Origin: Pseudomonadota bacterium
Lineage (GTDB): Bacteria; Pseudomonadota; Alphaproteobacteria; Rhizobiales; MH13
Direction of reading: 5' to 3'
DNA: 64,000 nucleotides
NCBI GenBank assembly: GCA_039024915.1
Contig: JBCCPK010000007.1
Span: forward strand, 124,001-188,000
Part shown: positions 1-64,000 of the stretch, in pieces
Layout of the letters: each line of letters begins with the position of its first letter
Position numbering within the stretch: the first letter of the stretch is position 1
The notes under the pieces: generated by a model
What the model was told of the DNA's origin: nothing
What the model saw: only the letters and a program-made list of their open reading frames with translations
The model's database searches: none
Translations under genes and position numbers: made by a program

Positions 1-475
1 GACGGAGCCAGCGCGGGTGCGCCGGTCATGGTTGGAATGGCGGCGGGGCGACCGCCGCTAGGACGTGGGAAAATACGCCACGTCCTCGATCTGGATCACG
101 CGTTCACAGATCCGTGATCGACCCGTGAGCAGATTTCGCGCGCGGCGAAGGCATTGCTACGCGGAAAGATCTGCCCAGAACGAAAGGGTTGAACCGGTCA
201 AACTGATCAAGGGCCAAAAGGTCGGGGGTGAGGTGCGTCAACCCTTTCCGACGGCAAGGTAAGCCCAGCATCGCGACCACCCAAACTAGCTTTCGGCAGC
301 GTCCAGGGCCCCTTGAACCCACCCCAAGGGTTAGTGACTAGTCCCAATTTCCAGTAGCAAAATAGCCCGTTACAATCCCATACCATTACATATCGGGAGG
401 TGCGCGCAGCGTTCAGGCGCATTGGCGTGCACCGCAGCAAATACAAAGCTGACTTCAAGAGGCATGGCGAGAACG
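1..475. other. Left-edge non-coding region upstream of acnB
   Basis: No complete gene is supported here. One plus-strand frame is open from base 2 to a TAG at 59-61 and could be the tail of a gene entering from the left. Two adjacent perfect inverted repeats follow: 40-58 (7-bp arms GCGGCGG/CCGCCGC, 5-nt loop) and 61-85 (8-bp arms GGACGTGG/CCACGTCC, 9-nt loop). They could end an upstream transcript but have no T-tract. A third hairpin at 310-330 (CCCTTG/CAAGGG, 9-nt loop) lies in the acnB upstream region. Short ORFs here lack ribosome binding sites and recognisable content. Confidence 0.5.
348..376 (+). promoter_or_regulatory. Possible promoter of acnB
   Basis: TACAAT at 371-376 is a good -10 hexamer. 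TTTCCA at 348-353, with a 17-nt spacer, is a weak -35 with four of six matches to TTGACA. It lies about 100 nt upstream of the preferred acnB start. The call rests only on hexamer similarity and spacing. Confidence 0.3.
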
Positions 476-3268
476 ATGAGCCTATACGCGGACTATCTGG
501 CAGAGATCGAGACGCGCAAGAACGACGGCCTGAACCCCAAGCCGATCGACGACGCAGCGCTGCTGAACGAGATGATCGAGCAGATCAAACAGCCTGGTCA
601 TGAGCATCGCGAAGCATCGTTGAACTTTCTGATTTACAACACGCTTCCGGGAACAACGAGCGCAGCGGGAGCGAAGGCCGCGTTCCTTAAAGATGTCATT
701 TTGGGCGATGTCGCAGTTGAGGAGATATCATCGGCTTTCGCATTCGAGCTCCTCTCCCACATGAAGGGTGGACCATCGGTTGAGGTGCTCCTCGACTTGG
801 CACTAGGGAACGATCCGGCCATCGCCCGCGAAGCTGGCGAAGTGCTCAAAACGCAAGTGTTTCTGTACGAGGCCGACACCGAGCGTTTGAAGGACGGTTT
901 CGCAGCCGGAAACCCGGTCGCCAAAGAGATATTGGAGAGCTATGCCGAAGCGGAGTTTTTCACCAAACTTCCTGACATCGATGAAGAGATAAAAGTTGTC
1001 ACCTACATTGCTGCGGAAGGTGACATTTCGACAGACCTTCTGTCGCCCGGCAATCAAGCACACTCTCGGTCTGATCGTGAACTCCACGGCAAGTGCATGA
1101 TCTCCGAAGAAGCCCAACAGGAGATTGAAGCGCTCAAGCTTCAGCATCCGGGAAAACGGGTCATGCTGATCGCTGAAAAGGGCACTATGGGGGTTGGCTC
1201 ATCGCGCATGTCCGGGGTCAATAATGTCGCGTTGTGGACGGGTAAACAGGCCAGCCCATACGTACCCTTCGTGAATATTGCGCCGGTCGTGGCGGGTACG
1301 AACGGTATTTCGCCCATCTTCCTTACCACCGTCGGAGTGACCGGCGGGATCGGGATTGACCTCAAGAACTGGGTCAAGAAACTTGATGAGGACGGAAAGC
1401 CTATCCTGAACAATGACGGCAACCCGGTCCTCGAACAGCGCTATTCCGTCGATACCGGCACAGTTCTGACGATCAATACGAAATCGAAGAAACTGACGGA
1501 CGACTCCGGTGACGAAGAGCTGGTCGACCTTTCTGCGTCTTTCACGCCTCAAAAAATGGAATTCATGAAGGCTGGGGGCTCCTACGCGATTGTCTTCGGG
1601 AAAAAGCTGCAGACCTTTGCTGCCGAGACCCTTGGCGTCGAAGCACCCTTGGTGTTTGCGCCGTCCACAGAGATCAGCCATGACGGCCAGGGACTGACGG
1701 CGGTTGAGAAGATTTTCAACCGCAACGCAGTTGGCGTTACGCCGGGCAAGGTCCTACATGCGGGCTCAGATGTTCGGGTTACAGTCAATATCGTTGGCTC
1801 GCAGGACACAACAGGCCTGATGACTTCCCAGGAGTTGGAGGCCATGGCCGCAACCATCATCTCGCCGAAAGTCGATGGCGCCTACCAATCTGGCTGCCAT
1901 ACCGCTTCGGTTTGGGATCTGAAGGCTCAAGCCAACATCCCGCGCCTGATGGGTTTCATGAACAATTTCGGGCTCATTACCGCGCGTGATCCAAAGGGCG
2001 TCTATCACTCGATGACGGACGTCATCCACAAGGTGTTGAACGACATTACCGTCAGCGACTGGGACATCATTATTGGTGGTGACAGCCATACCCGCATGTC
2101 CAAAGGCGTCGCATTCGGTGCCGATTCTGGCACCGTCGCTCTTGCGCTTGCGACCGGTGAAGCAACCATGCCGATCCCGGAGTCGGTCAAGGTGACTTTC
2201 ACTGGTGACATGGCGCCGTGGATGGATTTCCGAGACGTGGTTCACGCCACACAAGCGCAAATGCTCCAGCAGTTTGGCGACAATGTTTTTCAGGGCCGGG
2301 TTATAGAGGTCCATATCGGAACGCTCCTGGCGGACCAGGCGTTCACCTTCACCGATTGGTCGGCGGAGATGAAAGCGAAGGCCGCGATCTGTATCTCCCA
2401 CGATGACACGCTGATCCAGTCGATCGAAATTGCCAAAGCGCGCATCCAGATCATGATCGATAAAGGCATGGAGAACAGCGCAGGTACGCTGCAGGGACTG
2501 CTAGACAAAGCAAACGAGCGCATCGCGCAAATCCGGTCGGGCGAACTTCCAGCTCTCACTGCTGATGACAACGCCGAATACTTTGCTGAAGTGGTGGTCG
2601 ATCTCAACGAGATCATCGAACCGATGATCGCTGATCCCGATGTGAACAATGCCGACGTGTCCAAACGCTACACCCACGACACCATTCGCCCAGTTTCTTA
2701 CTACGGCGGCTCAAAAAAGGTCGACCTGGGCTTTGTCGGCTCCTGCATGGTGCACAAGGGCGATATGAAGATTGTCGCCCAGATGCTGCGCAACCTCGAA
2801 AAAGCGGGCGAAGAGATCAAGTTCAACGCACCTTTGGTGGTGGCGGCACCGACCTACAACATCATTGATGAGCTGAAGGAAGAGGGTGACTGGGAGGTTT
2901 TACAGCGTTATTCGGGTTTCGAGTTCGACGATGCAGCACCCAAAACCGCTGCGCGCACCGAGTATGAGAATATTCTCTACCTGGAGCGTCCGGGCTGTAA
3001 TCTATGCATGGGCAACCAGGAAAAGGCGGAAAAAGGCGATACGGTCCTCGCCACATCGACCCGACTGTTCCAAGGGCGCGTTGTCGCCGACTTGCCGGAG
3101 AAGAAAGGCGAGTCGCTCCTGGCGTCAACGCCCGTTGTCGTGCTGTCCGCTATTTTGGGACGGACGCCGTCCATGGATGAATACAGGGATGCCGTTGAGG
3201 GAATTGACCTGACCAAGTTCGCGCCGCCCGTCGAGCGGCCGATGAGGTCAATGTCTGTCCATTATTAG
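476..3268 (+). CDS. acnB: Aconitate hydratase B (divergent AcnB-type)
   Basis: Isomerises citrate to isocitrate via cis-aconitate in the TCA cycle; AcnB enzymes often also act on 2-methylisocitrate. The 930-residue product aligns with AcnB: an N-terminal HEAT-like domain, then the swivel and catalytic domains. Visible signatures are GSQDTTG, GCHTAS, GGDSHTR, GSCM and GCNLCMGNQ. Cys757, Cys841 and Cys844 are the expected 4Fe-4S ligands. It is longer than the roughly 865 residues of E. coli AcnB and diverges in the middle. ATG 476 is chosen because the protein then begins like other AcnB proteins; ATG 464 is in frame, but AAGAGG (457-462) sits almost against it. It appears monocistronic and converges on the RTX gene downstream. 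Confidence 0.9.
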   Translation: MSLYADYLAEIETRKNDGLNPKPIDDAALLNEMIEQIKQPGHEHREASLNFLIYNTLPGTTSAAGAKAAFLKDVILGDVAVEEISSAFAFELLSHMKGGPSVEVLLDLALGNDPAIAREAGEVLKTQVFLYEADTERLKDGFAAGNPVAKEILESYAEAEFFTKLPDIDEEIKVVTYIAAEGDISTDLLSPGNQAHSRSDRELHGKCMISEEAQQEIEALKLQHPGKRVMLIAEKGTMGVGSSRMSGVNNVALWTGKQASPYVPFVNIAPVVAGTNGISPIFLTTVGVTGGIGIDLKNWVKKLDEDGKPILNNDGNPVLEQRYSVDTGTVLTINTKSKKLTDDSGDEELVDLSASFTPQKMEFMKAGGSYAIVFGKKLQTFAAETLGVEAPLVFAPSTEISHDGQGLTAVEKIFNRNAVGVTPGKVLHAGSDVRVTVNIVGSQDTTGLMTSQELEAMAATIISPKVDGAYQSGCHTASVWDLKAQANIPRLMGFMNNFGLITARDPKGVYHSMTDVIHKVLNDITVSDWDIIIGGDSHTRMSKGVAFGADSGTVALALATGEATMPIPESVKVTFTGDMAPWMDFRDVVHATQAQMLQQFGDNVFQGRVIEVHIGTLLADQAFTFTDWSAEMKAKAAICISHDDTLIQSIEIAKARIQIMIDKGMENSAGTLQGLLDKANERIAQIRSGELPALTADDNAEYFAEVVVDLNEIIEPMIADPDVNNADVSKRYTHDTIRPVSYYGGSKKVDLGFVGSCMVHKGDMKIVAQMLRNLEKAGEEIKFNAPLVVAAPTYNIIDELKEEGDWEVLQRYSGFEFDDAAPKTAARTEYENILYLERPGCNLCMGNQEKAEKGDTVLATSTRLFQGRVVADLPEKKGESLLASTPVVVLSAILGRTPSMDEYRDAVEGIDLTKFAPPVERPMRSMSVHY

Positions 3269-3307
3269 GACGAGTGCACGCTAGCCTTCAAAGGCCCAGG
3301 CACGGCT

Positions 3308-3327
3308 CTCGGTTCTGTGAAACCGAG
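3308..3327. terminator. Hairpin between convergent acnB and RTX gene 1
   Basis: Inverted repeat CTCGGTT (3308-3314) / AACCGAG (3321-3327) with a 6-nt loop. It lies between the acnB stop and the stop of the minus-strand RTX gene. There is no T-tract on either strand, so termination is inferred from position only. Confidence 0.35.
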
Positions 3328-3394
3328 CCACTCGGAGGGCCGGGGACGATCCGTGCCCGGGAGGCGGCGGCTCGTGCCAAGCAACTATCGCCGG

Positions 3395-6016
3395 TCAGAT
3401 CAAAATATCATCAACCAGCTGGGCTTGGGTCGTGTTCTCAATCGTGAAGGTGTTGGGGCCGAAGGTGAAGACGACGTCGCCCGCGACATCGGCGGCGAAC
3501 GACAGCGCGCCATTGACGGTGGCGAATTTGAAGGCGGTCAGATCGAGCTGATCGAGATCGTCCTCAAAATCGGTCACTGTGTCCGCGCCATAGGCCGGAG
3601 CAAACACAAACGTGTCAGAACCCGTGCCGCCTATGAGCGTGTCTGTTCCCGTCCCACCGTCAAGGACATCATCATCCTCTCGACCCTGAAGCGTATCGTC
3701 ACCTGCCCCGCCAGAGAGTTGGTCATTGCTCGCGCCAGCCTGAAGGAAGTCGTTGCCCTCTTCGCCTCTCAGCGTGTCCTCGCCAAAGCCACCGAACAGG
3801 CTGTCATTGCCACTTCCCCCTTCGAGGGTATCATTGCCTGAGCCCGACGAGATGAAGTCATTGCCCTCCTGACCGCGGGAGACGTCATCGCCCGCGCCGC
3901 CGTACAGCCCATCATTCCCGTCGCCACCGAAAAGCCTGTCATTGCCGTCGCCGCCGATGAGCCTGTCGTTCCAGGTACCACCATCGAGAAGATCATCGCC
4001 AGTTCCGCCGTCAAGGCTGTCAAAGTGCTCTCCACCGAACAGCCTGTCATCGCCGTCGCCGCCGATGATGGTGTCGTTGCCCGCACTTCCCAGCATCAGA
4101 TCGTTGCCATGACCACCATTGAGGGTGTCTCGGCCATCACCGCCGTTGAAGAGATCGTCCCCAACTCCGCCATACAAAGTATCGGTATCGGATCCACCAT
4201 CGAGCGTATCGTCACCCGGACCGCCGCTCAGCACATCTTTACCTTTTTGCCCCCAGAGGATGTCATTACCAGCGCCGCCTTCGAGGCTGTCGAAGCCGTC
4301 ATTGCCGTAAAGGATGTCGGCGCCATCACCACCGTTCAAGGTGTCGGCTTCAGATCCACCATCAAGGGTGTCGTCGCCGGTACCGCCGCTCAAAACGTCT
4401 TTACCGTTTTGTCCCAACAGGGTGTCATCACCCGCACTGCCTCCGAGGCTGTCGGAGCCGTCATTGCCGTAAAGGACGTCGGCGCCATCGCCACCGATCA
4501 AGGTGTCGGCTCCAGACCCACCATCGAGCGTATCGTCGCCACTGCCGCCGTCCGCAATCCCCCCTGCGCCACCGATCAAGGTGATCGTGTCTTCAAGGTC
4601 GGTGCCAACGACGGACCCGATATTGTAACCATCGCCGCCGCCCAGACTGTTCGATCTATGGATAAATCGGAGAAATCCGGTTTCGGTATCAAAGCTTGCA
4701 TCAACGCCAGCTGTTTCGCCGACCCCGGGTAGCTGACCTAGGTCGAGCGCGTTCGAGCCGGAGCCACCGAGATTAGTCAGGCCCATAAACATCGCAATGG
4801 TGTCGGTCTCGTCGGTCCACCCAACGCCGGCAAACGTCGCGGCGGCGCCCGGGACCGATATTTGCGCATCTCCCAGCTGGATGCCGTCGGTCGTTTCGAA
4901 AAAGGTATAAACGCGACCCGGGCGATAACTGAAATCAAGGTCAAACTCGAGGATCGCGCCCGGTTCAAACCGGATTTCCTGCGCGATAAGCTTCCCAGAC
5001 GCGCGCCCAATAAATGGCACTTCGACGACGACCTTCGATCCCGTACCCACAATAAGGCCTTGCCCGGTCAGTTTGGATGGCTCGCCGTTAGGGTCACTTA
5101 ATAAATTGATTACACCGCCTTTGGTGACCTCAAGAAAGCGATCGGCGGCGGTTGTGGTGAGGGAAGCATTGCCCAGACGCAGCTCTCCGCCACTTGCTAT
5201 AATGGCCGAGTAAAACGTGGCACTTCCGCCATCGCTTATCGTTACTTGGCCCTTCCCTGAAGACGCTTCCAAGCCTGGGAAAAGGCGACCGACAAGAAGG
5301 TTGAGTTTTCCGGCGTTAATCTCAGAACCGGTGTCTTTAATCCTGATCGAAGAGGTTCCAAAAGCAGGATCGTGGACGCCGACGTCAATAAAGTTCTTCT
5401 CGGTCCCAGCAGCCCCGAGAACGGTTAACCTAGAGCCGCTAGAAATAAGGAGCTCACCTTTAGATGCTATCCCAACCCCAAACGAAGCGTCAGATCCATT
5501 CAGGATCAACTCCGACCGGTTGTACATTTTCAAGACGCCATCGCCGCCCCGGCCAAGGAAAATGAAAGGCGTCTTTCCGGTTAGTTCGACTCTACCCGAA
5601 TTTAGAATAATCTCGCCGCGGCTTCCCGGATAATAACCGACATTGATGCCAGCACTTCCAATGTTGCCCGGTGACGTGGGATTCGTGGTTTCTGAAAGCT
5701 CGATACGCGCCCCATAGTCCACTCTGAGGTAACCTGTACCTCCCGCGCCGACTACGAAACCGACCGGCGTAGTGTCGTTGCCTGTGACAGAGAACGACGT
5801 ACCTTCACCGCTGACCGTCATTCTGCCCAACGAGCCTGGCTGCGCCCCAATGATTACAAAGGAGTTTTGCCCCTGGGGATAGCCCGGTGCGCCGTGGTCG
5901 ACGGCCACCTGCGTTCCGCCATCGATTGTGTAGTAGCCGCTGTGTGTACCACCAACGGTATCGACGTCTCCAGGAGCAGGATCAAAAGATACATCACCAG
6001 AGAATGTTTTAGCCAT
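3395..6016 (-). CDS. RTX calcium-binding exoprotein 1
   Basis: An 873-residue protein, probably secreted by a type I (ABC) system. Residues 1 to about 440 are glycine-rich beta-repeats with phrases such as GGxGxLxxxxGA and no N-terminal signal peptide, resembling autotransporter-like beta-helix passengers. From about residue 480 to 790 there are many GGxGxDxLxG nonapeptides, the Ca2+-binding beta-roll of RTX proteins. The last roughly 85 residues are nearly the same as those of the second RTX protein (19154-23737) and probably hold the uncleaved secretion signal. No HlyB/HlyD/TolC genes are nearby. The ATG at 6016 has an AT-rich leader without a clear Shine-Dalgarno; GGGAGGCGG lies about 35 nt upstream, too far to act directly. 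Substrate or adhesive role is unknown. Confidence 0.85.
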   Translation of the reverse strand: MAKTFSGDVSFDPAPGDVDTVGGTHSGYYTIDGGTQVAVDHGAPGYPQGQNSFVIIGAQPGSLGRMTVSGEGTSFSVTGNDTTPVGFVVGAGGTGYLRVDYGARIELSETTNPTSPGNIGSAGINVGYYPGSRGEIILNSGRVELTGKTPFIFLGRGGDGVLKMYNRSELILNGSDASFGVGIASKGELLISSGSRLTVLGAAGTEKNFIDVGVHDPAFGTSSIRIKDTGSEINAGKLNLLVGRLFPGLEASSGKGQVTISDGGSATFYSAIIASGGELRLGNASLTTTAADRFLEVTKGGVINLLSDPNGEPSKLTGQGLIVGTGSKVVVEVPFIGRASGKLIAQEIRFEPGAILEFDLDFSYRPGRVYTFFETTDGIQLGDAQISVPGAAATFAGVGWTDETDTIAMFMGLTNLGGSGSNALDLGQLPGVGETAGVDASFDTETGFLRFIHRSNSLGGGDGYNIGSVVGTDLEDTITLIGGAGGIADGGSGDDTLDGGSGADTLIGGDGADVLYGNDGSDSLGGSAGDDTLLGQNGKDVLSGGTGDDTLDGGSEADTLNGGDGADILYGNDGFDSLEGGAGNDILWGQKGKDVLSGGPGDDTLDGGSDTDTLYGGVGDDLFNGGDGRDTLNGGHGNDLMLGSAGNDTIIGGDGDDRLFGGEHFDSLDGGTGDDLLDGGTWNDRLIGGDGNDRLFGGDGNDGLYGGAGDDVSRGQEGNDFISSGSGNDTLEGGSGNDSLFGGFGEDTLRGEEGNDFLQAGASNDQLSGGAGDDTLQGREDDDVLDGGTGTDTLIGGTGSDTFVFAPAYGADTVTDFEDDLDQLDLTAFKFATVNGALSFAADVAGDVVFTFGPNTFTIENTTQAQLVDDILI

Positions 6017-6326
6017 CTAAATATATGCTTTTACTTACTTTTTGTTTTCCGCCTCCCAACAAATATAGTATCTAAGACAATTGCCATCAGTACTACTGCG
6101 GCCTGACCGACAATATTACGTCATCTGTCGGGCTGCGGTGAGGCCGTGAAGGCTAACCGATGAAAGCGCTTGGGCTCTAAGCCCGTCATATCCATGACGT
6201 TTTCAAAGTCGCAGACAACCGCGGTTTTGAACCGCGCTCCGAAGACATACATATCTGCCCGGGCTTCAGCGTCTTACGATGCTATGGCGCACTCGCCACT
6301 TGCTCAGATTACGCCAGGCCACGGAT
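6017..6326. other. Structured intergenic region with three consecutive hairpins
   Basis: Lies between the 3' end of the gntR gene and the 5' end of RTX gene 1. Three short perfect hairpins follow each other: GGGCT/AGCCC (6172-6184), CGTCAT/ATGACG (6184-6199) and CGCGGTT/AACCGCG with a 3-nt loop (6220-6236). They could terminate gntR, belong to the RTX leader or mark a small RNA. No T-tract or ORF resolves this. The 45 bp next to the RTX start are strongly AT-rich and probably contain its promoter. Confidence 0.45.
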
Positions 6327-7055
6327 CTAACGCCGCTTAACCAGAAGGGCCTCGGCGAGCGACTTGTTGGGCGGTGCGTCTGGGTTGAGATCCAGACCCG
6401 AACTCAAATCGACGATATGGCTGCGCATGATGTTTTCGGCGTTTTGACCATCGCCCCTCTCGAACGCGGATAGTAGAGCTTCATGAGAGTGGCTTTCGCA
6501 CGTGGTATCAGGTCGCTTCCAATACAACGCGATGATCAAGGATGATCTTGATATCAGCGTCTCGACGAACTGAGTGTAGAGTCGATGACCCGCGATCCGC
6601 GCAATCTCAAGATGAAATTCGCCAGAAAGGGCGAGCGCATGCCCCTTATCGCCCTTTGCATTAGCCGCGTGCTCAATTTCGATATGTTTGATCAAGCGGT
6701 TTAGGTGCCGCGGCGACATCCGCCCGGCTGCCATGTTGGCAACCTTGGGCTCTATCAGCGCCCGCGCTTCAAAGACTTCTCGCGCCTCTTGCACCGAGGG
6801 TCGGGCGACAAAAGCACCACGGTTTTTTTCGATTGAGACCAGTTCGGAATGGGCAAGCGACTGCAAGGCTGCGCGAACAACGGTGCGGCTCACCCCGTAC
6901 ACCTCGCCAACCTCATCTTCCGATAGCTTCGCGCCGGGCTTGAGGCGATGCTCAAGGATTGCCTGGCGCAAGCCCTCAACAATCTCCAGGCTGCGGTCCG
7001 CCGACCGGTTGGTCGGTTCCGTCCTCGGCTTAGCTTGCGCGGTCAGCGGCGCCAT
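6327..7055 (-). CDS. GntR/FadR-family (FCD) transcriptional regulator
   Basis: A 242-residue one-component regulator. The N-terminal third is a GntR winged helix (recognition helix around VSRTVVRAALQSL); the rest is an all-helical FCD ligand domain with metal-site-type His residues (EFHLEIARIAGH; SHSHEALLSAF). FCD regulators usually bind a carboxylate effector and repress adjacent catabolic genes. ATG 7055 is preferred over ATG 7073 because GGAGAA lies at the right distance before it. It is divergent from the ABC importer operon at 7314, with TTGTATACAA between them, so control of that operon and of itself is likely. The effector is unknown. Confidence 0.88.
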   Translation of the reverse strand: MAPLTAQAKPRTEPTNRSADRSLEIVEGLRQAILEHRLKPGAKLSEDEVGEVYGVSRTVVRAALQSLAHSELVSIEKNRGAFVARPSVQEAREVFEARALIEPKVANMAAGRMSPRHLNRLIKHIEIEHAANAKGDKGHALALSGEFHLEIARIAGHRLYTQFVETLISRSSLIIALYWKRPDTTCESHSHEALLSAFERGDGQNAENIMRSHIVDLSSGLDLNPDAPPNKSLAEALLVKRR

Positions 7056-7128
7056 CTTTCTCCAACATCGCATGGAACACTGGTGATAGCGTTGATACGG
7101 ATTTCGCCTGGAAATTACAAATACAAGA

Positions 7129-7138
7129 TTGTATACAA
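7129..7138. promoter_or_regulatory. Palindromic GntR/FCD operator candidate
   Basis: TTGTATACAA is a perfect 10-bp palindrome, overlapped by a second inverted repeat TACAA-gat-TGTA starting at 7122. T-TGT-ACA-A cores of this type are typical of FadR-subfamily operators. It lies in the divergent region 74 bp from the gntR start and about 175 bp from the ABC ATPase start. Binding is inferred. Confidence 0.55.
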
Positions 7139-7313
7139 AATTTAGTCAGATCGTATCGTATTTGCCGTTTTATTGTGCACTTTTCTGATCAACAACGTCG
7201 CTAAGTATCTGTACGTATGACATAATCCCCATATTTGCAGCCACGTGAATCTACGGCCACTTGGTACGCCTCTTGCAAGCTCAAGATAGGCACAACAGGA
7301 TACGACGTCGCGC

Positions 7314-8309
7314 ATGGCAGCAGCTCTGGAACTGATCTCCGTTTCGAAAATCTACGGCGCCACAACCGCCGTCGATGCCATCGACCTGAAGATCGAAGCC
7401 AACAGCTACACGTGCATCCTTGGGCCATCTGGCTGCGGCAAGTCCTCAACGCTCCGGATGATTGCAGGGCACGAGACGGTGTCCGCAGGCGACATTGTTT
7501 TAGGTGCGCAGAACATCACGAACCTCGCGCCCTCGGCTCGCGGTACCGCCATGATGTTCCAGAACTATGCGCTCTTTCCGCACCTCAGTGTCAGCGAAAA
7601 CGTTGCCTTCAGCTTGAAAATGAAGGGCGCGAGCAAAACGGAACGCATTGGCCGGGCGGCAGAGATGCTCAAGCTGGTGGACATGCTTGATTATGCGGAG
7701 CGGCTGCCCAGCCAGCTGTCGGGTGGCCAACAGCAGCGCATCGCTCTGGCGCGGGCCCTAATCACAAAGCCCTCCGTTCTTCTTCTCGATGAGCCGCTAT
7801 CGGCCCTCGACCCTTTCCTGCGCATCCGCATGCGCGCGGAACTCAAACGCTTCCAGCGCGAGTTGGGCATCCCCTTCATCCATGTCACACATAGCCAGGA
7901 CGAAGCGATGGCGCTCGCGGACAAGATCGTCGTGATGAACAACGCACGCATCGAGCAGGCTGGTCCGCCGCATGAAGTGTTCAACGCGCCGACAACCGAG
8001 TTTGTGGCGCGCTTTATGGGTGGGCACAACATCGTTCAAAACGGCTCGGGACACATCGCTTTGCGCAGTGACCGCATCAAGGTCAGCGCGGTTGGCTCTG
8101 CCCAAAGTGAGCGCACCGCAACGGTTCACGCGATCGAGTATCTCGGGACCAGCTTCGAGCTAAGCCTGAAGGGCGAGCACGGCGAGGATTACGCCGTCAC
8201 TGTCCAAGATAGCACCTATCTCGCAGCGCCTTTCGAGATCGGCGACGCCGTCTCACTAAGCTGGGACGCGTCCGACGCGCACCCGCTTTCAGCCTCTGCC
8301 ACCAACTGA
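7314..8309 (+). CDS. ABC transporter ATP-binding protein (PotA-like)
   Basis: The 331-residue ATPase subunit of a spermidine/putrescine-type importer, at the cytoplasmic face of the membrane. Visible motifs are Walker A GPSGCGKSS, Q-loop, signature LSGGQQQR, Walker B LLLDEP and the switch His in HVTHSQDEA. After about residue 235 comes a shortened TOBE/MOP-type regulatory domain. It is the first gene of a co-directional set (ATPase, receptor, two permeases, racemase-like, GNAT). AGGA (7297-7300) is a weak binding site 13 nt before the ATG. Substrate cannot be read from the ATPase. Confidence 0.92.
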   Translation: MAAALELISVSKIYGATTAVDAIDLKIEANSYTCILGPSGCGKSSTLRMIAGHETVSAGDIVLGAQNITNLAPSARGTAMMFQNYALFPHLSVSENVAFSLKMKGASKTERIGRAAEMLKLVDMLDYAERLPSQLSGGQQQRIALARALITKPSVLLLDEPLSALDPFLRIRMRAELKRFQRELGIPFIHVTHSQDEAMALADKIVVMNNARIEQAGPPHEVFNAPTTEFVARFMGGHNIVQNGSGHIALRSDRIKVSAVGSAQSERTATVHAIEYLGTSFELSLKGEHGEDYAVTVQDSTYLAAPFEIGDAVSLSWDASDAHPLSASATN

Positions 8310-8344
8310 CCAACACCATCAAACCCGAAAAACGGAGACAGGGA

Positions 8345-9649
8345 ATGACGACGAAATCCACATCACCGAAAGCGGACAAAGGCCTCAGCCGGCGTTCGGT
8401 TCTCAAAGGCGGCGCCGCGGCGACCGGTGCAGCCCTCGGGTCCACTGCGATCACGGGCTTTCCCACGATCTGGGCGCAGAACATTCAGAACGTGACGCTG
8501 CGCCAGTTCGGCACCGGTGTGTCGAACCTCAATGAGGTCGCCGATAAAGTGAAAGAAGACCTCGGCTTCACGCTTGAGATGACGGCGCTTGATTCCGACA
8601 GCGTCACACAGCGCGCCGCCACGCAGCCTAACAGTTTTGATATCGCCGACATCGAGTACTGGATCTGTAAGAAGGTCTGGCCGACGGGCAATTTGCAGGC
8701 GATGGATACGTCGCGGATCGCAAATTACGACAAGATCGTCGGCATCTTCCGCAACGGTTTGCTGACACCGGAATCCACCATTGCGCAGGGCACCGCGCCG
8801 CACACCGTAGGATTTGTTGATGGACCAGGTGGGACCGAGTTCGTGGACAATGAATCGGGTTGGATGACCCTCATCCCGACCATCTACAACGCCGATACAC
8901 TGGGGATACGACCGGACCTGATCGGGCGGCCAATCGATACGTGGGCAGAGCTTCTCAACCCCGAATTCGCCGGCAAGGCGTCTATTCTCGACATCTCGTC
9001 CATCGGCATCATGGATATGGCCATGGTGTGCGAAGCGATGGGCGAGATCACTTATGGCGATAAGGGCAACATGACCCGCGAGGAGATCGACACGACCATC
9101 GGCATCTTCACCGAAGCCAAGCAGAATGGCCAGTTCCGCGCTTTCTGGAAGAGCTTCGATGAGAGCGTCAATCTGATGGCGTCCGGTGAGGTGGTTATCC
9201 AGTCCATGTGGTCCCCGGCAATTACGGCAGTACGCTCGCGCGGTATCCCCTGCATCTATCAGCCGCTCAAAGAGGGCTACCGCTCCTGGGGCGGCGGCAT
9301 CGGCCTGTCAGCCAATCTGTCCGGCCTCGAACTTGATGCGGCCTACGAATACATCAACTGGTACTTGTCCGGTTGGGTTGGCGGCTTCCTGATGCGCCAG
9401 GGCTACTACTCCGCAGTTCCCGAAACCTCCAAGGACTTCATGAGCGAAGATGAGTGGGGCTACTGGTTTGAGGGCAAGGAGGCCCAGGGCGACATCGTCA
9501 GCCCGCAAGGTACGGTCATCGAGACGGCTGGCGCAGTTCGCGACGGTGGATCCTTCTTCGATCGTATGGGTGCAGTCGCATGTTGGAACGCGGTGATGGA
9601 CGAGAACCAGTACATGGTCGCCAAATGGAACGAGTTCATCGCATCGTGA
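8345..9649 (+). CDS. ABC transporter periplasmic substrate-binding protein (PotD-like)
   Basis: A 434-residue receptor exported by the Tat pathway: the twin-arginine segment LSRRSVLKGG is followed by an alanine-rich hydrophobic stretch and a cleavage region near FPTIWAQ. The mature part has the two-lobed PotD/COG0687 pattern. It sits between the ATPase and the permeases, so it delivers ligand to this importer. GGAGACAGGGA lies just before the ATG. A perfect GC-rich hairpin follows the stop. The ligand could be a polyamine, an amino-acid derivative or an opine-like compound; the racemase-like gene downstream favours an amino-acid-like ligand, as inference. Confidence 0.88.
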   Translation: MTTKSTSPKADKGLSRRSVLKGGAAATGAALGSTAITGFPTIWAQNIQNVTLRQFGTGVSNLNEVADKVKEDLGFTLEMTALDSDSVTQRAATQPNSFDIADIEYWICKKVWPTGNLQAMDTSRIANYDKIVGIFRNGLLTPESTIAQGTAPHTVGFVDGPGGTEFVDNESGWMTLIPTIYNADTLGIRPDLIGRPIDTWAELLNPEFAGKASILDISSIGIMDMAMVCEAMGEITYGDKGNMTREEIDTTIGIFTEAKQNGQFRAFWKSFDESVNLMASGEVVIQSMWSPAITAVRSRGIPCIYQPLKEGYRSWGGGIGLSANLSGLELDAAYEYINWYLSGWVGGFLMRQGYYSAVPETSKDFMSEDEWGYWFEGKEAQGDIVSPQGTVIETAGAVRDGGSFFDRMGAVACWNAVMDENQYMVAKWNEFIAS

Positions 9650-9665
9650 TGCTCTGACCAATTTT

Positions 9666-9694
9666 GCCCGCGCGGACTGCAAAACCGCGCGGGC
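9666..9694 (+). terminator. Intercistronic hairpin after the receptor gene
   Basis: Perfect 10-bp stem GCCCGCGCGG (9666-9675) / CCGCGCGGGC (9685-9694), 9-nt loop, then ATCTTTGTTT. It starts 17 nt after the receptor stop and before the first permease. It may act as a partial terminator or as an RNA-stabilising stem giving more receptor than permease. It also overlaps the TTG-started extension of the permease ORF, arguing against that start. Confidence 0.6.
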
Positions 9695-9723
9695 ATCTTT
9701 GTTTGAACGTAAGGCCCTCGCTC

Positions 9724-10590
9724 GTGTCGGTAACCAACGCCAAAAGCTCCCACCTGACAGGTTGGCTTCTCGCGTCGCCAATCGCTGTGGTGTTGGCCTT
9801 GTTCCTGTTGCTGCCCATCGGAATGATCGTCGCAGTCAGCTTTTGGGGATCGACCGAGTTCTCGATCTTCCCGGCCTTCATCTTTGATAATTACGAATTT
9901 CTATTCGGCTCACAGGTGACCTACCGCGTGTTCATCAACACGCTGATGTATACGGCCATAACGTGGTTTTTCTGCCTCGTCATCGGCTTCACAGTGGCCT
10001 ACTTCCTGGCCTTCCATGTGCGTAGCCTGACCTGGCAAATCGCCCTATTTCTTGTGTGCACGATCCCCTTCTGGACCTCGAACATCATTCGGATGATTTC
10101 GTGGATTCCGTTTCTGGGCCGCAACGGAATCGCCAATCAGACGCTGATCTCGATGGGGTTGATCGACGAGCCGGTCGAATGGCTCCTCTTTTCGGATTTC
10201 GCGGTCATCCTCGCGTTCATCCATCTCTATACGCTGTTCATGGTCGTCCCAATCTTCAACACCATGATGCGCATCGACAAATCCCTGCTCGAAGCGGCAA
10301 GAGACGCGGGCGCTTCTGGCTTTCAGATCCTAACCAATGTCATCATCCCCCTCACCAAACCGGGGATCATGATCGGCTCGATCTTTGTCGTCACACTGGT
10401 GATGGGCGACTTCATCACCGTGCGGTTCATGAGCGGGTCGCAGTCCGCCAATGTTGGACGCTTGATTTCCAACGATGTAGCACTTCTGCGCTATCCGGCG
10501 GCGGCGGCGACCTCTGTTGTCCTGCTCGTCACGGTCCTGATCACCATCGGGATCATGCTGCGCTTCGTGAACATCCGGAAGGAGCTGTGA
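9724..10590 (+). CDS. ABC transporter permease (PotB-like)
   Basis: A 288-residue inner-membrane permease with about six transmembrane helices; the first follows directly on SSHLTGWLLASP. The EAA loop that contacts the ATPase is visible as LLEAARDAGASGFQILTNVIIPL. GTG 9724 is chosen because AAGG precedes it by 9 nt, whereas the longer TTG frame at 9664 would translate through the hairpin. It pairs with the permease that starts 2 nt after its stop. Confidence 0.88.
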   Translation: MSVTNAKSSHLTGWLLASPIAVVLALFLLLPIGMIVAVSFWGSTEFSIFPAFIFDNYEFLFGSQVTYRVFINTLMYTAITWFFCLVIGFTVAYFLAFHVRSLTWQIALFLVCTIPFWTSNIIRMISWIPFLGRNGIANQTLISMGLIDEPVEWLLFSDFAVILAFIHLYTLFMVVPIFNTMMRIDKSLLEAARDAGASGFQILTNVIIPLTKPGIMIGSIFVVTLVMGDFITVRFMSGSQSANVGRLISNDVALLRYPAAAATSVVLLVTVLITIGIMLRFVNIRKEL

Positions 10591-10592
10591 GG

Positions 10593-11438
10593 ATGCACGG
10601 AGAAAAGCGCGGACTTTCCTTCTACATTTTAGCCGGCGTCTTCGGCCTGTTCGTACTGTTTCTGTATGGACCGATCATCACCATAGGCATTCTGTCGTTT
10701 CAGGGACCCGGAGGGGGACTGACGTTCCCCATGAACGGCGTCTCAATGTACTGGTTTGCTGATCTGTTTGAGCAGCAGGCGGTCGGCGACATTTGGGGGT
10801 CCTTCCGCCGATCCTTCGCACTTGGTCTCATGGTCATGGTGACCACGGTGATCCTGTCGGTCATGGGAGGGCTCGCGTTTCGCCGGCGCTTCGTAGGCTC
10901 GACGGTTCTGTTTTACCTCGTCATCACCAGCCTGATCATCCCCTCAATCCTCATCTCGCTGGGAGTCGGATTGATCTTCAGCCAACTTGGGTTCGATGTG
11001 CACTGGTCGACATCGGGCTTCGGCTCCCAGCTTACCTGGACGCTGCCGTTCGGCCTTCTGATCATGTTCGCCGTCTTCAACCGTTTCGACCCTTCCTACG
11101 AGGAAGCCGCCCGGGATCTGGGTGCAACACCCTGGCAGACAATCCGCCATGTGGTACTACCGATCATAGCCCCTAGCCTGATCGGCGTCGCGTTGTTTGG
11201 CTTTACCCTGTCCTATGATGAGTTTGCACGCACACTGCTGACAGCAGGCTCGCACAACACGCTGCCGCTCGAAATTTTCGGCATGACAACGAACGTCACA
11301 TCGCCGGTGCTGTATGCGCTGGGAACCCTGACGACCGTCTTCTCGTTCATCGTTATTGGCCTTTGTCTCCTGATCGCCTATCTGATGCGACGCCGACAGA
11401 CCCGGCAAGGCTCGGATGCGGGCAAAGGTATGGTCTGA
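10593..11438 (+). CDS. ABC transporter permease (PotC-like)
   Basis: The 281-residue second permease subunit. Hydrophobic segments begin at FYILAGVFGLFVLFLYGP, a typical PotC opening, and the EAA loop reads YEEAARDLGATPWQTIRHVVLP. ATG 10593 lies 2 nt after the PotB-like stop and is served by GGAAGGAG inside that gene's end; the same frame is open much further upstream but is out of register with PotB. It completes the importer with the genes at 7314, 8345 and 9724. Confidence 0.9.
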   Translation: MHGEKRGLSFYILAGVFGLFVLFLYGPIITIGILSFQGPGGGLTFPMNGVSMYWFADLFEQQAVGDIWGSFRRSFALGLMVMVTTVILSVMGGLAFRRRFVGSTVLFYLVITSLIIPSILISLGVGLIFSQLGFDVHWSTSGFGSQLTWTLPFGLLIMFAVFNRFDPSYEEAARDLGATPWQTIRHVVLPIIAPSLIGVALFGFTLSYDEFARTLLTAGSHNTLPLEIFGMTTNVTSPVLYALGTLTTVFSFIVIGLCLLIAYLMRRRQTRQGSDAGKGMV

Positions 11439-11442
11439 AGCA

Positions 11443-12096
11443 GTGCGGATTTTGGTTATCAATCCAAACAGCACGGCAGCCATGACCGAACAGATCGGCG
11501 TTGCTGCTCAGACGGCGGCGTCCCGCGGTACCGAAATCGTTGCCGTCAACCCGCTTGATGGTCCTGCATCTATCGAGGGCGCCGAAGACGGCGAGGCTGC
11601 GCTGCCAGGCCTTTTTGGACTGTTCAATGATATGGTCATCACCGAAGGCGGCTATCATGCGGCGATCATAGCCTGTTTCGATGACACCGGACTTCTCGAA
11701 CTCAGAGAGCGATCCCCTATTCCGGTTAGCGGCATTGGCGAAGCAGGTTATCTGGCGGCAATGGACCATGCTGCAACCTTTTCGGTCGTTACAACTTTAG
11801 AGATTTCCGTCCCCGTTCTTGAAGCCAATCTCGCAGCCTATGGTATGATAGAGCGGTGCGTGCGCGTCCGGGCGAGTGGCGTTCCGGTCCTCGCGCTCGA
11901 AAATGATCTATCGTCGCTTCCTAAACTGGAAGCGGAGATCGAAGCCGCCATTACAGAAGATGACGTTGGAGCCGTTGTGCTGGGATGCGCGGGCATGTCG
12001 AGCTTCTCACATGCGATGCAGTCCAAATACGCGGTGCCCATCATTGATGGAGTCGAAGCCGCCGTGCGGTGGTGCGAACAGCGTGTGGGCCGATAA
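11443..12096 (+). CDS. Aspartate/glutamate/hydantoin racemase-family protein
   Basis: A 217-residue cofactor-independent racemase-type protein. It opens with RILVINPNST, the usual start of hydantoin-racemase-like members, and has the two catalytic-type cysteines in AACFDDTGL and VLGCAGMS. Such enzymes invert a carbon next to a carboxylate or in a hydantoin ring. GTG 11443 is chosen from this alignment; an in-frame ATG at 11416 overlaps the permease gene. The last gene before the GNAT gene abuts it without a gap. No hydantoinase or carbamoylase is in the window, so the substrate is open. Confidence 0.8.
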   Translation: MRILVINPNSTAAMTEQIGVAAQTAASRGTEIVAVNPLDGPASIEGAEDGEAALPGLFGLFNDMVITEGGYHAAIIACFDDTGLLELRERSPIPVSGIGEAGYLAAMDHAATFSVVTTLEISVPVLEANLAAYGMIERCVRVRASGVPVLALENDLSSLPKLEAEIEAAITEDDVGAVVLGCAGMSSFSHAMQSKYAVPIIDGVEAAVRWCEQRVGR

Positions 12097-12978
12097 GTGG
12101 GCTTGGATATACGCAAGGCATCTCTCGAAGAATTTTCGGTGGCCGTCAGTTGGGCAAGGGAGGAGGGCTGGAACCCCGGCCTCGACGATCTTGCAGCCTT
12201 CTTCGCCGCCGACCCCAACGGATTTTTCATGGGTTTCCTAGACGGCGAGCCTGTGTCGTCCATATCCGTGGTCCGCTATGGTTTGGAATATGGCTTTTTG
12301 GGCTTTTACATCGTTGCGCCAGACCATCGTGGTTCGGGTATCGGCATCGCCACCTGGAACCGCGGCATCGATTATCTGGAAGGGCGGACAATCGGCCTGG
12401 ACGGCGTGGTCGACCAACAGGATAATTATCGCGCCAGCGAGTTTGTCTATGCGGGAAGAAACGTTCGGTATTCCGGGTTACCCAGAGGCCTACCCAACGC
12501 ACTAACCGCACGAAACGATGAGGCTACGATTGTTGCGTCATCCGACGCTTTGCTGCCGGGCCTGAACGCCTATGATAGCACCTTCTTTCCCCACGGCCGT
12601 GCGGCGTTTCTTCGGGCGTGGACACAGCCGTCAAGCAACGTTCAGCGTCAGACATGGGCGTACCTGATTGATGGCGAGGTGTTGGGATACGTCACCAAGC
12701 GCAAGTGTGCGGTCGGATACAAAATTGGGCCACTTCTTGCCGACAACGAACAAATCGCCGAAGCGCTGCTGATAAGGGCAGCGGCGACCTTGGGTCCAAA
12801 TGATCAACTGACGATAGACGTACCGGACGCAAACATCGAAGCGGTCCGGCTTGCCAAGAGGTTCGGAATGCAGCCGGTCTTCGAGACTGCTCGCATGTAC
12901 CGGTTGGCCGGCGCGCAAACGGTCCCGGGTCTTCCGATTGACCGAACCTTTGGCGTAACAACGTACGAATTGGGCTGA
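12097..12978 (+). CDS. GNAT-family N-acetyltransferase (two-domain)
   Basis: A 293-residue GNAT protein. The first domain (about residues 1-135) has the acetyl-CoA loop in APDHRGSGIGIATW; the rest resembles the second domain of YitI-like double GNAT proteins. The GTG start immediately follows the TAA of the racemase-like gene, so the two are translationally coupled. In this operon it may acetylate the imported compound or its product. That role is inference only. Confidence 0.75.
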   Translation: MGLDIRKASLEEFSVAVSWAREEGWNPGLDDLAAFFAADPNGFFMGFLDGEPVSSISVVRYGLEYGFLGFYIVAPDHRGSGIGIATWNRGIDYLEGRTIGLDGVVDQQDNYRASEFVYAGRNVRYSGLPRGLPNALTARNDEATIVASSDALLPGLNAYDSTFFPHGRAAFLRAWTQPSSNVQRQTWAYLIDGEVLGYVTKRKCAVGYKIGPLLADNEQIAEALLIRAAATLGPNDQLTIDVPDANIEAVRLAKRFGMQPVFETARMYRLAGAQTVPGLPIDRTFGVTTYELG

Positions 12979-13362
12979 GCCTCCAATCGCTCTTTGTTAC
13001 GGGGCACCCCACGCCGGCATCAGAAACCTCAGACCTCTCCCAGACCGCAAACATGTGCACTTAGGGGACCCATCGCCGTTCAAATGAGCTGCAAGTTGAG
13101 TTTGAGGCGCGGCCTACGTATCGAAACCAAAACTTATGTTCTTTGGATTTTCATGCCGATTTCATAACGTAAAGCTATATTAATTCGCCGAGATTGAATG
13201 AGCCATCGCGGTTTCGCGTGGTAGCCTCTGAATAACTTGGAAAAGACGCCACGAACGGCGCGATCCTGAGGAAACGCTGCTGCACGCTCAACGCGATCTG
13301 CTCGCGTTGATTGGTCTTGGCACGCTAGCCCTTTGGATTTGGAAAAAGGGCTGGTTGTATTC
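12979..13362 (+). other. Leader region of the RutE/TRAP operon
   Basis: No gene is supported in these 384 bases. The 13140-13190 stretch is AT-rich and may carry a promoter. Two inverted repeats stand close to the downstream gene: TCAACGCGA/TCGCGTTGA (13288-13310, 5-nt loop) and AGCCCTTT/AAAGGGCT (13327-13352, 10-nt loop). The second would pair the likely ribosome binding site of the gene at 13363. No known riboswitch class was recognised. Confidence 0.45.
13327..13352 (+). promoter_or_regulatory. Hairpin covering the ribosome binding site of the RutE-like gene
   Basis: AGCCCTTT (13327-13334) is the exact complement of AAAGGGCT (13345-13352), and the purine run AAAAAGGG (13343-13350) is the only good Shine-Dalgarno before ATG 13363. 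Folding would hide it. With the inverted repeat at 13288-13310 just upstream, a translational switch is possible but unproven. Confidence 0.4.
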
Positions 13363-14013
13363 ATGGACACACAGACGGCTGATGCCCAGGCGCAGGGTGC
13401 TGCACTGGCGTTGCAAAATGAGGCGCTCAAGGCCGATCCTGATACCCTTCGACTGCTCTTCACCGAAGCGCGAACCCACTACGGTTGGCAGGACCGCGAG
13501 GTGACCGACCAAACGCTGGCTGAGCTGTATGCCATCGCCAAGATGGGTCCGACGTCCATGAACCAGCAGCCGATGCGCGTGCTGTTCATACGCACTGCCG
13601 ACGCCAAGGACCGCCTGGAGCCGTGCCTGATGCCGGCCAACCGCCCGAAGATGCGCAGCGCTCCAATCACCGCCATCGTCGCCTACGATCTCAATTTCTG
13701 GGAGGAGTTACCGCACTTGTTTCCGCCCAACCCAGACGCGCAAGACATCTTCAAGGACAACGCCACCGCAGCGCAAATCAACGGCTTCAGAAACGGCACA
13801 CTGCAAGGCGCTTACCTGATGCTTGCGGCTCGTGCGGTGGGCCTAGATGTCGGCGCGATGTCCGGCTTCGACAATAGCAAGGTCGATGAAGAATTTTTCC
13901 ATGGCACGTCGATCAAGTCCAACTTCCTGATCAACATCGGCTACGCGGACACATCAAAGATTTTCCGCCGCTTGCCGCGCCTCGACTACGACAAGGTCTG
14001 CCAAACAATCTGA
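13363..14013 (+). CDS. rutE: RutE-like malonic semialdehyde reductase / nitroreductase-family protein
   Basis: A 216-residue FMN-dependent nitroreductase-fold protein. It follows E. coli RutE closely along its length, for example in GPTSMNQQP, FRNGTLQGAYL, GAMSGFD and LINIGYAD. RutE reduces malonic semialdehyde to 3-hydroxypropionate in pyrimidine breakdown. ATG 13363 is preferred to the in-frame TTG 13333 because AAAAAGGG precedes it. No other rut genes are present; instead it opens a set with YciI-like proteins, a TRAP transporter, a GST and a GFA protein, so it may serve another aldehyde or a nitro compound here. Confidence 0.8.
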   Translation: MDTQTADAQAQGAALALQNEALKADPDTLRLLFTEARTHYGWQDREVTDQTLAELYAIAKMGPTSMNQQPMRVLFIRTADAKDRLEPCLMPANRPKMRSAPITAIVAYDLNFWEELPHLFPPNPDAQDIFKDNATAAQINGFRNGTLQGAYLMLAARAVGLDVGAMSGFDNSKVDEEFFHGTSIKSNFLINIGYADTSKIFRRLPRLDYDKVCQTI

Positions 14014-14042
14014 GGCCAAGCGACCAAAACAAGGGAGAAGAC

Positions 14043-14435
14043 ATGTCGGGACCGCACATTACAAAGCACGACATTCTGGAAGCATCGAAAGGCATGCTGC
14101 AGAAACAGCTCTTCGCTGTGTTCACGTCGCCAACCAATGGGATGGGGCCGGTGATGGACAACATCGAAGAGCATCTGAAGTTCCAGGTCGAGCTGGAACA
14201 AAAGGGCATCATGTTTGGCGCAGGTCCTTTTTGGGCCGACGACGAAACCACATGGAACGGCGAAGGCATGGTCCTGATCCGCGCTGACAGCCTCGACCAT
14301 GCACGCGAGATCGCCGAGACCGACCCAATGCACAGCTCCGGCGCACGATCGTTCACGGTGCGCCCGTGGCTTCTCAACGAGGGACGGATCACCGTCACCA
14401 TCGACTATTCAACCGGCGAGCACACCGTCGGATAA
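14043..14435 (+). CDS. YciI-like (YCII domain) protein
   Basis: A 130-residue YCII/ferredoxin-like fold protein, with an N-terminal helix before the domain. EHLKFQVELEQKGIMFGAGPF and the later AREIAETDPMHSSGARSFTVRPW match the family, including the ADPF-like acid and the histidine. AGGGAGAAG lies just before the ATG, 29 nt after the RutE-like stop. YCII proteins are often found with catabolic enzymes, but most have no proven reaction. A second, unlike YciI protein lies in the same operon at 17535. Confidence 0.75.
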   Translation: MSGPHITKHDILEASKGMLQKQLFAVFTSPTNGMGPVMDNIEEHLKFQVELEQKGIMFGAGPFWADDETTWNGEGMVLIRADSLDHAREIAETDPMHSSGARSFTVRPWLLNEGRITVTIDYSTGEHTVG

Positions 14436-14477
14436 ACAAGAAAAAGCAATCAAACCAAATCTCTGGGAGGAATGATC

Positions 14478-15527
14478 ATGAAAATCGCACTTGGCGCTAT
14501 TGCCGTAAGCCTCGCCTTGGCATCGGGCGCACAGGCCGAAACATTCAACCTGACCATGTCCTCAAGTCACCCCACGGTGCTGCCATGGGTCGGTCAACTT
14601 TCCACTCTGGTAGTCGGCGAGACCAACGCGCGCCTTGAGGCTATGGGGTCCGAAGATCGCGTCGATTGGACTGAGGCGTACGGTGGTTCGCTCTACGGTT
14701 TCTCCGACACACTGGAGGCGGTTGGCGATGGCCTGACGGATGCTGGCTGGGTCGGCACCCTCTGGGAGGGCTCAAAGATGCCGCTTCAGAACATGACCTA
14801 CTTCATGCCCTTCGTGACCGACGATCTGGTGAGCATGTTGCAGGTTCTCAACGAGATGCATCGCGAACTGCCCGAGCTTCAAGAGGCTTGGGAAGACCAA
14901 AACGTCGTGTTTCTTGGCGCCAGTGGCGTTGAGACCTATCATCTGCTGACGAATTTTCCCGTGAACTCGCTCGCCGATCTTGAAGGACGCCGGATCATGG
15001 CACCGGGACCTTCGGCGAACTGGATCGAGTCACTCGGCGCTGTGCCAGTCAACGGTGCGCTGCCGACCTACTACAATCAGGTACAGACAGGCGTTGCCGA
15101 CGGCATGGTCGTCATCATAACCGGCGCCTTTCCCAACCGCCATTATGAAGTCGCCCCCTACGTTACGCTTGTTGGTATCGGCGCGCATATGACCGGTGGC
15201 CTCGGTATCAACCGCGATGTTTGGGACGGGCTGTCCGATGATGTCCGCACCGTCCTGACCGAGCTGGGCGAGGAATACACCACGGCACACGCCGAGGAAG
15301 TTGTCGCGCGCTACGACAATTTCCTCGAGCAACTGCCTGGTGTTGGCGCGACCGTAACCGAACTGCCCGCTGATGAAGTACAGGCTTGGAAAGACGGCCT
15401 ACCCAACCTCGCAGCCCAATGGGCAGAGGCCAATGCCGACGATGGTGCGGCCGGCGTCATGGAAGAGTTTGTCAACCGCCTGCGTGCGCGAGGCATCGAG
15501 CCTGGCATCGACTGGACCGCGCGCTAA
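14478..15527 (+). CDS. TRAP transporter substrate-binding protein (DctP family)
   Basis: A 349-residue periplasmic receptor with a Sec signal peptide (MKIALGAIAVSLALASGAQA, then ETFNL). ATG 14478 is preferred to ATG 14472 because GGGAGG (14465-14470) is then 7 nt away. The fold follows DctP, but where most members have K-I-R-V-P, with an arginine that clamps the ligand carboxylate, this protein reads R-R-I-M-A-P (171-176), so the arginine appears to be methionine. The ligand may therefore bind atypically or lack a carboxylate. The fused permease follows 36 nt later. Confidence 0.88.
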   Translation: MKIALGAIAVSLALASGAQAETFNLTMSSSHPTVLPWVGQLSTLVVGETNARLEAMGSEDRVDWTEAYGGSLYGFSDTLEAVGDGLTDAGWVGTLWEGSKMPLQNMTYFMPFVTDDLVSMLQVLNEMHRELPELQEAWEDQNVVFLGASGVETYHLLTNFPVNSLADLEGRRIMAPGPSANWIESLGAVPVNGALPTYYNQVQTGVADGMVVIITGAFPNRHYEVAPYVTLVGIGAHMTGGLGINRDVWDGLSDDVRTVLTELGEEYTTAHAEEVVARYDNFLEQLPGVGATVTELPADEVQAWKDGLPNLAAQWAEANADDGAAGVMEEFVNRLRARGIEPGIDWTAR

Positions 15528-15563
15528 CAGGCGGCCCAAGGGTCTCGTCGCGAGGTCGATATC

Positions 15564-17525
15564 ATGGCCGACGCTCTACGCCGCCTTCGTCGTGGCACTG
15601 ACCAGGTAGAAAAAAGCGTGTCGCTGGTCACCGGCGTGATCAGCGGCGCGGCATCGGTCTGGATCTTCGCGCTGATGTGCCTGATCTGCGCCGATATCTT
15701 GAGCCGCAACTTCTTCAACGATCCGATCCAAGGCGTTGCGGAAATAGTCGCCAACTCCATTGTCGCGATCGTATTTTTGCAGGCGGCGCATACACTGATG
15801 AGCGGGCGAATGACCCGCACCGATCTGTTCATTGGGTCTTTGGAAGACAGGCGCCCATTCGCGGCGGCGGCGATCCGCATTTTCTTTCACCTGGGCGGGA
15901 TGTTCGTCTTCGCCGTCATTGCGCAAGGCACCTGGCCAGCTTTGGTGGACGCGTGGGTTGAAAAGGAGTTCTTCGGCGCACAGGGCGTTTTCACAGCACC
16001 CGTCTGGCCGATCAAAGCCTGTCTGTTTGGCGGTTCGATCCTAACCGCAATCGCATTTGCCGTTCAGCTCGTGAAAGACATCAAGCAGCTCGCCAACGAA
16101 ACGCGCGTCGAGCCCCTCACCTTCCGCCATAGCGTCGACCGTCCACCGCGAGGTTGGCCAATCGTGTTCGGCTTCGTCGTGTTGCTGGTCATTGGTTATG
16201 TGATCGTGGTGGGCGATCTTAACCGGGTCCAGATCGGCGCAGCGGCAATAGCGTTCATGTTGATCCTGATCCTGTCGGGCGCGCACATCGCTGTGGCTCT
16301 GATCCTGCTGTCCTTCATTGGCATCTGGCTGATCCGCGACAACCCGAACGTTGCCGTGCGCTCCCTTGCCCTGGCAGCTGGCGGGTCGATCAACCGCTAC
16401 CTTTTCGGCGTGGTTCCCTTGTTCGTCTTAATGGGGCTCGTGGTCGACGCCGCCGATATTGGCCGCGACGCCTACCGGGTAGCCGCTTGGATGATGCAAA
16501 AGATCCGTGGAGGCCTCGGTATGGCAACCGTCGCCGCCAACGCCGTGTTTGCCTCCATCACCGGTATATCGATCGCCTCCGCTGCGGTGTTCTCGCGCGT
16601 TGCGGTGCCACAAATGGTGGCCAACGGTTACAACAAGCGCTTTGCGCTTGGCGTCGTGGCCGGCTCATCCGTCTTGGGGATGCTCATTCCTCCCAGCCTT
16701 CTGCTGATCATTTACGCCATCCTCGCCGAACAGTCCGTCGGCGCACTCTTCCTCGCTGCTATTGTTCCCGGCGGACTGCTGGCGCTGACATTCGGCATCG
16801 GCATCTATCTCATGGCGCGATTGCGCCCCACTATGGTGATGCAGTCCGATCGACCATCGGCGGTCATTGATGAGACATGGCCCACAGCGACAGCCAAGCT
16901 CGCGCCCATCGCCATTCTGGTCGCAATTGTGCTTGGCGGCATTTACACGGGCTTCTTCACGCCCACAGAAGCAGGTGCAGCCGGGGCCGCCGCGGCGATC
17001 ATGGTGGCGGTTGCGAAGCGTAAGCTAACTGTGAAACGGTTTTGGAAGGTGCTCATCGATACCGGCCTGGTATCGGTTTCCATTCTCTTGCTCATTGTCG
17101 CCGCGTCCATGTATTCGCGCATGCTGACGCTTTCGACGATCCCGCAGGAGATCACCATGATGTTCGGTGAGATGGGTCTCGGTCTCGCGGGGTTCCTTCT
17201 GATCTACATCGTGCTCGTCATTATTATGGGCATGATCCTCGACAGCACGTCGATCATGTTGATCCTGCTGCCTTTGTGCCTGCCGATCGTAACGGACCTG
17301 GGCGGGAACCTGATCTGGTTTGGTATCGTCACGGTGATCGCCGTTGAGATCGGTCTGTTGACGCCGCCCTTTGGGCTGACGGTCTACGTCGTCAAAGCGA
17401 CCATATCGGACAGGACCACAACGCTCGGCGATATCTTCACCGGCACCTTCCCGTTCGTGATCATGATGTCGCTGGTTACAATCGTTTTAGCGCTGTTTCC
17501 GGCGCTGAGCCTCGTCTTCGAGTAG
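15564..17525 (+). CDS. Fused TRAP transporter membrane protein (DctQ-DctM)
   Basis: A 653-residue inner-membrane protein joining both TRAP membrane subunits. Residues 1 to about 190 form the four-helix DctQ part (DILSRNFFNDPIQGVAE; MTRTDLF); from about 205 onward is the large DctM part with many helices, including GSSVLGMLIPPSLLLIIYA and FFTPTEAGA, typical of the family. It uses an ion gradient to bring in the ligand from the receptor upstream. GAGG (15552-15555) precedes the ATG. Fusion of Q and M is known in the family. Confidence 0.93.
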   Translation: MADALRRLRRGTDQVEKSVSLVTGVISGAASVWIFALMCLICADILSRNFFNDPIQGVAEIVANSIVAIVFLQAAHTLMSGRMTRTDLFIGSLEDRRPFAAAAIRIFFHLGGMFVFAVIAQGTWPALVDAWVEKEFFGAQGVFTAPVWPIKACLFGGSILTAIAFAVQLVKDIKQLANETRVEPLTFRHSVDRPPRGWPIVFGFVVLLVIGYVIVVGDLNRVQIGAAAIAFMLILILSGAHIAVALILLSFIGIWLIRDNPNVAVRSLALAAGGSINRYLFGVVPLFVLMGLVVDAADIGRDAYRVAAWMMQKIRGGLGMATVAANAVFASITGISIASAAVFSRVAVPQMVANGYNKRFALGVVAGSSVLGMLIPPSLLLIIYAILAEQSVGALFLAAIVPGGLLALTFGIGIYLMARLRPTMVMQSDRPSAVIDETWPTATAKLAPIAILVAIVLGGIYTGFFTPTEAGAAGAAAAIMVAVAKRKLTVKRFWKVLIDTGLVSVSILLLIVAASMYSRMLTLSTIPQEITMMFGEMGLGLAGFLLIYIVLVIIMGMILDSTSIMLILLPLCLPIVTDLGGNLIWFGIVTVIAVEIGLLTPPFGLTVYVVKATISDRTTTLGDIFTGTFPFVIMMSLVTIVLALFPALSLVFE

Positions 17526-17534
17526 GAAGAACCC

Positions 17535-17837
17535 ATGCACTTCGTCGTTCACGCGCTCGACAAGCCCGACGCCGAGGGACACCGCCTCGCCAACATCGAT
17601 GCCCACCGCGCCTACCTGCAGACGGCACCATCGAAGCACGACTTGACCATCCTCTTATCCGGTCCACTCAAGACCGATGATAACAGCCGCATGATCGGAA
17701 GCTTCTTTCTCCTCGATGCCAAAAACCGAGCGTCGGTCGAGGCGATGTTCGCCGATGACCCATTGGTGAAAGCCGATGTCTGGCAGCAGTCGGTTACTAC
17801 TGTGGTGGAGATCCGCACCAACACACTGTTGGCATGA
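17535..17837 (+). CDS. YciI-like (YCII domain) protein
   Basis: A 100-residue single-domain YCII protein: MHFVVHALDKPDAEGHRLAN at the start, a histidine in DAHRAYL, and the ADDPLVKADVW motif with the usual acidic residue. AGGAAGA precedes the ATG, 9 nt after the TRAP permease stop. Its short form and terminal placement beside a GST suggest a helper in breakdown of the imported compound. It shares little with the 130-residue YciI protein at 14043 beyond the fold. Confidence 0.75.
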   Translation: MHFVVHALDKPDAEGHRLANIDAHRAYLQTAPSKHDLTILLSGPLKTDDNSRMIGSFFLLDAKNRASVEAMFADDPLVKADVWQQSVTTVVEIRTNTLLA

Positions 17838-17850
17838 GTTGAGCGGACCG

Positions 17851-18492
17851 ATGGCATCAAAACCAGTTCTGTGGGGGCGAGGATCCTCAACGAATGTTCA
17901 GAAGGTAATCTGGACGGCCCACGAGCTAGGCATTGAGGCCGAACGGCGCTTGGTGGGCGGGCCATTCGGTGGAAATAGGACCGCTGATTTTCTTGCTTTG
18001 AACCCAAATGGAACGGTGCCGGTCTGGCAGGACGATGCCTTCGTCCTGTGGGAAAGCCACGCCATCATGCGGCATCTAGCCAGGCAAGAGGGCCACATGT
18101 ATGGCGACACGCCCGAGGCGATTGCGAAAACCGATCAGTGGCTCGATTGGTACGCATTGGTTTTCTGGCCGCCGGTGCGCCTTCTGTTTCTGGATATCTT
18201 CCAGACAGATCAGGTTCCCGATGAAGGCAATGGCGGCACGGCTGCGCTGGCGGCGGCGCACCGCAATCTATCGCTGATTGATGGGACGCCGACGGACTTT
18301 TTCACTTTAGAAAACGCCCGGCCAAACCTTGCAGAGGTCAGTCTGGCGATCGGCATCAATCGGATGCTTGGGTTGGGCTTTGGTATCGCTTTACCCCAGC
18401 GCATAGCGGAGTGGCACGACACCGTCCGGAAGCGGCCAGGTTTCCTTCTGGCGACCGAAGATGAGCCCGACATGCCTGGCCATCGCTCATGA
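17851..18492 (+). CDS. Glutathione S-transferase family protein
   Basis: A 213-residue GST. The N-terminal thioredoxin-like domain shows GRGSSTNVQKVIWTAHELG, the cis-proline motif NPNGTVPVW, and the ESHAI glutathione-binding segment; an all-helical C-terminal domain follows. ATG 17851 is the first start after the YciI stop (13-nt gap) and gives a normal GST N-terminus; the same frame is open 75 nt further upstream inside yciI. With the next gene (GFA family) it suggests glutathione-dependent handling of a reactive intermediate. Confidence 0.87.
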   Translation: MASKPVLWGRGSSTNVQKVIWTAHELGIEAERRLVGGPFGGNRTADFLALNPNGTVPVWQDDAFVLWESHAIMRHLARQEGHMYGDTPEAIAKTDQWLDWYALVFWPPVRLLFLDIFQTDQVPDEGNGGTAALAAAHRNLSLIDGTPTDFFTLENARPNLAEVSLAIGINRMLGLGFGIALPQRIAEWHDTVRKRPGFLLATEDEPDMPGHRS

Positions 18493-18528
18493 GAATCCGT
18501 CCGAACCGTGCAACCGAAAGGAAGTTCG

Positions 18529-18963
18529 ATGCCTGAGATCACAGGTGGCTGCTTGTGCGGCGCAATCCGCTATAGGGTGTCAAGCGCACCGGTGAACATG
18601 TGGAACTGTCATTGCGAAGATTGCCGCCGCTCATCGGGCGCCAGCTACGCGACCAATGTTTTCGTCAAAGCTGCGGATCTGGTCGTGACGCAGGGTAAAG
18701 CGCAGACCTTTGACCATCCGGCTGACAGCGGAAACATTATGACCAAGCACTTCTGTGCCGCCTGCGGCTCCCAGCTGTTTAACGCAAATTCTGGCCGCCC
18801 GCAGATAGTCGTTATCCGAGCCGGGAGTTTGGATGATCCTGGGTTTGTCAGCCCACGAGCCAACGTCTATGCGTCAAGGGCTCTGCCAGGCGCACTCCCA
18901 GCGGGTGACATTCCGAGCTTTGACGAAATGCCACCTGACCCATCAATCTTCTTTCGCGCTTGA
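18529..18963 (+). CDS. GFA (glutathione-dependent formaldehyde-activating) family protein
   Basis: A 144-residue zinc-binding protein of the GFA/CENP-V fold. The cysteine ligands are visible as GGCLCGAIRY, NCHCEDCRRSSG and HFCAACGSQLF. Family members bind zinc; a role in joining formaldehyde to glutathione was proposed for one member and is not general. ATG 18529 follows AAAGGAAG at a good distance. It is the last gene of the TRAP operon and converges on the second RTX gene. Confidence 0.85.
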   Translation: MPEITGGCLCGAIRYRVSSAPVNMWNCHCEDCRRSSGASYATNVFVKAADLVVTQGKAQTFDHPADSGNIMTKHFCAACGSQLFNANSGRPQIVVIRAGSLDDPGFVSPRANVYASRALPGALPAGDIPSFDEMPPDPSIFFRA

Positions 18964-19153
18964 ACGCAGCTTTTTTGATTTCAGGCGCGCGCCCGAGGCA
19001 AAGCCACAGGGCTCTCATGATCACGATCCGGTCAAGTGTTCTGAACCGAACAGGACATCACGAGCAATGGCGTGTTTCGCCCGCCCCTGAGCCTCGCTGC
19101 GGCGATCCGTATGCTTGGTAATTCAGTTCCTATGATCCCTGCCCCGGCCAGCC

Positions 19154-22100
19154 TCAAATCAGAATGTCATCCGCGAGTTGGGCCTGGGTGGTGTTCTGGA
19201 TGGTGAATGTGTTGGGGCCGAAGGTGAAGACGACGTCTCCGGCGACATCACTGGCGAAGGACAGCGCGCCATTGACGCTGGCGAAGTTGAAGGCCGTCAG
19301 GTCCAGTTGATCGATGTCGTCCTCAAAGTCCGTGACGGTGTCGTTGCCGAAGGCAGGTGCGAAGACGAATGTGTCCGCGCCCGTGCCGCCCGTCAGGCTA
19401 TCGGTGCCGGCACCGCCATTGAGGAAGTCATTGTCTTCCCGGCCCTGTAACGTATCGTCGCCTGCGCCACCGAACAGCACATCGTTGCTGGCACCGGCCT
19501 GCAGGAAGTCGTTGCCGTCATTGCCCGATAGCGTGTCTTCGCCGAAGCCGCCGAACAGGCTGTCATTGTCGTTGCCGCCCTCTAGGGTGTCATCGCCCGA
19601 GCCGGAAGAGATGAAGTCATTGCCCGCCTGACCGCGGGACGTATCGTCCCCCGCCCCACCGAACATGCGGTCATCCCCGCCACCGCCGTTCAGCGTGTCA
19701 TTGTCTGCGCCACCCGCCATGACGTCATTACCGGCATTGCCCGAAAGCAGATCGACACCGCCGCCACCGCTGAGGTTGTCATTGCCCTCATCGCCGATCA
19801 GCGTGTCATTGCCACCGCCGCCGGTGATGATGTCGTTGGACGCGCCGCCATTGAGGAAGTCGTTGCCGAGCTCGCCGTTGAGCGTATCGAAGTCAGCCCC
19901 ACCGAACAGCTGATCGTTGCCGTCCCCGCCATTGAGCGTGTCATTGCCGGCGCTGCCTGCAAGGACGTCGTTCCCATCGTCTCCGTTGAGCGTATCTGGA
20001 CCACCGCCGCCATTGAGGTTATCGGCGCCATCACCGCCATTGAGGGTGTCGATCCCCGCCCCACCCTCGAGCGTGTCGTCTCCATCTTCGCCGTTCAGCT
20101 CATCGGTACCGTTCTGACCGCGCAGCGTGTCGTTGCCGTCCCCACCATTGAGGGTGTCATTGCCGATGTTGCCATTGAGGGTGTCATCGCCGCCGAAGCC
20201 ATTGACCAGATCAAGCCCGTCGAGCGCGCTGATCACCTCACCCGAACCGGTGCCAAACAAGGTATCGGGCCCGTTGGTCGCCACATCGGCCTTCTCGAAC
20301 GCACCGATGTCTGCACCCGTGCCGAACTCCCGCGGCGCACCGCGGGCGTCCGAGAGCAAGTCATCGACTGAATTGACCAGATCATTGGTGTCGCCATCAC
20401 CATTGATGTCGATGCCAAGCGTTACTTCATTGAGCGCGATAAAGCTCGCCATTGCGTTGCCAACGTCGAGCAGCGGGCTGCCACCCACAAGCGCGATTGT
20501 TTGCGCCGGCCCGCCATTGTCAGCGAGGCTCCCAAGGTTAGCCATGCCGCCATTGGTGTTGCCGCCGCCATCGGTCTCGATCGTGACGGCATCCCCGAAG
20601 AAACTGGAATTGGCGTTGATCGTGTTACCGGGCCCCGGTGCGCTGACATCGTTCGCGCCGCTTGCAGACGTGTTGTCGGCGATGACCGAATTAATCGTGG
20701 TCAACGCGCTCCCACTGTAGAGGTCAAGTCCTCCGCCGGGGTCATCGGAAGAATTTCCGCTGATCGTTGAATGAACGAGCAGAATGGTTGAGACGTTTGC
20801 GGTTATGCCGCCTCCGCCAGCACCGCTCGTGTTACCGACAATTGTCGTGTTGATGAACCTGCCTGATGACAAGCTGACGTAAACACCGCCTCCGTAACCG
20901 CCGGCGTTGTTGCCGCTGATCACTGAGCTGCTCACCGTCAGATCTCCGCCCGCATAAATGCCCCCGGCACTCATACTTGCTGCGTTCTCCGTAACCGATG
21001 AGCCGGAAATCGCGATGCTGGACGCCGAAACGCCGTAGATGGCCCCACCGTTTGCAGCAGAATTGTCGGCAAGTGTGCTGTTGATGATTGTGAGGGTACC
21101 GCTCGTGCGCACAGCGCCACCATTGCCGACCCCGGCGTCCCCGTTCGTGAGGGTGAGGCCCGTCAACGTCACGTCGGCGCTTATGCTGTTGATGGCAAAG
21201 ATGCGGCTGGCGTCGGCCCCGCTGACCGTGATGTCGGCTGCTCCATCGCCATCGGTGTCGCCATCGATAAGCATGTCGCTGGTCAAAATCAGCTCGCCTT
21301 GCGACAGAACAACGGTTCCCCCGGCGAGCCCGGCGTCAAAAGCGATTGTGTCGAGCGTTGTGTCATTCAGGTTGGCGAGAAAAACCGCTTCGCGCAACGA
21401 CAGATCACTCGCACCACCCATGGTGTCGACGGTGGCGTCCGGAGAGACCGAGTCCAACTCATCATCAAGCGTTGTCACGACCAGGTTCTGCGGCGTGGAG
21501 CTGACGTTCTGAAGCTCAAACGCGCCGATATCGGTCCCTGAGCCATTGTCTCGAGCGCGCCCTCGACCGTCGCTTGTCAGCGCTTCGTCATTGTTCCCGT
21601 TGTCGATGGCTTGGCTGCCCGATTCCAACGCGAACGTCTGCGTTGGACCGCCATTGTTCCCCAGCGGCGATAACAGCGGATCAACCGGGCTTGCGGCGGT
21701 GCCTGCGATGTCCCCATTCGTTCCGGTGACGAAGAATGTTGTACCGTTGAACTCGCCGTCTCCGACCAGATTGTTGCCGAGAGAAGTAAACGGGGCGCCA
21801 CCAATATCGTTGCCCTTACCCGCTTGGGTCGCGGTGTTCTCTGCAATGATGCTCGATGAAACGTTCACCGACAGCCCGAACCCGTTCGAGCTGAAAATTC
21901 CACCGCCTTCGCCAGCTGTATTTGATGTGATGGTGGAGTTTAAAACGCGAAAACTGGAGAGGTAGGCCTGTATTCCACCTCCTTCGCTTGTGGAGCCGGC
22001 GCTGTTGTAGGCGACTGTCGAATTCACGATTTGCCCGGTAGCAAATTCAAAATCGGAGAAATCCCCTCGCGATGCGATTCCACCACCCGATAAGACAGAC

Positions 22101-23737
22101 GTGTTGTTGATGATCAGACTGGAGTTAACATTCAAAGTCCCCGCGTACGACAAGATACCGCCGCCATACCTATTAGCCGAACTATCGCGGACAATGCTGT
22201 CGTTCAGCGTGATGCGGGACGCATAACCGCCATAGATCGCGCCGCCTGAGTAGTTGGTCGCGCCGTTGGCAATGTCCAGACTGTTGAAGGAGGCACTCGT
22301 ATCGGTGCTCACGAAGAATACACGGCTCGCATCATTGCCGCTGATGGTAATGTCCGGCGTGTCATCGCCATCAACATCGCCGTCAATGGTCACAGCACCA
22401 TAGATGGCGAGTTCCCCATCGGTCAGCGTTATGGTCTGGCCCGCCAACGCTGGATCAAAGACGATCGTGTCGGCGGTACCAAACTGCTGGTTGGCAAGGA
22501 AAACCGCTTCGCGAAGGCTGAGGTCGCCCGCACCACCCATGAGCTCAACGGTGGCATCGGGCGCTACAGTATCCAGCTCGTCGTCCAAAGTTGTGACAAT
22601 GAACGTCTGTGGTCCGTTTAGCTGCCCTTGAAACTCAAAGGCGCCGATGTCGGCCGACCCGCCAAATTCCCGAGCCAAACCCCTTACATCGGTCGCTAAG
22701 AATGCGTCGTTGTTACCAGCGTCGATCGCCTGACTGAACGACCGGATCGCCAGCGTTTGAACGGGTCCGCCATTGTCCGCGAGGTCATTGAGAAACGCAT
22801 TAACGGGAGATGACGTGGTGCCAACGATGTCCCCATCGCTGTTGAAGGGCGAGAAAAACGTGTTGCCGTTGAACTCGCCGTCGCCGATCAAATTGTTACC
22901 GAGCGAGTTGAAACTGAAGATCGGGCTATTCAGGACGTCTGAGCCAACGTCGTTTCCGTCCCCGGCGTCCGCCGCGGTATTTCCCGCGATTATGGACGAG
23001 GAAAGATCCGTTCGCGTTGTCGCTGAACTGCGGCTGGAGACGCCGGCTGCCGTTCCAGCATTGTTGTCGCTGATAGTTGAATTCTGGATGAGCGTGAGGC
23101 CATCGCTGTTGAAGACGCCGCCACCTGAATCGGTCTGCCCCGTTCCCGCACTGTTCAACGTGATCGTCGTGTTGGTGATCGTGGTGGTCTGGGTGCCAGA
23201 CAGGTTGGTGTCGGAGTAGACCCCGCCGCCAAGTGTCGTCGCGGTATTGCCCGTTATGAGACTTCCGGTAACAGACAGGTTGCCGACGCTGACATAGATA
23301 CCGCCGCCGAGGTTAGCCGCGCTGTCCCGGATCGTGCTCTGATTGACGGAAAGGTCGCCGCCGACAATCCTGATCGCGCCGCCAGCAGTCGCCGACCCGT
23401 TTGTCAGGTCAAGGCTGTTAAGCGTGGCGTCAGCCCCCGAGCCCACGACATCAAAGACGCGGCTCGTATCATTGCCACTGATCGTGATGTCCGCTTCACC
23501 GTCCCCGTCGATGTCGCCATCAATGGTGAGCACGGAACTCAGACTGAGATCGCCCTGCGTCAGGACAAGTGTTTGGCCCGAAAGGCTGGCCGCAAATGTG
23601 ATGGTGTCGTCGGTCGAGGGGTTGTCGTTGGCCAGCGTGATCGCTTCACGCAAGGACAGCCCGGCCCCAATAGGCGATCCAGCCGTCGCCCCACTGTCAT
23701 TCTCATCCAGGATTGTGGTGACGACAAAATTAGCCAT
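19154..23737 (-). CDS. RTX exoprotein 2 with triplicated CSLREA/beta-helix modules
   Basis: A 1527-residue protein, probably an extracellular type I secretion substrate. About 1,100 residues form three successive modules of roughly 370. Each opens with a FVVTT-type strand and LSLREA (IT/VF) LAN, a CSLREA-like motif. Each continues through GGGI-rich parallel beta-helix repeats (pectate-lyase-like) and closes with DIGAFE. RTX nonapeptides follow (GGDGNDxLxG), then an 85-residue C-terminus nearly the same as in RTX protein 1. ATG 23737 is chosen over the longer frame because AGGGAA precedes it. There is no signal peptide and no secretion genes nearby. Likely roles are surface adhesion or polysaccharide binding, as inference. 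Confidence 0.87.
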   Translation of the reverse strand: MANFVVTTILDENDSGATAGSPIGAGLSLREAITLANDNPSTDDTITFAASLSGQTLVLTQGDLSLSSVLTIDGDIDGDGEADITISGNDTSRVFDVVGSGADATLNSLDLTNGSATAGGAIRIVGGDLSVNQSTIRDSAANLGGGIYVSVGNLSVTGSLITGNTATTLGGGVYSDTNLSGTQTTTITNTTITLNSAGTGQTDSGGGVFNSDGLTLIQNSTISDNNAGTAAGVSSRSSATTRTDLSSSIIAGNTAADAGDGNDVGSDVLNSPIFSFNSLGNNLIGDGEFNGNTFFSPFNSDGDIVGTTSSPVNAFLNDLADNGGPVQTLAIRSFSQAIDAGNNDAFLATDVRGLAREFGGSADIGAFEFQGQLNGPQTFIVTTLDDELDTVAPDATVELMGGAGDLSLREAVFLANQQFGTADTIVFDPALAGQTITLTDGELAIYGAVTIDGDVDGDDTPDITISGNDASRVFFVSTDTSASFNSLDIANGATNYSGGAIYGGYASRITLNDSIVRDSSANRYGGGILSYAGTLNVNSSLIINNTSVLSGGGIASRGDFSDFEFATGQIVNSTVAYNSAGSTSEGGGIQAYLSSFRVLNSTITSNTAGEGGGIFSSNGFGLSVNVSSSIIAENTATQAGKGNDIGGAPFTSLGNNLVGDGEFNGTTFFVTGTNGDIAGTAASPVDPLLSPLGNNGGPTQTFALESGSQAIDNGNNDEALTSDGRGRARDNGSGTDIGAFELQNVSSTPQNLVVTTLDDELDSVSPDATVDTMGGASDLSLREAVFLANLNDTTLDTIAFDAGLAGGTVVLSQGELILTSDMLIDGDTDGDGAADITVSGADASRIFAINSISADVTLTGLTLTNGDAGVGNGGAVRTSGTLTIINSTLADNSAANGGAIYGVSASSIAISGSSVTENAASMSAGGIYAGGDLTVSSSVISGNNAGGYGGGVYVSLSSGRFINTTIVGNTSGAGGGGITANVSTILLVHSTISGNSSDDPGGGLDLYSGSALTTINSVIADNTSASGANDVSAPGPGNTINANSSFFGDAVTIETDGGGNTNGGMANLGSLADNGGPAQTIALVGGSPLLDVGNAMASFIALNEVTLGIDINGDGDTNDLVNSVDDLLSDARGAPREFGTGADIGAFEKADVATNGPDTLFGTGSGEVISALDGLDLVNGFGGDDTLNGNIGNDTLNGGDGNDTLRGQNGTDELNGEDGDDTLEGGAGIDTLNGGDGADNLNGGGGPDTLNGDDGNDVLAGSAGNDTLNGGDGNDQLFGGADFDTLNGELGNDFLNGGASNDIITGGGGNDTLIGDEGNDNLSGGGGVDLLSGNAGNDVMAGGADNDTLNGGGGDDRMFGGAGDDTSRGQAGNDFISSGSGDDTLEGGNDNDSLFGGFGEDTLSGNDGNDFLQAGASNDVLFGGAGDDTLQGREDNDFLNGGAGTDSLTGGTGADTFVFAPAFGNDTVTDFEDDIDQLDLTAFNFASVNGALSFASDVAGDVVFTFGPNTFTIQNTTQAQLADDILI

Positions 23738-24114
23738 GGAGTTCCCTGCGAGTAAGTCTTTTGATCTGTATACCGAAAGCAAGCATACCCGTCGCGGCAT
23801 GTGCCACGCCAGATGGTCGTCTATTGGTCTAACGTTGCGTCAACTGACGCCGGCGGACGCAGCGCGTTCGAACCACGATCACAACTCCAATCAGCCGCCT
23901 TCGCTGGTTGTTTGGCCACTCCCACACGTTTTTGGGCAGCGGCCGATGTATGTACTTTGCGCGATGGACGCTTCGCGATCGCTCCTATTAGCTACTGATA
24001 ATGATAAGCCGGTACGACCGACCAAATCTGGGACAAGGCACTTAGCGCAAAAACGCGCGGGCCTTTGGTAAGAAATCGGCGGGAAAAAGGTTCGAGGAAG
24101 CTAGCGGGTTTGCG
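23738..24114. other. Divergent intergenic region, RTX gene 2 / response regulator
   Basis: No gene is supported in these 377 bases. The region must carry promoters for the minus-strand RTX gene and the plus-strand regulator gene. TGGCCAAA occurs on the minus strand at 23911-23918, a motif seen again before the OFA and formate dehydrogenase-like genes downstream. The regulator's GTG start has GAGGAAG 14 nt upstream, a long spacing. Confidence 0.4.
23911..23918 (-). promoter_or_regulatory. TGGCCAAA motif before the response regulator gene
   Basis: TGGCCAAA on the minus strand, about 200 bp before the response regulator start. It matches motifs at 27560 and 29684. If these are binding sites for the regulator, this copy would serve autoregulation. 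The same 8-mer also occurs by chance inside leuA, so a single copy is weak evidence. Confidence 0.25.
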
Positions 24115-25527
24115 GTGAATATCCAAAAAAATGAACTGGACGGTTCAACGCCCATTGGCTCGCCAGTGCACGATGGTCGTTTGACCAGGACACTTGCTAA
24201 CGCATCCATTCTCGTCGTCGATGACGAACCGGGCATGCGCAACTTTCTGCAGAAAACGCTAGCGCGTGTGTGCAATCGCGTCGACGTTACCGCAAGCAGT
24301 GAGGAAGCAACCAAAGCGCTTGACCAGAGGCGGTACGACGTCATCGTGCTCGATAACGTCATGCCCAAGCAAACCGGCGTCGACTGGTTGACCGAGCAAA
24401 GCGAGATTGGGCTTTTCTCGGACGCAATTTTGATTACCGCTCACGCAGACCTCGATACGGCCATCGCTGCAATGAGAGCAGGTGCGTCGGACTTCCTGCT
24501 CAAGCCCTTCCGATCAAACCAGCTCATCAATGCCATTGCTCAAAGCCTCACCAAGACCAGACTGCGGCGCCAGAACAGCGTTCTGCGCAATGAGATAGAG
24601 GCAGGCCGGGACCTTTTGCGCCAGCGCGATGCGTTGGTTGGCAGTTCGGCAAAGATTGAAGAGGTTCGCAACATCATTCGGCGCGCGGCAACGACTGAAG
24701 CGCAAGTGATCATCCAAGGTGAGGTCGGCTCTGGCACGCAGATTGCGGCCCGTATGCTTCACAACAGGTCGAGCCGGGGCGAAAGTCCCTTCGCGTGGCT
24801 GCATTGCTCAACGCTTGACGAGCTGACATTCCAACGTCGGCTGTATGGAGCGATCGATCGGTCAACAGAGACAGGGCCGACAGATACTGCGTCACCGCAT
24901 GATGACGGTATTCTGGTGAGCGCGTCCGGGGGAACGCTTTACCTTGAGGATGTCGATACCCTGATTCCGCCTTGCCAGACCCTGCTGACACAGCTCCTGA
25001 CGGAGGAGCGCTTTCGACCCTTGGGGGCCGAGCGCAGCGTGCCGTTGGATGTTCGGATCATCGCATCCTCCAGAACGCCACTTCAGGAAGCGGTCGCCCA
25101 AGGGCGGTTCCGGCAGGATCTGTTTTATCTGCTCAGCGTCATCCAGGTCGACCTGCCGCCGTTGCGCGAACGCCAAGACGATATCATCGAGTTGGCCAAC
25201 TTCTTTCTCGACAGTCTTGCTGCCCGGATGGGGTTGGATAAACCAACCATGTCTGCCGGTGTGAAACGGCGATTAATCTCCTACGGTTGGCCGGGTAACG
25301 TCGTCGAACTGCGCAACACGATGGAACGCGCGCTTATCCAAGGCACCTTCGATCAAGCCGTCACAGACGGTAGCGGTCCAACTGTGGTTGAAACGCTTGC
25401 CGATGTTGAGAAGCGTCACATCCTTGAAGCCATCAGTTCCTGCGGTGGCAATCGCGCGCAAGCAGCCCGCCAGCTTGGCATCGCCCGCAAGACGATAGAC
25501 CGGAAATGCCAGGCTTGGGGCCTGTGA
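24115..25527 (+). CDS. NtrC-family response regulator with degenerate AAA+ domain
   Basis: A 470-residue regulator with intact receiver, altered ATPase domain and Fis-type DNA-binding end. Receiver (about 31-145): Asp36-Asp37, phosphoacceptor Asp80 in VLDNVMP, Lys130. AAA+ region (about 172-410): Walker A reads GEVGSGTQ (202-209), with threonine for the essential lysine; Walker B is TLYLED rather than TLFLDE; the GAFTGA sigma-54 loop is absent, being YGAIDRSTETG. C-terminus: NRAQAARQLGIARKTIDRK helix-turn-helix. It probably works without ATP hydrolysis, on a sigma-70-type promoter, as known for a few NtrC relatives lacking GAFTGA. The kinase gene follows 3 nt later. The GTG start is uncertain. 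Confidence 0.85.
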   Translation: MNIQKNELDGSTPIGSPVHDGRLTRTLANASILVVDDEPGMRNFLQKTLARVCNRVDVTASSEEATKALDQRRYDVIVLDNVMPKQTGVDWLTEQSEIGLFSDAILITAHADLDTAIAAMRAGASDFLLKPFRSNQLINAIAQSLTKTRLRRQNSVLRNEIEAGRDLLRQRDALVGSSAKIEEVRNIIRRAATTEAQVIIQGEVGSGTQIAARMLHNRSSRGESPFAWLHCSTLDELTFQRRLYGAIDRSTETGPTDTASPHDDGILVSASGGTLYLEDVDTLIPPCQTLLTQLLTEERFRPLGAERSVPLDVRIIASSRTPLQEAVAQGRFRQDLFYLLSVIQVDLPPLRERQDDIIELANFFLDSLAARMGLDKPTMSAGVKRRLISYGWPGNVVELRNTMERALIQGTFDQAVTDGSGPTVVETLADVEKRHILEAISSCGGNRAQAARQLGIARKTIDRKCQAWGL

Positions 25528-25530
25528 CAG

Positions 25531-27537
25531 ATGTTTCGCTCGGTCCGGCTTCGGCTGCTCGCTCTGGCGCTTCTGCCTCTCATCGTGGTCATGCCGGTCC
25601 TGCTGGGCCTGACGATGCTTCGCTGGGTCGACAAGTTTGATGAACTGCTTATCGCCAAAGTTGCCAGTGACCTGCGGATAGCGGAGCAATATTTTCACCG
25701 CATTGAAACCACTCAGGCTGAAGCGGTGGCGGCAGTGGCCCAGTCGGTTGATTTTGCCGAACGGCTTGATGGCCCGCCCGATCGGCTTTCAACCTATCTG
25801 GCGGAGCGGAAGGCTCTTGCTGAGCTGGATTTCCTGGTTCCGTTTGCCGGCGATGACCCGGCCATACCGGGCAGCGTCCTGCTGCTTGCGGCCCTGACGT
25901 CCGGAGAGGTGGGTGCTGCTGGTCTTGCGGTCCTGCAAAAGTCAGACTTGGAGCGCCTGGGTGATGAACTGGCCGAGCGGGCAGCAATCCCGCTTGTCGA
26001 AACCGAAGCGGCCCGACCACTCAGCGCAGGCAGTGAGGATCGAGGTCTTGTGCTGTTGGCCGTTCATCGTGACCCCCGAAGCGGTATGATCCTCGCAGGT
26101 GGGCGGCTCCTCAATCGCAACCTTTCGATTATCGATACGATGAACGCCCTCATTTATCGCGATGCAGGGGATGAGGCGGGCCAGCGCGCCGGCACAACGA
26201 CCCTTTTTCTCGATGATGTTCGCGTATCGACGAACGTTCGCCTCTTTGAGGGCGAACGCGCGCTGGGAACGCGCGTGTCGGAGGTGGTCTGGCAGCACGT
26301 GATGGGTGAAGGCGAGCCGTGGCTCGACCGGGCCTTCGTCGTCAATGATTGGTACATCTCGGGCTACGTTCCGCTTACTGACATCGAAGGGCAGCGTGTG
26401 GGCATGCTCTACACGGGCTTTCTCGAAGCACCATTCTCCGAGCAGCGCTCGACAACCGTACTCACGCTTATTCTCGCTTTCCTTGCCGTTGTCTGCGTCT
26501 CCGTTCCCATTTTCCTGAAGCTCGCTCAGGGTGTGTTCTCGCCACTGGAGAAGATGACGGCCACCATGGATCGGGTCGGCGTTGGTGAACTGGGCGCCAG
26601 AATCGGTAAGGTCAAAGCCAAAGACGAGATTGGGCAAGTCGCAAGCCACCTCGATCAATTACTTGATCAGGTTCAGGAGCGCGATGAAAGGCTGCGCAAC
26701 TACGCCGACAATCTCAATGAACAGGTTGAAAAGCGTACCGAGGAGCTCCGGGAGGCCAACCAACAGCTTGAAGCGACCTACGAGCAACTTGTCGTCTCCG
26801 AGAAGCTCGCCTCAATCGGTGAAATCACCGCTGGCGTCGCCCACGAAATCAACAATCCCGTCGCTGTCATCCAGGGCAATCTCGAAATCATACGAAGCGG
26901 ACTGGGCGAAGAAGCGCGCGACTATAAAGTCGAATTCGACCTCATCGATGGGCAGACGCATCGGATCAATACGATCGTAAGAAAGCTGCTGAACTTCTCT
27001 CGATCGGATGAACTGTCCGAGATGCCCTCGCAGGTCAGCCCGCGCGATAGTGTTGACGATACGGCAATCCTTGTTGGTGCCGATCTCCGAAACGACGCCA
27101 TTGTTCTGGTGCGTCATCACGACAATGCGACGCCCGACATCCGGATTGTCGCGACGGAGTTGCAGCAGGTCCTGGTGAACCTCATCATCAATGCCGCGCA
27201 AGCGATTGGTAGCGATGGACAAGTAACCGTCGAAACGCTGCCCGGCGAACGCAACGGTGTCCCGGGTGCCATTATTCGTGTCACCGATACCGGTCCGGGA
27301 ATTGAAGCGGCGCGACTCAGCCATGTCTTCGACCCGTTTTTCACCACCAAGCTAGGCGAAGGGACCGGTTTGGGCTTGTCGATCAGCCAATCGCTGGTTC
27401 AACGGGCGGGTGGGACCATCACGGCGCATAGTACTTTAGGCGAAGGCGCGGTGTTTGAGGTCTGGCTACCGGCTCTGGACAATTCGACCCGATCTGACAC
27501 CGACGTCGAAAACGAAGTGGACATTTTGTCCATTTAG
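25531..27537 (+). CDS. Sensor histidine kinase with periplasmic cache domain
   Basis: A 668-residue membrane kinase that should phosphorylate the regulator encoded just upstream. Order: transmembrane helix (about 8-30), periplasmic single-cache-type domain ending in the RVSTNV...GERALGTR motif (about 31-305), second helix (about 308-330), HAMP (to about 385), coiled coil, dimerisation domain with His438 in GVAHEINNP, and ATPase domain with NLIINAAQAI, DTGPGI and GTGLGLSI. Cache domains of this type sense small organic ligands outside the membrane. The downstream formate/oxalate-type genes suggest a small carboxylate ligand, as inference. Confidence 0.9.
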   Translation: MFRSVRLRLLALALLPLIVVMPVLLGLTMLRWVDKFDELLIAKVASDLRIAEQYFHRIETTQAEAVAAVAQSVDFAERLDGPPDRLSTYLAERKALAELDFLVPFAGDDPAIPGSVLLLAALTSGEVGAAGLAVLQKSDLERLGDELAERAAIPLVETEAARPLSAGSEDRGLVLLAVHRDPRSGMILAGGRLLNRNLSIIDTMNALIYRDAGDEAGQRAGTTTLFLDDVRVSTNVRLFEGERALGTRVSEVVWQHVMGEGEPWLDRAFVVNDWYISGYVPLTDIEGQRVGMLYTGFLEAPFSEQRSTTVLTLILAFLAVVCVSVPIFLKLAQGVFSPLEKMTATMDRVGVGELGARIGKVKAKDEIGQVASHLDQLLDQVQERDERLRNYADNLNEQVEKRTEELREANQQLEATYEQLVVSEKLASIGEITAGVAHEINNPVAVIQGNLEIIRSGLGEEARDYKVEFDLIDGQTHRINTIVRKLLNFSRSDELSEMPSQVSPRDSVDDTAILVGADLRNDAIVLVRHHDNATPDIRIVATELQQVLVNLIINAAQAIGSDGQVTVETLPGERNGVPGAIIRVTDTGPGIEAARLSHVFDPFFTTKLGEGTGLGLSISQSLVQRAGGTITAHSTLGEGAVFEVWLPALDNSTRSDTDVENEVDILSI

Positions 27538-27558
27538 CTGGTTTGATTTGGGCTCAAA

Positions 27559-27589
27559 GTGGCCAAAAAGACCAGACTCTATGTGGCCA
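27559..27589 (+). promoter_or_regulatory. Direct repeats GTGGCCA upstream of the OFA transporter gene
   Basis: GTGGCCA occurs at 27559-27565 and 27583-27589, 24 bp apart, each followed by a purine-rich AAAAG or GAAAT. Each core TGGCCA is itself palindromic. The pair lies between the kinase stop and the OFA gene start. Spacing near two helical turns suits a dimeric activator; the adjacent response regulator is the natural candidate. Confidence 0.4.
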
Positions 27590-27743
27590 GAAATCCCCAT
27601 AACCCATTGTACTTACATCATATTTTTCTTTGACACATGGACATCTCGCGTGGGTAAACAACCCCAGGTGCGGCATTTTGGCGATCTCGCAATCCGCATC
27701 GCGACTTTGGGGGCAATGGTGCCTCGCAAACGGGGAGACGCTC

Positions 27744-29447
27744 ATGTCTAGCGCATCTGGAGGAGCCCTGGGGTTCCTCAAAAAGGAAAACATTGTGGCC
27801 CCCGAGGGCTACAATCGCTGGCGGGTACCGCCAGCTTCAATCGCGATCCATTTGTGCATCGGCTCGGTGTACGCGTGGTCTGTCTTCAACCCGGCGCTGA
27901 CGCGTGAATTGGGCGTTGTCGCCCCCTCTGGCGGTGACTGGTCGCTGTCATCGGTTGTCTGGATTTTCTCGGTCGCCATCGTCGTTCTGGGCCTGACCGC
28001 CGCCGTTGGCGGCAAGTGGCTTGAGAAAGTCGGCCCGCGCTACGTTGGCGTCGTGGCGGCCCTTCTGTGGGGCGGCGGATTTGTCATTGGCTCCGCCGGT
28101 ATCGCCAACCACCAACTGTGGATGGTTTATCTGGGATACGGCGTGTTTGGCGGCGCAGGTCTCGGCCTGGGCTATGTCTCACCGGTTTCAACGCTTATCC
28201 GATGGTTCCCTGACCGCCGCGGTATGGCGACGGGCATGGCGATCATGGGCTTCGGCGGCGGCGCAATGATTGGCGCTCCGCTCAAGCAGTGGCTGTTGAG
28301 CATCTACCAGAAAGCGCCAGACTTCCTGGGCGCCGAAAGCGCAGTGTCACTGGTCACCGAAGGCGGTCGCCGGTTTGCCGAAACCACCAACGGTCTTGTG
28401 GAAGTCGTGGTTGCATCTGCCGACCAGGCTGCATCGTTCGGTGGTGAAGCTGGCGTCTATGTCGTGGGCACCGGCAACACGGGTGCAGCATCGACCTTCC
28501 TGACCCTCGGTATCGTGTACCTCCTGGTCATGATCTTCGCTGCGTTCCAGTACCGCGTGCCGCGCGAAGGCTGGAAGCCCGCCGGTTGGGAGCCCAAGCC
28601 TGTCGCTTCCGGCATGGTCACGCGCAACAATGTGCACATCGATCAGGCGCTCAAGACACCTCAGTTCTGGCTGCTGTGGGTTGTGCTTTGCTTCAACGTG
28701 ACCGCCGGTATCGGTGTGATCGGTGTGGCGAAAACCATGATCAACGAGATCTTCGGCGACTTGGCGCTTGTAACCGCTGCGTTCGCAGGCACCTACGTGC
28801 TGATGATCTCCGTGTTCAACATGGTCGGCCGCTTCTTCTGGGCGTCCACGTCGGACTTCATCGGTCGCAAGAACACCTATCACTGCTTCTTCATTATCGG
28901 CACCATCCTGTACTGCACGATCCCGTTCTGGGCAGGCATGGGCGGAACCACGGCACTGCTGGGCTTCTACATCGCCACCATGATCATCTTCACGATGTAT
29001 GGCGGCGGCTTCGCGACGATCCCCGCCTATCTGGCCGATATCTTCGGCACGATGCACGTTGGCGGCATCCATGGTCGTCTTCTGACGGCATGGTCGACGG
29101 CCGGTGTGCTTGGCCCGTTCGCCATCACGTTCCTTCGCGATATGTCGAAGAACAACGCGATCACCGACCTGGTTGCCAAGGTTGACCCGTCGGTCTTCCA
29201 AGAGACCTTTGGCGCTCCGGTCGCGCAGCTTCGGGAACTTGTGGACGCCAACACGGTGACCATCGCGAAGCTGATGGAGATCGTGCCCGCAGGCACCGTC
29301 GACCCAAGCTCGACGCTCTACAACACCACCATGTTCGCCATGGCTGGGTTGCTGGTGATCGCGTTCTTCGCCAACCTCATGGTTCGCCCGGTTGGTGAGA
29401 AGCATCATCACAAGGAGCCCGAAGCGGTCGCAGTACCCGCGGAGTAA
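27744..29447 (+). CDS. OFA-family (oxalate/formate antiporter-like) MFS transporter
   Basis: A 567-residue twelve-helix major facilitator of the oxalate:formate antiporter family. The start region (YNRWRVPPASIAIHLCIGSVYAWSVF) and the RWFPDRRGMATGMAIMGFGGGA loop are family hallmarks. It is longer than usual (about 420) because of an insertion of roughly 60 hydrophilic residues between helices 6 and 7 and an extended loop before the last helix. ATG 27744 follows GGGGAGA; upstream in-frame codons lack a binding site. The neighbours (formate dehydrogenase-like enzyme, FdhD) favour formate, oxalate or another small carboxylate as substrate. Confidence 0.88.
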   Translation: MSSASGGALGFLKKENIVAPEGYNRWRVPPASIAIHLCIGSVYAWSVFNPALTRELGVVAPSGGDWSLSSVVWIFSVAIVVLGLTAAVGGKWLEKVGPRYVGVVAALLWGGGFVIGSAGIANHQLWMVYLGYGVFGGAGLGLGYVSPVSTLIRWFPDRRGMATGMAIMGFGGGAMIGAPLKQWLLSIYQKAPDFLGAESAVSLVTEGGRRFAETTNGLVEVVVASADQAASFGGEAGVYVVGTGNTGAASTFLTLGIVYLLVMIFAAFQYRVPREGWKPAGWEPKPVASGMVTRNNVHIDQALKTPQFWLLWVVLCFNVTAGIGVIGVAKTMINEIFGDLALVTAAFAGTYVLMISVFNMVGRFFWASTSDFIGRKNTYHCFFIIGTILYCTIPFWAGMGGTTALLGFYIATMIIFTMYGGGFATIPAYLADIFGTMHVGGIHGRLLTAWSTAGVLGPFAITFLRDMSKNNAITDLVAKVDPSVFQETFGAPVAQLRELVDANTVTIAKLMEIVPAGTVDPSSTLYNTTMFAMAGLLVIAFFANLMVRPVGEKHHHKEPEAVAVPAE

Positions 29448-29473
29448 ACTCCACCCCCTGAGACACGAAAACT

Positions 29474-29498
29474 GGTGGCCCGGTCTGACTGGGCCACC
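29474..29498 (+). terminator. Hairpin after the OFA transporter gene
   Basis: Eight-base-pair perfect stem GGTGGCCC/GGGCCACC with loop GGTCTGACT, shortly after the OFA stop. It may stop or stabilise the OFA transcript; no uridine tract follows, so intrinsic termination is not assured. Confidence 0.4.
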
Positions 29499-29683
29499 GA
29501 CCACCTCCCAACACAACAGTTGCGCCAGGCGCCAGCATCTCTCAAGATCGAGACGCGCTGGTTTGGCCCAAAGCACCGCCCTCCCCCCGCCCCGAGCGGA
29601 GTACCGAGCGGAACGCTGAAGCCACCCGAGCCGGCGCGCATCAGGGCAACGCCCCAAGGGCACTGCTCTGAAGACTGATGACC

Positions 29684-29692
29684 TGGCCAAAA
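29684..29692 (+). promoter_or_regulatory. TGGCCAAAA motif upstream of the formate dehydrogenase-like gene
   Basis: TGGCCAAAA repeats the motif at 27560-27568 upstream of the OFA gene. It lies about 90 bp before the molybdoenzyme start. Proposed as a binding site for the response regulator encoded at 24115. Confidence 0.35.
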
Positions 29693-29776
29693 GGGGCACA
29701 TGACCTCTGACGCCGGAGACGTTTTCCAACCACGGGGATCGGGCCTGGTGGGGCGAAAGCGGGGGAAATGCTTGTT

Positions 29777-32149
29777 ATGGCAAACCACACCACCTTCGAT
29801 GACGATCGGTCAACGACCACGGATACGACCGCACGCGATGCAGCGGTCTCCGACAAAGACTTCATAGGCAAAAGCTCGAAAGCCGCTGGCGGTTGGGGCG
29901 CATTGAAGAGCGTTGGAAAGCGCCTGTTGCGCAGCGGCCAGCCCCTGACCAATGTCCGCACACTATTGAAGACCAATCAGCCGCACGGCTTTGACTGTCC
30001 CGGGTGCGCTTGGGGCGATCCGGAGCATGGCTCGTCTTTTGAGTTCTGCGAGAACGGCGTGAAGGCCGTCTCGTGGGAAGCAACAAAAGAACGCGTCACG
30101 CCAGATTTCTTCAAAACGCACAGCGTCTCTGCGCTTCAGCAGTGGAGCGATTTCGACCTTGAGCATGAGGGGCGTCTGACCCACCCCATGCGCTACAACA
30201 GCGAAACAGACCACTATGAGGAGGTCTCATGGGATGATGCCTTTGCCGAGATTGGCGCGGAGCTGAACAAGCTCGACGACCCCAATAAGGCGGAGTTCTA
30301 TACGTCCGGACGCACGTCTAACGAGGCCGCTTTCCTCTACCAGACCTTCATTCGCCTGTATGGCACCAACAACATGCCCGATTGCTCGAACATGTGTCAC
30401 GAGGCAAGCGGCGTTGCGCTGACTGAGGCCATCGGTATCGGAAAGGGCACTGTCCGGCTTGAGGACTTCGACGAGTGTGATGCGATCTTCTGTGTGGGGC
30501 AGAACCCTGGCACGAATCATCCTCGGATGCTCGCGGAACTTCGCAAGGCGGTCGAGAACGGCGCACGGGTCGTCGTTTTCAATCCGCTCAAGGAAAAAGG
30601 TCTTAAGCGCTTCGCTGACCCGCAGGAAAAGCTGGAAATGATCCGTGGCGGTAGCGAGGCCACCTCCACGGACTACTTCTGCCCTCGGCTTGGCGGCGAC
30701 ATGGCCATCTTCCGCGGTATGGGCAAACTTGTCTTTGAAGCGGAAGACCACGCCCAGCGCGAGGGGCTGCCCTCCGTGCTTGATCATGACTTCGTCCATG
30801 AACACAGCGCAGGCATCGAGGATTATCGCAAACGCTGCGAAGAGACATCGTGGGAGCAGATAGAAGAGCAGTCCGGCCTGTCGCGCGACGACATCGCTTA
30901 CTGTGCGGACATTTACATGAACTCCGAACGCGTGATCGCGACCTGGGCGATGGGTGTCACGCAGCACCGGCATTCCGTTCCCACTATCCGTGAGATCGCC
31001 AGTTTCATGTTGCTGCGCGGCAACATCGGCAAGCCCGGGGCCGGCTTGTGCCCGGTACGTGGCCATTCAAACGTTCAGGGCGACCGCACCGTCGGCATCA
31101 ACGAAAAGGCGCCCAAGCCACTGCTGGATGCGATGGAGAAGGAACTGGGCGTTCCACTGCCGCGCGAGCCAGGCCACAACGTGTTGCACGCCATCGGCGC
31201 GATGCTCGAAGGGTCGGCGAAAGCCTTTATCGGCATGGGCGGCAACTTCGCCCGCGCGACCCCCGATAGTGAACTGGTTGCGGACGCTTTTAAGCGGATG
31301 CCGCTTGCCGTCCATGTGGCGACAAAGCTCAATCATGGCCATCTCATGCCAGGCCAGAAGAGTTTCCTTCTGCCGTGTCTTGGGCGCACAGAGATCGACA
31401 AGAACTCGAAGGGCGTGCCTCAAATGGTGACGGTCGAAGATTCCATGTCGATGGTCCACGGCTCAGGCGGCATCAACCAGCCGGCTTCCAAACACCTACT
31501 GTCCGAGGTGAAAATCGTCGCCGGTATCGCAAAGGCGACCGTTGGCAGCGCGGTCGTGGACTGGGACACGCTCTCCGATGACAATGATCTCATCCGCGAC
31601 ATGATTGCCCGCGTTCTGCCGATCTACGGGAACTTCAACGAAGATGTGCGCAAGCCGCGCGGCTTCCGGCTGCGCAACGGCGCATCATACCGTGACTTCA
31701 AGACGACGAACGGCAAAGCCAACTTCACCTCGCACGACCTGCCTGAGCAAACCGAATGGCAGCGCAGCCAACAGGACGATGGCACCTTTGTATTGCAGAC
31801 CTTCCGGTCGCATGATCAATACAACACAACCGTGTATGGCATGGATGATCGGTACCGCGGCGTCTTCGGTCTGCGCGAGATCGTCTTTATGAACCCCAAA
31901 GATATGAAGCGCCTTGGCGTCAAAGCGCGTGGCCTCGTCAACATCATCGGCGTGCATGATGATGGTGTGGAGCGGGTCTGCAACGGGTTCCGCGTTGTTC
32001 CCTATGACACACCGCTCGGCTGCGTTGCGGGCTACTATCCGGAAATGAATGTTCTGGTGCCGCACGGCCAGTTTGGGGTTCAGAGCTACACGCCGGCATC
32101 AAAATCAGTACTCGTTCGCTTCGAAGTTGTGTCCGATGATGACGGCTGA
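29777..32149 (+). CDS. FdhF/YdeP-family molybdopterin oxidoreductase (formate dehydrogenase-like)
   Basis: A 790-residue molybdopterin enzyme of the FdhF/YdeP type. It shows CPGCAW (Cys74, Cys77) near the N-terminus, a probable metal-site cysteine in DCSNMCHEASG, cofactor-binding stretches such as CVGQNPGTNHPR and VRGHSNVQGDRT, and the C-terminal MopB-type domain. No Tat signal is seen, so it should be cytoplasmic. The family is linked to formate oxidation or acid resistance, with little direct biochemistry. ATG 29777 is preferred to ATG 29768 because GGGGGA is then about 10 nt away. FdhD downstream, needed to sulfurate the cofactor of formate dehydrogenases, supports a formate-type reaction. 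Confidence 0.85.
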   Translation: MANHTTFDDDRSTTTDTTARDAAVSDKDFIGKSSKAAGGWGALKSVGKRLLRSGQPLTNVRTLLKTNQPHGFDCPGCAWGDPEHGSSFEFCENGVKAVSWEATKERVTPDFFKTHSVSALQQWSDFDLEHEGRLTHPMRYNSETDHYEEVSWDDAFAEIGAELNKLDDPNKAEFYTSGRTSNEAAFLYQTFIRLYGTNNMPDCSNMCHEASGVALTEAIGIGKGTVRLEDFDECDAIFCVGQNPGTNHPRMLAELRKAVENGARVVVFNPLKEKGLKRFADPQEKLEMIRGGSEATSTDYFCPRLGGDMAIFRGMGKLVFEAEDHAQREGLPSVLDHDFVHEHSAGIEDYRKRCEETSWEQIEEQSGLSRDDIAYCADIYMNSERVIATWAMGVTQHRHSVPTIREIASFMLLRGNIGKPGAGLCPVRGHSNVQGDRTVGINEKAPKPLLDAMEKELGVPLPREPGHNVLHAIGAMLEGSAKAFIGMGGNFARATPDSELVADAFKRMPLAVHVATKLNHGHLMPGQKSFLLPCLGRTEIDKNSKGVPQMVTVEDSMSMVHGSGGINQPASKHLLSEVKIVAGIAKATVGSAVVDWDTLSDDNDLIRDMIARVLPIYGNFNEDVRKPRGFRLRNGASYRDFKTTNGKANFTSHDLPEQTEWQRSQQDDGTFVLQTFRSHDQYNTTVYGMDDRYRGVFGLREIVFMNPKDMKRLGVKARGLVNIIGVHDDGVERVCNGFRVVPYDTPLGCVAGYYPEMNVLVPHGQFGVQSYTPASKSVLVRFEVVSDDDG

Positions 32150-32450
32150 GAAGCGAGAGCGGACCGAGACCCAGTTTGAAAGTTTGGTCGAACGGCTCTT
32201 GCACGATGAGGCCAATGATCTGACGCCGCTTGCGGCAGGGCTGATCGCTGCCTCCCACAGCGGCTACTGCTCCGACAGCCACACCTTCTCCAAGCGCCTG
32301 GGCATCGAGCATGCCCTGGTCATCCGCGAGTGCGTCCAACTGGCTCACGAGGGTGGTGCGATCACGATCGACCAGACCCACACGCGCACGCAGCGCGTGA
32401 CCTATTCGCTGACGAACGCAGGGCTGTCGATGATTGAGGCAGCAAACTGA
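32136..32450 (+). CDS. Small winged-helix-like protein between formate dehydrogenase-like gene and fdhD
   Basis: A 104-residue acidic-start protein I cannot name with certainty. It overlaps the molybdoenzyme gene by 14 nt (tandem ATG codons at 32136 and 32139) and overlaps the fdhD start by one base, so it is coupled to both. The pattern LGIEHALVIRECVQLAHEGGAITI...YSLTNAGLSMIEAA resembles a small winged helix of the kind that ends in a turn before LTxxG. It may be an accessory or regulatory factor for the dehydrogenase. A role as a non-catalytic subunit is also possible. Confidence 0.7.
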   Translation: MMTAEKRERTETQFESLVERLLHDEANDLTPLAAGLIAASHSGYCSDSHTFSKRLGIEHALVIRECVQLAHEGGAITIDQTHTRTQRVTYSLTNAGLSMIEAAN

Positions 32451-33283
32451 TGGCTGTTGATCTGGAGAGGTTTGACAACGATCCGGTGCGTGAGCCGACC
32501 CGGTCGGTCCGCGCAGACCGGCTGCCTGAGCGCAAACGGGAAGAGTGCCAGCTCATTGTCGAGACGCCGGTTGCGGTGGTCATCCAGGGAACCACTGTTG
32601 CGGTGATGATGGCATCGCCGTCTGATCTTGAAGACTTTGCCGTTGGTTTTGCGTTCACCGAGGGGTTCATCTCCGCCCTCGACGACATTGTAGAACTTCA
32701 AGTGCTCGATCATGATCGCGGGATCGAAGCGCGGCTTTGGCTTAAGGATGACAAGGCTGAAGCGTTCGCGAACCGGCGCCGGTCCATGGCAGGTCCGGTC
32801 GGCTGCGGCCTATGCGGCATCGACAGCTTGGAGGAAGCAGCACGATCGGTACCCCGTCTGAAAAGCGCGCGAACCATGCTCTCAACCGATGAGATCAATA
32901 ATGCGACCGAGCAGCTTCGCAACCATCAGCCGTTCCACGATCAGACCCATGCGGCACACAGTGCAGGCTTCCTTGTCCCTGAGGCGGGGATTGTCGCCGT
33001 GCGCGAAGATGTCGGACGCCACAACGCCCTCGACAAGCTCATCGGCGCGCTTCTGTTGGGCGGGCAACCGGTCCAGAGCGGCGCCATCGTACTGACGTCC
33101 CGCATTTCGGTGGAATTGGTGCAGAAAACCGCTCTGGTCGGCTGCCCGATGATCATCGCCGTATCGGCACCAACAAGCTTCGCGGTGGAAGTGGCGATGG
33201 ATGCTGGCATCACGCTCATCGCGCACAGTCGAGGCGCCGGCTTCACCGTGTTCAGCCATTCGGAACGGTTAGCATCCGTCTGA
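32450..33283 (+). CDS. fdhD: Formate dehydrogenase accessory sulfurtransferase FdhD
   Basis: A 277-residue cytoplasmic protein that passes sulfur from a cysteine desulfurase to the molybdenum cofactor of formate dehydrogenases. The CxxC sulfur-carrying motif is present as GPVGCGLCGIDS (Cys119, Cys122, like Cys121/Cys124 of E. coli). Later family motifs are TAHSAGF-like HAAHSAGFLVPE, REDVGRHNALDKLIG and TSRISVELVQK. Its ATG overlaps the previous stop by one base. It supports the view that the enzyme at 29777 is a functional formate-dehydrogenase-like molybdoenzyme. Confidence 0.95.
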   Translation: MAVDLERFDNDPVREPTRSVRADRLPERKREECQLIVETPVAVVIQGTTVAVMMASPSDLEDFAVGFAFTEGFISALDDIVELQVLDHDRGIEARLWLKDDKAEAFANRRRSMAGPVGCGLCGIDSLEEAARSVPRLKSARTMLSTDEINNATEQLRNHQPFHDQTHAAHSAGFLVPEAGIVAVREDVGRHNALDKLIGALLLGGQPVQSGAIVLTSRISVELVQKTALVGCPMIIAVSAPTSFAVEVAMDAGITLIAHSRGAGFTVFSHSERLASV

Positions 33284-33425
33284 GTGCCACGGCGCACGGC
33301 CAAACCTCTCGACGGCACACTGTCTGGCAACACAAGAACCCGCCCTGCTGCTGGCCACTTTGGGCTGCTTTCGTGGGACGGCTCTTAGGCTTCGAGCGTG
33401 ACGTGACGATCCCTGCCCGGGGCCG

Positions 33426-33465
33426 AGACCCTAAGACCCTAAGACCCTGCGACCCTGAGACCTCA
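33426..33465 (+). repeat. Tandem octamer repeat (AGACCCTA-type, five units)
   Basis: Five head-to-tail 8-bp units: AGACCCTA, AGACCCTA, AGACCCTG, CGACCCTG, AGACCTCA. The first two are exact and the rest drift by one to three bases. It lies in non-coding DNA between fdhD and the TTT operon. No function is evident; it could vary in copy number by slippage. Confidence 0.7.
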
Positions 33466-33714
33466 GCCGATTGAGGCGAGACTAGGTACTCTGAAACGGC
33501 CAGTCGAGACAGCGGACTTGAAATGGTCTTGATCATGTCTCGATCGCGGAAGGGAAAAGCCTGCAGAAACATGCCAACCGTCAAACCGGTGCGACGATGC
33601 CAGGCCTGCTGAACGCGCCTTTCCGCATTCGGCGGCCACGTGCAGCGCGTAGAAGTTTTGCTCGCACTCGCCAAAGACAAGTGGCGGAAGGCTAGGGAAA
33701 GCAGGACTAAGAAA

Positions 33715-33732
33715 ATTTTGGTATACCAAAAT
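33715..33732. promoter_or_regulatory. 18-bp perfect palindrome, probable GntR/FCD operator
   Basis: ATTTTGGTATACCAAAAT reads the same on both strands over all 18 bases. Its centre TTGGTATACCAA fits the style of FadR-subfamily operators. It stands 65 bp before the first TTT receptor gene, whose operon includes a GntR/FCD regulator (38886), so that regulator is the obvious ligand. Binding is inferred. Confidence 0.65.
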
Positions 33733-33797
33733 ATCTTTTGTTGCTAAGGACCTCCCAGACGCGCGAACGAACGCGCGCATTCAAGGAGGAAAATTCG

Positions 33798-34742
33798 ATG
33801 AAGAAGCTCTTGCTGGCAGCCGCTGCCACCGCCACCGTTTGCACAGGCGCAGTGGCGGAAGACTTCCCAGCCCGAACCATTGAGGTCGTGACGCACGCCG
33901 GTAATGGCGGCGGCACTGATGTGACGACGCGCATGATGATGATCCGCGCACGCCGCGAACTTGGCACCGACATGGTTGTCGTCAATCGTCGTGGCGGCGG
34001 TGGCGCCGTCGCGATGGACTACTATCTTGAGCAAGAAGCCGACGGTCACAGCATCTTGACCTTTACGATTGGTCACTCGGCCACAGTTGCGCTTGGCAAC
34101 ACCGAAATGACGCTCGATGACGTCCGCCCAATCGCGCGCGGTACCGATGATCCTCAAATCCTGATGACCCGTTGCGGTGTCTATGACAGCGCCGAAGCGT
34201 TCGTTGAAGCGCAGCGTGAGGAAGGCCTGAAGTATGGCACCACGCACCTTGGTGGCATCGACGATGTGTCCGCCTTCATGTTTGTGCGCCGTGGTGATCT
34301 GGCAACGCCTGATATCGTGCCCTTCGAAGGTGGCGGTGAGCTCGCCACACAGCTTGTTGCAGGTGCGGTCGATGTGGCGGTTTTGAACCTCGCTGAGGCC
34401 GGCTCGCAGATCGAAGCAGGCGACATTTGCCCGATCGTTGTTCTGGCACCTGAGCGTATGAGTGCCCTTCCCGATGTTTCGACCGCTCAGGAGCTTGGTA
34501 TTGACGCCAACTTCTCGACGGTGCGTGGCTTTGTTGTGCATGCGGATACGCCCGATGAGGTCGCGATGAAGATCGAAGACGCGCTGATCTCTTCGATGAA
34601 CCATACTGTTTACCAGGGCTTCCTGACCTCGGTCGGTCTGGATGCAACCTCGGTTGCAGGTTCAGACGTTTGGGGCAATCAGCTCAGCTCCATGCAGTCC
34701 GATATGGATGCAGCTTTGCGTGAACTTGGCTTCATCGAATAA
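33798..34742 (+). CDS. TTT transporter receptor 1 (TctC family)
   Basis: A 314-residue periplasmic binding protein of a tripartite tricarboxylate transporter. It has a Sec signal (MKKLLLAAAATATVCTGAVA, then EDFPAR). THAGNGGGTD matches the glycine-rich ligand loop and DVWGNQL the C-terminal family motif. ATG 33798 follows a near-perfect AAGGAGGA. The product should capture a carboxylate and hand it to the TctA/TctB pair encoded next. Enzyme genes downstream point to a sugar acid as ligand. Confidence 0.9.
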   Translation: MKKLLLAAAATATVCTGAVAEDFPARTIEVVTHAGNGGGTDVTTRMMMIRARRELGTDMVVVNRRGGGGAVAMDYYLEQEADGHSILTFTIGHSATVALGNTEMTLDDVRPIARGTDDPQILMTRCGVYDSAEAFVEAQREEGLKYGTTHLGGIDDVSAFMFVRRGDLATPDIVPFEGGGELATQLVAGAVDVAVLNLAEAGSQIEAGDICPIVVLAPERMSALPDVSTAQELGIDANFSTVRGFVVHADTPDEVAMKIEDALISSMNHTVYQGFLTSVGLDATSVAGSDVWGNQLSSMQSDMDAALRELGFIE

Positions 34743-34755
34743 GCACGTCGCGTGC

Positions 34756-34788
34756 CCTGGTCCGCTTTCCTCCCCGGCGGGCCAGGGG
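34756..34788 (+). terminator. Intercistronic hairpin after TTT receptor 1
   Basis: Stem CCCTGGTCCGC (34756-34766) / GCGGGCCAGGG (34778-34788), 11 bp with one G-U pair, loop of 11. It begins 14 nt after the receptor stop and precedes the tctB-like gene. With no T-tract it may act as an RNA-stabilising or partly terminating element, keeping receptor output above that of the membrane subunits. Confidence 0.5.
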
Positions 34789-34849
34789 TTCGTACCCATC
34801 GAGTATCCTTCGCAACGATCTTAATCGTGCCCACTCAAAGGACGTGGAC

Positions 34850-35290
34850 ATGGCCCGCATCGCGGTTCCTCTCGGCCTGATCGCTTTCTGCTGCGTCGCC
34901 TTTTGGCTGACCACCCAGTTTGATCGCGTGCCACCCATTTTGCTGCGTGGTATGCAGCCGGAACACTTCCCGCAGCTCGTGATCGTGCTGATCGCTGTTC
35001 TATCGCTCGCTGTCATGATGCTCGACCCTGTGGTCGACATCGCGGCACCGGACAAGATGGTCTGGATCAGTATGGGGTTGTTCGGGGTTTTCGGTCTGGT
35101 CACGCAGATCGATCTGTTCCTTGCCCTTGGCATCTTCGCCGGAGCTCTTGCATTCCTGTGGGGTGAGCGACGGGCGTGGGCACTGGTGCTGGTTGCGCTG
35201 ATCGCTCCCACCGCTGTCTTCTTTCTGTTTGATCAGATCTTCGAAGTGCGCTTCCCCCGCGGGGCGCTGACAAACCTCTGGTACGGGTAG
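34850..35290 (+). CDS. TTT transporter small membrane subunit 1 (TctB family)
   Basis: A 146-residue protein with about four transmembrane helices, matching TctB in length and layout: an N-terminal helix, a MQPEHFPQL-like segment typical of the family, and two closing hydrophobic stretches. ATG 34850 is chosen because AAAGGA is then 7 nt away; GTG 34844 is in frame. The large subunit gene starts 6 nt after its stop. Confidence 0.85.
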   Translation: MARIAVPLGLIAFCCVAFWLTTQFDRVPPILLRGMQPEHFPQLVIVLIAVLSLAVMMLDPVVDIAAPDKMVWISMGLFGVFGLVTQIDLFLALGIFAGALAFLWGERRAWALVLVALIAPTAVFFLFDQIFEVRFPRGALTNLWYG

Positions 35291-35296
35291 CGGGCA

Positions 35297-36796
35297 ATGG
35301 AAGCGCTAGTTGGCGGGCTCTACGCCCTCATGGACCCCGGTCTTCTCTTCCTCATCTTTTTGGCAACGCTCGGCGGCGTGGTGATCGGTGCATTGCCGGG
35401 GCTTAACGCCACAACCGGTGCCGCGCTGATGCTGCCGTTCACGATCACGATGGAGCCAATTCCGGCCATCGCGATCCTGACGACGATCTATTGTGCTGCC
35501 ACGTTTGCTGGCGCCATCACGGCAATCCTCATCAACACGCCTGGGACGTCAGCCAGTGCAACCACCTGCCTTGACGGTTACCCGCTGGCGCAGCGCGGCG
35601 AGGCCGGTAGGGCGCTTGGTATGGCGACCATCTCGTCGACCTTTGGCGGCATCATTTCCGTGATCTGCCTCATGGCAGCTGCGCCGCTTCTAGCGCGCAT
35701 GGCCTACAATTTTGCACCGCCGGAATACTTCGCCCTGACCGTGTTCGGCATCTCTATGCTCGCAACGATCGGCAGCGGCACACCGATGCGCAATATCATC
35801 GCGGGTCTGTTGGGTATCTTGCTCGCCACAGTCGGCAAGGATCTTCTGACCACCGTCGAGCGCTTCACCTTCGGCTTCAATGAGCTCTCCGAAGGGATTG
35901 GCTTTGTACCAGTGATGATTGGGATCTTCGGGATTTCTGAGCTTCTGGTCCAGGCGGAGCGTCTGTCGGTTGAGCAGCGCCAGGTCATCATGAAGGCGAT
36001 CAAGCTGCCGAGCCGCGAAGACTATCGCCGCGTCTGGCGGACGATCCTGCGCAGTTCAGGCATTGGTACATTCATCGGCATTCTACCCGCTGAGGGTGCC
36101 ACCGTAGCCTCGATGATCGGCTACAATGAAGCGCGCCGCTGGTCGAAGAAGCCTGAGGAGTTTGGCAAAGGCTCCATTGAAGGGATCGCTGGATCGGAAG
36201 CGGCCAACAACTCCGCGACCGGCGGGGCTATGGTGCCGACCTTAGCTCTTGGCATTCCTGGAAGCCCAACCGCCGCCGTCATCCTGGCTGGTTTGATGGT
36301 GCACGGCCTTCAGCCGGGCCCGACAATGTTCACCGACCAAGCGCAGTTCGCCTACGCCATCTTTTGGGCGATGCTGCTGGTGAACGTCATGTTCATCTTC
36401 GTGGGGTTGTTCGGCGCCAAGATATTCGCCCGCGTCGCCTTTATCCCGATCCCCATTCTGTGGCCGATCGTTTTCACGTTTTCCGTCGTCGGCGCTTATG
36501 CTCTCGACCAATCCATGCTGGACGTATGGATCGCGATTGGCTCGGGCATTATCGGCTACTTCATGCGCCGCTTCGGCTATTCGGTTGTGCCGCTTGCCAT
36601 CGGATTGATCCTGGGCGGCATGCTTGAAAAGCGGTTGGGGCAGTCTTTGATTATGCTCGATGATCAATGGTGGCTCATGTTCACCCGGCCGCTATCGCTT
36701 TTGTTCTTTGTTCTAACCATCCTTGCGCTGTTCGGACCCTGGCTTTGGAAAAAGCTGGTCAGGCAGCCCGGTCCCGCCGCGACGGCTGGAGAGTAA
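35297..36796 (+). CDS. TTT transporter large membrane subunit 1 (TctA family)
   Basis: A 499-residue inner-membrane protein of about twelve helices. The family motif GALPGLNATTGAALMLPFT lies near residue 32; INTPGTSASATTCLDGYPLAQRG and the second-half LGIPGSPTAAVILAG repeat reflect the internal duplication of TctA. It forms the transport channel energised by an ion gradient. It is followed 3 nt later by the dehydratase gene, linking transport to catabolism in one operon. Confidence 0.94.
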   Translation: MEALVGGLYALMDPGLLFLIFLATLGGVVIGALPGLNATTGAALMLPFTITMEPIPAIAILTTIYCAATFAGAITAILINTPGTSASATTCLDGYPLAQRGEAGRALGMATISSTFGGIISVICLMAAAPLLARMAYNFAPPEYFALTVFGISMLATIGSGTPMRNIIAGLLGILLATVGKDLLTTVERFTFGFNELSEGIGFVPVMIGIFGISELLVQAERLSVEQRQVIMKAIKLPSREDYRRVWRTILRSSGIGTFIGILPAEGATVASMIGYNEARRWSKKPEEFGKGSIEGIAGSEAANNSATGGAMVPTLALGIPGSPTAAVILAGLMVHGLQPGPTMFTDQAQFAYAIFWAMLLVNVMFIFVGLFGAKIFARVAFIPIPILWPIVFTFSVVGAYALDQSMLDVWIAIGSGIIGYFMRRFGYSVVPLAIGLILGGMLEKRLGQSLIMLDDQWWLMFTRPLSLLFFVLTILALFGPWLWKKLVRQPGPAATAGE

Positions 36797-36799
36797 GTC

Positions 36800-37975
36800 A
36801 TGACCAAGATTAAATCCGTCCGTGCACGCGTCTGGCACTGGAAAGGCCCAACGGTCCCTCCGACCGGCAATTTCTGCACCAACGCCTCTGATGCCCTTTG
36901 GATGAAGGGCGACGCCATGGAGTCCTTTCGGTTCCACCAGTGGCTGACCTGCGAGGTTGAGGCGGAAGACGGGACCGTCGGCATCGGCAACGCGGCGCTG
37001 GCGCCCGGTTTGGTCAAGGCAGCCATTGATGAGTGGTACGCCCCTCTGGTGATCGGCGAGGACCCGTTCGACTACGCTTATATTTGGGAAAAGATGTACC
37101 GCCGCACCCATGCCTGGGGCCGCAAGGGCGTTGGTATGACGGCGATGTCGGCCATCGATATCGCGATTTGGGATCTGATGGGCAAGTTGGCCGGTAAGCC
37201 GGTATTCAAGCTGTTGGGTGGCCGGACCAAGGAGCGGATCCCGGTCTACTATTCCAAGCTTTACTCGGGCCCTATCGACGCCATGCAGAGGGAGGCCGAG
37301 GAGGCCAAGAAGCACGGCTACACAGGCTACAAGATGCGGTTTGGGTGGGGTCCGAAGGACGGCATGGCCGGCATGCGCGAGAACCTCAAACGCGTCGAGG
37401 CCATTCGTGAGGTGATCGGTTACGATGTCGACTTCATGCTTGAGTGCTACATGGGCTGGAACCTCGATTACACCAAGCGCATGCTGCCGAAGCTGGCAAA
37501 GTATGAGCCCCGCTGGCTTGAGGAGCCGGTTATCGCCGATGACGTCGAGGGTTATCGCGAGCTCAATGCAATGAACATCGTCCCGATCTCAGGTGGCGAG
37601 CACGAATATTCGATCATTGGCTGCAAGGATCTGATCGCAACCAAGGCCGTCAGTGTCCTTCAGTACGATACCAACCGCGTCGGCGGTATCACCGCGGCGC
37701 AGAAGATAAACGCGATTGCCGAAGCCTATCAGCTGCCTGTGATCCCGCACGCCGGTCAGGCGCACAATTATCACGTGTCCATGGCCAACACGAACTGCCC
37801 GATCAGCGAGTACTTCCCGGTCTTCGACGTCGAAGTTGGCAATGAGTTGTTCTACTACATCTTCGATGGCGACCCGGAGGCCGAGGATGGCTTCCTGCAG
37901 CTCGACGACGACACGCCGGGCTTGGGTATCAGCATCACCGACAAACACCTTGAGCATTTCGAGATCCACGAATGA
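36800..37975 (+). CDS. Enolase-superfamily sugar-acid dehydratase (rhamnonate dehydratase-like)
   Basis: A 391-residue mandelate racemase/muconate lactonising-type enzyme, closest in pattern to L-rhamnonate dehydratase. Both share KMxxxWGPxDGxAGxR, the ligand run and SGEH/GGEH. The barrel metal ligands read Glu215 (FMLECY; aspartate in rhamnonate dehydratase), Glu241 or Glu242 (WLEEP) and Glu267 (GGEHEY); the catalytic-type His317 is in IPHAG. The expected reaction is syn-dehydration of an acid sugar to a 2-keto-3-deoxy acid. GGAGAG precedes the ATG. The next gene, an aldolase, overlaps its stop by 4 nt. Confidence 0.82.
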
Positions 37976-38883
37976 CGACCTATTCGGGCATTTGGCCGGT
38001 TGCGCCGACGCCTTTCCATGATGATGGGACGGTGGACTATGACGGCATGCGCCGCGTCATTGATTGCATGGTCGATCAGGGATCGGATGGCATTTGCATT
38101 CTGGCGAATTTCTCTGAGCAGTTTCTCATCACAGATGAGGAACGGCGCGAGCTGACTGAACTGTCTTTGCAGCAGATGGCAGGTCGGCTGCCCGTCATTG
38201 TCACGATCAGTCACTTCGCCACTGAAATCGCTGTTACGCGCGCCAGGCACGCGAAGGATCATGGCGCTTCTATCGTGATGATGATGCCGCCTTATCATGG
38301 CGCGCTCATGCGCGGGAGTGCTGAGCAGACCTATGAGCAGTTCGCACGCGTTGGCGATGTCGGCATTCCCATCATGGTGCAGGACGCGCCGCTCTCTGGC
38401 GTCGATCTGCCTGTTCCGCTCCTTGTTAAGATGGCGCGTGAAATTGAGATGTTGAAGCTGTTCAAGATCGAATGCGCTCAAGCCGCAGCGAAGCTGCGCG
38501 CGCTCGTTACCGAGGGTGGCGATGCTATCGAAGGGCCGTTTGATGGCGAAGAAGGGATCACCTTGATGGCTGATCTCGATGCGGGTGCTACCGGTTCCAT
38601 GACGAGCGCGATGATCCCTGATCAGATTAAGCCCGTCGTCGAGGCGCATCGCGCCGGCGATCACGAAGCGGCGACGGCGGCCTATGCGCGTGTCTTGCCA
38701 GCCATCAACTTTGAGAATCGCCAATGCGGATTCCGGTCTGCCAAAGCTGTGATGGTTGAGGGCGGGGTCTTTGGTTCGGCCTTCTGCCGTCATCCGATCC
38801 CGCCGCTTCACGCGCAGACGCACCAGCAACTGCTTGATCTCGTGCGTCCGTTGGACCCGGTCGCGCTGAGCTGGGGGCACTAG
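37972..38883 (+). CDS. Dihydrodipicolinate synthase-family aldolase
   Basis: A 303-residue class I aldolase of the DHDPS/N-acetylneuraminate lyase family, likely to cleave the 2-keto-3-deoxy acid from the dehydratase. The Schiff-base lysine is Lys165 (KLFKIEC). Two usual motifs are changed: GTTGE is replaced by ANFSEQ (45-50), and the Y-N-x-P tyrosine segment reads VQDAP (136-140), so the general-base tyrosine seems absent. It overlaps the dehydratase stop by ATGA and lies 2 nt before the regulator gene. Exact substrate unknown. Confidence 0.82.
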
Positions 38884-38885
38884 GC

Positions 38886-39608
38886 ATGAGCACTGTCATC
38901 GACCTTAAAAGTCTCATCGACAAGGAAGGCGGGGTTTCACGCAGCCCCAGCCTGTCGGAAGATGCTGCCAGCACACTGCGCGAGATGATCCTACTCGAAA
39001 AGTTGCCACCTGGTATGGCATTGCCAGAGCGCGATCTCGCCGAAGCCCTGAATGTCAGCCGTACGCCAATGCGCGAAGCCATTCGCCTGCTTGCGAATGA
39101 AGGTCTTGTTTCCTACACGCCCTCGCGCCGACCCTATGTTGCCGACCCGTCGCTTGAAGAGATCAACGATTATCTGCGGGTCCAAGGATGTCTTGAAGCG
39201 CTTGCCGGCGAACTGGCGTGCTCGCTGGCCTCTGATCGGGAACTGGCCACGATTGCCGACATCAACATGTCCATAGCAGACGCTGCCGATGCCGAAGGAA
39301 AGCTACGCGCCTTTAGGCAAGACATGCAGTTTCACAATGCCATCGTCGCAGCCGCGCGCAACCAAGCACTGGCGGACACGCACAAGACCTACAATGCCCG
39401 GCTTTGGCGCGTGCGCTTTTTGTCCTCCCAGCGCCTGCAAGGACGTGGGGAGACCCGCCGGGAACATCTGGAAATTGTCGAGGCGCTGACGGCGCGCGAC
39501 CCTGGGCGCACAGCTGCCGCTTTGAAGAAGCATTTGCAAACCGCCGAGACCAACATCGCAGCAGCGCTCGATGAGCGCGCCCAAGCCAAACAAGAGCGAT
39601 CATCATGA
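38886..39608 (+). CDS. GntR/FadR-family (FCD) transcriptional regulator
   Basis: A 240-residue regulator inside the catabolic operon. Winged helix at about residues 15-85 (LAEALNVSRTPMREAIRLLANEGLV, PSRRPYVADPS), then an FCD effector domain with metal-ligand-like His residues (MQFHNAIV, RREHLEIVEAL). Such proteins usually repress their operon until a pathway acid binds. The palindrome at 33715 is the likely operator. The gene lies 2 nt after the aldolase stop, and the next start overlaps its own stop. Confidence 0.9.
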   Translation: MSTVIDLKSLIDKEGGVSRSPSLSEDAASTLREMILLEKLPPGMALPERDLAEALNVSRTPMREAIRLLANEGLVSYTPSRRPYVADPSLEEINDYLRVQGCLEALAGELACSLASDRELATIADINMSIADAADAEGKLRAFRQDMQFHNAIVAAARNQALADTHKTYNARLWRVRFLSSQRLQGRGETRREHLEIVEALTARDPGRTAAALKKHLQTAETNIAAALDERAQAKQERSS

Positions 39609-40621
39609 GCCGACCCCGACTTGCAATCGTGCCAGGCGACCCCTCCGGGATTGGACCGGAGCTCATTGCCAAGCTGCTCCATGAAGACGGTGTACGAGAA
39701 GCGGCGGACATCGTTCTGGTTGGCGACGGCCATCTATGGCAACGGGGTGGCAAGCAGGCTCATTTAGAGGTGCCACTCAACACCATTTCCGAGGACAGCA
39801 TTGCGGACTTTGGCGGGCTCGCGCACCTCGATATGAACACGATTTCTCCTGAAGACGTGCGCATTGCCGAGGTTACCAAGGCTGGTGGCACAACCTCTCT
39901 ACGCTGCCTCGATCGGGCGATGGATCTGGCACAGGCCGACCTGGTCGATGGCATCCTCTTCGCACCCTTCAACAAAGCAGCGATGACGTCCGCTGGTCTG
40001 AATGCCGAAGACGAGCATCGCTACATGGCGCGCTATCTCGGTTTTGAAGGCTATCACAGCGAAATCAACGTCTTGGACGATCTGATGACCACGCGTGTCA
40101 CCAGCCATATCGGTCTTAAAGACGTTGCGCAGAATATCGATGAAGCCGGCGTTATCCGCGCCGTGGGTCTTGCCTACAACACCCTGAAGCGCGCCGGTCG
40201 CGATCATCCGCACATCGCGGTTGCCGCGCTTAATCCGCACGCTGGCGACAATGGCAAATTCGGTCGAGAAGAGATCGAAATCCTCGAACCTGCAGTGCGC
40301 AGTTGCCAGGAACGGCAGATGAAAGTGACCGGTCCCTGGCCATCCGACACCGTGTTCTTGAAAGCCAAACGCGGCGAGGTTGATGCGGTGGTCACGATGT
40401 ACCACGACCAGGGCCAGATAGCGATCAAGCTGATGGGTTTCGAGCGCGGCGTGACGGTCGCGGGCGGCTTGCCGATCCCGATCGCGACCCCCGCACACGG
40501 CACTGCCTTCGATATCGCCGGACAGAATAAGGCCAACGTTGGGGCTACCCGCCAAGCCTTTGATCTTCTTGTGCGCATGGCCAAGACCCATCGCGCTGCA
40601 CGCTTGGAGCAGGTCGCCTAA
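39605..40621 (+). CDS. PdxA2-like 4-phosphate dehydrogenase (4-hydroxythreonine-4-phosphate dehydrogenase family)
   Basis: A 338-residue NAD-dependent metalloenzyme of the PdxA family. It shows GDPSGIGPE at the N-terminus and the three metal-site histidines in TSHIGLKDV, NPHAGDNG and MYHDQGQI. In sugar-acid operons such proteins (PdxA2) oxidise D-erythronate- or D-threonate-4-phosphate rather than making vitamin B6. That reading fits here, but the DUF1537 kinase that normally makes the substrate is missing from the operon. The start overlaps the regulator stop by ATGA. Vitamin B6 synthesis is a possible alternative; pdxJ lies at 51909. Confidence 0.82.
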   Translation: MSRPRLAIVPGDPSGIGPELIAKLLHEDGVREAADIVLVGDGHLWQRGGKQAHLEVPLNTISEDSIADFGGLAHLDMNTISPEDVRIAEVTKAGGTTSLRCLDRAMDLAQADLVDGILFAPFNKAAMTSAGLNAEDEHRYMARYLGFEGYHSEINVLDDLMTTRVTSHIGLKDVAQNIDEAGVIRAVGLAYNTLKRAGRDHPHIAVAALNPHAGDNGKFGREEIEILEPAVRSCQERQMKVTGPWPSDTVFLKAKRGEVDAVVTMYHDQGQIAIKLMGFERGVTVAGGLPIPIATPAHGTAFDIAGQNKANVGATRQAFDLLVRMAKTHRAARLEQVA

Positions 40622-40869
40622 TGGAACGCGCAGGGAACGCACTGATTCCCGGTGGATGCACGAACGGCGAATGGTCCCTCGCTTTGATGCCCCTTTCTAG
40701 GTGGCGCACTCACTTTGGGCTGGCACCACGACGGATACCGATCACCCGAATTCCGCAACCAGTTTGCGACCAGACCCTGCTTGACCTCGCATTTTGCGCC
40801 CTCCGCCACAGGGGTGCGCCGGCTTGATGCCGTAAGACAAAAACCAAGAATGTGGCCACGGAGGAATAC

Positions 40870-41832
40870 ATGAAAAAGATCATCACCGGTGCAGCAGCAG
40901 CAGCCATGTCCCTTACCGCATTTGCCGCCACGCCTGCGTTTGCAGAATTTCCCGAAAGACCGGTAACAATCATCGTTCCCTGGGGCGCCGGGGGCGGAAC
41001 TGATACGATCATTCGTATTTTCGCGGTTGGTTTTGAAGAAGCGATGGGGCAACCGATCAACGTGGTCAACCGAACCGGCGGTTCGGGCGTTGTGGGACAC
41101 TCAGCCATCGCCAATGCACAAGCCGATGGCTACACGCTGGGCGCCTGCACATCTGAGATCACCTATTTTGACACCATCGGTCTTGCGGACATTACGCCGG
41201 AAAGCTTTGACCTGATTTCACGGTTGGCGGAAATTCCCGCTGGTGTGACGGTAGCGGCGGACAGCCCGCACACGTCGGTCGAAGAGGTGGTCGAAGCAGC
41301 GTCAACCGGAGATATGACCTCCTCCGGCTCTGGTCTCGGTGGTCCATGGCACATGGCGGTGGCCGGCATGATGCGTGAGGCGGGCGGCTCTGTTGATACC
41401 GTTCGCTTCATCCCCTCACAGGGAGGCGCACCAGCTCTTCAAGAGTTGGTCGCAGGCAGCATCAGCATGTTCACCGGATCACCGATTGAAGCTCGTGCGC
41501 TCGCCGACGCCGGAGAGGTTCGCATCCTCGGCATCATGTCAGAGGAACGCTCCCCGGCATTCCCAGACGTCCCCACGCTCAAAGAGAGCGGGATTGATTG
41601 GGCCCTCAGCAACTGGTTCTCTCTCTGCGCACCGTCCGGACTGCCCGACGATGTGAAAGCCACCATTGAAGCGGCCGCCGCAGAAGCGCATGCCTCCGCA
41701 GCTGTCCAGGAGGCGTTGGCTGACCGTGGCATCACACCGCTGTTCGATGGATCAGAAGCATTCTCTGCTTTCGCTTCCGGCTTTGCTGGTGAGGCCTCGT
41801 CACTTCTGACGGATCTTGGCATCGCTCAGTAA
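40870..41832 (+). CDS. TTT transporter receptor 2 (TctC family)
   Basis: A 320-residue periplasmic receptor with a Sec signal (MKKIITGAAAAAMSLTAFAA...AFAEFPERP). VPWGAGGGTD is the classic TctC glycine loop, and NRTGGSGVVGH and FPDVPTLKESG are other family marks. ATG 40870 follows GGAGGA. It starts a second TTT set 250 bp after the PdxA2-like gene. It resembles the usual TctC more than receptor 1 does, so the two likely bind different though related ligands. Confidence 0.93.
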   Translation: MKKIITGAAAAAMSLTAFAATPAFAEFPERPVTIIVPWGAGGGTDTIIRIFAVGFEEAMGQPINVVNRTGGSGVVGHSAIANAQADGYTLGACTSEITYFDTIGLADITPESFDLISRLAEIPAGVTVAADSPHTSVEEVVEAASTGDMTSSGSGLGGPWHMAVAGMMREAGGSVDTVRFIPSQGGAPALQELVAGSISMFTGSPIEARALADAGEVRILGIMSEERSPAFPDVPTLKESGIDWALSNWFSLCAPSGLPDDVKATIEAAAAEAHASAAVQEALADRGITPLFDGSEAFSAFASGFAGEASSLLTDLGIAQ

Positions 41833-41840
41833 TGGGGAAT

Positions 41841-41876
41841 AGGCGTCGGCGATACCCCACGAGCCGGCGCCTTTTT
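41841..41876 (+). terminator. Attenuator-like terminator between TTT receptor 2 and tctB
   Basis: Stem AGGCGTCGGC (41841-41850) / GCCGGCGCCT (41863-41872), 10 bp with one G-U pair, 12-nt loop, running into TTTTTC. This is a proper intrinsic terminator shape, 9 nt after the receptor stop and only 4 nt before the next start. It should let only part of the transcription reach tctB/tctA. Confidence 0.7.
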
Positions 41877-41879
41877 CTA

Positions 41880-42338
41880 ATGCAAGTCAACGATCGCTTC
41901 TTAGGTGGACTTGTCATCGTCGCAGGCGTTGCGGTGATTGCTGGAACCTTGGGATTTCGTGAGCTTCCGGGCCAACAGTTTGGTTCATCCTTCTTCCCGC
42001 GACTGATCGGCTCCGCGATGATCCTGAGCGGCCTTGCACTCGCCATGGCCCGCACGGACACCCCCTGGCTCGCCGTCAGTCAGATGGTGCAAGGCGCCCA
42101 GGGTCTGAAAGTTGCTTCCGTGTTCGTGGCCGTCCTGCTTTGGGTTTTCATCTCGCCGCATCTTGGCTTCATCGCCACGACGGCTCTTATGATTACTGGC
42201 CTTATCGTAATTGCTGGCGGGCGAGTTTTATCAGCCGCGTTGACAGGCCTTGGCGTTGCCGTTCTGCTCCATCTCATCTTCTCAGTCCTCCTGCGCGTTC
42301 CGCTGCCATTTGGACTTGTTGAGCGGGTGATCACATGA
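41880..42338 (+). CDS. TTT transporter small membrane subunit 2 (TctB family)
   Basis: A 152-residue, four-helix TctB protein: MQVNDRFLGGLVIVAGVAVI opens the first helix, followed by a FGSSFFPRLIG-type family segment. ATG 41880 is preferred, as the longer frame starting at 41832 would be read through the terminator stem. No strong binding site is seen; translation may depend on the upstream structure. It overlaps the tctA start by 4 nt. Confidence 0.82.
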   Translation: MQVNDRFLGGLVIVAGVAVIAGTLGFRELPGQQFGSSFFPRLIGSAMILSGLALAMARTDTPWLAVSQMVQGAQGLKVASVFVAVLLWVFISPHLGFIATTALMITGLIVIAGGRVLSAALTGLGVAVLLHLIFSVLLRVPLPFGLVERVIT

Positions 42339-43834
42339 GTGTTTTCGCAGAAGCGCTCAGCCTTGTTTTTCAGCCCGATGTGATCGGCACAGTCGTGGTG
42401 GCCAGCCTGATCGGCATCACCATCGGGGCAATACCAGGCCTGACCGCCGTAATGGGCGTCGCGCTGCTGATCCCAATCACCTTTTTCATGGACCCGGTAC
42501 CGGCCATTGCTGCCATTGCTTCACTGGCCGCGATGGCGATTTTCGCAGGCGACATTCCTGGCACTCTGCTTCGCATACCCGGCACGCCGGCTTCGGCTGC
42601 CTATGTCGATGACGGGTACGCAATGACCAAGCAGGGGTGTCCGGAACGGGCCCTGGGCCTTTCCATGGTTTCGGCTTGCATCGGGGGTACGATCGGCGTT
42701 CTTCTGTTGATGCTTGCCGCCCCGGCGCTGGCGCGATTTGCCACCAATTTCTCTGCGGTCGAGTACTTTTGGCTCGCTATTTTGGGGCTCAGCTGCGCGG
42801 CGGTAATCGCGTCGAATTCGGCGCTGAAGGGCATCATTTCCGTTCTGTTCGGCCTTTGGGTAGCCATGATCGGCATCGATACCGTCGCCGGTCAACCGCG
42901 TTACACGTTCGGTTCCATTGAGCTGATGGGCGGTGTTAGCTTCATCCCGGCCATGATCGGCATGTTCGCGTTGCCTGAAGTCTTGCGCAACATCTCAGCG
43001 ATGGCCGAAAAGCGGCGGCCTCCGGTTATGGGGCCTATCTTCCCTGGTCTGGGAACAACTCTTTGGAAGCGCCGGTCCAATGTCGTTCGCGGCGGGCTCA
43101 CCGGCTCGTTGATCGGCGCGTTGCCAGGTGCGGGCGCGGACATTGCTGCGTGGGTAGCCTACGCTCTGGCAAAACGAAACTCCAAGACACCTGAGGCGTT
43201 CGGCAAAGGGCACGATGAAGGGTTGATAGAAGCTGGCGCCGCCAACAATGGCGCGCTATCGAGCGCTTGGGTGCCAACGCTGGTGTTCGGCATTCCTGGC
43301 GATAGCATCACGGCCATTGTGATCGGGGTTTTGTACCTCAAGGGCCTCGAACCCGGCCCCATCATCTTCGTTCGCACACCCGAATTGGTTTATGCGATCT
43401 TCTTCGCCTTTCTGCTGGCTAACATGCTTCTTATCCCCTTTGGTTGGGCAATCATTAAAGCCTCGCGCCAACTGCTGCGCATACCGTCGGCTTACTTCAC
43501 GCCCGTCGTGTTGGCATGCTGCATCGTTGGGAGTTTTGCCATCAACAATACTGCCTTTGGTGTTTTGACCATGCTGGTGTTCGGATTGATCGGCTGGTTC
43601 TTTGAGGAGAATAAGATCCCGATAGCTCCGGCCATCCTGGGTATCGTTCTGGGCGGCATCTTGGAGTTCAACTTCGTGACATCGATGCTCATCTCGCAGG
43701 GCGATGTGACGGTATTCTTCTCGCGGCCTGTTGCGGTGATGCTTGCCATAGCTGTGCTCCTGGCATGGACGGTGCCAATCGTCAGGCACCTGCGACATCG
43801 GCCCAAAAAGGGTGACGAAGAAGCCAGCCGATGA
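42335..43834 (+). CDS. TTT transporter large membrane subunit 2 (TctA family)
   Basis: A 499-residue multi-helix channel, the same length as the TctA of the first system. GAIPGLTAVMGVALLIPITF carries the family motif, and RIPGTPASAAYVDDGYAMTKQG and FGIPGDSITAIVIG its repeat. The start overlaps tctB (ATGA), and its stop overlaps the amidohydrolase start (ATGA), so all are translated as a unit. Confidence 0.94.
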   Translation: MSVFAEALSLVFQPDVIGTVVVASLIGITIGAIPGLTAVMGVALLIPITFFMDPVPAIAAIASLAAMAIFAGDIPGTLLRIPGTPASAAYVDDGYAMTKQGCPERALGLSMVSACIGGTIGVLLLMLAAPALARFATNFSAVEYFWLAILGLSCAAVIASNSALKGIISVLFGLWVAMIGIDTVAGQPRYTFGSIELMGGVSFIPAMIGMFALPEVLRNISAMAEKRRPPVMGPIFPGLGTTLWKRRSNVVRGGLTGSLIGALPGAGADIAAWVAYALAKRNSKTPEAFGKGHDEGLIEAGAANNGALSSAWVPTLVFGIPGDSITAIVIGVLYLKGLEPGPIIFVRTPELVYAIFFAFLLANMLLIPFGWAIIKASRQLLRIPSAYFTPVVLACCIVGSFAINNTAFGVLTMLVFGLIGWFFEENKIPIAPAILGIVLGGILEFNFVTSMLISQGDVTVFFSRPVAVMLAIAVLLAWTVPIVRHLRHRPKKGDEEASR

Positions 43835-44709
43835 AGATCATCGACGCGCACCACCATCTCTGGGACCCGGTGGCAAACGACCATCCCTGGTTGCGTGATG
43901 AGCCGATGATCCCCTTCCGATACGGCGACTATTCAGCCATACGGCACCCTTTCATGCTGGCTGACTATGATCGGGTGACCGCAGGATGGGATGTCACGGC
44001 TTCCATCACCATGGAAGGCGAATGGAACCCGACCGACCCGACAGGCGAAGCGCTTTGGCTACAGCGGCTCGCGGATGTGCAGGGACGGCCTGCCGCTCAC
44101 GTTGCTCAGGCATGGCTCGATCGCGAGGATCTCCCGCAGGTGCTGAAGGTCTACGAGAGATTACCCCTTGTGCGATCGGTTCGTCACAAGCCGCGCGCGA
44201 ACGCCAAGCCCGGCGGCCCGGCTGGCGGTATGACTGATGATGCTTTCCGCGAGGGCTTCAAGCGACTGAGCGACTGCGGTCTGATCTTCGATCTGCAAAC
44301 GCCATGGTGGCACCTTCACGAGGCCATTGATCTGGCTACAGTCAGCCCTGAAACGCTCATAGTTCTCAACCATGTAGGGCTTCCCTCCGACCGTTCAGCA
44401 GCGTGCCTCGACGGTTGGCGAGAGGCGATGGAAGCCTTCGCCGCCTTACCGCAGGCAAGGGTGAAGATTTCCGGGCTGGGACTTCCCAATCAACCGTGGC
44501 GCTTAGAGGACAATCAGGACATCATCCGCTTTTGCGTCGACACGTTTGGCTCCGAGCGAGCCATGTTTGCCTCGAACTTCCCTGTCGACGGTCTTTGCGG
44601 GTCGTTTGACACGATTTACTCGGGTTTTTTGTCAGCTACCGCGATGTATGCCGAAGACCAAAGGGCAAACCTCTGTTGGAGAACGGCGTCGAACACTTAT
44701 CTGAAGTGA
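43831..44709 (+). CDS. Amidohydrolase-2 family protein (sugar lactonase-like)
   Basis: A 292-residue TIM-barrel amidohydrolase of the COG3618 type, which includes L-fuconolactonases, L-rhamnono-lactonases and related lactone hydrolases. DAHHHLWDP at the N-terminus gives the HxH metal motif; VLNHVGLP and ASNFPVD match later family motifs. It ends the second TTT operon with a 4-nt overlap. Hydrolysing an imported lactone to its acid would feed the dehydratase and aldolase encoded 6 kb upstream. That pathway link is inference. Confidence 0.82.
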   Translation: MKIIDAHHHLWDPVANDHPWLRDEPMIPFRYGDYSAIRHPFMLADYDRVTAGWDVTASITMEGEWNPTDPTGEALWLQRLADVQGRPAAHVAQAWLDREDLPQVLKVYERLPLVRSVRHKPRANAKPGGPAGGMTDDAFREGFKRLSDCGLIFDLQTPWWHLHEAIDLATVSPETLIVLNHVGLPSDRSAACLDGWREAMEAFAALPQARVKISGLGLPNQPWRLEDNQDIIRFCVDTFGSERAMFASNFPVDGLCGSFDTIYSGFLSATAMYAEDQRANLCWRTASNTYLK

Positions 44710-44907
44710 ACGGCGCGATGGTCGAATTGGCGCGGCAGCTGGCGATATCTGGCAGCACGCACAACACACGACCGGCGGAAAACCCTTTTCCAAAACACAT
44801 GTGCCAAAATCGTCGGGTTTTGGCTCGGTTTGGGTTGCGGCGAGTGTTCTAATTGCCTCTTGCTGCACGTGGGTGGTTTGTCTTTTCTTGAAGGAGTCGC
44901 GTCTGGA

Positions 44908-45504
44908 CTAGTGTATCGCTGACAGCGCCAGCTTAAGCGTTTCACGGACCTGTTCTGGGTCTTCCCCCGACGCTCTCTGGGTTAGCGCCAAACCCATTTG
45001 TTCGACAAGATATCGGGCAACAATGGGTACGGACACAGTGTTGGTCCAGTCCCCGTTTTCACGCCGTCCCGCCAAATAGGCCTTGAATGCGTCGACAGCG
45101 CCGGTATCGATCGCATCAACACGGGCGCGGGTCGTTGGACCCAGACGGTGTTTCCCAGCGCGCATTTTGTAGAAGACGCACCCGGTTTCCATTTTTACGT
45201 CTTCGCTGACGAAGAAGGCCAACGCATCCAACGTGTCTTTAAATGACATGCCTTTGGCCAGTATCTCAAAAATATCCGATAGGACCTTCTCCGCATAGCG
45301 GTCCAAAACGGCCACCATCAATCCATCTTCGTTGCCGAATTCACGATAGAGCGCAGGCTTTGAGACCTCTGCCATCTGGCAAATGGTGTTGATGGAAACG
45401 TCAGCGGGATCCTTTCTCCAGTAGGCCTGCATGGCCGTATCCAGCACGCTCTCTGCATCCAGCGTACTGGGGCGCCCGCGCTTTCGTTTTTGGGTTTCAT
45501 CCAT
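44908..45504 (-). CDS. TetR/AcrR-family transcriptional regulator
   Basis: A 198-residue repressor-type protein. The basic start KRKRGRPS leads into the TetR helix-turn-helix (about residues 12-60; INTICQMAEVSKPALYREFGNEDGLM), then an all-helical ligand domain. It is divergent from the secreted SnoaL-like gene, with two similar inverted repeats in the 105-bp gap, so it most likely controls that gene and itself. Effector unknown. Confidence 0.9.
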   Translation of the reverse strand: MDETQKRKRGRPSTLDAESVLDTAMQAYWRKDPADVSINTICQMAEVSKPALYREFGNEDGLMVAVLDRYAEKVLSDIFEILAKGMSFKDTLDALAFFVSEDVKMETGCVFYKMRAGKHRLGPTTRARVDAIDTGAVDAFKAYLAGRRENGDWTNTVSVPIVARYLVEQMGLALTQRASGEDPEQVRETLKLALSAIH

Positions 45505-45510
45505 ATTTTC

Positions 45511-45524
45511 ATACCGACTGGTAT
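45511..45524. promoter_or_regulatory. TetR operator candidate 1
   Basis: ATACC-GACT-GGTAT, a perfect 5-bp inverted repeat with a 4-bp centre, 7 bp from the tetR start and upstream of the -35 of the divergent gene. TetR-type proteins bind such palindromes. Confidence 0.55.
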
Positions 45525-45531
45525 TTAATTA

Positions 45532-45567
45532 TTGACACACATCTCATGATTTCGTACCAGGTAGTAC
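45532..45567 (+). promoter_or_regulatory. Promoter and TetR operator candidate 2 of the SnoaL-like gene
   Basis: TTGACA at 45532-45537 is a consensus -35; the -10 zone 17 nt later falls on GTACCAGGTAGTAC (45554-45567), whose reverse complement matches operator 1 at 9 of 14 positions, including the TAC and CTGGTA parts. A repressor here would cover the -10. Confidence 0.5.
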
Positions 45568-45615
45568 ATCAAAACTCAATCAAAGCCCGCGACGCGTGGG
45601 ATAGGAGACATGATC

Positions 45616-46086
45616 ATGAACAAAACGCTTATCGCAGCCGCGGCAGCAGTCGGAACACTTACCGGCTCAGCAAGCGCGAGCGACCTGGAGACGGTCCGTG
45701 CATTTTACACAGACATCCTGACGGCTCCGGCTGAGACGACCGAAGCCCAGTATTACCAGGTGTTTTCCCCGGACGTCGTCTCCATCCCGACACCTCCGGG
45801 CGGACCGGGCGCGCAGGGCATGCTCAACACCATCGCATTTTTGGGACAGGTGGTGCCCGATCTAACGTGGACCCCCGATGAGATCATCGAACTTGATGGA
45901 CGCTTCGTCGTACGCGGTACCGCAACAGGCACACCCGTTGGACCCTTTTTCGGGGTCGACCCGGCAACCGGCAACGCCTTCGAGATCATGTCCATCGATA
46001 TCGTAACGATGGAAGACGGGTTGATCACTCACATTTTCCATTTGGAAGACTGGACAGGTGCTGTCGCACAACTGACCGCTGAGTAA
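45616..46086 (+). CDS. Secreted SnoaL-like (NTF2-fold) protein
   Basis: A 156-residue protein with a Sec signal (MNKTLIAAAAAVGTLTGSAS, then ASDLE) and a single SnoaL/ester-cyclase-type NTF2 fold, with the typical pattern RAFYTDIL...DLTWTPDEIIELDGRFVVRGTATGTPVGPFFGV (partly quoted in short pieces). ATG 45616 is chosen because AGGAGA is then 7 nt away; ATG 45610 is too close. The fold hosts small-molecule binding or isomerase activities; the reaction is unknown. Its divergent TetR neighbour suggests induction by a specific compound. Confidence 0.78.
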   Translation: MNKTLIAAAAAVGTLTGSASASDLETVRAFYTDILTAPAETTEAQYYQVFSPDVVSIPTPPGGPGAQGMLNTIAFLGQVVPDLTWTPDEIIELDGRFVVRGTATGTPVGPFFGVDPATGNAFEIMSIDIVTMEDGLITHIFHLEDWTGAVAQLTAE

Positions 46087-46107
46087 CCCGACTGCGTTAG
46101 ATGAGAC

Positions 46108-46138
46108 GGGGCGGCAGCGAGCATCGCATTGCCGCCCC
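46108..46138 (+). terminator. Hairpin terminator after the SnoaL-like gene
   Basis: Perfect 9-bp GC-rich stem GGGGCGGCA (46108-46116) / TGCCGCCCC (46130-46138), 13-nt loop, 21 nt after the stop. No clear T-tract follows. Confidence 0.55.
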
Positions 46139-46351
46139 AACATCCAGGGCATCGAATGCATACTGTAAAACGCGGTCAATCAGCGGCAGCGTCGCGGACA
46201 CCGCAGCAGTCGGTTAGACTTCCAAAAACCTCTACCCCAAACACGTGTGTTAAAAGGATTGTCTTAGGTCCGCTCGCAAGGCGTCCGATGGAGAAGATCG
46301 AAAGCACATTTTGGGAACAGGGGTGTAAACCAACTGTAAAATACTTGATGA

Positions 46352-46370
46352 ACCGAAGCGTTGCTTCGGT
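46352..46370 (-). terminator. Hairpin downstream of tRNA-Lys
   Basis: Perfect 8-bp stem ACCGAAGC/GCTTCGGT with a 3-nt loop, 20 nt past the tRNA 3' end on the minus strand. It may stop the tRNA transcript or protect its end; the following sequence is only mildly T-rich. Confidence 0.5.
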
Positions 46371-46390
46371 GCTAAGTGCTTGATGTATAT

Positions 46391-46466
<76 letters not shown>

Positions 46467-46488
46467 AAGCCAGAGTACCATCTGGGAA

Positions 46489-46511
46489 GGCGCGGGATAT
46501 ACGCCCGCGCC
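46489..46511 (-). terminator. Terminator hairpin of leuA
   Basis: Perfect 8-bp stem GGCGCGGG (46489-46496) / CCCGCGCC (46504-46511), 7-nt loop, about 37 nt beyond the leuA stop on the minus strand, followed there by TTCCC. It lies between leuA and the tRNA gene and should end leuA transcription. Confidence 0.6.
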
Positions 46512-46547
46512 CTTGTGTTTGCAAGAGGCCGTCTAGCCGCGCCCCGC

Positions 46548-48128
46548 TCAACTCGCCTGCAGCACATCGACCGGCGGGCTTTCACGCCGCATCGCCAGCT
46601 TGTTGAGCGCCGACACATAGGCCTTGGCCGACGCGACAAGCGTATCGGCGTCTGCCGAGCGGCCGGTTACGATGCGCCCTTCTTCTTCGAGCCGAACCGA
46701 AACCTCGGCCTGCGCATCGGTGCCTTCGGTGACAGCGTGAACCTGATAGAGCGACAGGTTTGCCTCGTGCGGCATGATCGCCTTGATGGCGTTGAACACA
46801 GCGTCAACCGGCCCGTTGCCAGCTTCCTCGCGGGTGATATGCGCGCCGCCAATGTCCATGGTCAGGATCGCTTTCTGCGGACCACCCGTTCCAGCAATCA
46901 CCGTCAACGAGAGCACATGATTGGTCTCGCTGCGCTCGGTGATTTCGGTCTCCACCAGTGCTTCGATATCCTCGTCGTAGACATGCTTCTTGCGGTCGGC
47001 GAGCTCCTTGAAGCGGTTGAACGCGTCCTCGAATGCGTTGTCACCCAGATCAAGGCCCAGCGAGACCAGCTTCTCCTTGAACGCGTGGCGCCCTGAATGC
47101 TTGCCCATGACGAGGCTTGTCTCGCGGACGCCAACATCTTCAGGCCGCATGATCTCATACGTCTCAGCGTTCTTGAGCATGCCGTCCTGATGGATGCCGG
47201 ATTCGTGCGCGAACGCGTTCTTGCCGACGATGGCCTTGTTGTACTGCACCGGAAAGCCTGAAACAGCCGCCACCAGCTTGGACGCGCGTGTCAGGAAGCT
47301 CGGATCGACCGCGGACGCGTAAGGCAGCGCATCGCCGCGCGTTCGGATCGCCATGACGATTTCTTCAAGCGCGGCGTTCCCTGCCCGCTCGCCCAAGCCG
47401 TTGATGGTGCATTCAACTTGCCGCGCGCCGCCGGCAACGCCGGCAAGCGAGTTTGCGACCGCCATGCCCAGATCATCATGGCAATGCACGGAGAAGATGG
47501 CTTTGTCAGAGTCCGGCACCATCGAGCGGATACGCTCGAACATCGTCTTGTACTCTTCGGGCGTCGCGTAGCCCACCGTATCTGGCAGGTTGATCGTTGT
47601 GGCGCCATTCTTGATGGCCAGATCAACGCATTTGGCCAGAAACTCGATGGGCGTTCGGGTCGCGTCCATCGCCGACCATTCAACATCGTCAATCAGATTG
47701 CGCGCCCGCGTTACCGTCGCTTCGACGATCTCAAGGACCTGATCCTCATTCTTGCGCATCTGATGCGCCAAATGAATCGGCGACGTCGAAACGAAGGTGT
47801 GGATGCGTCCGCGCTTGGCGTGCTTCACCGCTTCCCCTGCACGGTCGATATCGGCGTTGATCGCGCGGGCGAGCCCAGCGATGATCGAACCATCGGAACG
47901 TTTGGCAATCTCACAGACAGCTTCAAAGTCGCCGTTGGAAGCGATCGGAAAGCCCGCTTCGATAATATCGACGCCCATGCTTTCCAGCAGTTCTGCGACC
48001 TGCAGCTTCTCTTCAAGGGTCATGGATGCGCCGGGCGACTGCTCGCCGTCGCGTAAGGTCGTGTCAAAAATCCGCACATAGTCACGGTGGGACGGGTCAA
48101 TTGTTGCGGAAGCCGGATTGGCGGCCAT
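46548..48128 (-). CDS. leuA: 2-isopropylmalate synthase
   Basis: A 526-residue enzyme that joins acetyl-CoA and 2-ketoisovalerate, the committed step of leucine synthesis. The TIM barrel shows [11 protein letters not shown] and [13 protein letters not shown]; a C-terminal LeuA regulatory domain (about 390-520) for leucine feedback follows. The start ATG 48128 gives the usual N-terminus; the same frame is open 73 codons further upstream, but that stretch is the leader with its peptide and terminator. Expression is likely set by leucine attenuation. ilvC, for an earlier step, is at 53441. Confidence 0.96.
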
Positions 48129-48200
48129 GGCTCGGTCTCCTTGTGCGCTCTCGTTGTGGCGCAACTTCAAAAGGTTGGATGCGGTCTTTTGAAATCCCCT

Positions 48201-48230
48201 AAAAACCCGGCGCGTCTGAACGCCGACGGT
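48201..48230 (-). terminator. Attenuator terminator in the leuA leader
   Basis: On the minus strand, ACC(GT)CGGCG - 8-nt loop - CGCCGGGT runs into a TTTTT tract (48201-48204 region), a rho-independent terminator about 73 nt before leuA. An outer arm CCCCTA/TAGGGG overlaps the stop of the leader peptide, so ribosome position can alter folding. Confidence 0.75.
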
Positions 48231-48232
48231 CC

Positions 48233-48325
48233 CTAGGGGCTGATAAGGAGGAGTCGCGCAAGCGCGAGCGGCCCGGCGTCGGGTCGCAAAGCCTTTTGAC
48301 CTGAAAGAGCAGCGATCTGCATCAT
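48233..48325 (-). CDS. Leucine-rich leader peptide of leuA attenuator
   Basis: A 30-residue ORF (ATG 48325; second ATG 48322; TAG 48235-48233) preceded by TGAGG at 7 nt. The product starts MMQIAALSGQ and ends PLALARLLLISP: seven leucines in 30 residues, three of them consecutive just before the stop (codons CTC CTC CTT), followed by isoleucine. The stop lies 2 nt from the terminator stem. Starved ribosomes would stall on the leucine codons, favouring antitermination and leuA transcription. This is a classical attenuation layout; comparable leuA attenuators are known in alphaproteobacteria. Confidence 0.8.
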   Translation of the reverse strand: MMQIAALSGQKALRPDAGPLALARLLLISP

Positions 48326-48415
48326 CGCAAAGCCTCAGTGTGTCCATTGCACAGTGTGCAACGCGACCGTTACCCAGTCCTTAATGGCTTGGCAACCCGG
48401 CACAAGGGCCATGCA

Positions 48416-49345
48416 TCACAGCTTCAGCACACCTTCGGCGACGCAAACGGCGTGCCCACCAAGACGCGCTGCCCGCAAACTTCCCGCGCTATCGACCTCA
48501 AGTTCCAGCTCGATATGAGATGGACGCCCCATCGCGAAGCCTTGCTCGATGGTCAGGCGATGAAGGCCCTCCATCGGAGCGTCAAAAGCCATAATCGCGC
48601 CCGCCAGCGATGCAACTGCCGATCCCGTTGCCGGGTCTTCACGGACGACCCCTCCGACGGGCCACATCATGCGCGCGGCAAATGCGCTATGCGCACCGAC
48701 CGTCTCGCGCGTGTAGGCATACATGCTGTCATGGCCCCGCCCGCCTGCGAAACGCTCGGCAAACAGGGGCGCATTGGGCTGGATGCTGTTGAGGGCATCA
48801 AGATCGTGCACCGGGACGCAGAAGTAGGGCATGCCGCCATCAAAGTCGGACGAGACATGGTTTTCGAAGCCAATCTGGTGGGGGCTTAGACCAAGCGCGA
48901 GGGCGAGATCGGCTTTGTCGACATCCCAAGGCGCGCGCGTCGGCAAGGTGGCAAGGTCAAATTCGGCAAATCCACCCGTCCGCATGGCCGGGTCCGCGTC
49001 GACCCTCACCGCCGAGCGAATGAGCCCGATCTGCTCTTCGAGCAACACAATCCCGGTATCGATACCGGCGGAAAAAAGATCGCAACCCAGCGCGACAGCC
49101 GCTCCAACCGTGGGATGCCCCGCGAACGGTAGCTCGCGGTCAGGGGTGAAGATGCGCAGGCTCGCGGTATGGCTCGGCTTGTCCGGTGGGCATAGGAAAA
49201 CCGTCTCTGAGAGATTGAACTCGCCTGCCAACGCCTGCATGCGCTCATCGGACAGGGATACCTCGCGCCGATCCACCACCGCCAGCGGGTTTCCGGCGAG
49301 CGGGGTCTGCGTGAAGACATCGAAGATGCGGTAAGGCAGCGTCAT
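48416..49345 (-). CDS. PhzF-family isomerase-like protein (copy 1)
   Basis: A 309-residue member of the PhzF/epimerase-like fold, two similar halves. FNLSETVF holds the catalytic-type glutamate (Glu47), and [11 protein letters not shown] and [15 protein letters not shown] are family motifs. PhzF itself isomerises a dihydroanthranilate in phenazine synthesis; most members have unknown substrates and no phenazine genes lie here. A second, related gene precedes it in transcription order with an 82-nt gap. A tandem duplication followed by divergence is likely. Confidence 0.88.
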
Positions 49346-49427
49346 TGATTGGGCTCGCGCAATCGGAAGAGTATTGGAATGGTGGCTCAGGGGCTTGGAT
49401 CAGCGAATTCGGGTCAATTGAATGGGC

Positions 49428-50402
49428 TCAAGGCCAAAGCAAAGTGCCCTCACCGATCAGTATTGCTTCGCCGCCCAGCCGCACGCGCTGCAAGCCGCCA
49501 TCTTCGCCGACCTGTACCTCAAGCGTGAGCCTTGAAGGCCGCCCGATTGTGACGCCCTGTTCGATGCTCAGGCGATGCAGGCCAGCCATCGGTGCATCGA
49601 AGAGATGGATGGCGCCCGCTAAACTGGCCACGGCGGAACCCGTCGCCGGGTCCTCCTCGACTACCCCGTTTTCCGGCCACAATTTACGAGCTGAGAAGTC
49701 GGCGTCGGCTGCGACCGCATCACGGGTGTAAACGTACAGGCTGTCGCGGGCCTGTTCGAATACGCCAGGCGGCCGATCGGACATTCCAAGAAGCTTGTCG
49801 ATGGCCGCCGCCTTGGGTTTGACCGACGCCAGCGCCGCCTGATCACGCACCGGCACCAGATGGTAGGGCAGCGCGCCATCAAAAACGGTCGGCAGATGGT
49901 TTTCAAAACCCACTTGCCCAGGATCAAGGCCAAGCGCCAAGGCGATTTCTGCCTTCGTCGCCGACCAAGTGTAGCGCCGTGGCAGATGCAACAAATCAAA
50001 CTCGCCAAAGCCACGATTGCGATCAGGATCGTCTGGCTCAAACGAGACAGCTGCCCGAATGGCGCCAATCGCTGTTTCCAGAAGGACCAGACCGTCCGAC
50101 AAACCCTCAGCCAGAGACGCGCGGCTCAAAGCCACGGCCGCGCCGACGGTCGGATGGCCCGCAAATGGCAACTCACGGTCGGGGGTCAGGATTCGCAGCC
50201 GCGTCGAGTGCACATCATTTTCGGGATGACACAGAAAGATCGTGTCGGAGAGATTGAACTCCCGCGCGATGCGCAGAAGCGCATCATCGCTGGGAAACCG
50301 CTCTCCAGCGAACGCTTCGACACGCATATCAACGACCGCAAGCGGATTACCGGCAAATGGTGTCGACACAAAGACGTCGAAAATCTGATAGTTCAGCGGC
50401 AT
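49428..50402 (-). CDS. PhzF-family isomerase-like protein (copy 2)
   Basis: A 324-residue paralogue of the gene at 48416. It shares IFDVF...[28 protein letters not shown] and [16 protein letters not shown]. At the catalytic position it reads FNLSDTIF, with Asp53 in place of the usual glutamate, so its chemistry may be changed or lost. ATG 50402 is chosen over an upstream start because AGG lies 7 nt before it and the N-terminus then matches copy 1. Confidence 0.87.
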   Translation of the reverse strand: MPLNYQIFDVFVSTPFAGNPLAVVDMRVEAFAGERFPSDDALLRIAREFNLSDTIFLCHPENDVHSTRLRILTPDRELPFAGHPTVGAAVALSRASLAEGLSDGLVLLETAIGAIRAAVSFEPDDPDRNRGFGEFDLLHLPRRYTWSATKAEIALALGLDPGQVGFENHLPTVFDGALPYHLVPVRDQAALASVKPKAAAIDKLLGMSDRPPGVFEQARDSLYVYTRDAVAADADFSARKLWPENGVVEEDPATGSAVASLAGAIHLFDAPMAGLHRLSIEQGVTIGRPSRLTLEVQVGEDGGLQRVRLGGEAILIGEGTLLWP

Positions 50403-50450
50403 GTGCAACCTGCCCCGGAGCCTGTCCAAAGGACAGTGAAAATGCCCGTC

Positions 50451-50472
50451 ACCCGGCGCTAAGGCACCGGGT
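50451..50472 (-). terminator. Hairpin after the BA14K-like gene
   Basis: Arms ACCCGG/CCGGGT extended by GC/GC around one mismatch and a TAAG loop. Lies between the BA14K-like stop and the PhzF copy 2 start, on the minus strand. Likely terminator of the BA14K-like gene. Confidence 0.4.
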
Positions 50473-50520
50473 CGGGTAGGCGTGCATACACCGCCGAACT
50501 AACGAGGAAAACCCGTCCGC

Positions 50521-50862
50521 TCAGTGGATGAACGGCGAGCGGCAGTGGTGATAACGGCCCGAGTACGCCAGGAACAAATTGTTGTGGTGGTTATAGGACC
50601 GGTACCGGTTGTAGCAGTAGCGCACGTGCTGGTTCCAAACGTGGCCCCGCCCGAAGCGTACGTGACGGCCTCGGTAAGAGTAGTACTGCGGCCGGTGGTA
50701 GTTGCGGGCCTGGCTTGCCAGGATGCCCGCGGTGACACCGCCGATGATCAGCCCCGCAACCAAGGCGCCTCGACGATTTCCAGCTTCCGCCGGCTGAACG
50801 GTACTCAACGCCATTGCTCCAGCCAGAAACACCGCGCCGGCAAGTGTTAGAAAGCGTTTCAT
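50521..50862 (-). CDS. BA14K-like small secreted protein
   Basis: A 113-residue protein with a Sec signal (MKRFLTLAGAVFLAGAMALS, cleavage after AEA), a short hydrophobic glycine-rich segment (GALVAGLIIGGVTAGILA) and a Tyr/His/Arg-rich C-terminus with HVRYCYNRYRSY and two spaced cysteines. This matches the BA14K family, named after a Brucella immunoreactive 14-kDa protein, typical of Hyphomicrobiales. The function is not known beyond surface exposure and proposed lectin-like behaviour. It is the best taxonomic hint in the window. Confidence 0.75.
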   Translation of the reverse strand: MKRFLTLAGAVFLAGAMALSTVQPAEAGNRRGALVAGLIIGGVTAGILASQARNYHRPQYYSYRGRHVRFGRGHVWNQHVRYCYNRYRSYNHHNNLFLAYSGRYHHCRSPFIH

Positions 50863-50964
50863 GATTTTGGTCTCCTCAAACCAAGCTCTTTGCCCTCGTA
50901 CAAAGAGTTAACACACTTTTAACGCGTAGTGCACAGGGGTTTTGACTATGCTTTGCTTGCGCGT

Positions 50965-51759
50965 TCAGCCGAGTAAGGCGGCACCGTTTCGCACAGTGAG
51001 CGAGAAGCCGATCACACCTAGGCCCAGCAGAAAAACGATACGAAACAGACGCTCGGACAAACGCTGACGCAGCCGCTCGCCGATCCGCATTCCGACGATG
51101 CCCGGACCGATTGCCAGCGCGGACACGAGCGCCAGCGTCGGTGTCATCAGGCTCTTGGCGGTGAACACGACGCCGATCATCGCCGTTGAAAGCAGAAACA
51201 AAATGCCCAGCGCTTGCACCAGTTCGTCGCGCCTGAGGCCCAGAGACTGCAGGTAAAGGCCACCGGGGATGACAAAGACCCCGGTTATCCCCGTGACAAA
51301 GCCGTTTACGGAGCCAACGACCGGTCCAAGCCAGCGTTCCGCCTCAGCGGACAAACGCAGCGCAAAGCCGGAAAGACCGGTTGCCGCGAACGCCATAGCG
51401 AGGACGCCAAGCAGCAAGCCCGGAATGGCGGGATCAATAAGCGTCTGGATACGCGTACCTAGCCAGATGAGTGCCAGTGCGGGAACGAGAAACGGCCATA
51501 GCCGCCGCACCAGCCGCCGGAGATAGGGCCCTCGGACAGCCTGCATGAAATTGGTCACCAACGAGGGACCCACATTGGCCGCAATGGCAACCGACAGCGG
51601 CATGCTGATCGACAAAACGCTCAGGGCGAAAAGCGGCATGCCGAAGCCGACCACACCTTTGATGACGCCCGCGAGAAAGAACACGACCATGATCCAAGCG
51701 GTCGTGCCGAGGTCGAGCTGGGCAACCATTGCGCCTATGTCGCGAAGAAAACCGTCCAT
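50965..51759 (-). CDS. TauE/SafE-family sulfite exporter-like membrane protein
   Basis: A 264-residue, roughly eight-helix membrane protein. GVVGFGMPLFALSVLSISMPL and the second-half GFVTGITGVFVIPGGLYLQSLGL reflect the two repeated halves of the TauE/SafE (DUF81) family. Members export sulfite, sulfoacetate or other organic anions. It stands alone, divergent from pdxJ, so the substrate is open. Confidence 0.87.
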   Translation of the reverse strand: MDGFLRDIGAMVAQLDLGTTAWIMVVFFLAGVIKGVVGFGMPLFALSVLSISMPLSVAIAANVGPSLVTNFMQAVRGPYLRRLVRRLWPFLVPALALIWLGTRIQTLIDPAIPGLLLGVLAMAFAATGLSGFALRLSAEAERWLGPVVGSVNGFVTGITGVFVIPGGLYLQSLGLRRDELVQALGILFLLSTAMIGVVFTAKSLMTPTLALVSALAIGPGIVGMRIGERLRQRLSERLFRIVFLLGLGVIGFSLTVRNGAALLG

Positions 51760-51908
51760 GGCCGAGCCATAAAGCGTCTATGGCCGTGCCATAAGGGCGG
51801 CGATAGGCGAAGCCTGCTTTTAGCCCTCTTGAGATGGGCAAATCGCGGTTGACGCGGCGGCGTTGCGGGCGCATGTCCGGCAGCCCGAAACGATGAACGG
51901 AACGCTCC

Positions 51909-52655
51909 ATGCCCACTGAACTGTCTGTCAACGTCAACGCCATCGCTCATTTGCGCAATCGCCGCGATCTGCCCTGGCCGTCCGTGACCGATCTGTGTCG
52001 TATTTGTCTGGAAGAAGGTGCGGTTGGGATCACCGTACATCCACGGCCCGATCAGCGCCACATTCGAACGCACGATGTACATGATATCAAGGCGTTACTG
52101 TCCGAAGCTCAGTTTCAGGGTAAAGAGTTTAACATGGAGGGCTTCCCCGAAGAGCGCTTCCTTGCCCTGTGCGAACAGGCGCGGCCCACCCAGGTCACGC
52201 TCGTCCCTGACGATCCGGCACAGGCAACGTCGGATCATGGCTGGGACGTCGGGGCGCATGCGGCGATGCTGCGAGAAACCTGCGCGCGGATGCAGGCGTT
52301 CGGCGCTCGCGTGTCCCTGTTCATGGACGCCGATGCGGGCCAGATGGCGAGCGCGAAGGAAGTCGGTGCCGATAGGGTCGAACTTTACACCGGCCCTTAC
52401 GGCCACACATTTGATCCGGATGCGAAAGCTCAGGAATTGGCCAAGCTCAAAAATGCTGCCGAAGCTGCGCACAGCGAAGGGCTGGGCATCAATGCCGGCC
52501 ACGATCTGACGCTCGACAACCTCCCGCCCCTCCTTAGCTCGGCGCCGATGATTGCCGAAGTTTCAATCGGCCATGCTTTGACGGCGGACGCTCTTACCCA
52601 TGGCTATGCCGAAGCCGTTCGGCGCTATCGGGCGGCCTGCGGTCAAAACGTTTAG
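51909..52655 (+). CDS. pdxJ: Pyridoxine 5'-phosphate synthase
   Basis: A 248-residue TIM-barrel enzyme that condenses 1-deoxyxylulose-5-phosphate with the PdxA product to make pyridoxine phosphate (vitamin B6). [15 protein letters not shown] at the start, [20 protein letters not shown], and [13 protein letters not shown] near the end are the family signatures, including the active-site His and Glu. ATG 51909 follows CGGAACG. The PdxA2-like gene at 39605 is far off and in a catabolic operon, so the biosynthetic pdxA is probably elsewhere. Confidence 0.95.
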
Positions 52656-52750
52656 CCAACGAAATCTGCTTCTGGTTCCGCTTGACGGCTCACGCGAATT
52701 CCTGTTGAAGCGCGTACCGAACCGTACAGTACCTACCAAAGAGCTCCTCC

Positions 52751-53413
52751 TTGGCCGTAGACAGCTTACATGCACCTTCCGGCGACACTGAATTCACCGA
52801 ACGCCAGGCCGCCGTCCTCGAGATCGCGCTCAACCTGCTTGTGCAAGGCGGTGATAAGGCGCTGACCACGGCTGGCTTAGCGAAGGCCGCAAACTGCTCG
52901 AAAGAAAGCCTCTACAAATGGTTCGGCGATCGCGACGGAATCCTCGCCGCCATCGTCACCTTCCAGGCATCAAAGGTTCGCGGCGCCGATGACCGTGCCC
53001 TGCCCTCGACAAAAGACGCGTTCGACGCCGCGCTGCTGGCCTTCGCGGAAGACCTGCTGGAAGTTCTGCTGTCAGAGACCTCGCTTGCTCTCAACCGCCT
53101 CTCGATCGGCCAGGTCCCCGGCGAGCATGTGCGCGGCGAGAGCGCTGGGCTCGGCGCGCTTCTCGTTGACAGAGGCAAGCGCCGGATCGAGGCCCGTGCC
53201 ACCCAGCTGCTTACTCACGGCAAGCGGCAGCGCTTCATCGCATTCGACACCGCACAGGAAGCCTACACACTTCTGTACGGTCTGATTGTCGGCGACCTTC
53301 ACATCCGGGCTTTACTTGGTGATGACCCGGAGCTGAATGAGGGTGACCGTCGCGCCCGCGCGGCAAAGGCCATCGACACTTTTCTTTCCCTTTATGCCAC
53401 GGCGCTGAGCTAG
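52751..53413 (+). CDS. TetR/AcrR-family transcriptional regulator
   Basis: A 220-residue TetR-type regulator. The helix-turn-helix is at about residues 18-64 (LTTAGLAKAANCSKESLYKWFGDRDGILA), with a C-terminal domain of the AefR-like kind. The TTG start at 52751 is the only reasonable one, as no in-frame ATG occurs near the domain start; it lacks a strong binding site, suggesting low expression. It lies 27 nt before ilvC on the same strand, and might influence it, though TetR control of ilvC is not usual. Confidence 0.83.
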   Translation: MAVDSLHAPSGDTEFTERQAAVLEIALNLLVQGGDKALTTAGLAKAANCSKESLYKWFGDRDGILAAIVTFQASKVRGADDRALPSTKDAFDAALLAFAEDLLEVLLSETSLALNRLSIGQVPGEHVRGESAGLGALLVDRGKRRIEARATQLLTHGKRQRFIAFDTAQEAYTLLYGLIVGDLHIRALLGDDPELNEGDRRARAAKAIDTFLSLYATALS

Positions 53414-54460
<1,047 letters not shown>

Positions 54461-54499
54461 CCAGCCCTTTATCGCCTTTCAAGCGTGATCGATAATCCG

Positions 54500-54531
54500 A
54501 AGCCTCGAGGCACCCAGTCTCGAGGCTTTTC
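54500..54531 (+). terminator. Rho-independent terminator of ilvC
   Basis: Perfect 10-bp stem AAGCCTCGAG (54500-54509) / CTCGAGGCTT (54519-54528), 9-nt loop, followed by TTCTTT. It begins 40 nt after the ilvC stop. Confidence 0.85.
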
Positions 54532-54554
54532 TTTATAAAAAGAGGTTGGAACCC

Positions 54555-55451
54555 ATGGCAAAGCTAGCGTTTCTCGGGCTCGGCATGATGGGGCGGGGCA
54601 TGGCGTCGTGTTTGTTGCAAGCCGGCCATGACGTGACAGTCTGGAACCGCTCGCCCGGTAAAGCGGAGGCGCTCGCCGCGTCAGGTGCGCGCGTTGCGGC
54701 AACGCCCCAACAGGCAGCCGAGGGCGCTGATGCTGTCTTCTCCATGGTTGCCGACGATCAAGCCTCGACGCACTGCTGGTTATCAGAACAAGGCGCGATG
54801 CAGGCTCTGGCAAAGGGCACCTTTGTAATCGAGTGCTCAACAATCTCTCATGATCACAGCAAACGCCTCGCAGACGCAGCAAAGGGCGCGGGCCTTCGCT
54901 ATCTCGACTGCCCGGTCAATGGACCGCCTTCCGCAGCTGCGCAGGGCAAGCTGGTTCTCCTGGTCGGTGCCAGTAAGCCCGATCTGGACTTGGCCCGCCC
55001 GTGGCTTGAAACACTGTCGCAATCCATTCTCCACTTTGGCCCCGTTGGGACCGGTACGGCCTACAAGCTGTTAAACAACCTGCTTGGCGCGGTGCACGTC
55101 GCTGCCATCGCAGAGGCAGCAAACGTCGCCCGTCGCCTCGGCCTTGACGTCGAAACCACCGAGGCTGCGGTGAAAACTGGGCCGATTGGCAGCCCGCATA
55201 CGGTGCGCATGATCAAGCCGATGCTCGAAGGTCGAGCTGCGGACAGTTTCGGCCTAGCCATTGGGTTACGCGAAAAAGACGCCCGTTACTGCCTACAGAT
55301 GGCACGCGGCTTAGGCCTCAACATGAGCGTCGGCGAAGACGCCCATGCCTGGTATGTCGAAGCCTCCCAGGCTCATGGCTCACAGGACGATTCATCCATG
55401 CTGCAGGTCGTGGAGGGGCATGAGGGCCGCGTACCAAAGGCATCGAGCTAG
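54555..55451 (+). CDS. Beta-hydroxyacid dehydrogenase (3-hydroxyisobutyrate dehydrogenase-like)
   Basis: A 298-residue NAD(P)-dependent dehydrogenase. The N-terminal Rossmann domain opens with FLGLGMMGRGMASCLLQAGH; the substrate motif DCPVNGPPSAAAQGKL and the catalytic lysine in GTAYKLLNNLL follow. The family oxidises 3-hydroxyacids or reduces glyoxylate/succinic semialdehyde. ATG 54555 is preferred over TTG 54546 because AAAAAGAGG is then well placed. Just downstream of the ilvC terminator, it is transcribed separately. Confidence 0.9.
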   Translation: MAKLAFLGLGMMGRGMASCLLQAGHDVTVWNRSPGKAEALAASGARVAATPQQAAEGADAVFSMVADDQASTHCWLSEQGAMQALAKGTFVIECSTISHDHSKRLADAAKGAGLRYLDCPVNGPPSAAAQGKLVLLVGASKPDLDLARPWLETLSQSILHFGPVGTGTAYKLLNNLLGAVHVAAIAEAANVARRLGLDVETTEAAVKTGPIGSPHTVRMIKPMLEGRAADSFGLAIGLREKDARYCLQMARGLGLNMSVGEDAHAWYVEASQAHGSQDDSSMLQVVEGHEGRVPKASS

Positions 55452-55512
55452 GCGCTGCTCGAAGCACGCATTTCATCGCCGTTCCCGCAAAGGCCTCGTC
55501 CCAGCCGCGTCG

Positions 55513-55899
55513 TTAATCGGTGTCTCTGATCCGCTTCCACGCGCCAGGGTCGGCGTTTTTCAGACGCCGCATCGCGTTTTTTGCATCGGCTTCGAGCGCC
55601 TCCGTCGTCTCCTTCTTAACGGCGTCAATCCTTGTCAAGAGGTCGCTGATGGCCGCCAGCTTGTCGAGGTCCTCTTTCTCGGCAAGTTTGGCGTTCTTTC
55701 CTAGCGCCTCAACAGCTTCGAGCAGTTTTCCAAGCTGCTTACCGAAGCTGGCGACTTCAGTCTCGACCTTGTGCTCAATTTCGGGAACACCCTGGATATC
55801 AGGTGACCAGAATCTTGGGGCAATGGATTGCGTGACATCGCCAGAAAAAGGGGCGCGAAAAATCGGAGCCCAGACGTCGAGCGGGTTAAGGGGAGCCAT
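55513..55899 (-). CDS. Conserved-looking coiled-coil protein of unknown function
   Basis: A 128-residue soluble protein I do not recognise. The first 45 residues are proline- and tryptophan-rich (MAPLNPLDVWAPIFRAPFSG); the rest is a strongly charged heptad pattern, likely one long coiled coil (about 48-120). ATG 55899 is chosen for GAGAGA just upstream and a more protein-like N-terminus; the frame is open 33 nt further. The N-terminal motif suggests a docking peptide. Last in a minus-strand series that may include the genes at 56072 and 56995. Confidence 0.65.
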   Translation of the reverse strand: MAPLNPLDVWAPIFRAPFSGDVTQSIAPRFWSPDIQGVPEIEHKVETEVASFGKQLGKLLEAVEALGKNAKLAEKEDLDKLAAISDLLTRIDAVKKETTEALEADAKNAMRRLKNADPGAWKRIRDTD

Positions 55900-56071
55900 G
55901 GTTCTCTCGCAACTTGTTGAGGGGGAACTCAAAGTTGCGGTCGCTCATCGTTGCACGCAAGCTCAATTGTCAGGCAGCAAGGCAAGAGGAACGGGCATCC
56001 GAGGCTTCTGACGAACAAACGATCGGCCTTCCGGCACTGCGCTTCGAACCGGTTGGCAGAATCTGTGTCTG

Positions 56072-56941
56072 TCAACTGGGTTGTTCAAAAGGCACGTCCG
56101 GGCAGCCAGAGGGCTGCACGATTTCACCAGATGAGAATACCGTCCCGCTGCGAAACACACGGTGTACCGTAAAGACGTCTTCATAGTCTCTCAGCGCAAA
56201 ACCAAGGCTGCGGATCAGCCCATCAGCGGAGCCCATCTCTTCGAAGGGAGGTGCCGTGACGATAATCAGCTGCCCCGACTGGACCTCAAAGGCGATGTCG
56301 ATGTTTTGGTGGACGGTCGTCGTTTCGTTTTTGAGGAACTGGCACACGGTGGAGAACTCTCGGCAGGCCCATGCCGCCTGCTGCGGGGAACAAATGACCG
56401 GCACGCCGCCAGCCTGCGCCACAACATCTCCCACGCCAGCAATTGAAAAACCAAGAGTCAGCGCCGAGGGTGACGATGGCACGTTCCTGGTGAGCCTAAG
56501 ACCGCCGACCTTTTCCGTGGCGGGCGTGCGATAGGTGATAACGTCTTGGGCCTCGATGAAAGGCGCCAAACTATTTGCCAGAACACGAGACGAATGCGGC
56601 GCCTGCCAATACACAAGAGTGATGAAAAACGCTATCGCCGCCCCAACCGCGCAGCGCCGCACATTGAAGGGGCCCAGCTGTTTGGAGCCGACAGTGATGA
56701 TCACAGACCAGATAAATCCAATCGTCAGGATTACCGTGACCGGGGTCGTCAAGCCGCTTACATGGTAGCGGCCAAGGACAAGATCGTTCTGACCAACGAA
56801 CAGTACCAGGACACTGCAAAGGCCAAAAAGCGCAATGTGCCGGCTCTTAGGCTGGGCAAGCCAGTCGAAACTCAGAACGCCGAAAAACGGGATCGATGCA
56901 TTAAGGCATACAGCGAGGAGCTTGTTGGCGAGCGTCACCAT
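56072..56941 (-). CDS. Unknown membrane-anchored protein
   Basis: A 289-residue protein without a family I can name. About four transmembrane helices lie in the first 120 residues (LLAVCLNASIPFFGVLSF; ALFGLCSVLVLFVG; TVILTIGFIWSVIITVG; GAAIAFFITLVYW). A hydrophilic, presumably periplasmic domain of about 165 residues with four cysteines follows. ATG 56941 follows GGAGG. Downstream of the YARHG-like gene (54 nt) on the same strand. Small multi-helix proteins with a soluble tail can be lipid-modifying or envelope proteins; nothing here decides. Confidence 0.6.
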   Translation of the reverse strand: MVTLANKLLAVCLNASIPFFGVLSFDWLAQPKSRHIALFGLCSVLVLFVGQNDLVLGRYHVSGLTTPVTVILTIGFIWSVIITVGSKQLGPFNVRRCAVGAAIAFFITLVYWQAPHSSRVLANSLAPFIEAQDVITYRTPATEKVGGLRLTRNVPSSPSALTLGFSIAGVGDVVAQAGGVPVICSPQQAAWACREFSTVCQFLKNETTTVHQNIDIAFEVQSGQLIIVTAPPFEEMGSADGLIRSLGFALRDYEDVFTVHRVFRSGTVFSSGEIVQPSGCPDVPFEQPS

Positions 56942-56994
56942 TCGCCCTCCACCAACGTGCGCCCCATTGCTCAAAAGCGAGACCGAACCCTGCG

Positions 56995-57300
56995 TTAGCA
57001 GCCCCGCCGCCGCTCTTCGGAGCGTATGCGCTCAATGTAGCGGCGGGTATCCGAACCCATGGCGTTAAGGGCTTCCTGGCTGCTGCGGTAGCAACCCACA
57101 TTGCCAAAGGTGTTGATGCCGCGTTGGCTCTGGAAGCAGTAATTCCAGTCCGCAAACACCGCATTGCGCTCGTACCAAAGATCACCGCAACTCCATGCGG
57201 AAAAGTTCTGCGCGGTGGCTGGAACGGCCCAGAGCATCCCGAGCAGCAAAAGACCGCAGATTTTGGACAATCTGGATCGTTTGGTTGGTGTTCGTCTCAT
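56995..57300 (-). CDS. Secreted YARHG-like domain protein
   Basis: A 101-residue protein with a signal peptide (hydrophobic ICGLLLLGMLWAVPATA) and a compact domain SCGDLWYERNAVFADWNYCFQS, characteristic of YARHG-type extracellular domains, with three to four cysteines. GGGGGAG sits 8 nt before the ATG. The family is widespread in alphaproteobacteria, often as short secreted proteins, and has no known activity. Divergent from the gene at 57606. Confidence 0.75.
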   Translation of the reverse strand: MRRTPTKRSRLSKICGLLLLGMLWAVPATAQNFSAWSCGDLWYERNAVFADWNYCFQSQRGINTFGNVGCYRSSQEALNAMGSDTRRYIERIRSEERRRGC

Positions 57301-57605
57301 GCGTAAAGCTCCCCCTGAACCAGTACTGAGAGCATTTCACCGGCGAGCGGCGATGTCCACACAGCGGTAAGGGTAAGCGCGCCACCCGCAACGCCAACGA
57401 CGCCGTCAAACGCAGCAATTATGTCCAAGAGCTGCGGTTTTGGATCGACCCACGGACCCTCCGTCTGCAGCGCGGACAATGACCAGCCAGGTCAGGTTTC
57501 AGCCAATGCTGATAACTAAGCCGGTTGTGCTATAGATCACAGACGCTGCCCTGCCCGCGTTCTTGACTGGGTTAGTAGGCGGCTAAGTTGGCGTCGGAGG
57601 GCATC
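57301..57605. other. Divergent intergenic region
   Basis: No convincing gene in these 305 bases. A 60-codon TTG-started frame on the minus strand (57297-57479) overlaps the YARHG start by 4 nt but lacks a binding site. TATAGA at about 57531 could be a -10 of the plus-strand gene; no matching -35 is seen. Confidence 0.4.
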
Positions 57606-58190
57606 ATGGAACACATCATCGGCGTTCTTGTTGAAACCAACATCGCAACGATTATCGCCGTCAGCGGTATCGCTCTGTTGTTTCTTTCATTTGCGGGCAA
57701 GTTCGGGACCTACATCGAGATCAAAGCGGAACGACAGAACAAGGCTCTCATAACCGGTATTTTCCTGCTGATCCTGGGTGTCGGCATGCACGCGTATCCG
57801 TTGCTTTTTGACGATGGCACGGGCAATGGCGGAAACGGTCAGGCCATCGCAGACACCACCGACCCGACAACGACCGGCAGCACCGGCACCCATACTGGCT
57901 CGGAAACCGAGACTGAGCGCCGCGTCTTTATTCAGGCGGGCTCTTTTATCTTCGAAGACAGCGCGCACGATGTGCGCAACGAACTGGTGCAACGCGATAT
58001 TGTGGCGTTTGTGGCACCCAGCGACACGTTCGAGTTTTTGTGCCCTGGCTATTATGTCGTGTTGATTTCAGCGACAGACGATCAATCGGAGATGCGCGAA
58101 CTGTTGGGCCGGGTACGCGAGGTCGCCCCGGATGCCTTTCCGCGCCTGCGGACACACATTCCTGTTGACCTCTCAGCCTGCCCAAGCTGA
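57606..58190 (+). CDS. Membrane protein with C-terminal SPOR-like domain, unknown function
   Basis: A 194-residue protein: two transmembrane helices (about 8-28 and 42-62), a Gly/Thr-rich linker (65-105), then a periplasmic or cytoplasmic domain RRVFIQAGSF...ELVQRDIVAFVAPS...YYVVLISATDDQSEMRELLGRVR that resembles a SPOR fold with its repeated beta-alpha-beta pattern. SPOR domains bind denuded peptidoglycan. ATG 57606 follows GGAGGG; the frame starts 18 nt earlier. The two helices are unusual for SPOR proteins, which mostly have one. Confidence in the domain is moderate. Confidence 0.65.
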   Translation: MEHIIGVLVETNIATIIAVSGIALLFLSFAGKFGTYIEIKAERQNKALITGIFLLILGVGMHAYPLLFDDGTGNGGNGQAIADTTDPTTTGSTGTHTGSETETERRVFIQAGSFIFEDSAHDVRNELVQRDIVAFVAPSDTFEFLCPGYYVVLISATDDQSEMRELLGRVREVAPDAFPRLRTHIPVDLSACPS

Positions 58191-58435
58191 GCAGCCGAAA
58201 CGCGTCGACTTTCCGCGCTTGTGAGACGCACGGTGCGGTTCCGCGGTCGGGCGTGCTGCGGCGTTTGGTATGCGGGCAATCCCTCACGACAAAAGGCTCT
58301 ATGGAATGCAGGTTAACGCCGTTAGCCGACGCAGCGGTTTGCTGAGCGCCTGCGCACGCGGCTTGCACCGGGCAAAGAGACACAAGATCTCTCATGGCCC
58401 ATGGAGAAAACGCCTGTTCAACGAGGGACACTCTT

Positions 58436-59959
58436 ATGAACGATCAAACACTTATTGACGCCGGAACGCATGTTTCGCCGTTCGCGAAACGCTACGAGAA
58501 TTTTATTGGCGGGCAGTTCGTTGCGCCGAAGGCGGGCCGCTATTTCATGAACACGTCGCCGGTGACGGGCGCGGACATCGGTGAAGTAGCCCGCTCGGAC
58601 GCCGATGACGTGAACGCCGCACTGGACGCCGCCCACGCCGCAAAAGACGCCTGGGGAAAGACATCGCCGACCGACAGAGCCAATATGCTCCTCAAGGTCG
58701 CACAGGTAATGGAAGACAATCTGGAGCTTCTGGCGATCTGCGAGACCTGGGATAACGGCAAGGCACTGCGGGAAACGCGTCTCGCCGACCTGCCGCTCGC
58801 CATCGATCACTTCCGCTACTTTGCCTCGGTAATCCGCGGCCAGGAAGGCTCCATGGGCGAGTTGGACGACGACACCGTCGCCTACCACTTTCATGAACCG
58901 CTGGGCGTCGTCGGCCAGATCATCCCGTGGAACTTCCCGCTGCTGATGGCCGCCTGGAAGCTCGCGCCGGCACTGGCGGCAGGAAACTGCGTTGTTCTCA
59001 AGCCAGCCGAGCAGACACCCGCCACGATCATGGTGTTCGCTGAATTGGTCGGCGACATTCTGCCTCCAGGCGTGATGAACATCGTCAACGGGTTTGGCCT
59101 TGAAGCAGGCAAGCCGCTGGCAAGCTCGGACCGGATTGCAAAGATCGCCTTCACCGGCGAGACATCGACCGGCCGCCTGATCATGCAGTATGCGACCGAG
59201 AGCATCATTCCCGTGACGCTGGAACTGGGCGGAAAATCGCCGAACATCTTCTTCAAGGACGTCCTGCGCGAAGATGACGCCTACTTCGACAAATGCATCG
59301 AAGGCTTCGTGATGTTTGCGCTGAACCAGGGCGAGGTTTGCACCTGTCCCAGCCGTGCGCTCATCCACGAAGACATCTACGACGCCTTCATGGAGCGCGC
59401 TTTGGCGCGGACCAAAGCCATCATTCAGGCCGATCCGCGCAACGGCGACACCATGATGGGCGCGCAGGCGTCGTCGGAACAGAAGGAGAAGATTCTCTCC
59501 TACTTCGACATCGCATCACAGGAGGGCGCGGAGGTGCTTACCGGCGGCAAAGAAGCCGATCTCGGAGGCGATTTGTCGGGCGGCTACTATATCGAGCCGA
59601 CCGTGCTGCGCGGCCACAACAAGATGCGGGTCTTCCAGGAGGAAATCTTTGGGCCGGTCGTTTCTGTCACGACCTTCAAGGACGAAGCAGAAGCCATGGA
59701 TATCGCCAACGACACGCTCTACGGCCTTGGGGCCGGCGTATGGAGCCGCGATGCGAACACCTGCTACCGCTTCGGTCGCGGCATCAAGGCTGGGCGTGTG
59801 TGGACCAACTGCTATCACCTGTATCCGGCGCACGCGGCATTCGGCGGTTACAAGCAGTCGGGCATCGGTCGTGAGAACCACAAGATGATGCTCAACCATT
59901 ACCAGCAGACCAAAAACATGCTGGTGAGCTACAACCCCAATACGCTGGGCTTCTTCTAA
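58436..59959 (+). CDS. Acetaldehyde dehydrogenase, ExaC/AldB-type
   Basis: A 507-residue NAD-dependent aldehyde dehydrogenase of the ExaC/AldB group, used to oxidise acetaldehyde and similar aldehydes to acids. [33 protein letters not shown] with the general-base glutamate, and [11 protein letters not shown] with the catalytic cysteine are intact. ATG 58436 follows CGAGGGA; the frame extends 42 nt upstream. A terminator follows. The DUF779 gene at 60800 is a known companion of this enzyme type. Confidence 0.93.
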
Positions 59960-59987
59960 GTCCTGCTTTCCGGAAGTACGAAATTCT

Positions 59988-60017
59988 GGCCCGCCGCACG
60001 CGATGCGGCGGGCCTTT
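59988..60017 (+). terminator. Rho-independent terminator of the aldehyde dehydrogenase gene
   Basis: Perfect 11-bp stem GGCCCGCCGCA (59988-59998) / TGCGGCGGGCC (60004-60014), 5-nt loop, followed by TTTC. It begins 29 nt after the stop. Confidence 0.85.
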
Positions 60018-60088
60018 CATTAGGCATTAGGGGGCTGGAAGCGCCGGTGACCTAAACGGGACGACTGACAAGCTCAGGGAGCGTGCAC

Positions 60089-60679
60089 ATGGGAAAGCGA
60101 ATTTTTATCCTGAACGGCCATCCCGCCGAGAAGTCGTTGAGCCGGAGTTTTGCGGAGAGCTATCAGACCGCGGCAGAGCAGAATGGCAACGAAGTCCGCA
60201 TCAAGCACCTGCACCAAATACAGTTTGACGCCGATTACGGCGAGGCTGGTTATGACAATGCCAAACCGCTCGAGCCGGCTTTGGAAGCTGCCCTGGCCGA
60301 CATCGAATGGTGCAACCACTGGGTCATCTGTACGCCCATGTGGTGGGGCGGATTACCCGGTAAACTCAAAGGCTTCATGGATCGCGCACTTGTTCCCGGC
60401 CGCGCTTTCTCAACCCGCGAAACGACGAAGCTGGGACTGCCGAAACCACTCCTGACCGGCAGGAGCGCACGCGTGATCATCACCGCAGATACGCCGGGCT
60501 TTTTCCTTGCGCTCGCCTACGGGAACGCGATCAAGAAACAGCTAAAGGGTCAGATCCTGGGGTTTGTGGGTTTCAAGCCGGTGGACATTACCTATTTCGC
60601 GCCGACCACCGAGGCCGATGAGAAGACAGTTACCGACCGCATCGAGGAGGTGCGCCAGTTGGGGGCACGTGCCGCCTGA
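60089..60679 (+). CDS. NAD(P)H-dependent flavodoxin-fold oxidoreductase (KefF/quinone reductase-like)
   Basis: A 196-residue FMN protein of the flavodoxin-like-fold NAD(P)H dehydrogenase family. FILNGHPAEKSLSRSFAESY is the phosphate-binding opening; CTPMWWGGLPGKLKGFMDR is a hallmark, and TADTPGFF follows. Members reduce quinones or serve as ancillary subunits of potassium efflux systems, which are not seen here. ATG 60089 is preferred to GTG 60083 since GGGAG is then 7 nt away. It sits between the aldehyde dehydrogenase and its DUF779 companion. Confidence 0.87.
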   Translation: MGKRIFILNGHPAEKSLSRSFAESYQTAAEQNGNEVRIKHLHQIQFDADYGEAGYDNAKPLEPALEAALADIEWCNHWVICTPMWWGGLPGKLKGFMDRALVPGRAFSTRETTKLGLPKPLLTGRSARVIITADTPGFFLALAYGNAIKKQLKGQILGFVGFKPVDITYFAPTTEADEKTVTDRIEEVRQLGARAA

Positions 60680-60799
60680 TACATGCCCTTTCAGATGCAT
60701 GCAGTTGGCTGCGTTGCCATCGCTTCCCATCTTTGCGGCAAACATTATATAATTCTCTTCAAAAAGAGCCCAACGGCTCAGCCGGGAGACTGAAAAGCT

Positions 60800-61219
60800 A
60801 TGAGCGATACGATACAGATAGGGTGCGCCACGGACGGAGACATTGTCGCTGGCACCGACCCGCTTGCCAGGGTCGCCGCAACGCCCGAAGCACTGGATTT
60901 CATGGCGGAGATCAAGGCAGACCATGGTGAGATCATGTTTCACCAATCCGGTGGCTGCTGTGATGGATCGTCTCCCATGTGCTACCCCAAGGGCGAATTC
61001 CCTCTTGGCGCTTCAGACGTCCATCTGGGTACTGTGGACGGCACCGAAGTTTGGATTTCCGGGCCGCAGTTCGAGGCATGGAAACATACGCAACTGATCC
61101 TTGATGTCGTGCCAGGGCGCGGCGGGATGTTCAGTCTCGATAATGGTCGGGAGAAGCGTTTCCTCACACGCAGCCGGGTTTTCACCGAGGCGGAACGAGC
61201 TGAACTGGAACTAAGCTAA
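60800..61219 (+). CDS. DUF779 domain protein
   Basis: A 139-residue protein of the DUF779 family. HQSGGCCDGSSPMCYPKGEF with its paired cysteines is the family core, and QFEAWKHTQLILDVVPGRGGMFSLDN the second. The family regularly occurs beside acetaldehyde dehydrogenase genes, as here, and may aid aldehyde or metal handling; the function is unproven. GGGAGA precedes the ATG. TATAAT at 60748-60753 may be part of its own promoter. Confidence 0.88.
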   Translation: MSDTIQIGCATDGDIVAGTDPLARVAATPEALDFMAEIKADHGEIMFHQSGGCCDGSSPMCYPKGEFPLGASDVHLGTVDGTEVWISGPQFEAWKHTQLILDVVPGRGGMFSLDNGREKRFLTRSRVFTEAERAELELS

Positions 61220-61341
61220 AGCCCAATCTCACGGTCGCCTGTCTCGATTATTGACTGATGCGGCGGCCAGTATGTCGCGCGACACAATGCGCGGCGAAGC
61301 CAGACTTAAACCTCTGAATTTGCGACCTATTTTCGGAAAGC

Positions 61342-61728
61342 ATGAGCAGCAGCGGACTAATCGTTTCGCTGTGGTCCGCTCTGGTTTTCAACACGATTAT
61401 GGGTTGCCAAATTATGCTTCGCTACAAAAGCACAGACGCGCTTCTGTTCACCCCGGCCCTGCTCATCCTCGCAGTCTGGGTTCTGGTATCATTTTTTCCT
61501 TTAGCCAGCGCAGGCATGGCATGGGGCTCTTGGTGGGTACTCGGCCACCTGGTTTTCCTTGCCACAGGTTTTCCTGGCCTATTCGCGGGGTATTTGGTCT
61601 TCGCTTGGGCAAGCCGCGCGCCCATCGCCAAGCCCGATCCGGAACGTTTCCGCTCGCGCTGGGCTGTCGCCAGCGCCTACGCGCTGATCTGGCTTCTTGC
61701 CTACTGGTTCTTCGTTCGCTTCACTTGA
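61342..61728 (+). CDS. Small membrane protein of unknown function
   Basis: A 128-residue hydrophobic protein with about four transmembrane helices (LIVSLWSALVFNTIMGC; LLFTPALLILAVWVLVSFF; WWVLGHLVFLATGF; AVASAYALIWLLAYWFF) and little else. I do not recognise the family. No strong ribosome binding site is seen at ATG 61342 (AAAGC lies near), so the start is tentative. It converges on the helicase gene. Confidence 0.6.
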   Translation: MSSSGLIVSLWSALVFNTIMGCQIMLRYKSTDALLFTPALLILAVWVLVSFFPLASAGMAWGSWWVLGHLVFLATGFPGLFAGYLVFAWASRAPIAKPDPERFRSRWAVASAYALIWLLAYWFFVRFT

Positions 61729-61755
61729 GACATGCACTGTAAGGCGTCGCCGGCT

Positions 61756-62853
61756 TCAACGAACAATTGTCAGGCGCTCAGCAGCTCGCGTGATCGCCGT
61801 ATACAACCATCGCTCGCGGTAGTCCTTGAAGGCCCAGCTCTCATCAAACAACACGATATGGTCCCACTGCGAGCCCTGAGCTTTGTGCACCGTCAACGCG
61901 TAACCAAAGTCGAAAGCGTCCATCGATCTAGGCACCGGAGGCGCGTTTTCGGGATCTTCGAAGGCCATGGCGGAAAGCCTGACCTTCTGACTGACGCCTT
62001 CATCTTCGGAGCGGACGAGAACCTGCAAAGTATTGCCTTTACGACGCCCTACCGAGCTGACTGACCAAAGCGACCCATTGAGCAGGCCCTTTTCCGAACG
62101 GTTGCGCAGGCACACAAGCTTGTCGCCTTGTGCCGGCAGCAACCCCCGATAGCCCTGAAGCTCTCGCAGCCTTCGATTGTACTTACGCCGGGTGCGATTG
62201 GTGCCTACAAGAACCTGGTCCGCGGCCAGTACCTCGCTTTGGTCGACGTCTGAACGTTGGATTACGCGGCTAACACCGTAATTTCCGTGGTCGAGCCGAC
62301 CGCCCTGGCGCACCGTGTCGGCCATGTCGATGATCGGGTTTTCACGCGCCTGCCGGTGTATTTCGCTCAACAGCACATCTGGCTCATGGTCGGTGAAGAA
62401 TCCGCCCCCAGAGACGGGAGGAAGCTGTCCCGGGTCACCTAACACCAGGATCGGCGTGCCGAACGATAGAAGATCTCGGCCAAGCTCCTCATCGACCATC
62501 GAACACTCATCAATGATAACGAGATCAGCCTTTGAAACCGGACTGGAACGGTTGAGCGAAAAAAGGGGCGAACTCTCGCCCGTTTCGTCATCAGCTTCCT
62601 CACCCTTGGGCCTGTAGATCAGCGAATGGATGGTGCGCGCGTTTTCCGCACCCTTGCTGCGCAGAACCTGTGCAGCCTTACCCGTAAACGCCGCAAACTG
62701 GACATCGCCAGACACATCCTCCGCAATCAAACGGGCCAACGTGGTCTTGCCGGTTCCGGCAAAACCAAAGAGGCGAAAAACTGGACGGTCGGGGGCTTTG
62801 AACCAGCGCCGCACATCGGCGATGGCGCGTTCTTGCTCGGCAGATAGCTTCAT
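61756..62853 (-). CDS. RecD-like SF1 DNA helicase / ATPase
   Basis: A 365-residue superfamily 1B-type helicase. Walker A GFAGTGKTTLA, Walker B VIIDECSMVDEE, GDPGQLPPV (motif III) and the C-terminal UvrD-like ALTVHKAQGSQWDHIVLFDE with the arginine-finger motif YTAITRA are all present. It is much shorter than RecD2 (about 700) and lacks its N-terminal domains; it matches the compact ATP-dependent RecD-like proteins known from prophages and bacterial chromosomes. No phage genes flank it. Expected role: 5'-3' unwinding in repair. Confidence 0.88.
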   Translation of the reverse strand: MKLSAEQERAIADVRRWFKAPDRPVFRLFGFAGTGKTTLARLIAEDVSGDVQFAAFTGKAAQVLRSKGAENARTIHSLIYRPKGEEADDETGESSPLFSLNRSSPVSKADLVIIDECSMVDEELGRDLLSFGTPILVLGDPGQLPPVSGGGFFTDHEPDVLLSEIHRQARENPIIDMADTVRQGGRLDHGNYGVSRVIQRSDVDQSEVLAADQVLVGTNRTRRKYNRRLRELQGYRGLLPAQGDKLVCLRNRSEKGLLNGSLWSVSSVGRRKGNTLQVLVRSEDEGVSQKVRLSAMAFEDPENAPPVPRSMDAFDFGYALTVHKAQGSQWDHIVLFDESWAFKDYRERWLYTAITRAAERLTIVR

Positions 62854-62895
62854 GCAGCGGGTTGTATACGCTGCTCACAAAGCCCGCCAGCCGGT

Positions 62896-64000
62896 TTAGC
62901 CCAGCGCTTGCGCCGCTTCCTGGACCTTTTGGATTGACGCATCAACCAATTCGGTTGCTTCGGCAATCTCGCGAACACCTTCGTTCATCTGAGACACACC
63001 GTCAGCGGCAACCTGCATGGCACCGGACATTTCGGTAGTCGTTGCGGACTGTTCTTCGACTGCGGACGAAATGACTGTGGTGATTTCGCTGATCTTCACG
63101 ATCGTTTCCGTGATTGCACCAATGGCTTTGACCGCATCGCCGGTCGAGCTTTGCACCTTGGCAATTCGTTGTCCGATCTCTTCGGTTGCCTTGCTCGTCT
63201 GCGTAGCGAGAGACTTGACCTCGGATGCCACAACGGCGAACCCTTTGCCTGCCTCCCCGGCCCTTGCCGCCTCAATGGTCGCATTCAGCGCCAGAAGGTT
63301 GGTTTGTTCGGCGATGTCAGAGATAAGTTTGACGACGTTCTCAATCTCTCCGGCGGCCTCGGAAAGCCCTGTGACAGTTGCCGTCGTTGTTTCTGCCTCT
63401 TTTTCCGCCTGCTGAGAAATAGTGCTGGCGTCGACCACCTGGCGGTTAATCTCGTTGACGGACGCCACGAGTTCTTCAATGCCCGCTGCGATCGACTGAA
63501 CGTTTTCCGAAGCCTGCTCGGACGAGCTTGCCACGGTAGACGCTTGCATGCTTGCGGTGGATATTGCGCCGGTGATCTGACCTATATCGGCAGACATTTG
63601 CTGTTGGGCGTCCTGGCGTCGCTCGCGCGCTTCGATCTCAGAGGTCACGTCAGACGCGAACTTCACGACCTTGTAGACTTCGCCTTTGTCGTTCAGCAGA
63701 GGGCTATAACTCGCTCGAAGCCAGAGTTCTGATCCATCTTTTCGGCAGCGAACCACTTCACCAATTGATGCTTTACCAGCGGCCAGGTCAGTCCAGAACC
63801 GGCCATAGTCCGGTCCATTGGCCTCGGCGCTAGGCATGAAAATCCGATGATGCTTCCCGACGATTTCTTCCAGACGATAACCGGTTGCTGACAGAAAATT
63901 CTCGTTGGCGTCAAGGATTGTACCGTCAGGCATGAAGGAGATTACCGCTTGCGAGCGCCCAACAGCCTTGATCTGTGCTTCGTAATCGCGCCTCGCCAAG
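62896..64000 (-). CDS. PAS-domain methyl-accepting chemotaxis protein (5' end outside window)
   Basis: The last 367 residues of a chemoreceptor; the coding frame runs off the right edge, so the true start is not visible. Visible parts: PAS domain with PAC (about 1-120: [21 protein letters not shown]), then the cytoplasmic signalling domain with the methylation helices and the hairpin tip ([21 protein letters not shown]). No transmembrane helix is seen, so it is probably a soluble receptor, often one of several PAS units upstream. It binds CheW/CheA. Confidence 0.9.

Follow-up and report, generated by a model that had tools for sequence, protein, structure and literature searches.

The window, the whole stretch of 64,000 nucleotides that was analysed, carries on its minus strand a leuA gene for 2-isopropylmalate synthase of the bacterial type, starting at ATG 48128, and ahead of it a short leucine-rich open reading frame (Table 1). 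This leader ORF begins at ATG 48325, ends with a UAG stop at 48235-48233, and encodes the peptide MMQIAALSGQKALRPDAGPLALARLLLISP followed by the stop, with leucines at positions 7, 13, 20, 22, 25, 26, and 27. The 30-codon frame on this strand, with its TGAGG sequence and seven leucines ahead of leuA, had been proposed in an earlier note on this DNA and is borne out in the sequence. The leucine run CTC CTC CTT was also correctly placed there; it does not stand just before the stop, however, since ATC AGC CCC intervene.

A gene of the PhzF family (48416-49345) is located 90 bases upstream of the leader ORF on the minus strand. A second PhzF-family gene (49428-50429) neighbours it directly upstream on the same strand; the two are 55% identical and are likely the products of a tandem duplication. 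Just 3’ of leuA, again on the same strand, is a tRNA-Lys (CTT) gene (46391-46466). In the stretch ahead of the leader, the block TTAAGGACTGGGTAAC (48369-48384) is kept in the four congeners, the window genome included, and is possibly a promoter or a regulator site. A palindrome, TTGCACA-C-TGTGCAA, is found at 48347-48361 in the window genome.

Table 1. Features of the leuA leader region in the window
Feature	Position	Strand	Basis or remark
Putative leader SD, TGAGG	48333..48337	minus	sequence ahead of ATG 48325
Leader ORF (leuL-like)	48233..48325	minus	30 codons, 7 Leu, end L-L-L-I-S-P-stop
Regulatory Leu codons, CTC CTC CTT	48245..48253	minus	third codon conserved as CTT
P1 5’ strand (anti-SD), CUCCUU (Leu codons 2-3)	48245..48250	minus	MFE fold, leader to leuA
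P2 hairpin	48196..48239	minus	folding, covariation, models R1 and R2
P3 hairpin, ATTTCAAAAG / CTTTTGAAGT	48164..48195	minus	genus level; folds of four congeners
P4 hairpin, TGCGCC / G-GCGCA, adjoining SD	48144..48163	minus	genus level, sequence not conserved; folds of four congeners
P1 3’ strand, AAGGAG (leuA SD)	48137..48142	minus	MFE fold and sequence
leuA, 2-isopropylmalate synthase (bacterial type)	46548..48128	minus	NCBIfam NF002087 and TIGR00973, both above cut-off

Distribution and probable translation of the leader

A leuA-directed search of 61 genomes returned a match in all 61, in some cases no more than a fragment or a distant homologue, and the upstream region was read at 30 loci. 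The ORF end and the hairpin were found upstream of leuA in 28 of these 30 relatives; the two exceptions are small genomes in which another gene lies directly upstream of leuA. The pattern common to the 28 is CUN CUN CUU, a few bases, CCC, the stop, and then the rest of the hairpin. Their leader peptides end in Leu-Leu-Leu-x-x-Pro-stop, and class-wide the ending is L[LR]L-x-x-P-stop.

Covariance model R1 detected the element in 104 of 385 class genomes and model R2 (88 sequences) in 133 of them, about a third; both counts are lower bounds because the filters were strict. In a phylum-wide sample of 398 genomes, R2 detected the element in 84, every one in Alphaproteobacteria, and none was found outside the class. 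Among the 87 R1 matches that were retrieved, 85 lie upstream of leuA, two of these with a cupin-like gene in between, and the remaining two are the lowest-scoring of those retrieved. The whole of the window’s own genome contains one significant model match. Chosen by LeuA similarity alone, 80 named leuA loci of Hyphomicrobiales (among them Stappia, Pannonibacter, Roseibium, Bosea, Methylobacterium, Devosia, and Bradyrhizobium) served as an independent set, and 79 of them carry the element on the leuA strand. Rfam has no match in the window except for the tRNA and no credible match to the element in ten relatives, and no alphaproteobacterial description of it was found in the open-access literature; the element is provisionally regarded as an undescribed alphaproteobacterial RNA family. 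In L072 and L103 (family f74), the element stands ahead of the small cupin-like gene, with leuA about 370 bases downstream; in L072 the anti-SD strand matches the SD of the cupin-like gene.

Leucine accounts for 34% of the six codons that precede the final triplet when these are read in the ORF frame, versus 3% and 11% when they are read in the other two, and the ORF frame has no stop there. Counted upstream from the stop, the ORF frame stays open for a median of 58 codons in one set, versus 14 and 27 for the other frames; in a second set it stays open for 73 versus 26 and 29. The codon preceding the final ANN NGC CCC is CTT (CUU) in 104 of 110 leaders, although CTT makes up only 8% of the leucine codons of leuA. 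A second flavour of leader, seen in 40 of the 110 (such as L059-L062 and L115), has Leu-Arg-Leu with the rare arginine codon CGA, followed by CUU A. The identity of the stop varies (UGA in 85, UAG in 16, and UAA in 6 of 110 leaders), and the opposite strand of hairpin P2 compensates. A few leaders have UGG at the stop site, and their true stop is apparently a few codons further on. The open frame, the enrichment of leucine limited to that frame, and the in-frame stop kept by compensation imply that translation matters, and these sequence comparisons give good support to control of leuA by a leucine leader peptide. The starts of the leaders are less certain, since an SD-like motif ahead of a plausible start is present in only 45 of 110.

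Hairpin P2 and the predicted pairing of leader and leuA SD

P2 is a hairpin of 44 bases with a folding energy of -28.9 kcal/mol (z = -4.6 against shuffled sequences). It starts just ahead of the leader stop and takes this codon into its 5’ strand; its 3’ strand includes the U-run (48205-48201) and continues with more base pairs. Because the stop and the U-run are both within this larger stem, the terminator that had been claimed at 48230-48201, adjoining the stop, is the upper part of P2, and the hairpin extends from 48239 to 48196. In an alignment of 28 leaders, 92% of the cells of P2 are paired and 36 cells show double changes versus 14 in shuffles, a covariation well above shuffled and slid controls; with 88 leaders, 93% are paired and 165 cells show double changes versus 52. 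The lower stem is rich in GU pairs and has few non-standard pairs, as expected for pairing in RNA of this strand; a DNA-binding inverted repeat is disfavoured on the same grounds.

In the minimum free energy fold of the window genome, P2, P3, and P4 are closed by CUCCUU:AAGGAG, that is, by pairing of the second and third leucine codons with the leuA SD (P1), and the congeners L002-L004 fold alike. Across the loci read, the last 30 or so bases of the leader are complementary to the SD region of leuA. Among 110 species, the mean energy of the cognate leader-SD duplex was -19.0 kcal/mol versus -15.0 kcal/mol when species were swapped (z = -12.5, 0 of 10,000 permutations). The difference was -3.6 kcal/mol with GC-matched swaps (p = 1.6e-10), and the same set gave p = 2e-9 against dinucleotide shuffles and p = 2e-7 against codon-order shuffles. 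In whole-leader folds, the fraction of SD bases paired to the leader was 0.53 versus 0.38 in chimeras (p = 1e-7). Pairing of the SD to the three leucine codons alone was weaker than that to the whole leader end (0.21 versus 0.14, p = 0.009). Perfect extended P1 helices are seen in L115 (UGGUCCUUCG with CGAAGGACCA) and L053 (CAUCCUUCU with AGAAGGAUG), and no convincing P1 was found in L021, L093, and L105. When a ribosome-sized mask was placed on the leucine codons, exposure of the SD rose from 0.36 to 0.55, versus 0.37 for other masks (p = 1e-13). In the named set the corresponding rise was from 0.44 to 0.61, versus 0.45 for other masks.

When species were swapped within the held-out Hyphomicrobiales set, the test gave z = -3.9 (1 of 10,000 permutations), GC-matched swaps gave a weaker result (p = 0.024), and no P1 signal was obtained against dinucleotide or codon-order shuffles. 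P1 in this order is mostly a short CUCCUU/AAGGAG-like core, which any leucine run of such codons makes available. On these comparisons, P1 is species-specific across the class and weakly distinctive within the window’s own order. Some complementarity to any SD is bound to arise from the string CUCCUCCUU, which is a generic anti-SD. Such a role for CUCCUCCUUA is insufficient by itself, as the Leu-Arg-Leu leaders (CUN CGA CUU A, 40 of 110) do not have the string; these leaders pair through other segments of the leader end.

The reading that appears likely is that leuA is controlled by leucine-responsive, ribosome-mediated translational attenuation, with its leucine codons serving both as sensor and as anti-SD. 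Since the leucine region can pair with the SD of leuA, a shortage of leucine probably turns on the translation of leuA and not its transcription. We infer the stalling, the direction of regulation, its translational level, and the role of P2 as follows. When leucine is ample, the ribosome would pass the leucine codons, terminate at the stop inside P2, and depart; P2 would then refold, the leucine-codon segment would pair with the SD as P1, and leuA translation would be off. When leucyl-tRNA is scarce, the ribosome would stall on the leucine codons and cover the 5’ strand of P1, leaving the SD free and leuA translated. P2 may draw the two strands of P1 together and link the switch with the leader end.

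Other explanations of the leader

Translation of the leader might instead govern Rho-dependent termination or mRNA decay in the stretch before leuA, P2 serving as a barrier or pause hairpin. This would suit a hairpin that carries no U-run and the varying length of the spacer that separates leader and leuA, and comparable schemes have been proposed for terminator-less cases (PMC1262725). The species-specific pairing between leader end and SD is left unexplained by such a scheme, however, and it is considered unlikely as an account of the element. Rho-dependent effects could coexist alongside sequestration of the SD.

Classical transcription attenuation, in which the hairpin and its U-run form an intrinsic terminator under the control of leader translation, is quite unlikely. 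The window hairpin, with its TTTTT, does fold strongly and passes a terminator scan, but only 2 of 110 leaders have a T-run of at least five within the hairpin or immediately behind it, and the congeners have none. Within the genus the U-run is private to the window genome, three congeners carrying GGGCGTCTGGGGG, GGGCTTCTAGGGG, and GGGTGTCTAGGGG instead, and in the window it is paired within P2. The sign of the response also runs in the wrong direction. In constrained folds of the window leader, P2 is intact with the ribosomal A site on the first leucine codon, its upper part including the U-run remains with the ribosome on the third, and most of it is melted with the ribosome at the stop. A starved ribosome would thus keep P2 and a terminating one would open it, and starvation would promote a terminator at this place, although a biosynthetic gene requires the reverse. 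No antiterminator appears when the window leader is folded, and no conserved downstream partner of the P2 3’ strand (a region 3:4) was found by eye or in folds. An intrinsic terminator is rejected on the rarity of U-runs, their absence from congeners, and the wrong sign in constrained folds. The earlier note had seen here the standard arrangement of ribosome-mediated leucine attenuation; conservation upholds its leucine leader, but its terminator mechanism is not supported, given the private U-run, the missing antiterminator, and the wrong sign. It had suggested folding the leader with the ribosome stalled on the leucine codons, and in that fold all or most of P2 stays and no antiterminator is seen. 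It had also suggested looking in relatives for an ORF with a leucine run and a TTTTT stem, of which the ORF, run, and stem recur in 28 of 30, whereas the TTTTT is rare.

It is very improbable that P2 is primarily a riboswitch-like site for a protein or small molecule with the ORF secondary, for although positions in and around its internal loop are conserved and a regulatory protein was proposed for an actinobacterial element (PMC1262725), the ORF frame, the frame-specific enrichment of leucine, and the compensated in-frame stop favour translation.

Relation to known systems and a second leader

Seliverstov et al. 2005 (PMC1262725) described an actinobacterial LEU element, arranged around a pseudoknot, whose run of leucine codons pairs with the SD of leuA. 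Its mechanism was left open by the authors, who favoured a protein-binding site; in the account cited in that paper, mutation of the leader leucine codons of an actinobacterial analogue gave no classical attenuation result. The element of the current work resembles LEU in having a leader peptide with a leucine run upstream of leuA and no terminator, and in the leucine run and leuA SD forming the base stem of a compact structure, a pairing that is strong class-wide and weak within the order. LEU, however, has a conserved pseudoknot and belongs to Actinobacteria, whereas a simple covarying hairpin with the stop in its stem is found here in Alphaproteobacteria. Because the conserved core and the host group differ, the element is not classed as a member of LEU.

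A classical leu attenuator of the leuL type has been described for Shewanella (PMC2659441). Both systems have a short leucine-rich leader ORF with a regulatory leucine run before leuA, which would sense the supply of leucyl-tRNA. Unlike the leuL type, the element has no conserved terminator or antiterminator: U-runs of five or more are confined to 2 of 110 leaders and the window’s own is buried in the stem, stalling does not disrupt a terminator through an antiterminator in the window folds, and control is predicted at the start of translation. In translational attenuators of the erm type (such as ermB), a ribosome stalled in the leader ORF frees the SD downstream, and an antibiotic is the signal. 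The computations for the element give a similar picture, in which the leader sequesters the SD of leuA and a ribosome positioned on the leader releases it, stalling being predicted. Unlike in the erm type, the signal would be scarce charged tRNA-Leu, and the sensing codons belong to the anti-SD strand itself.

If this reading is true, leucine synthesis in much of Alphaproteobacteria would be under translational attenuation and not the textbook terminator switch, and the RNA family controlling it would be missing from Rfam. A second lineage would also be added in which leucine codons pair with the SD, an arrangement whose meaning was left open in Actinobacteria. A leader hairpin with a few Us is not necessarily a terminator.

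Family f23 of the same order had no element by R2 in the phylum-wide sample. Its LeuA is of a distant type, the single protein tested being of the yeast type (TIGR00970). Another leucine-rich leader is located before leuA in this family (L226-L233), with peptides such as one ending in LLLLGLIGDRRVR and the stop near or in a GC-rich stem, and without an Rfam match. Strong pairing between the leucine codons and the SD of leuA is predicted for 7 of the 8 leaders, which suggests that both leuA types in the class use the principle of pairing leucine codons with the SD. The broader view is evenly balanced between right and wrong: a class-wide family in which leucine codons are sensor and anti-SD and the stop is in a covarying hairpin, the principle having emerged or spread independently on two leuA types that are distant from each other (the bacterial type, and the yeast type in f23 and, through the published LEU element, in Actinobacteria). 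If f23 corresponds to Rhizobiaceae, the lack of the element there may be the reason that it has gone unreported in work on Agrobacterium and Sinorhizobium.
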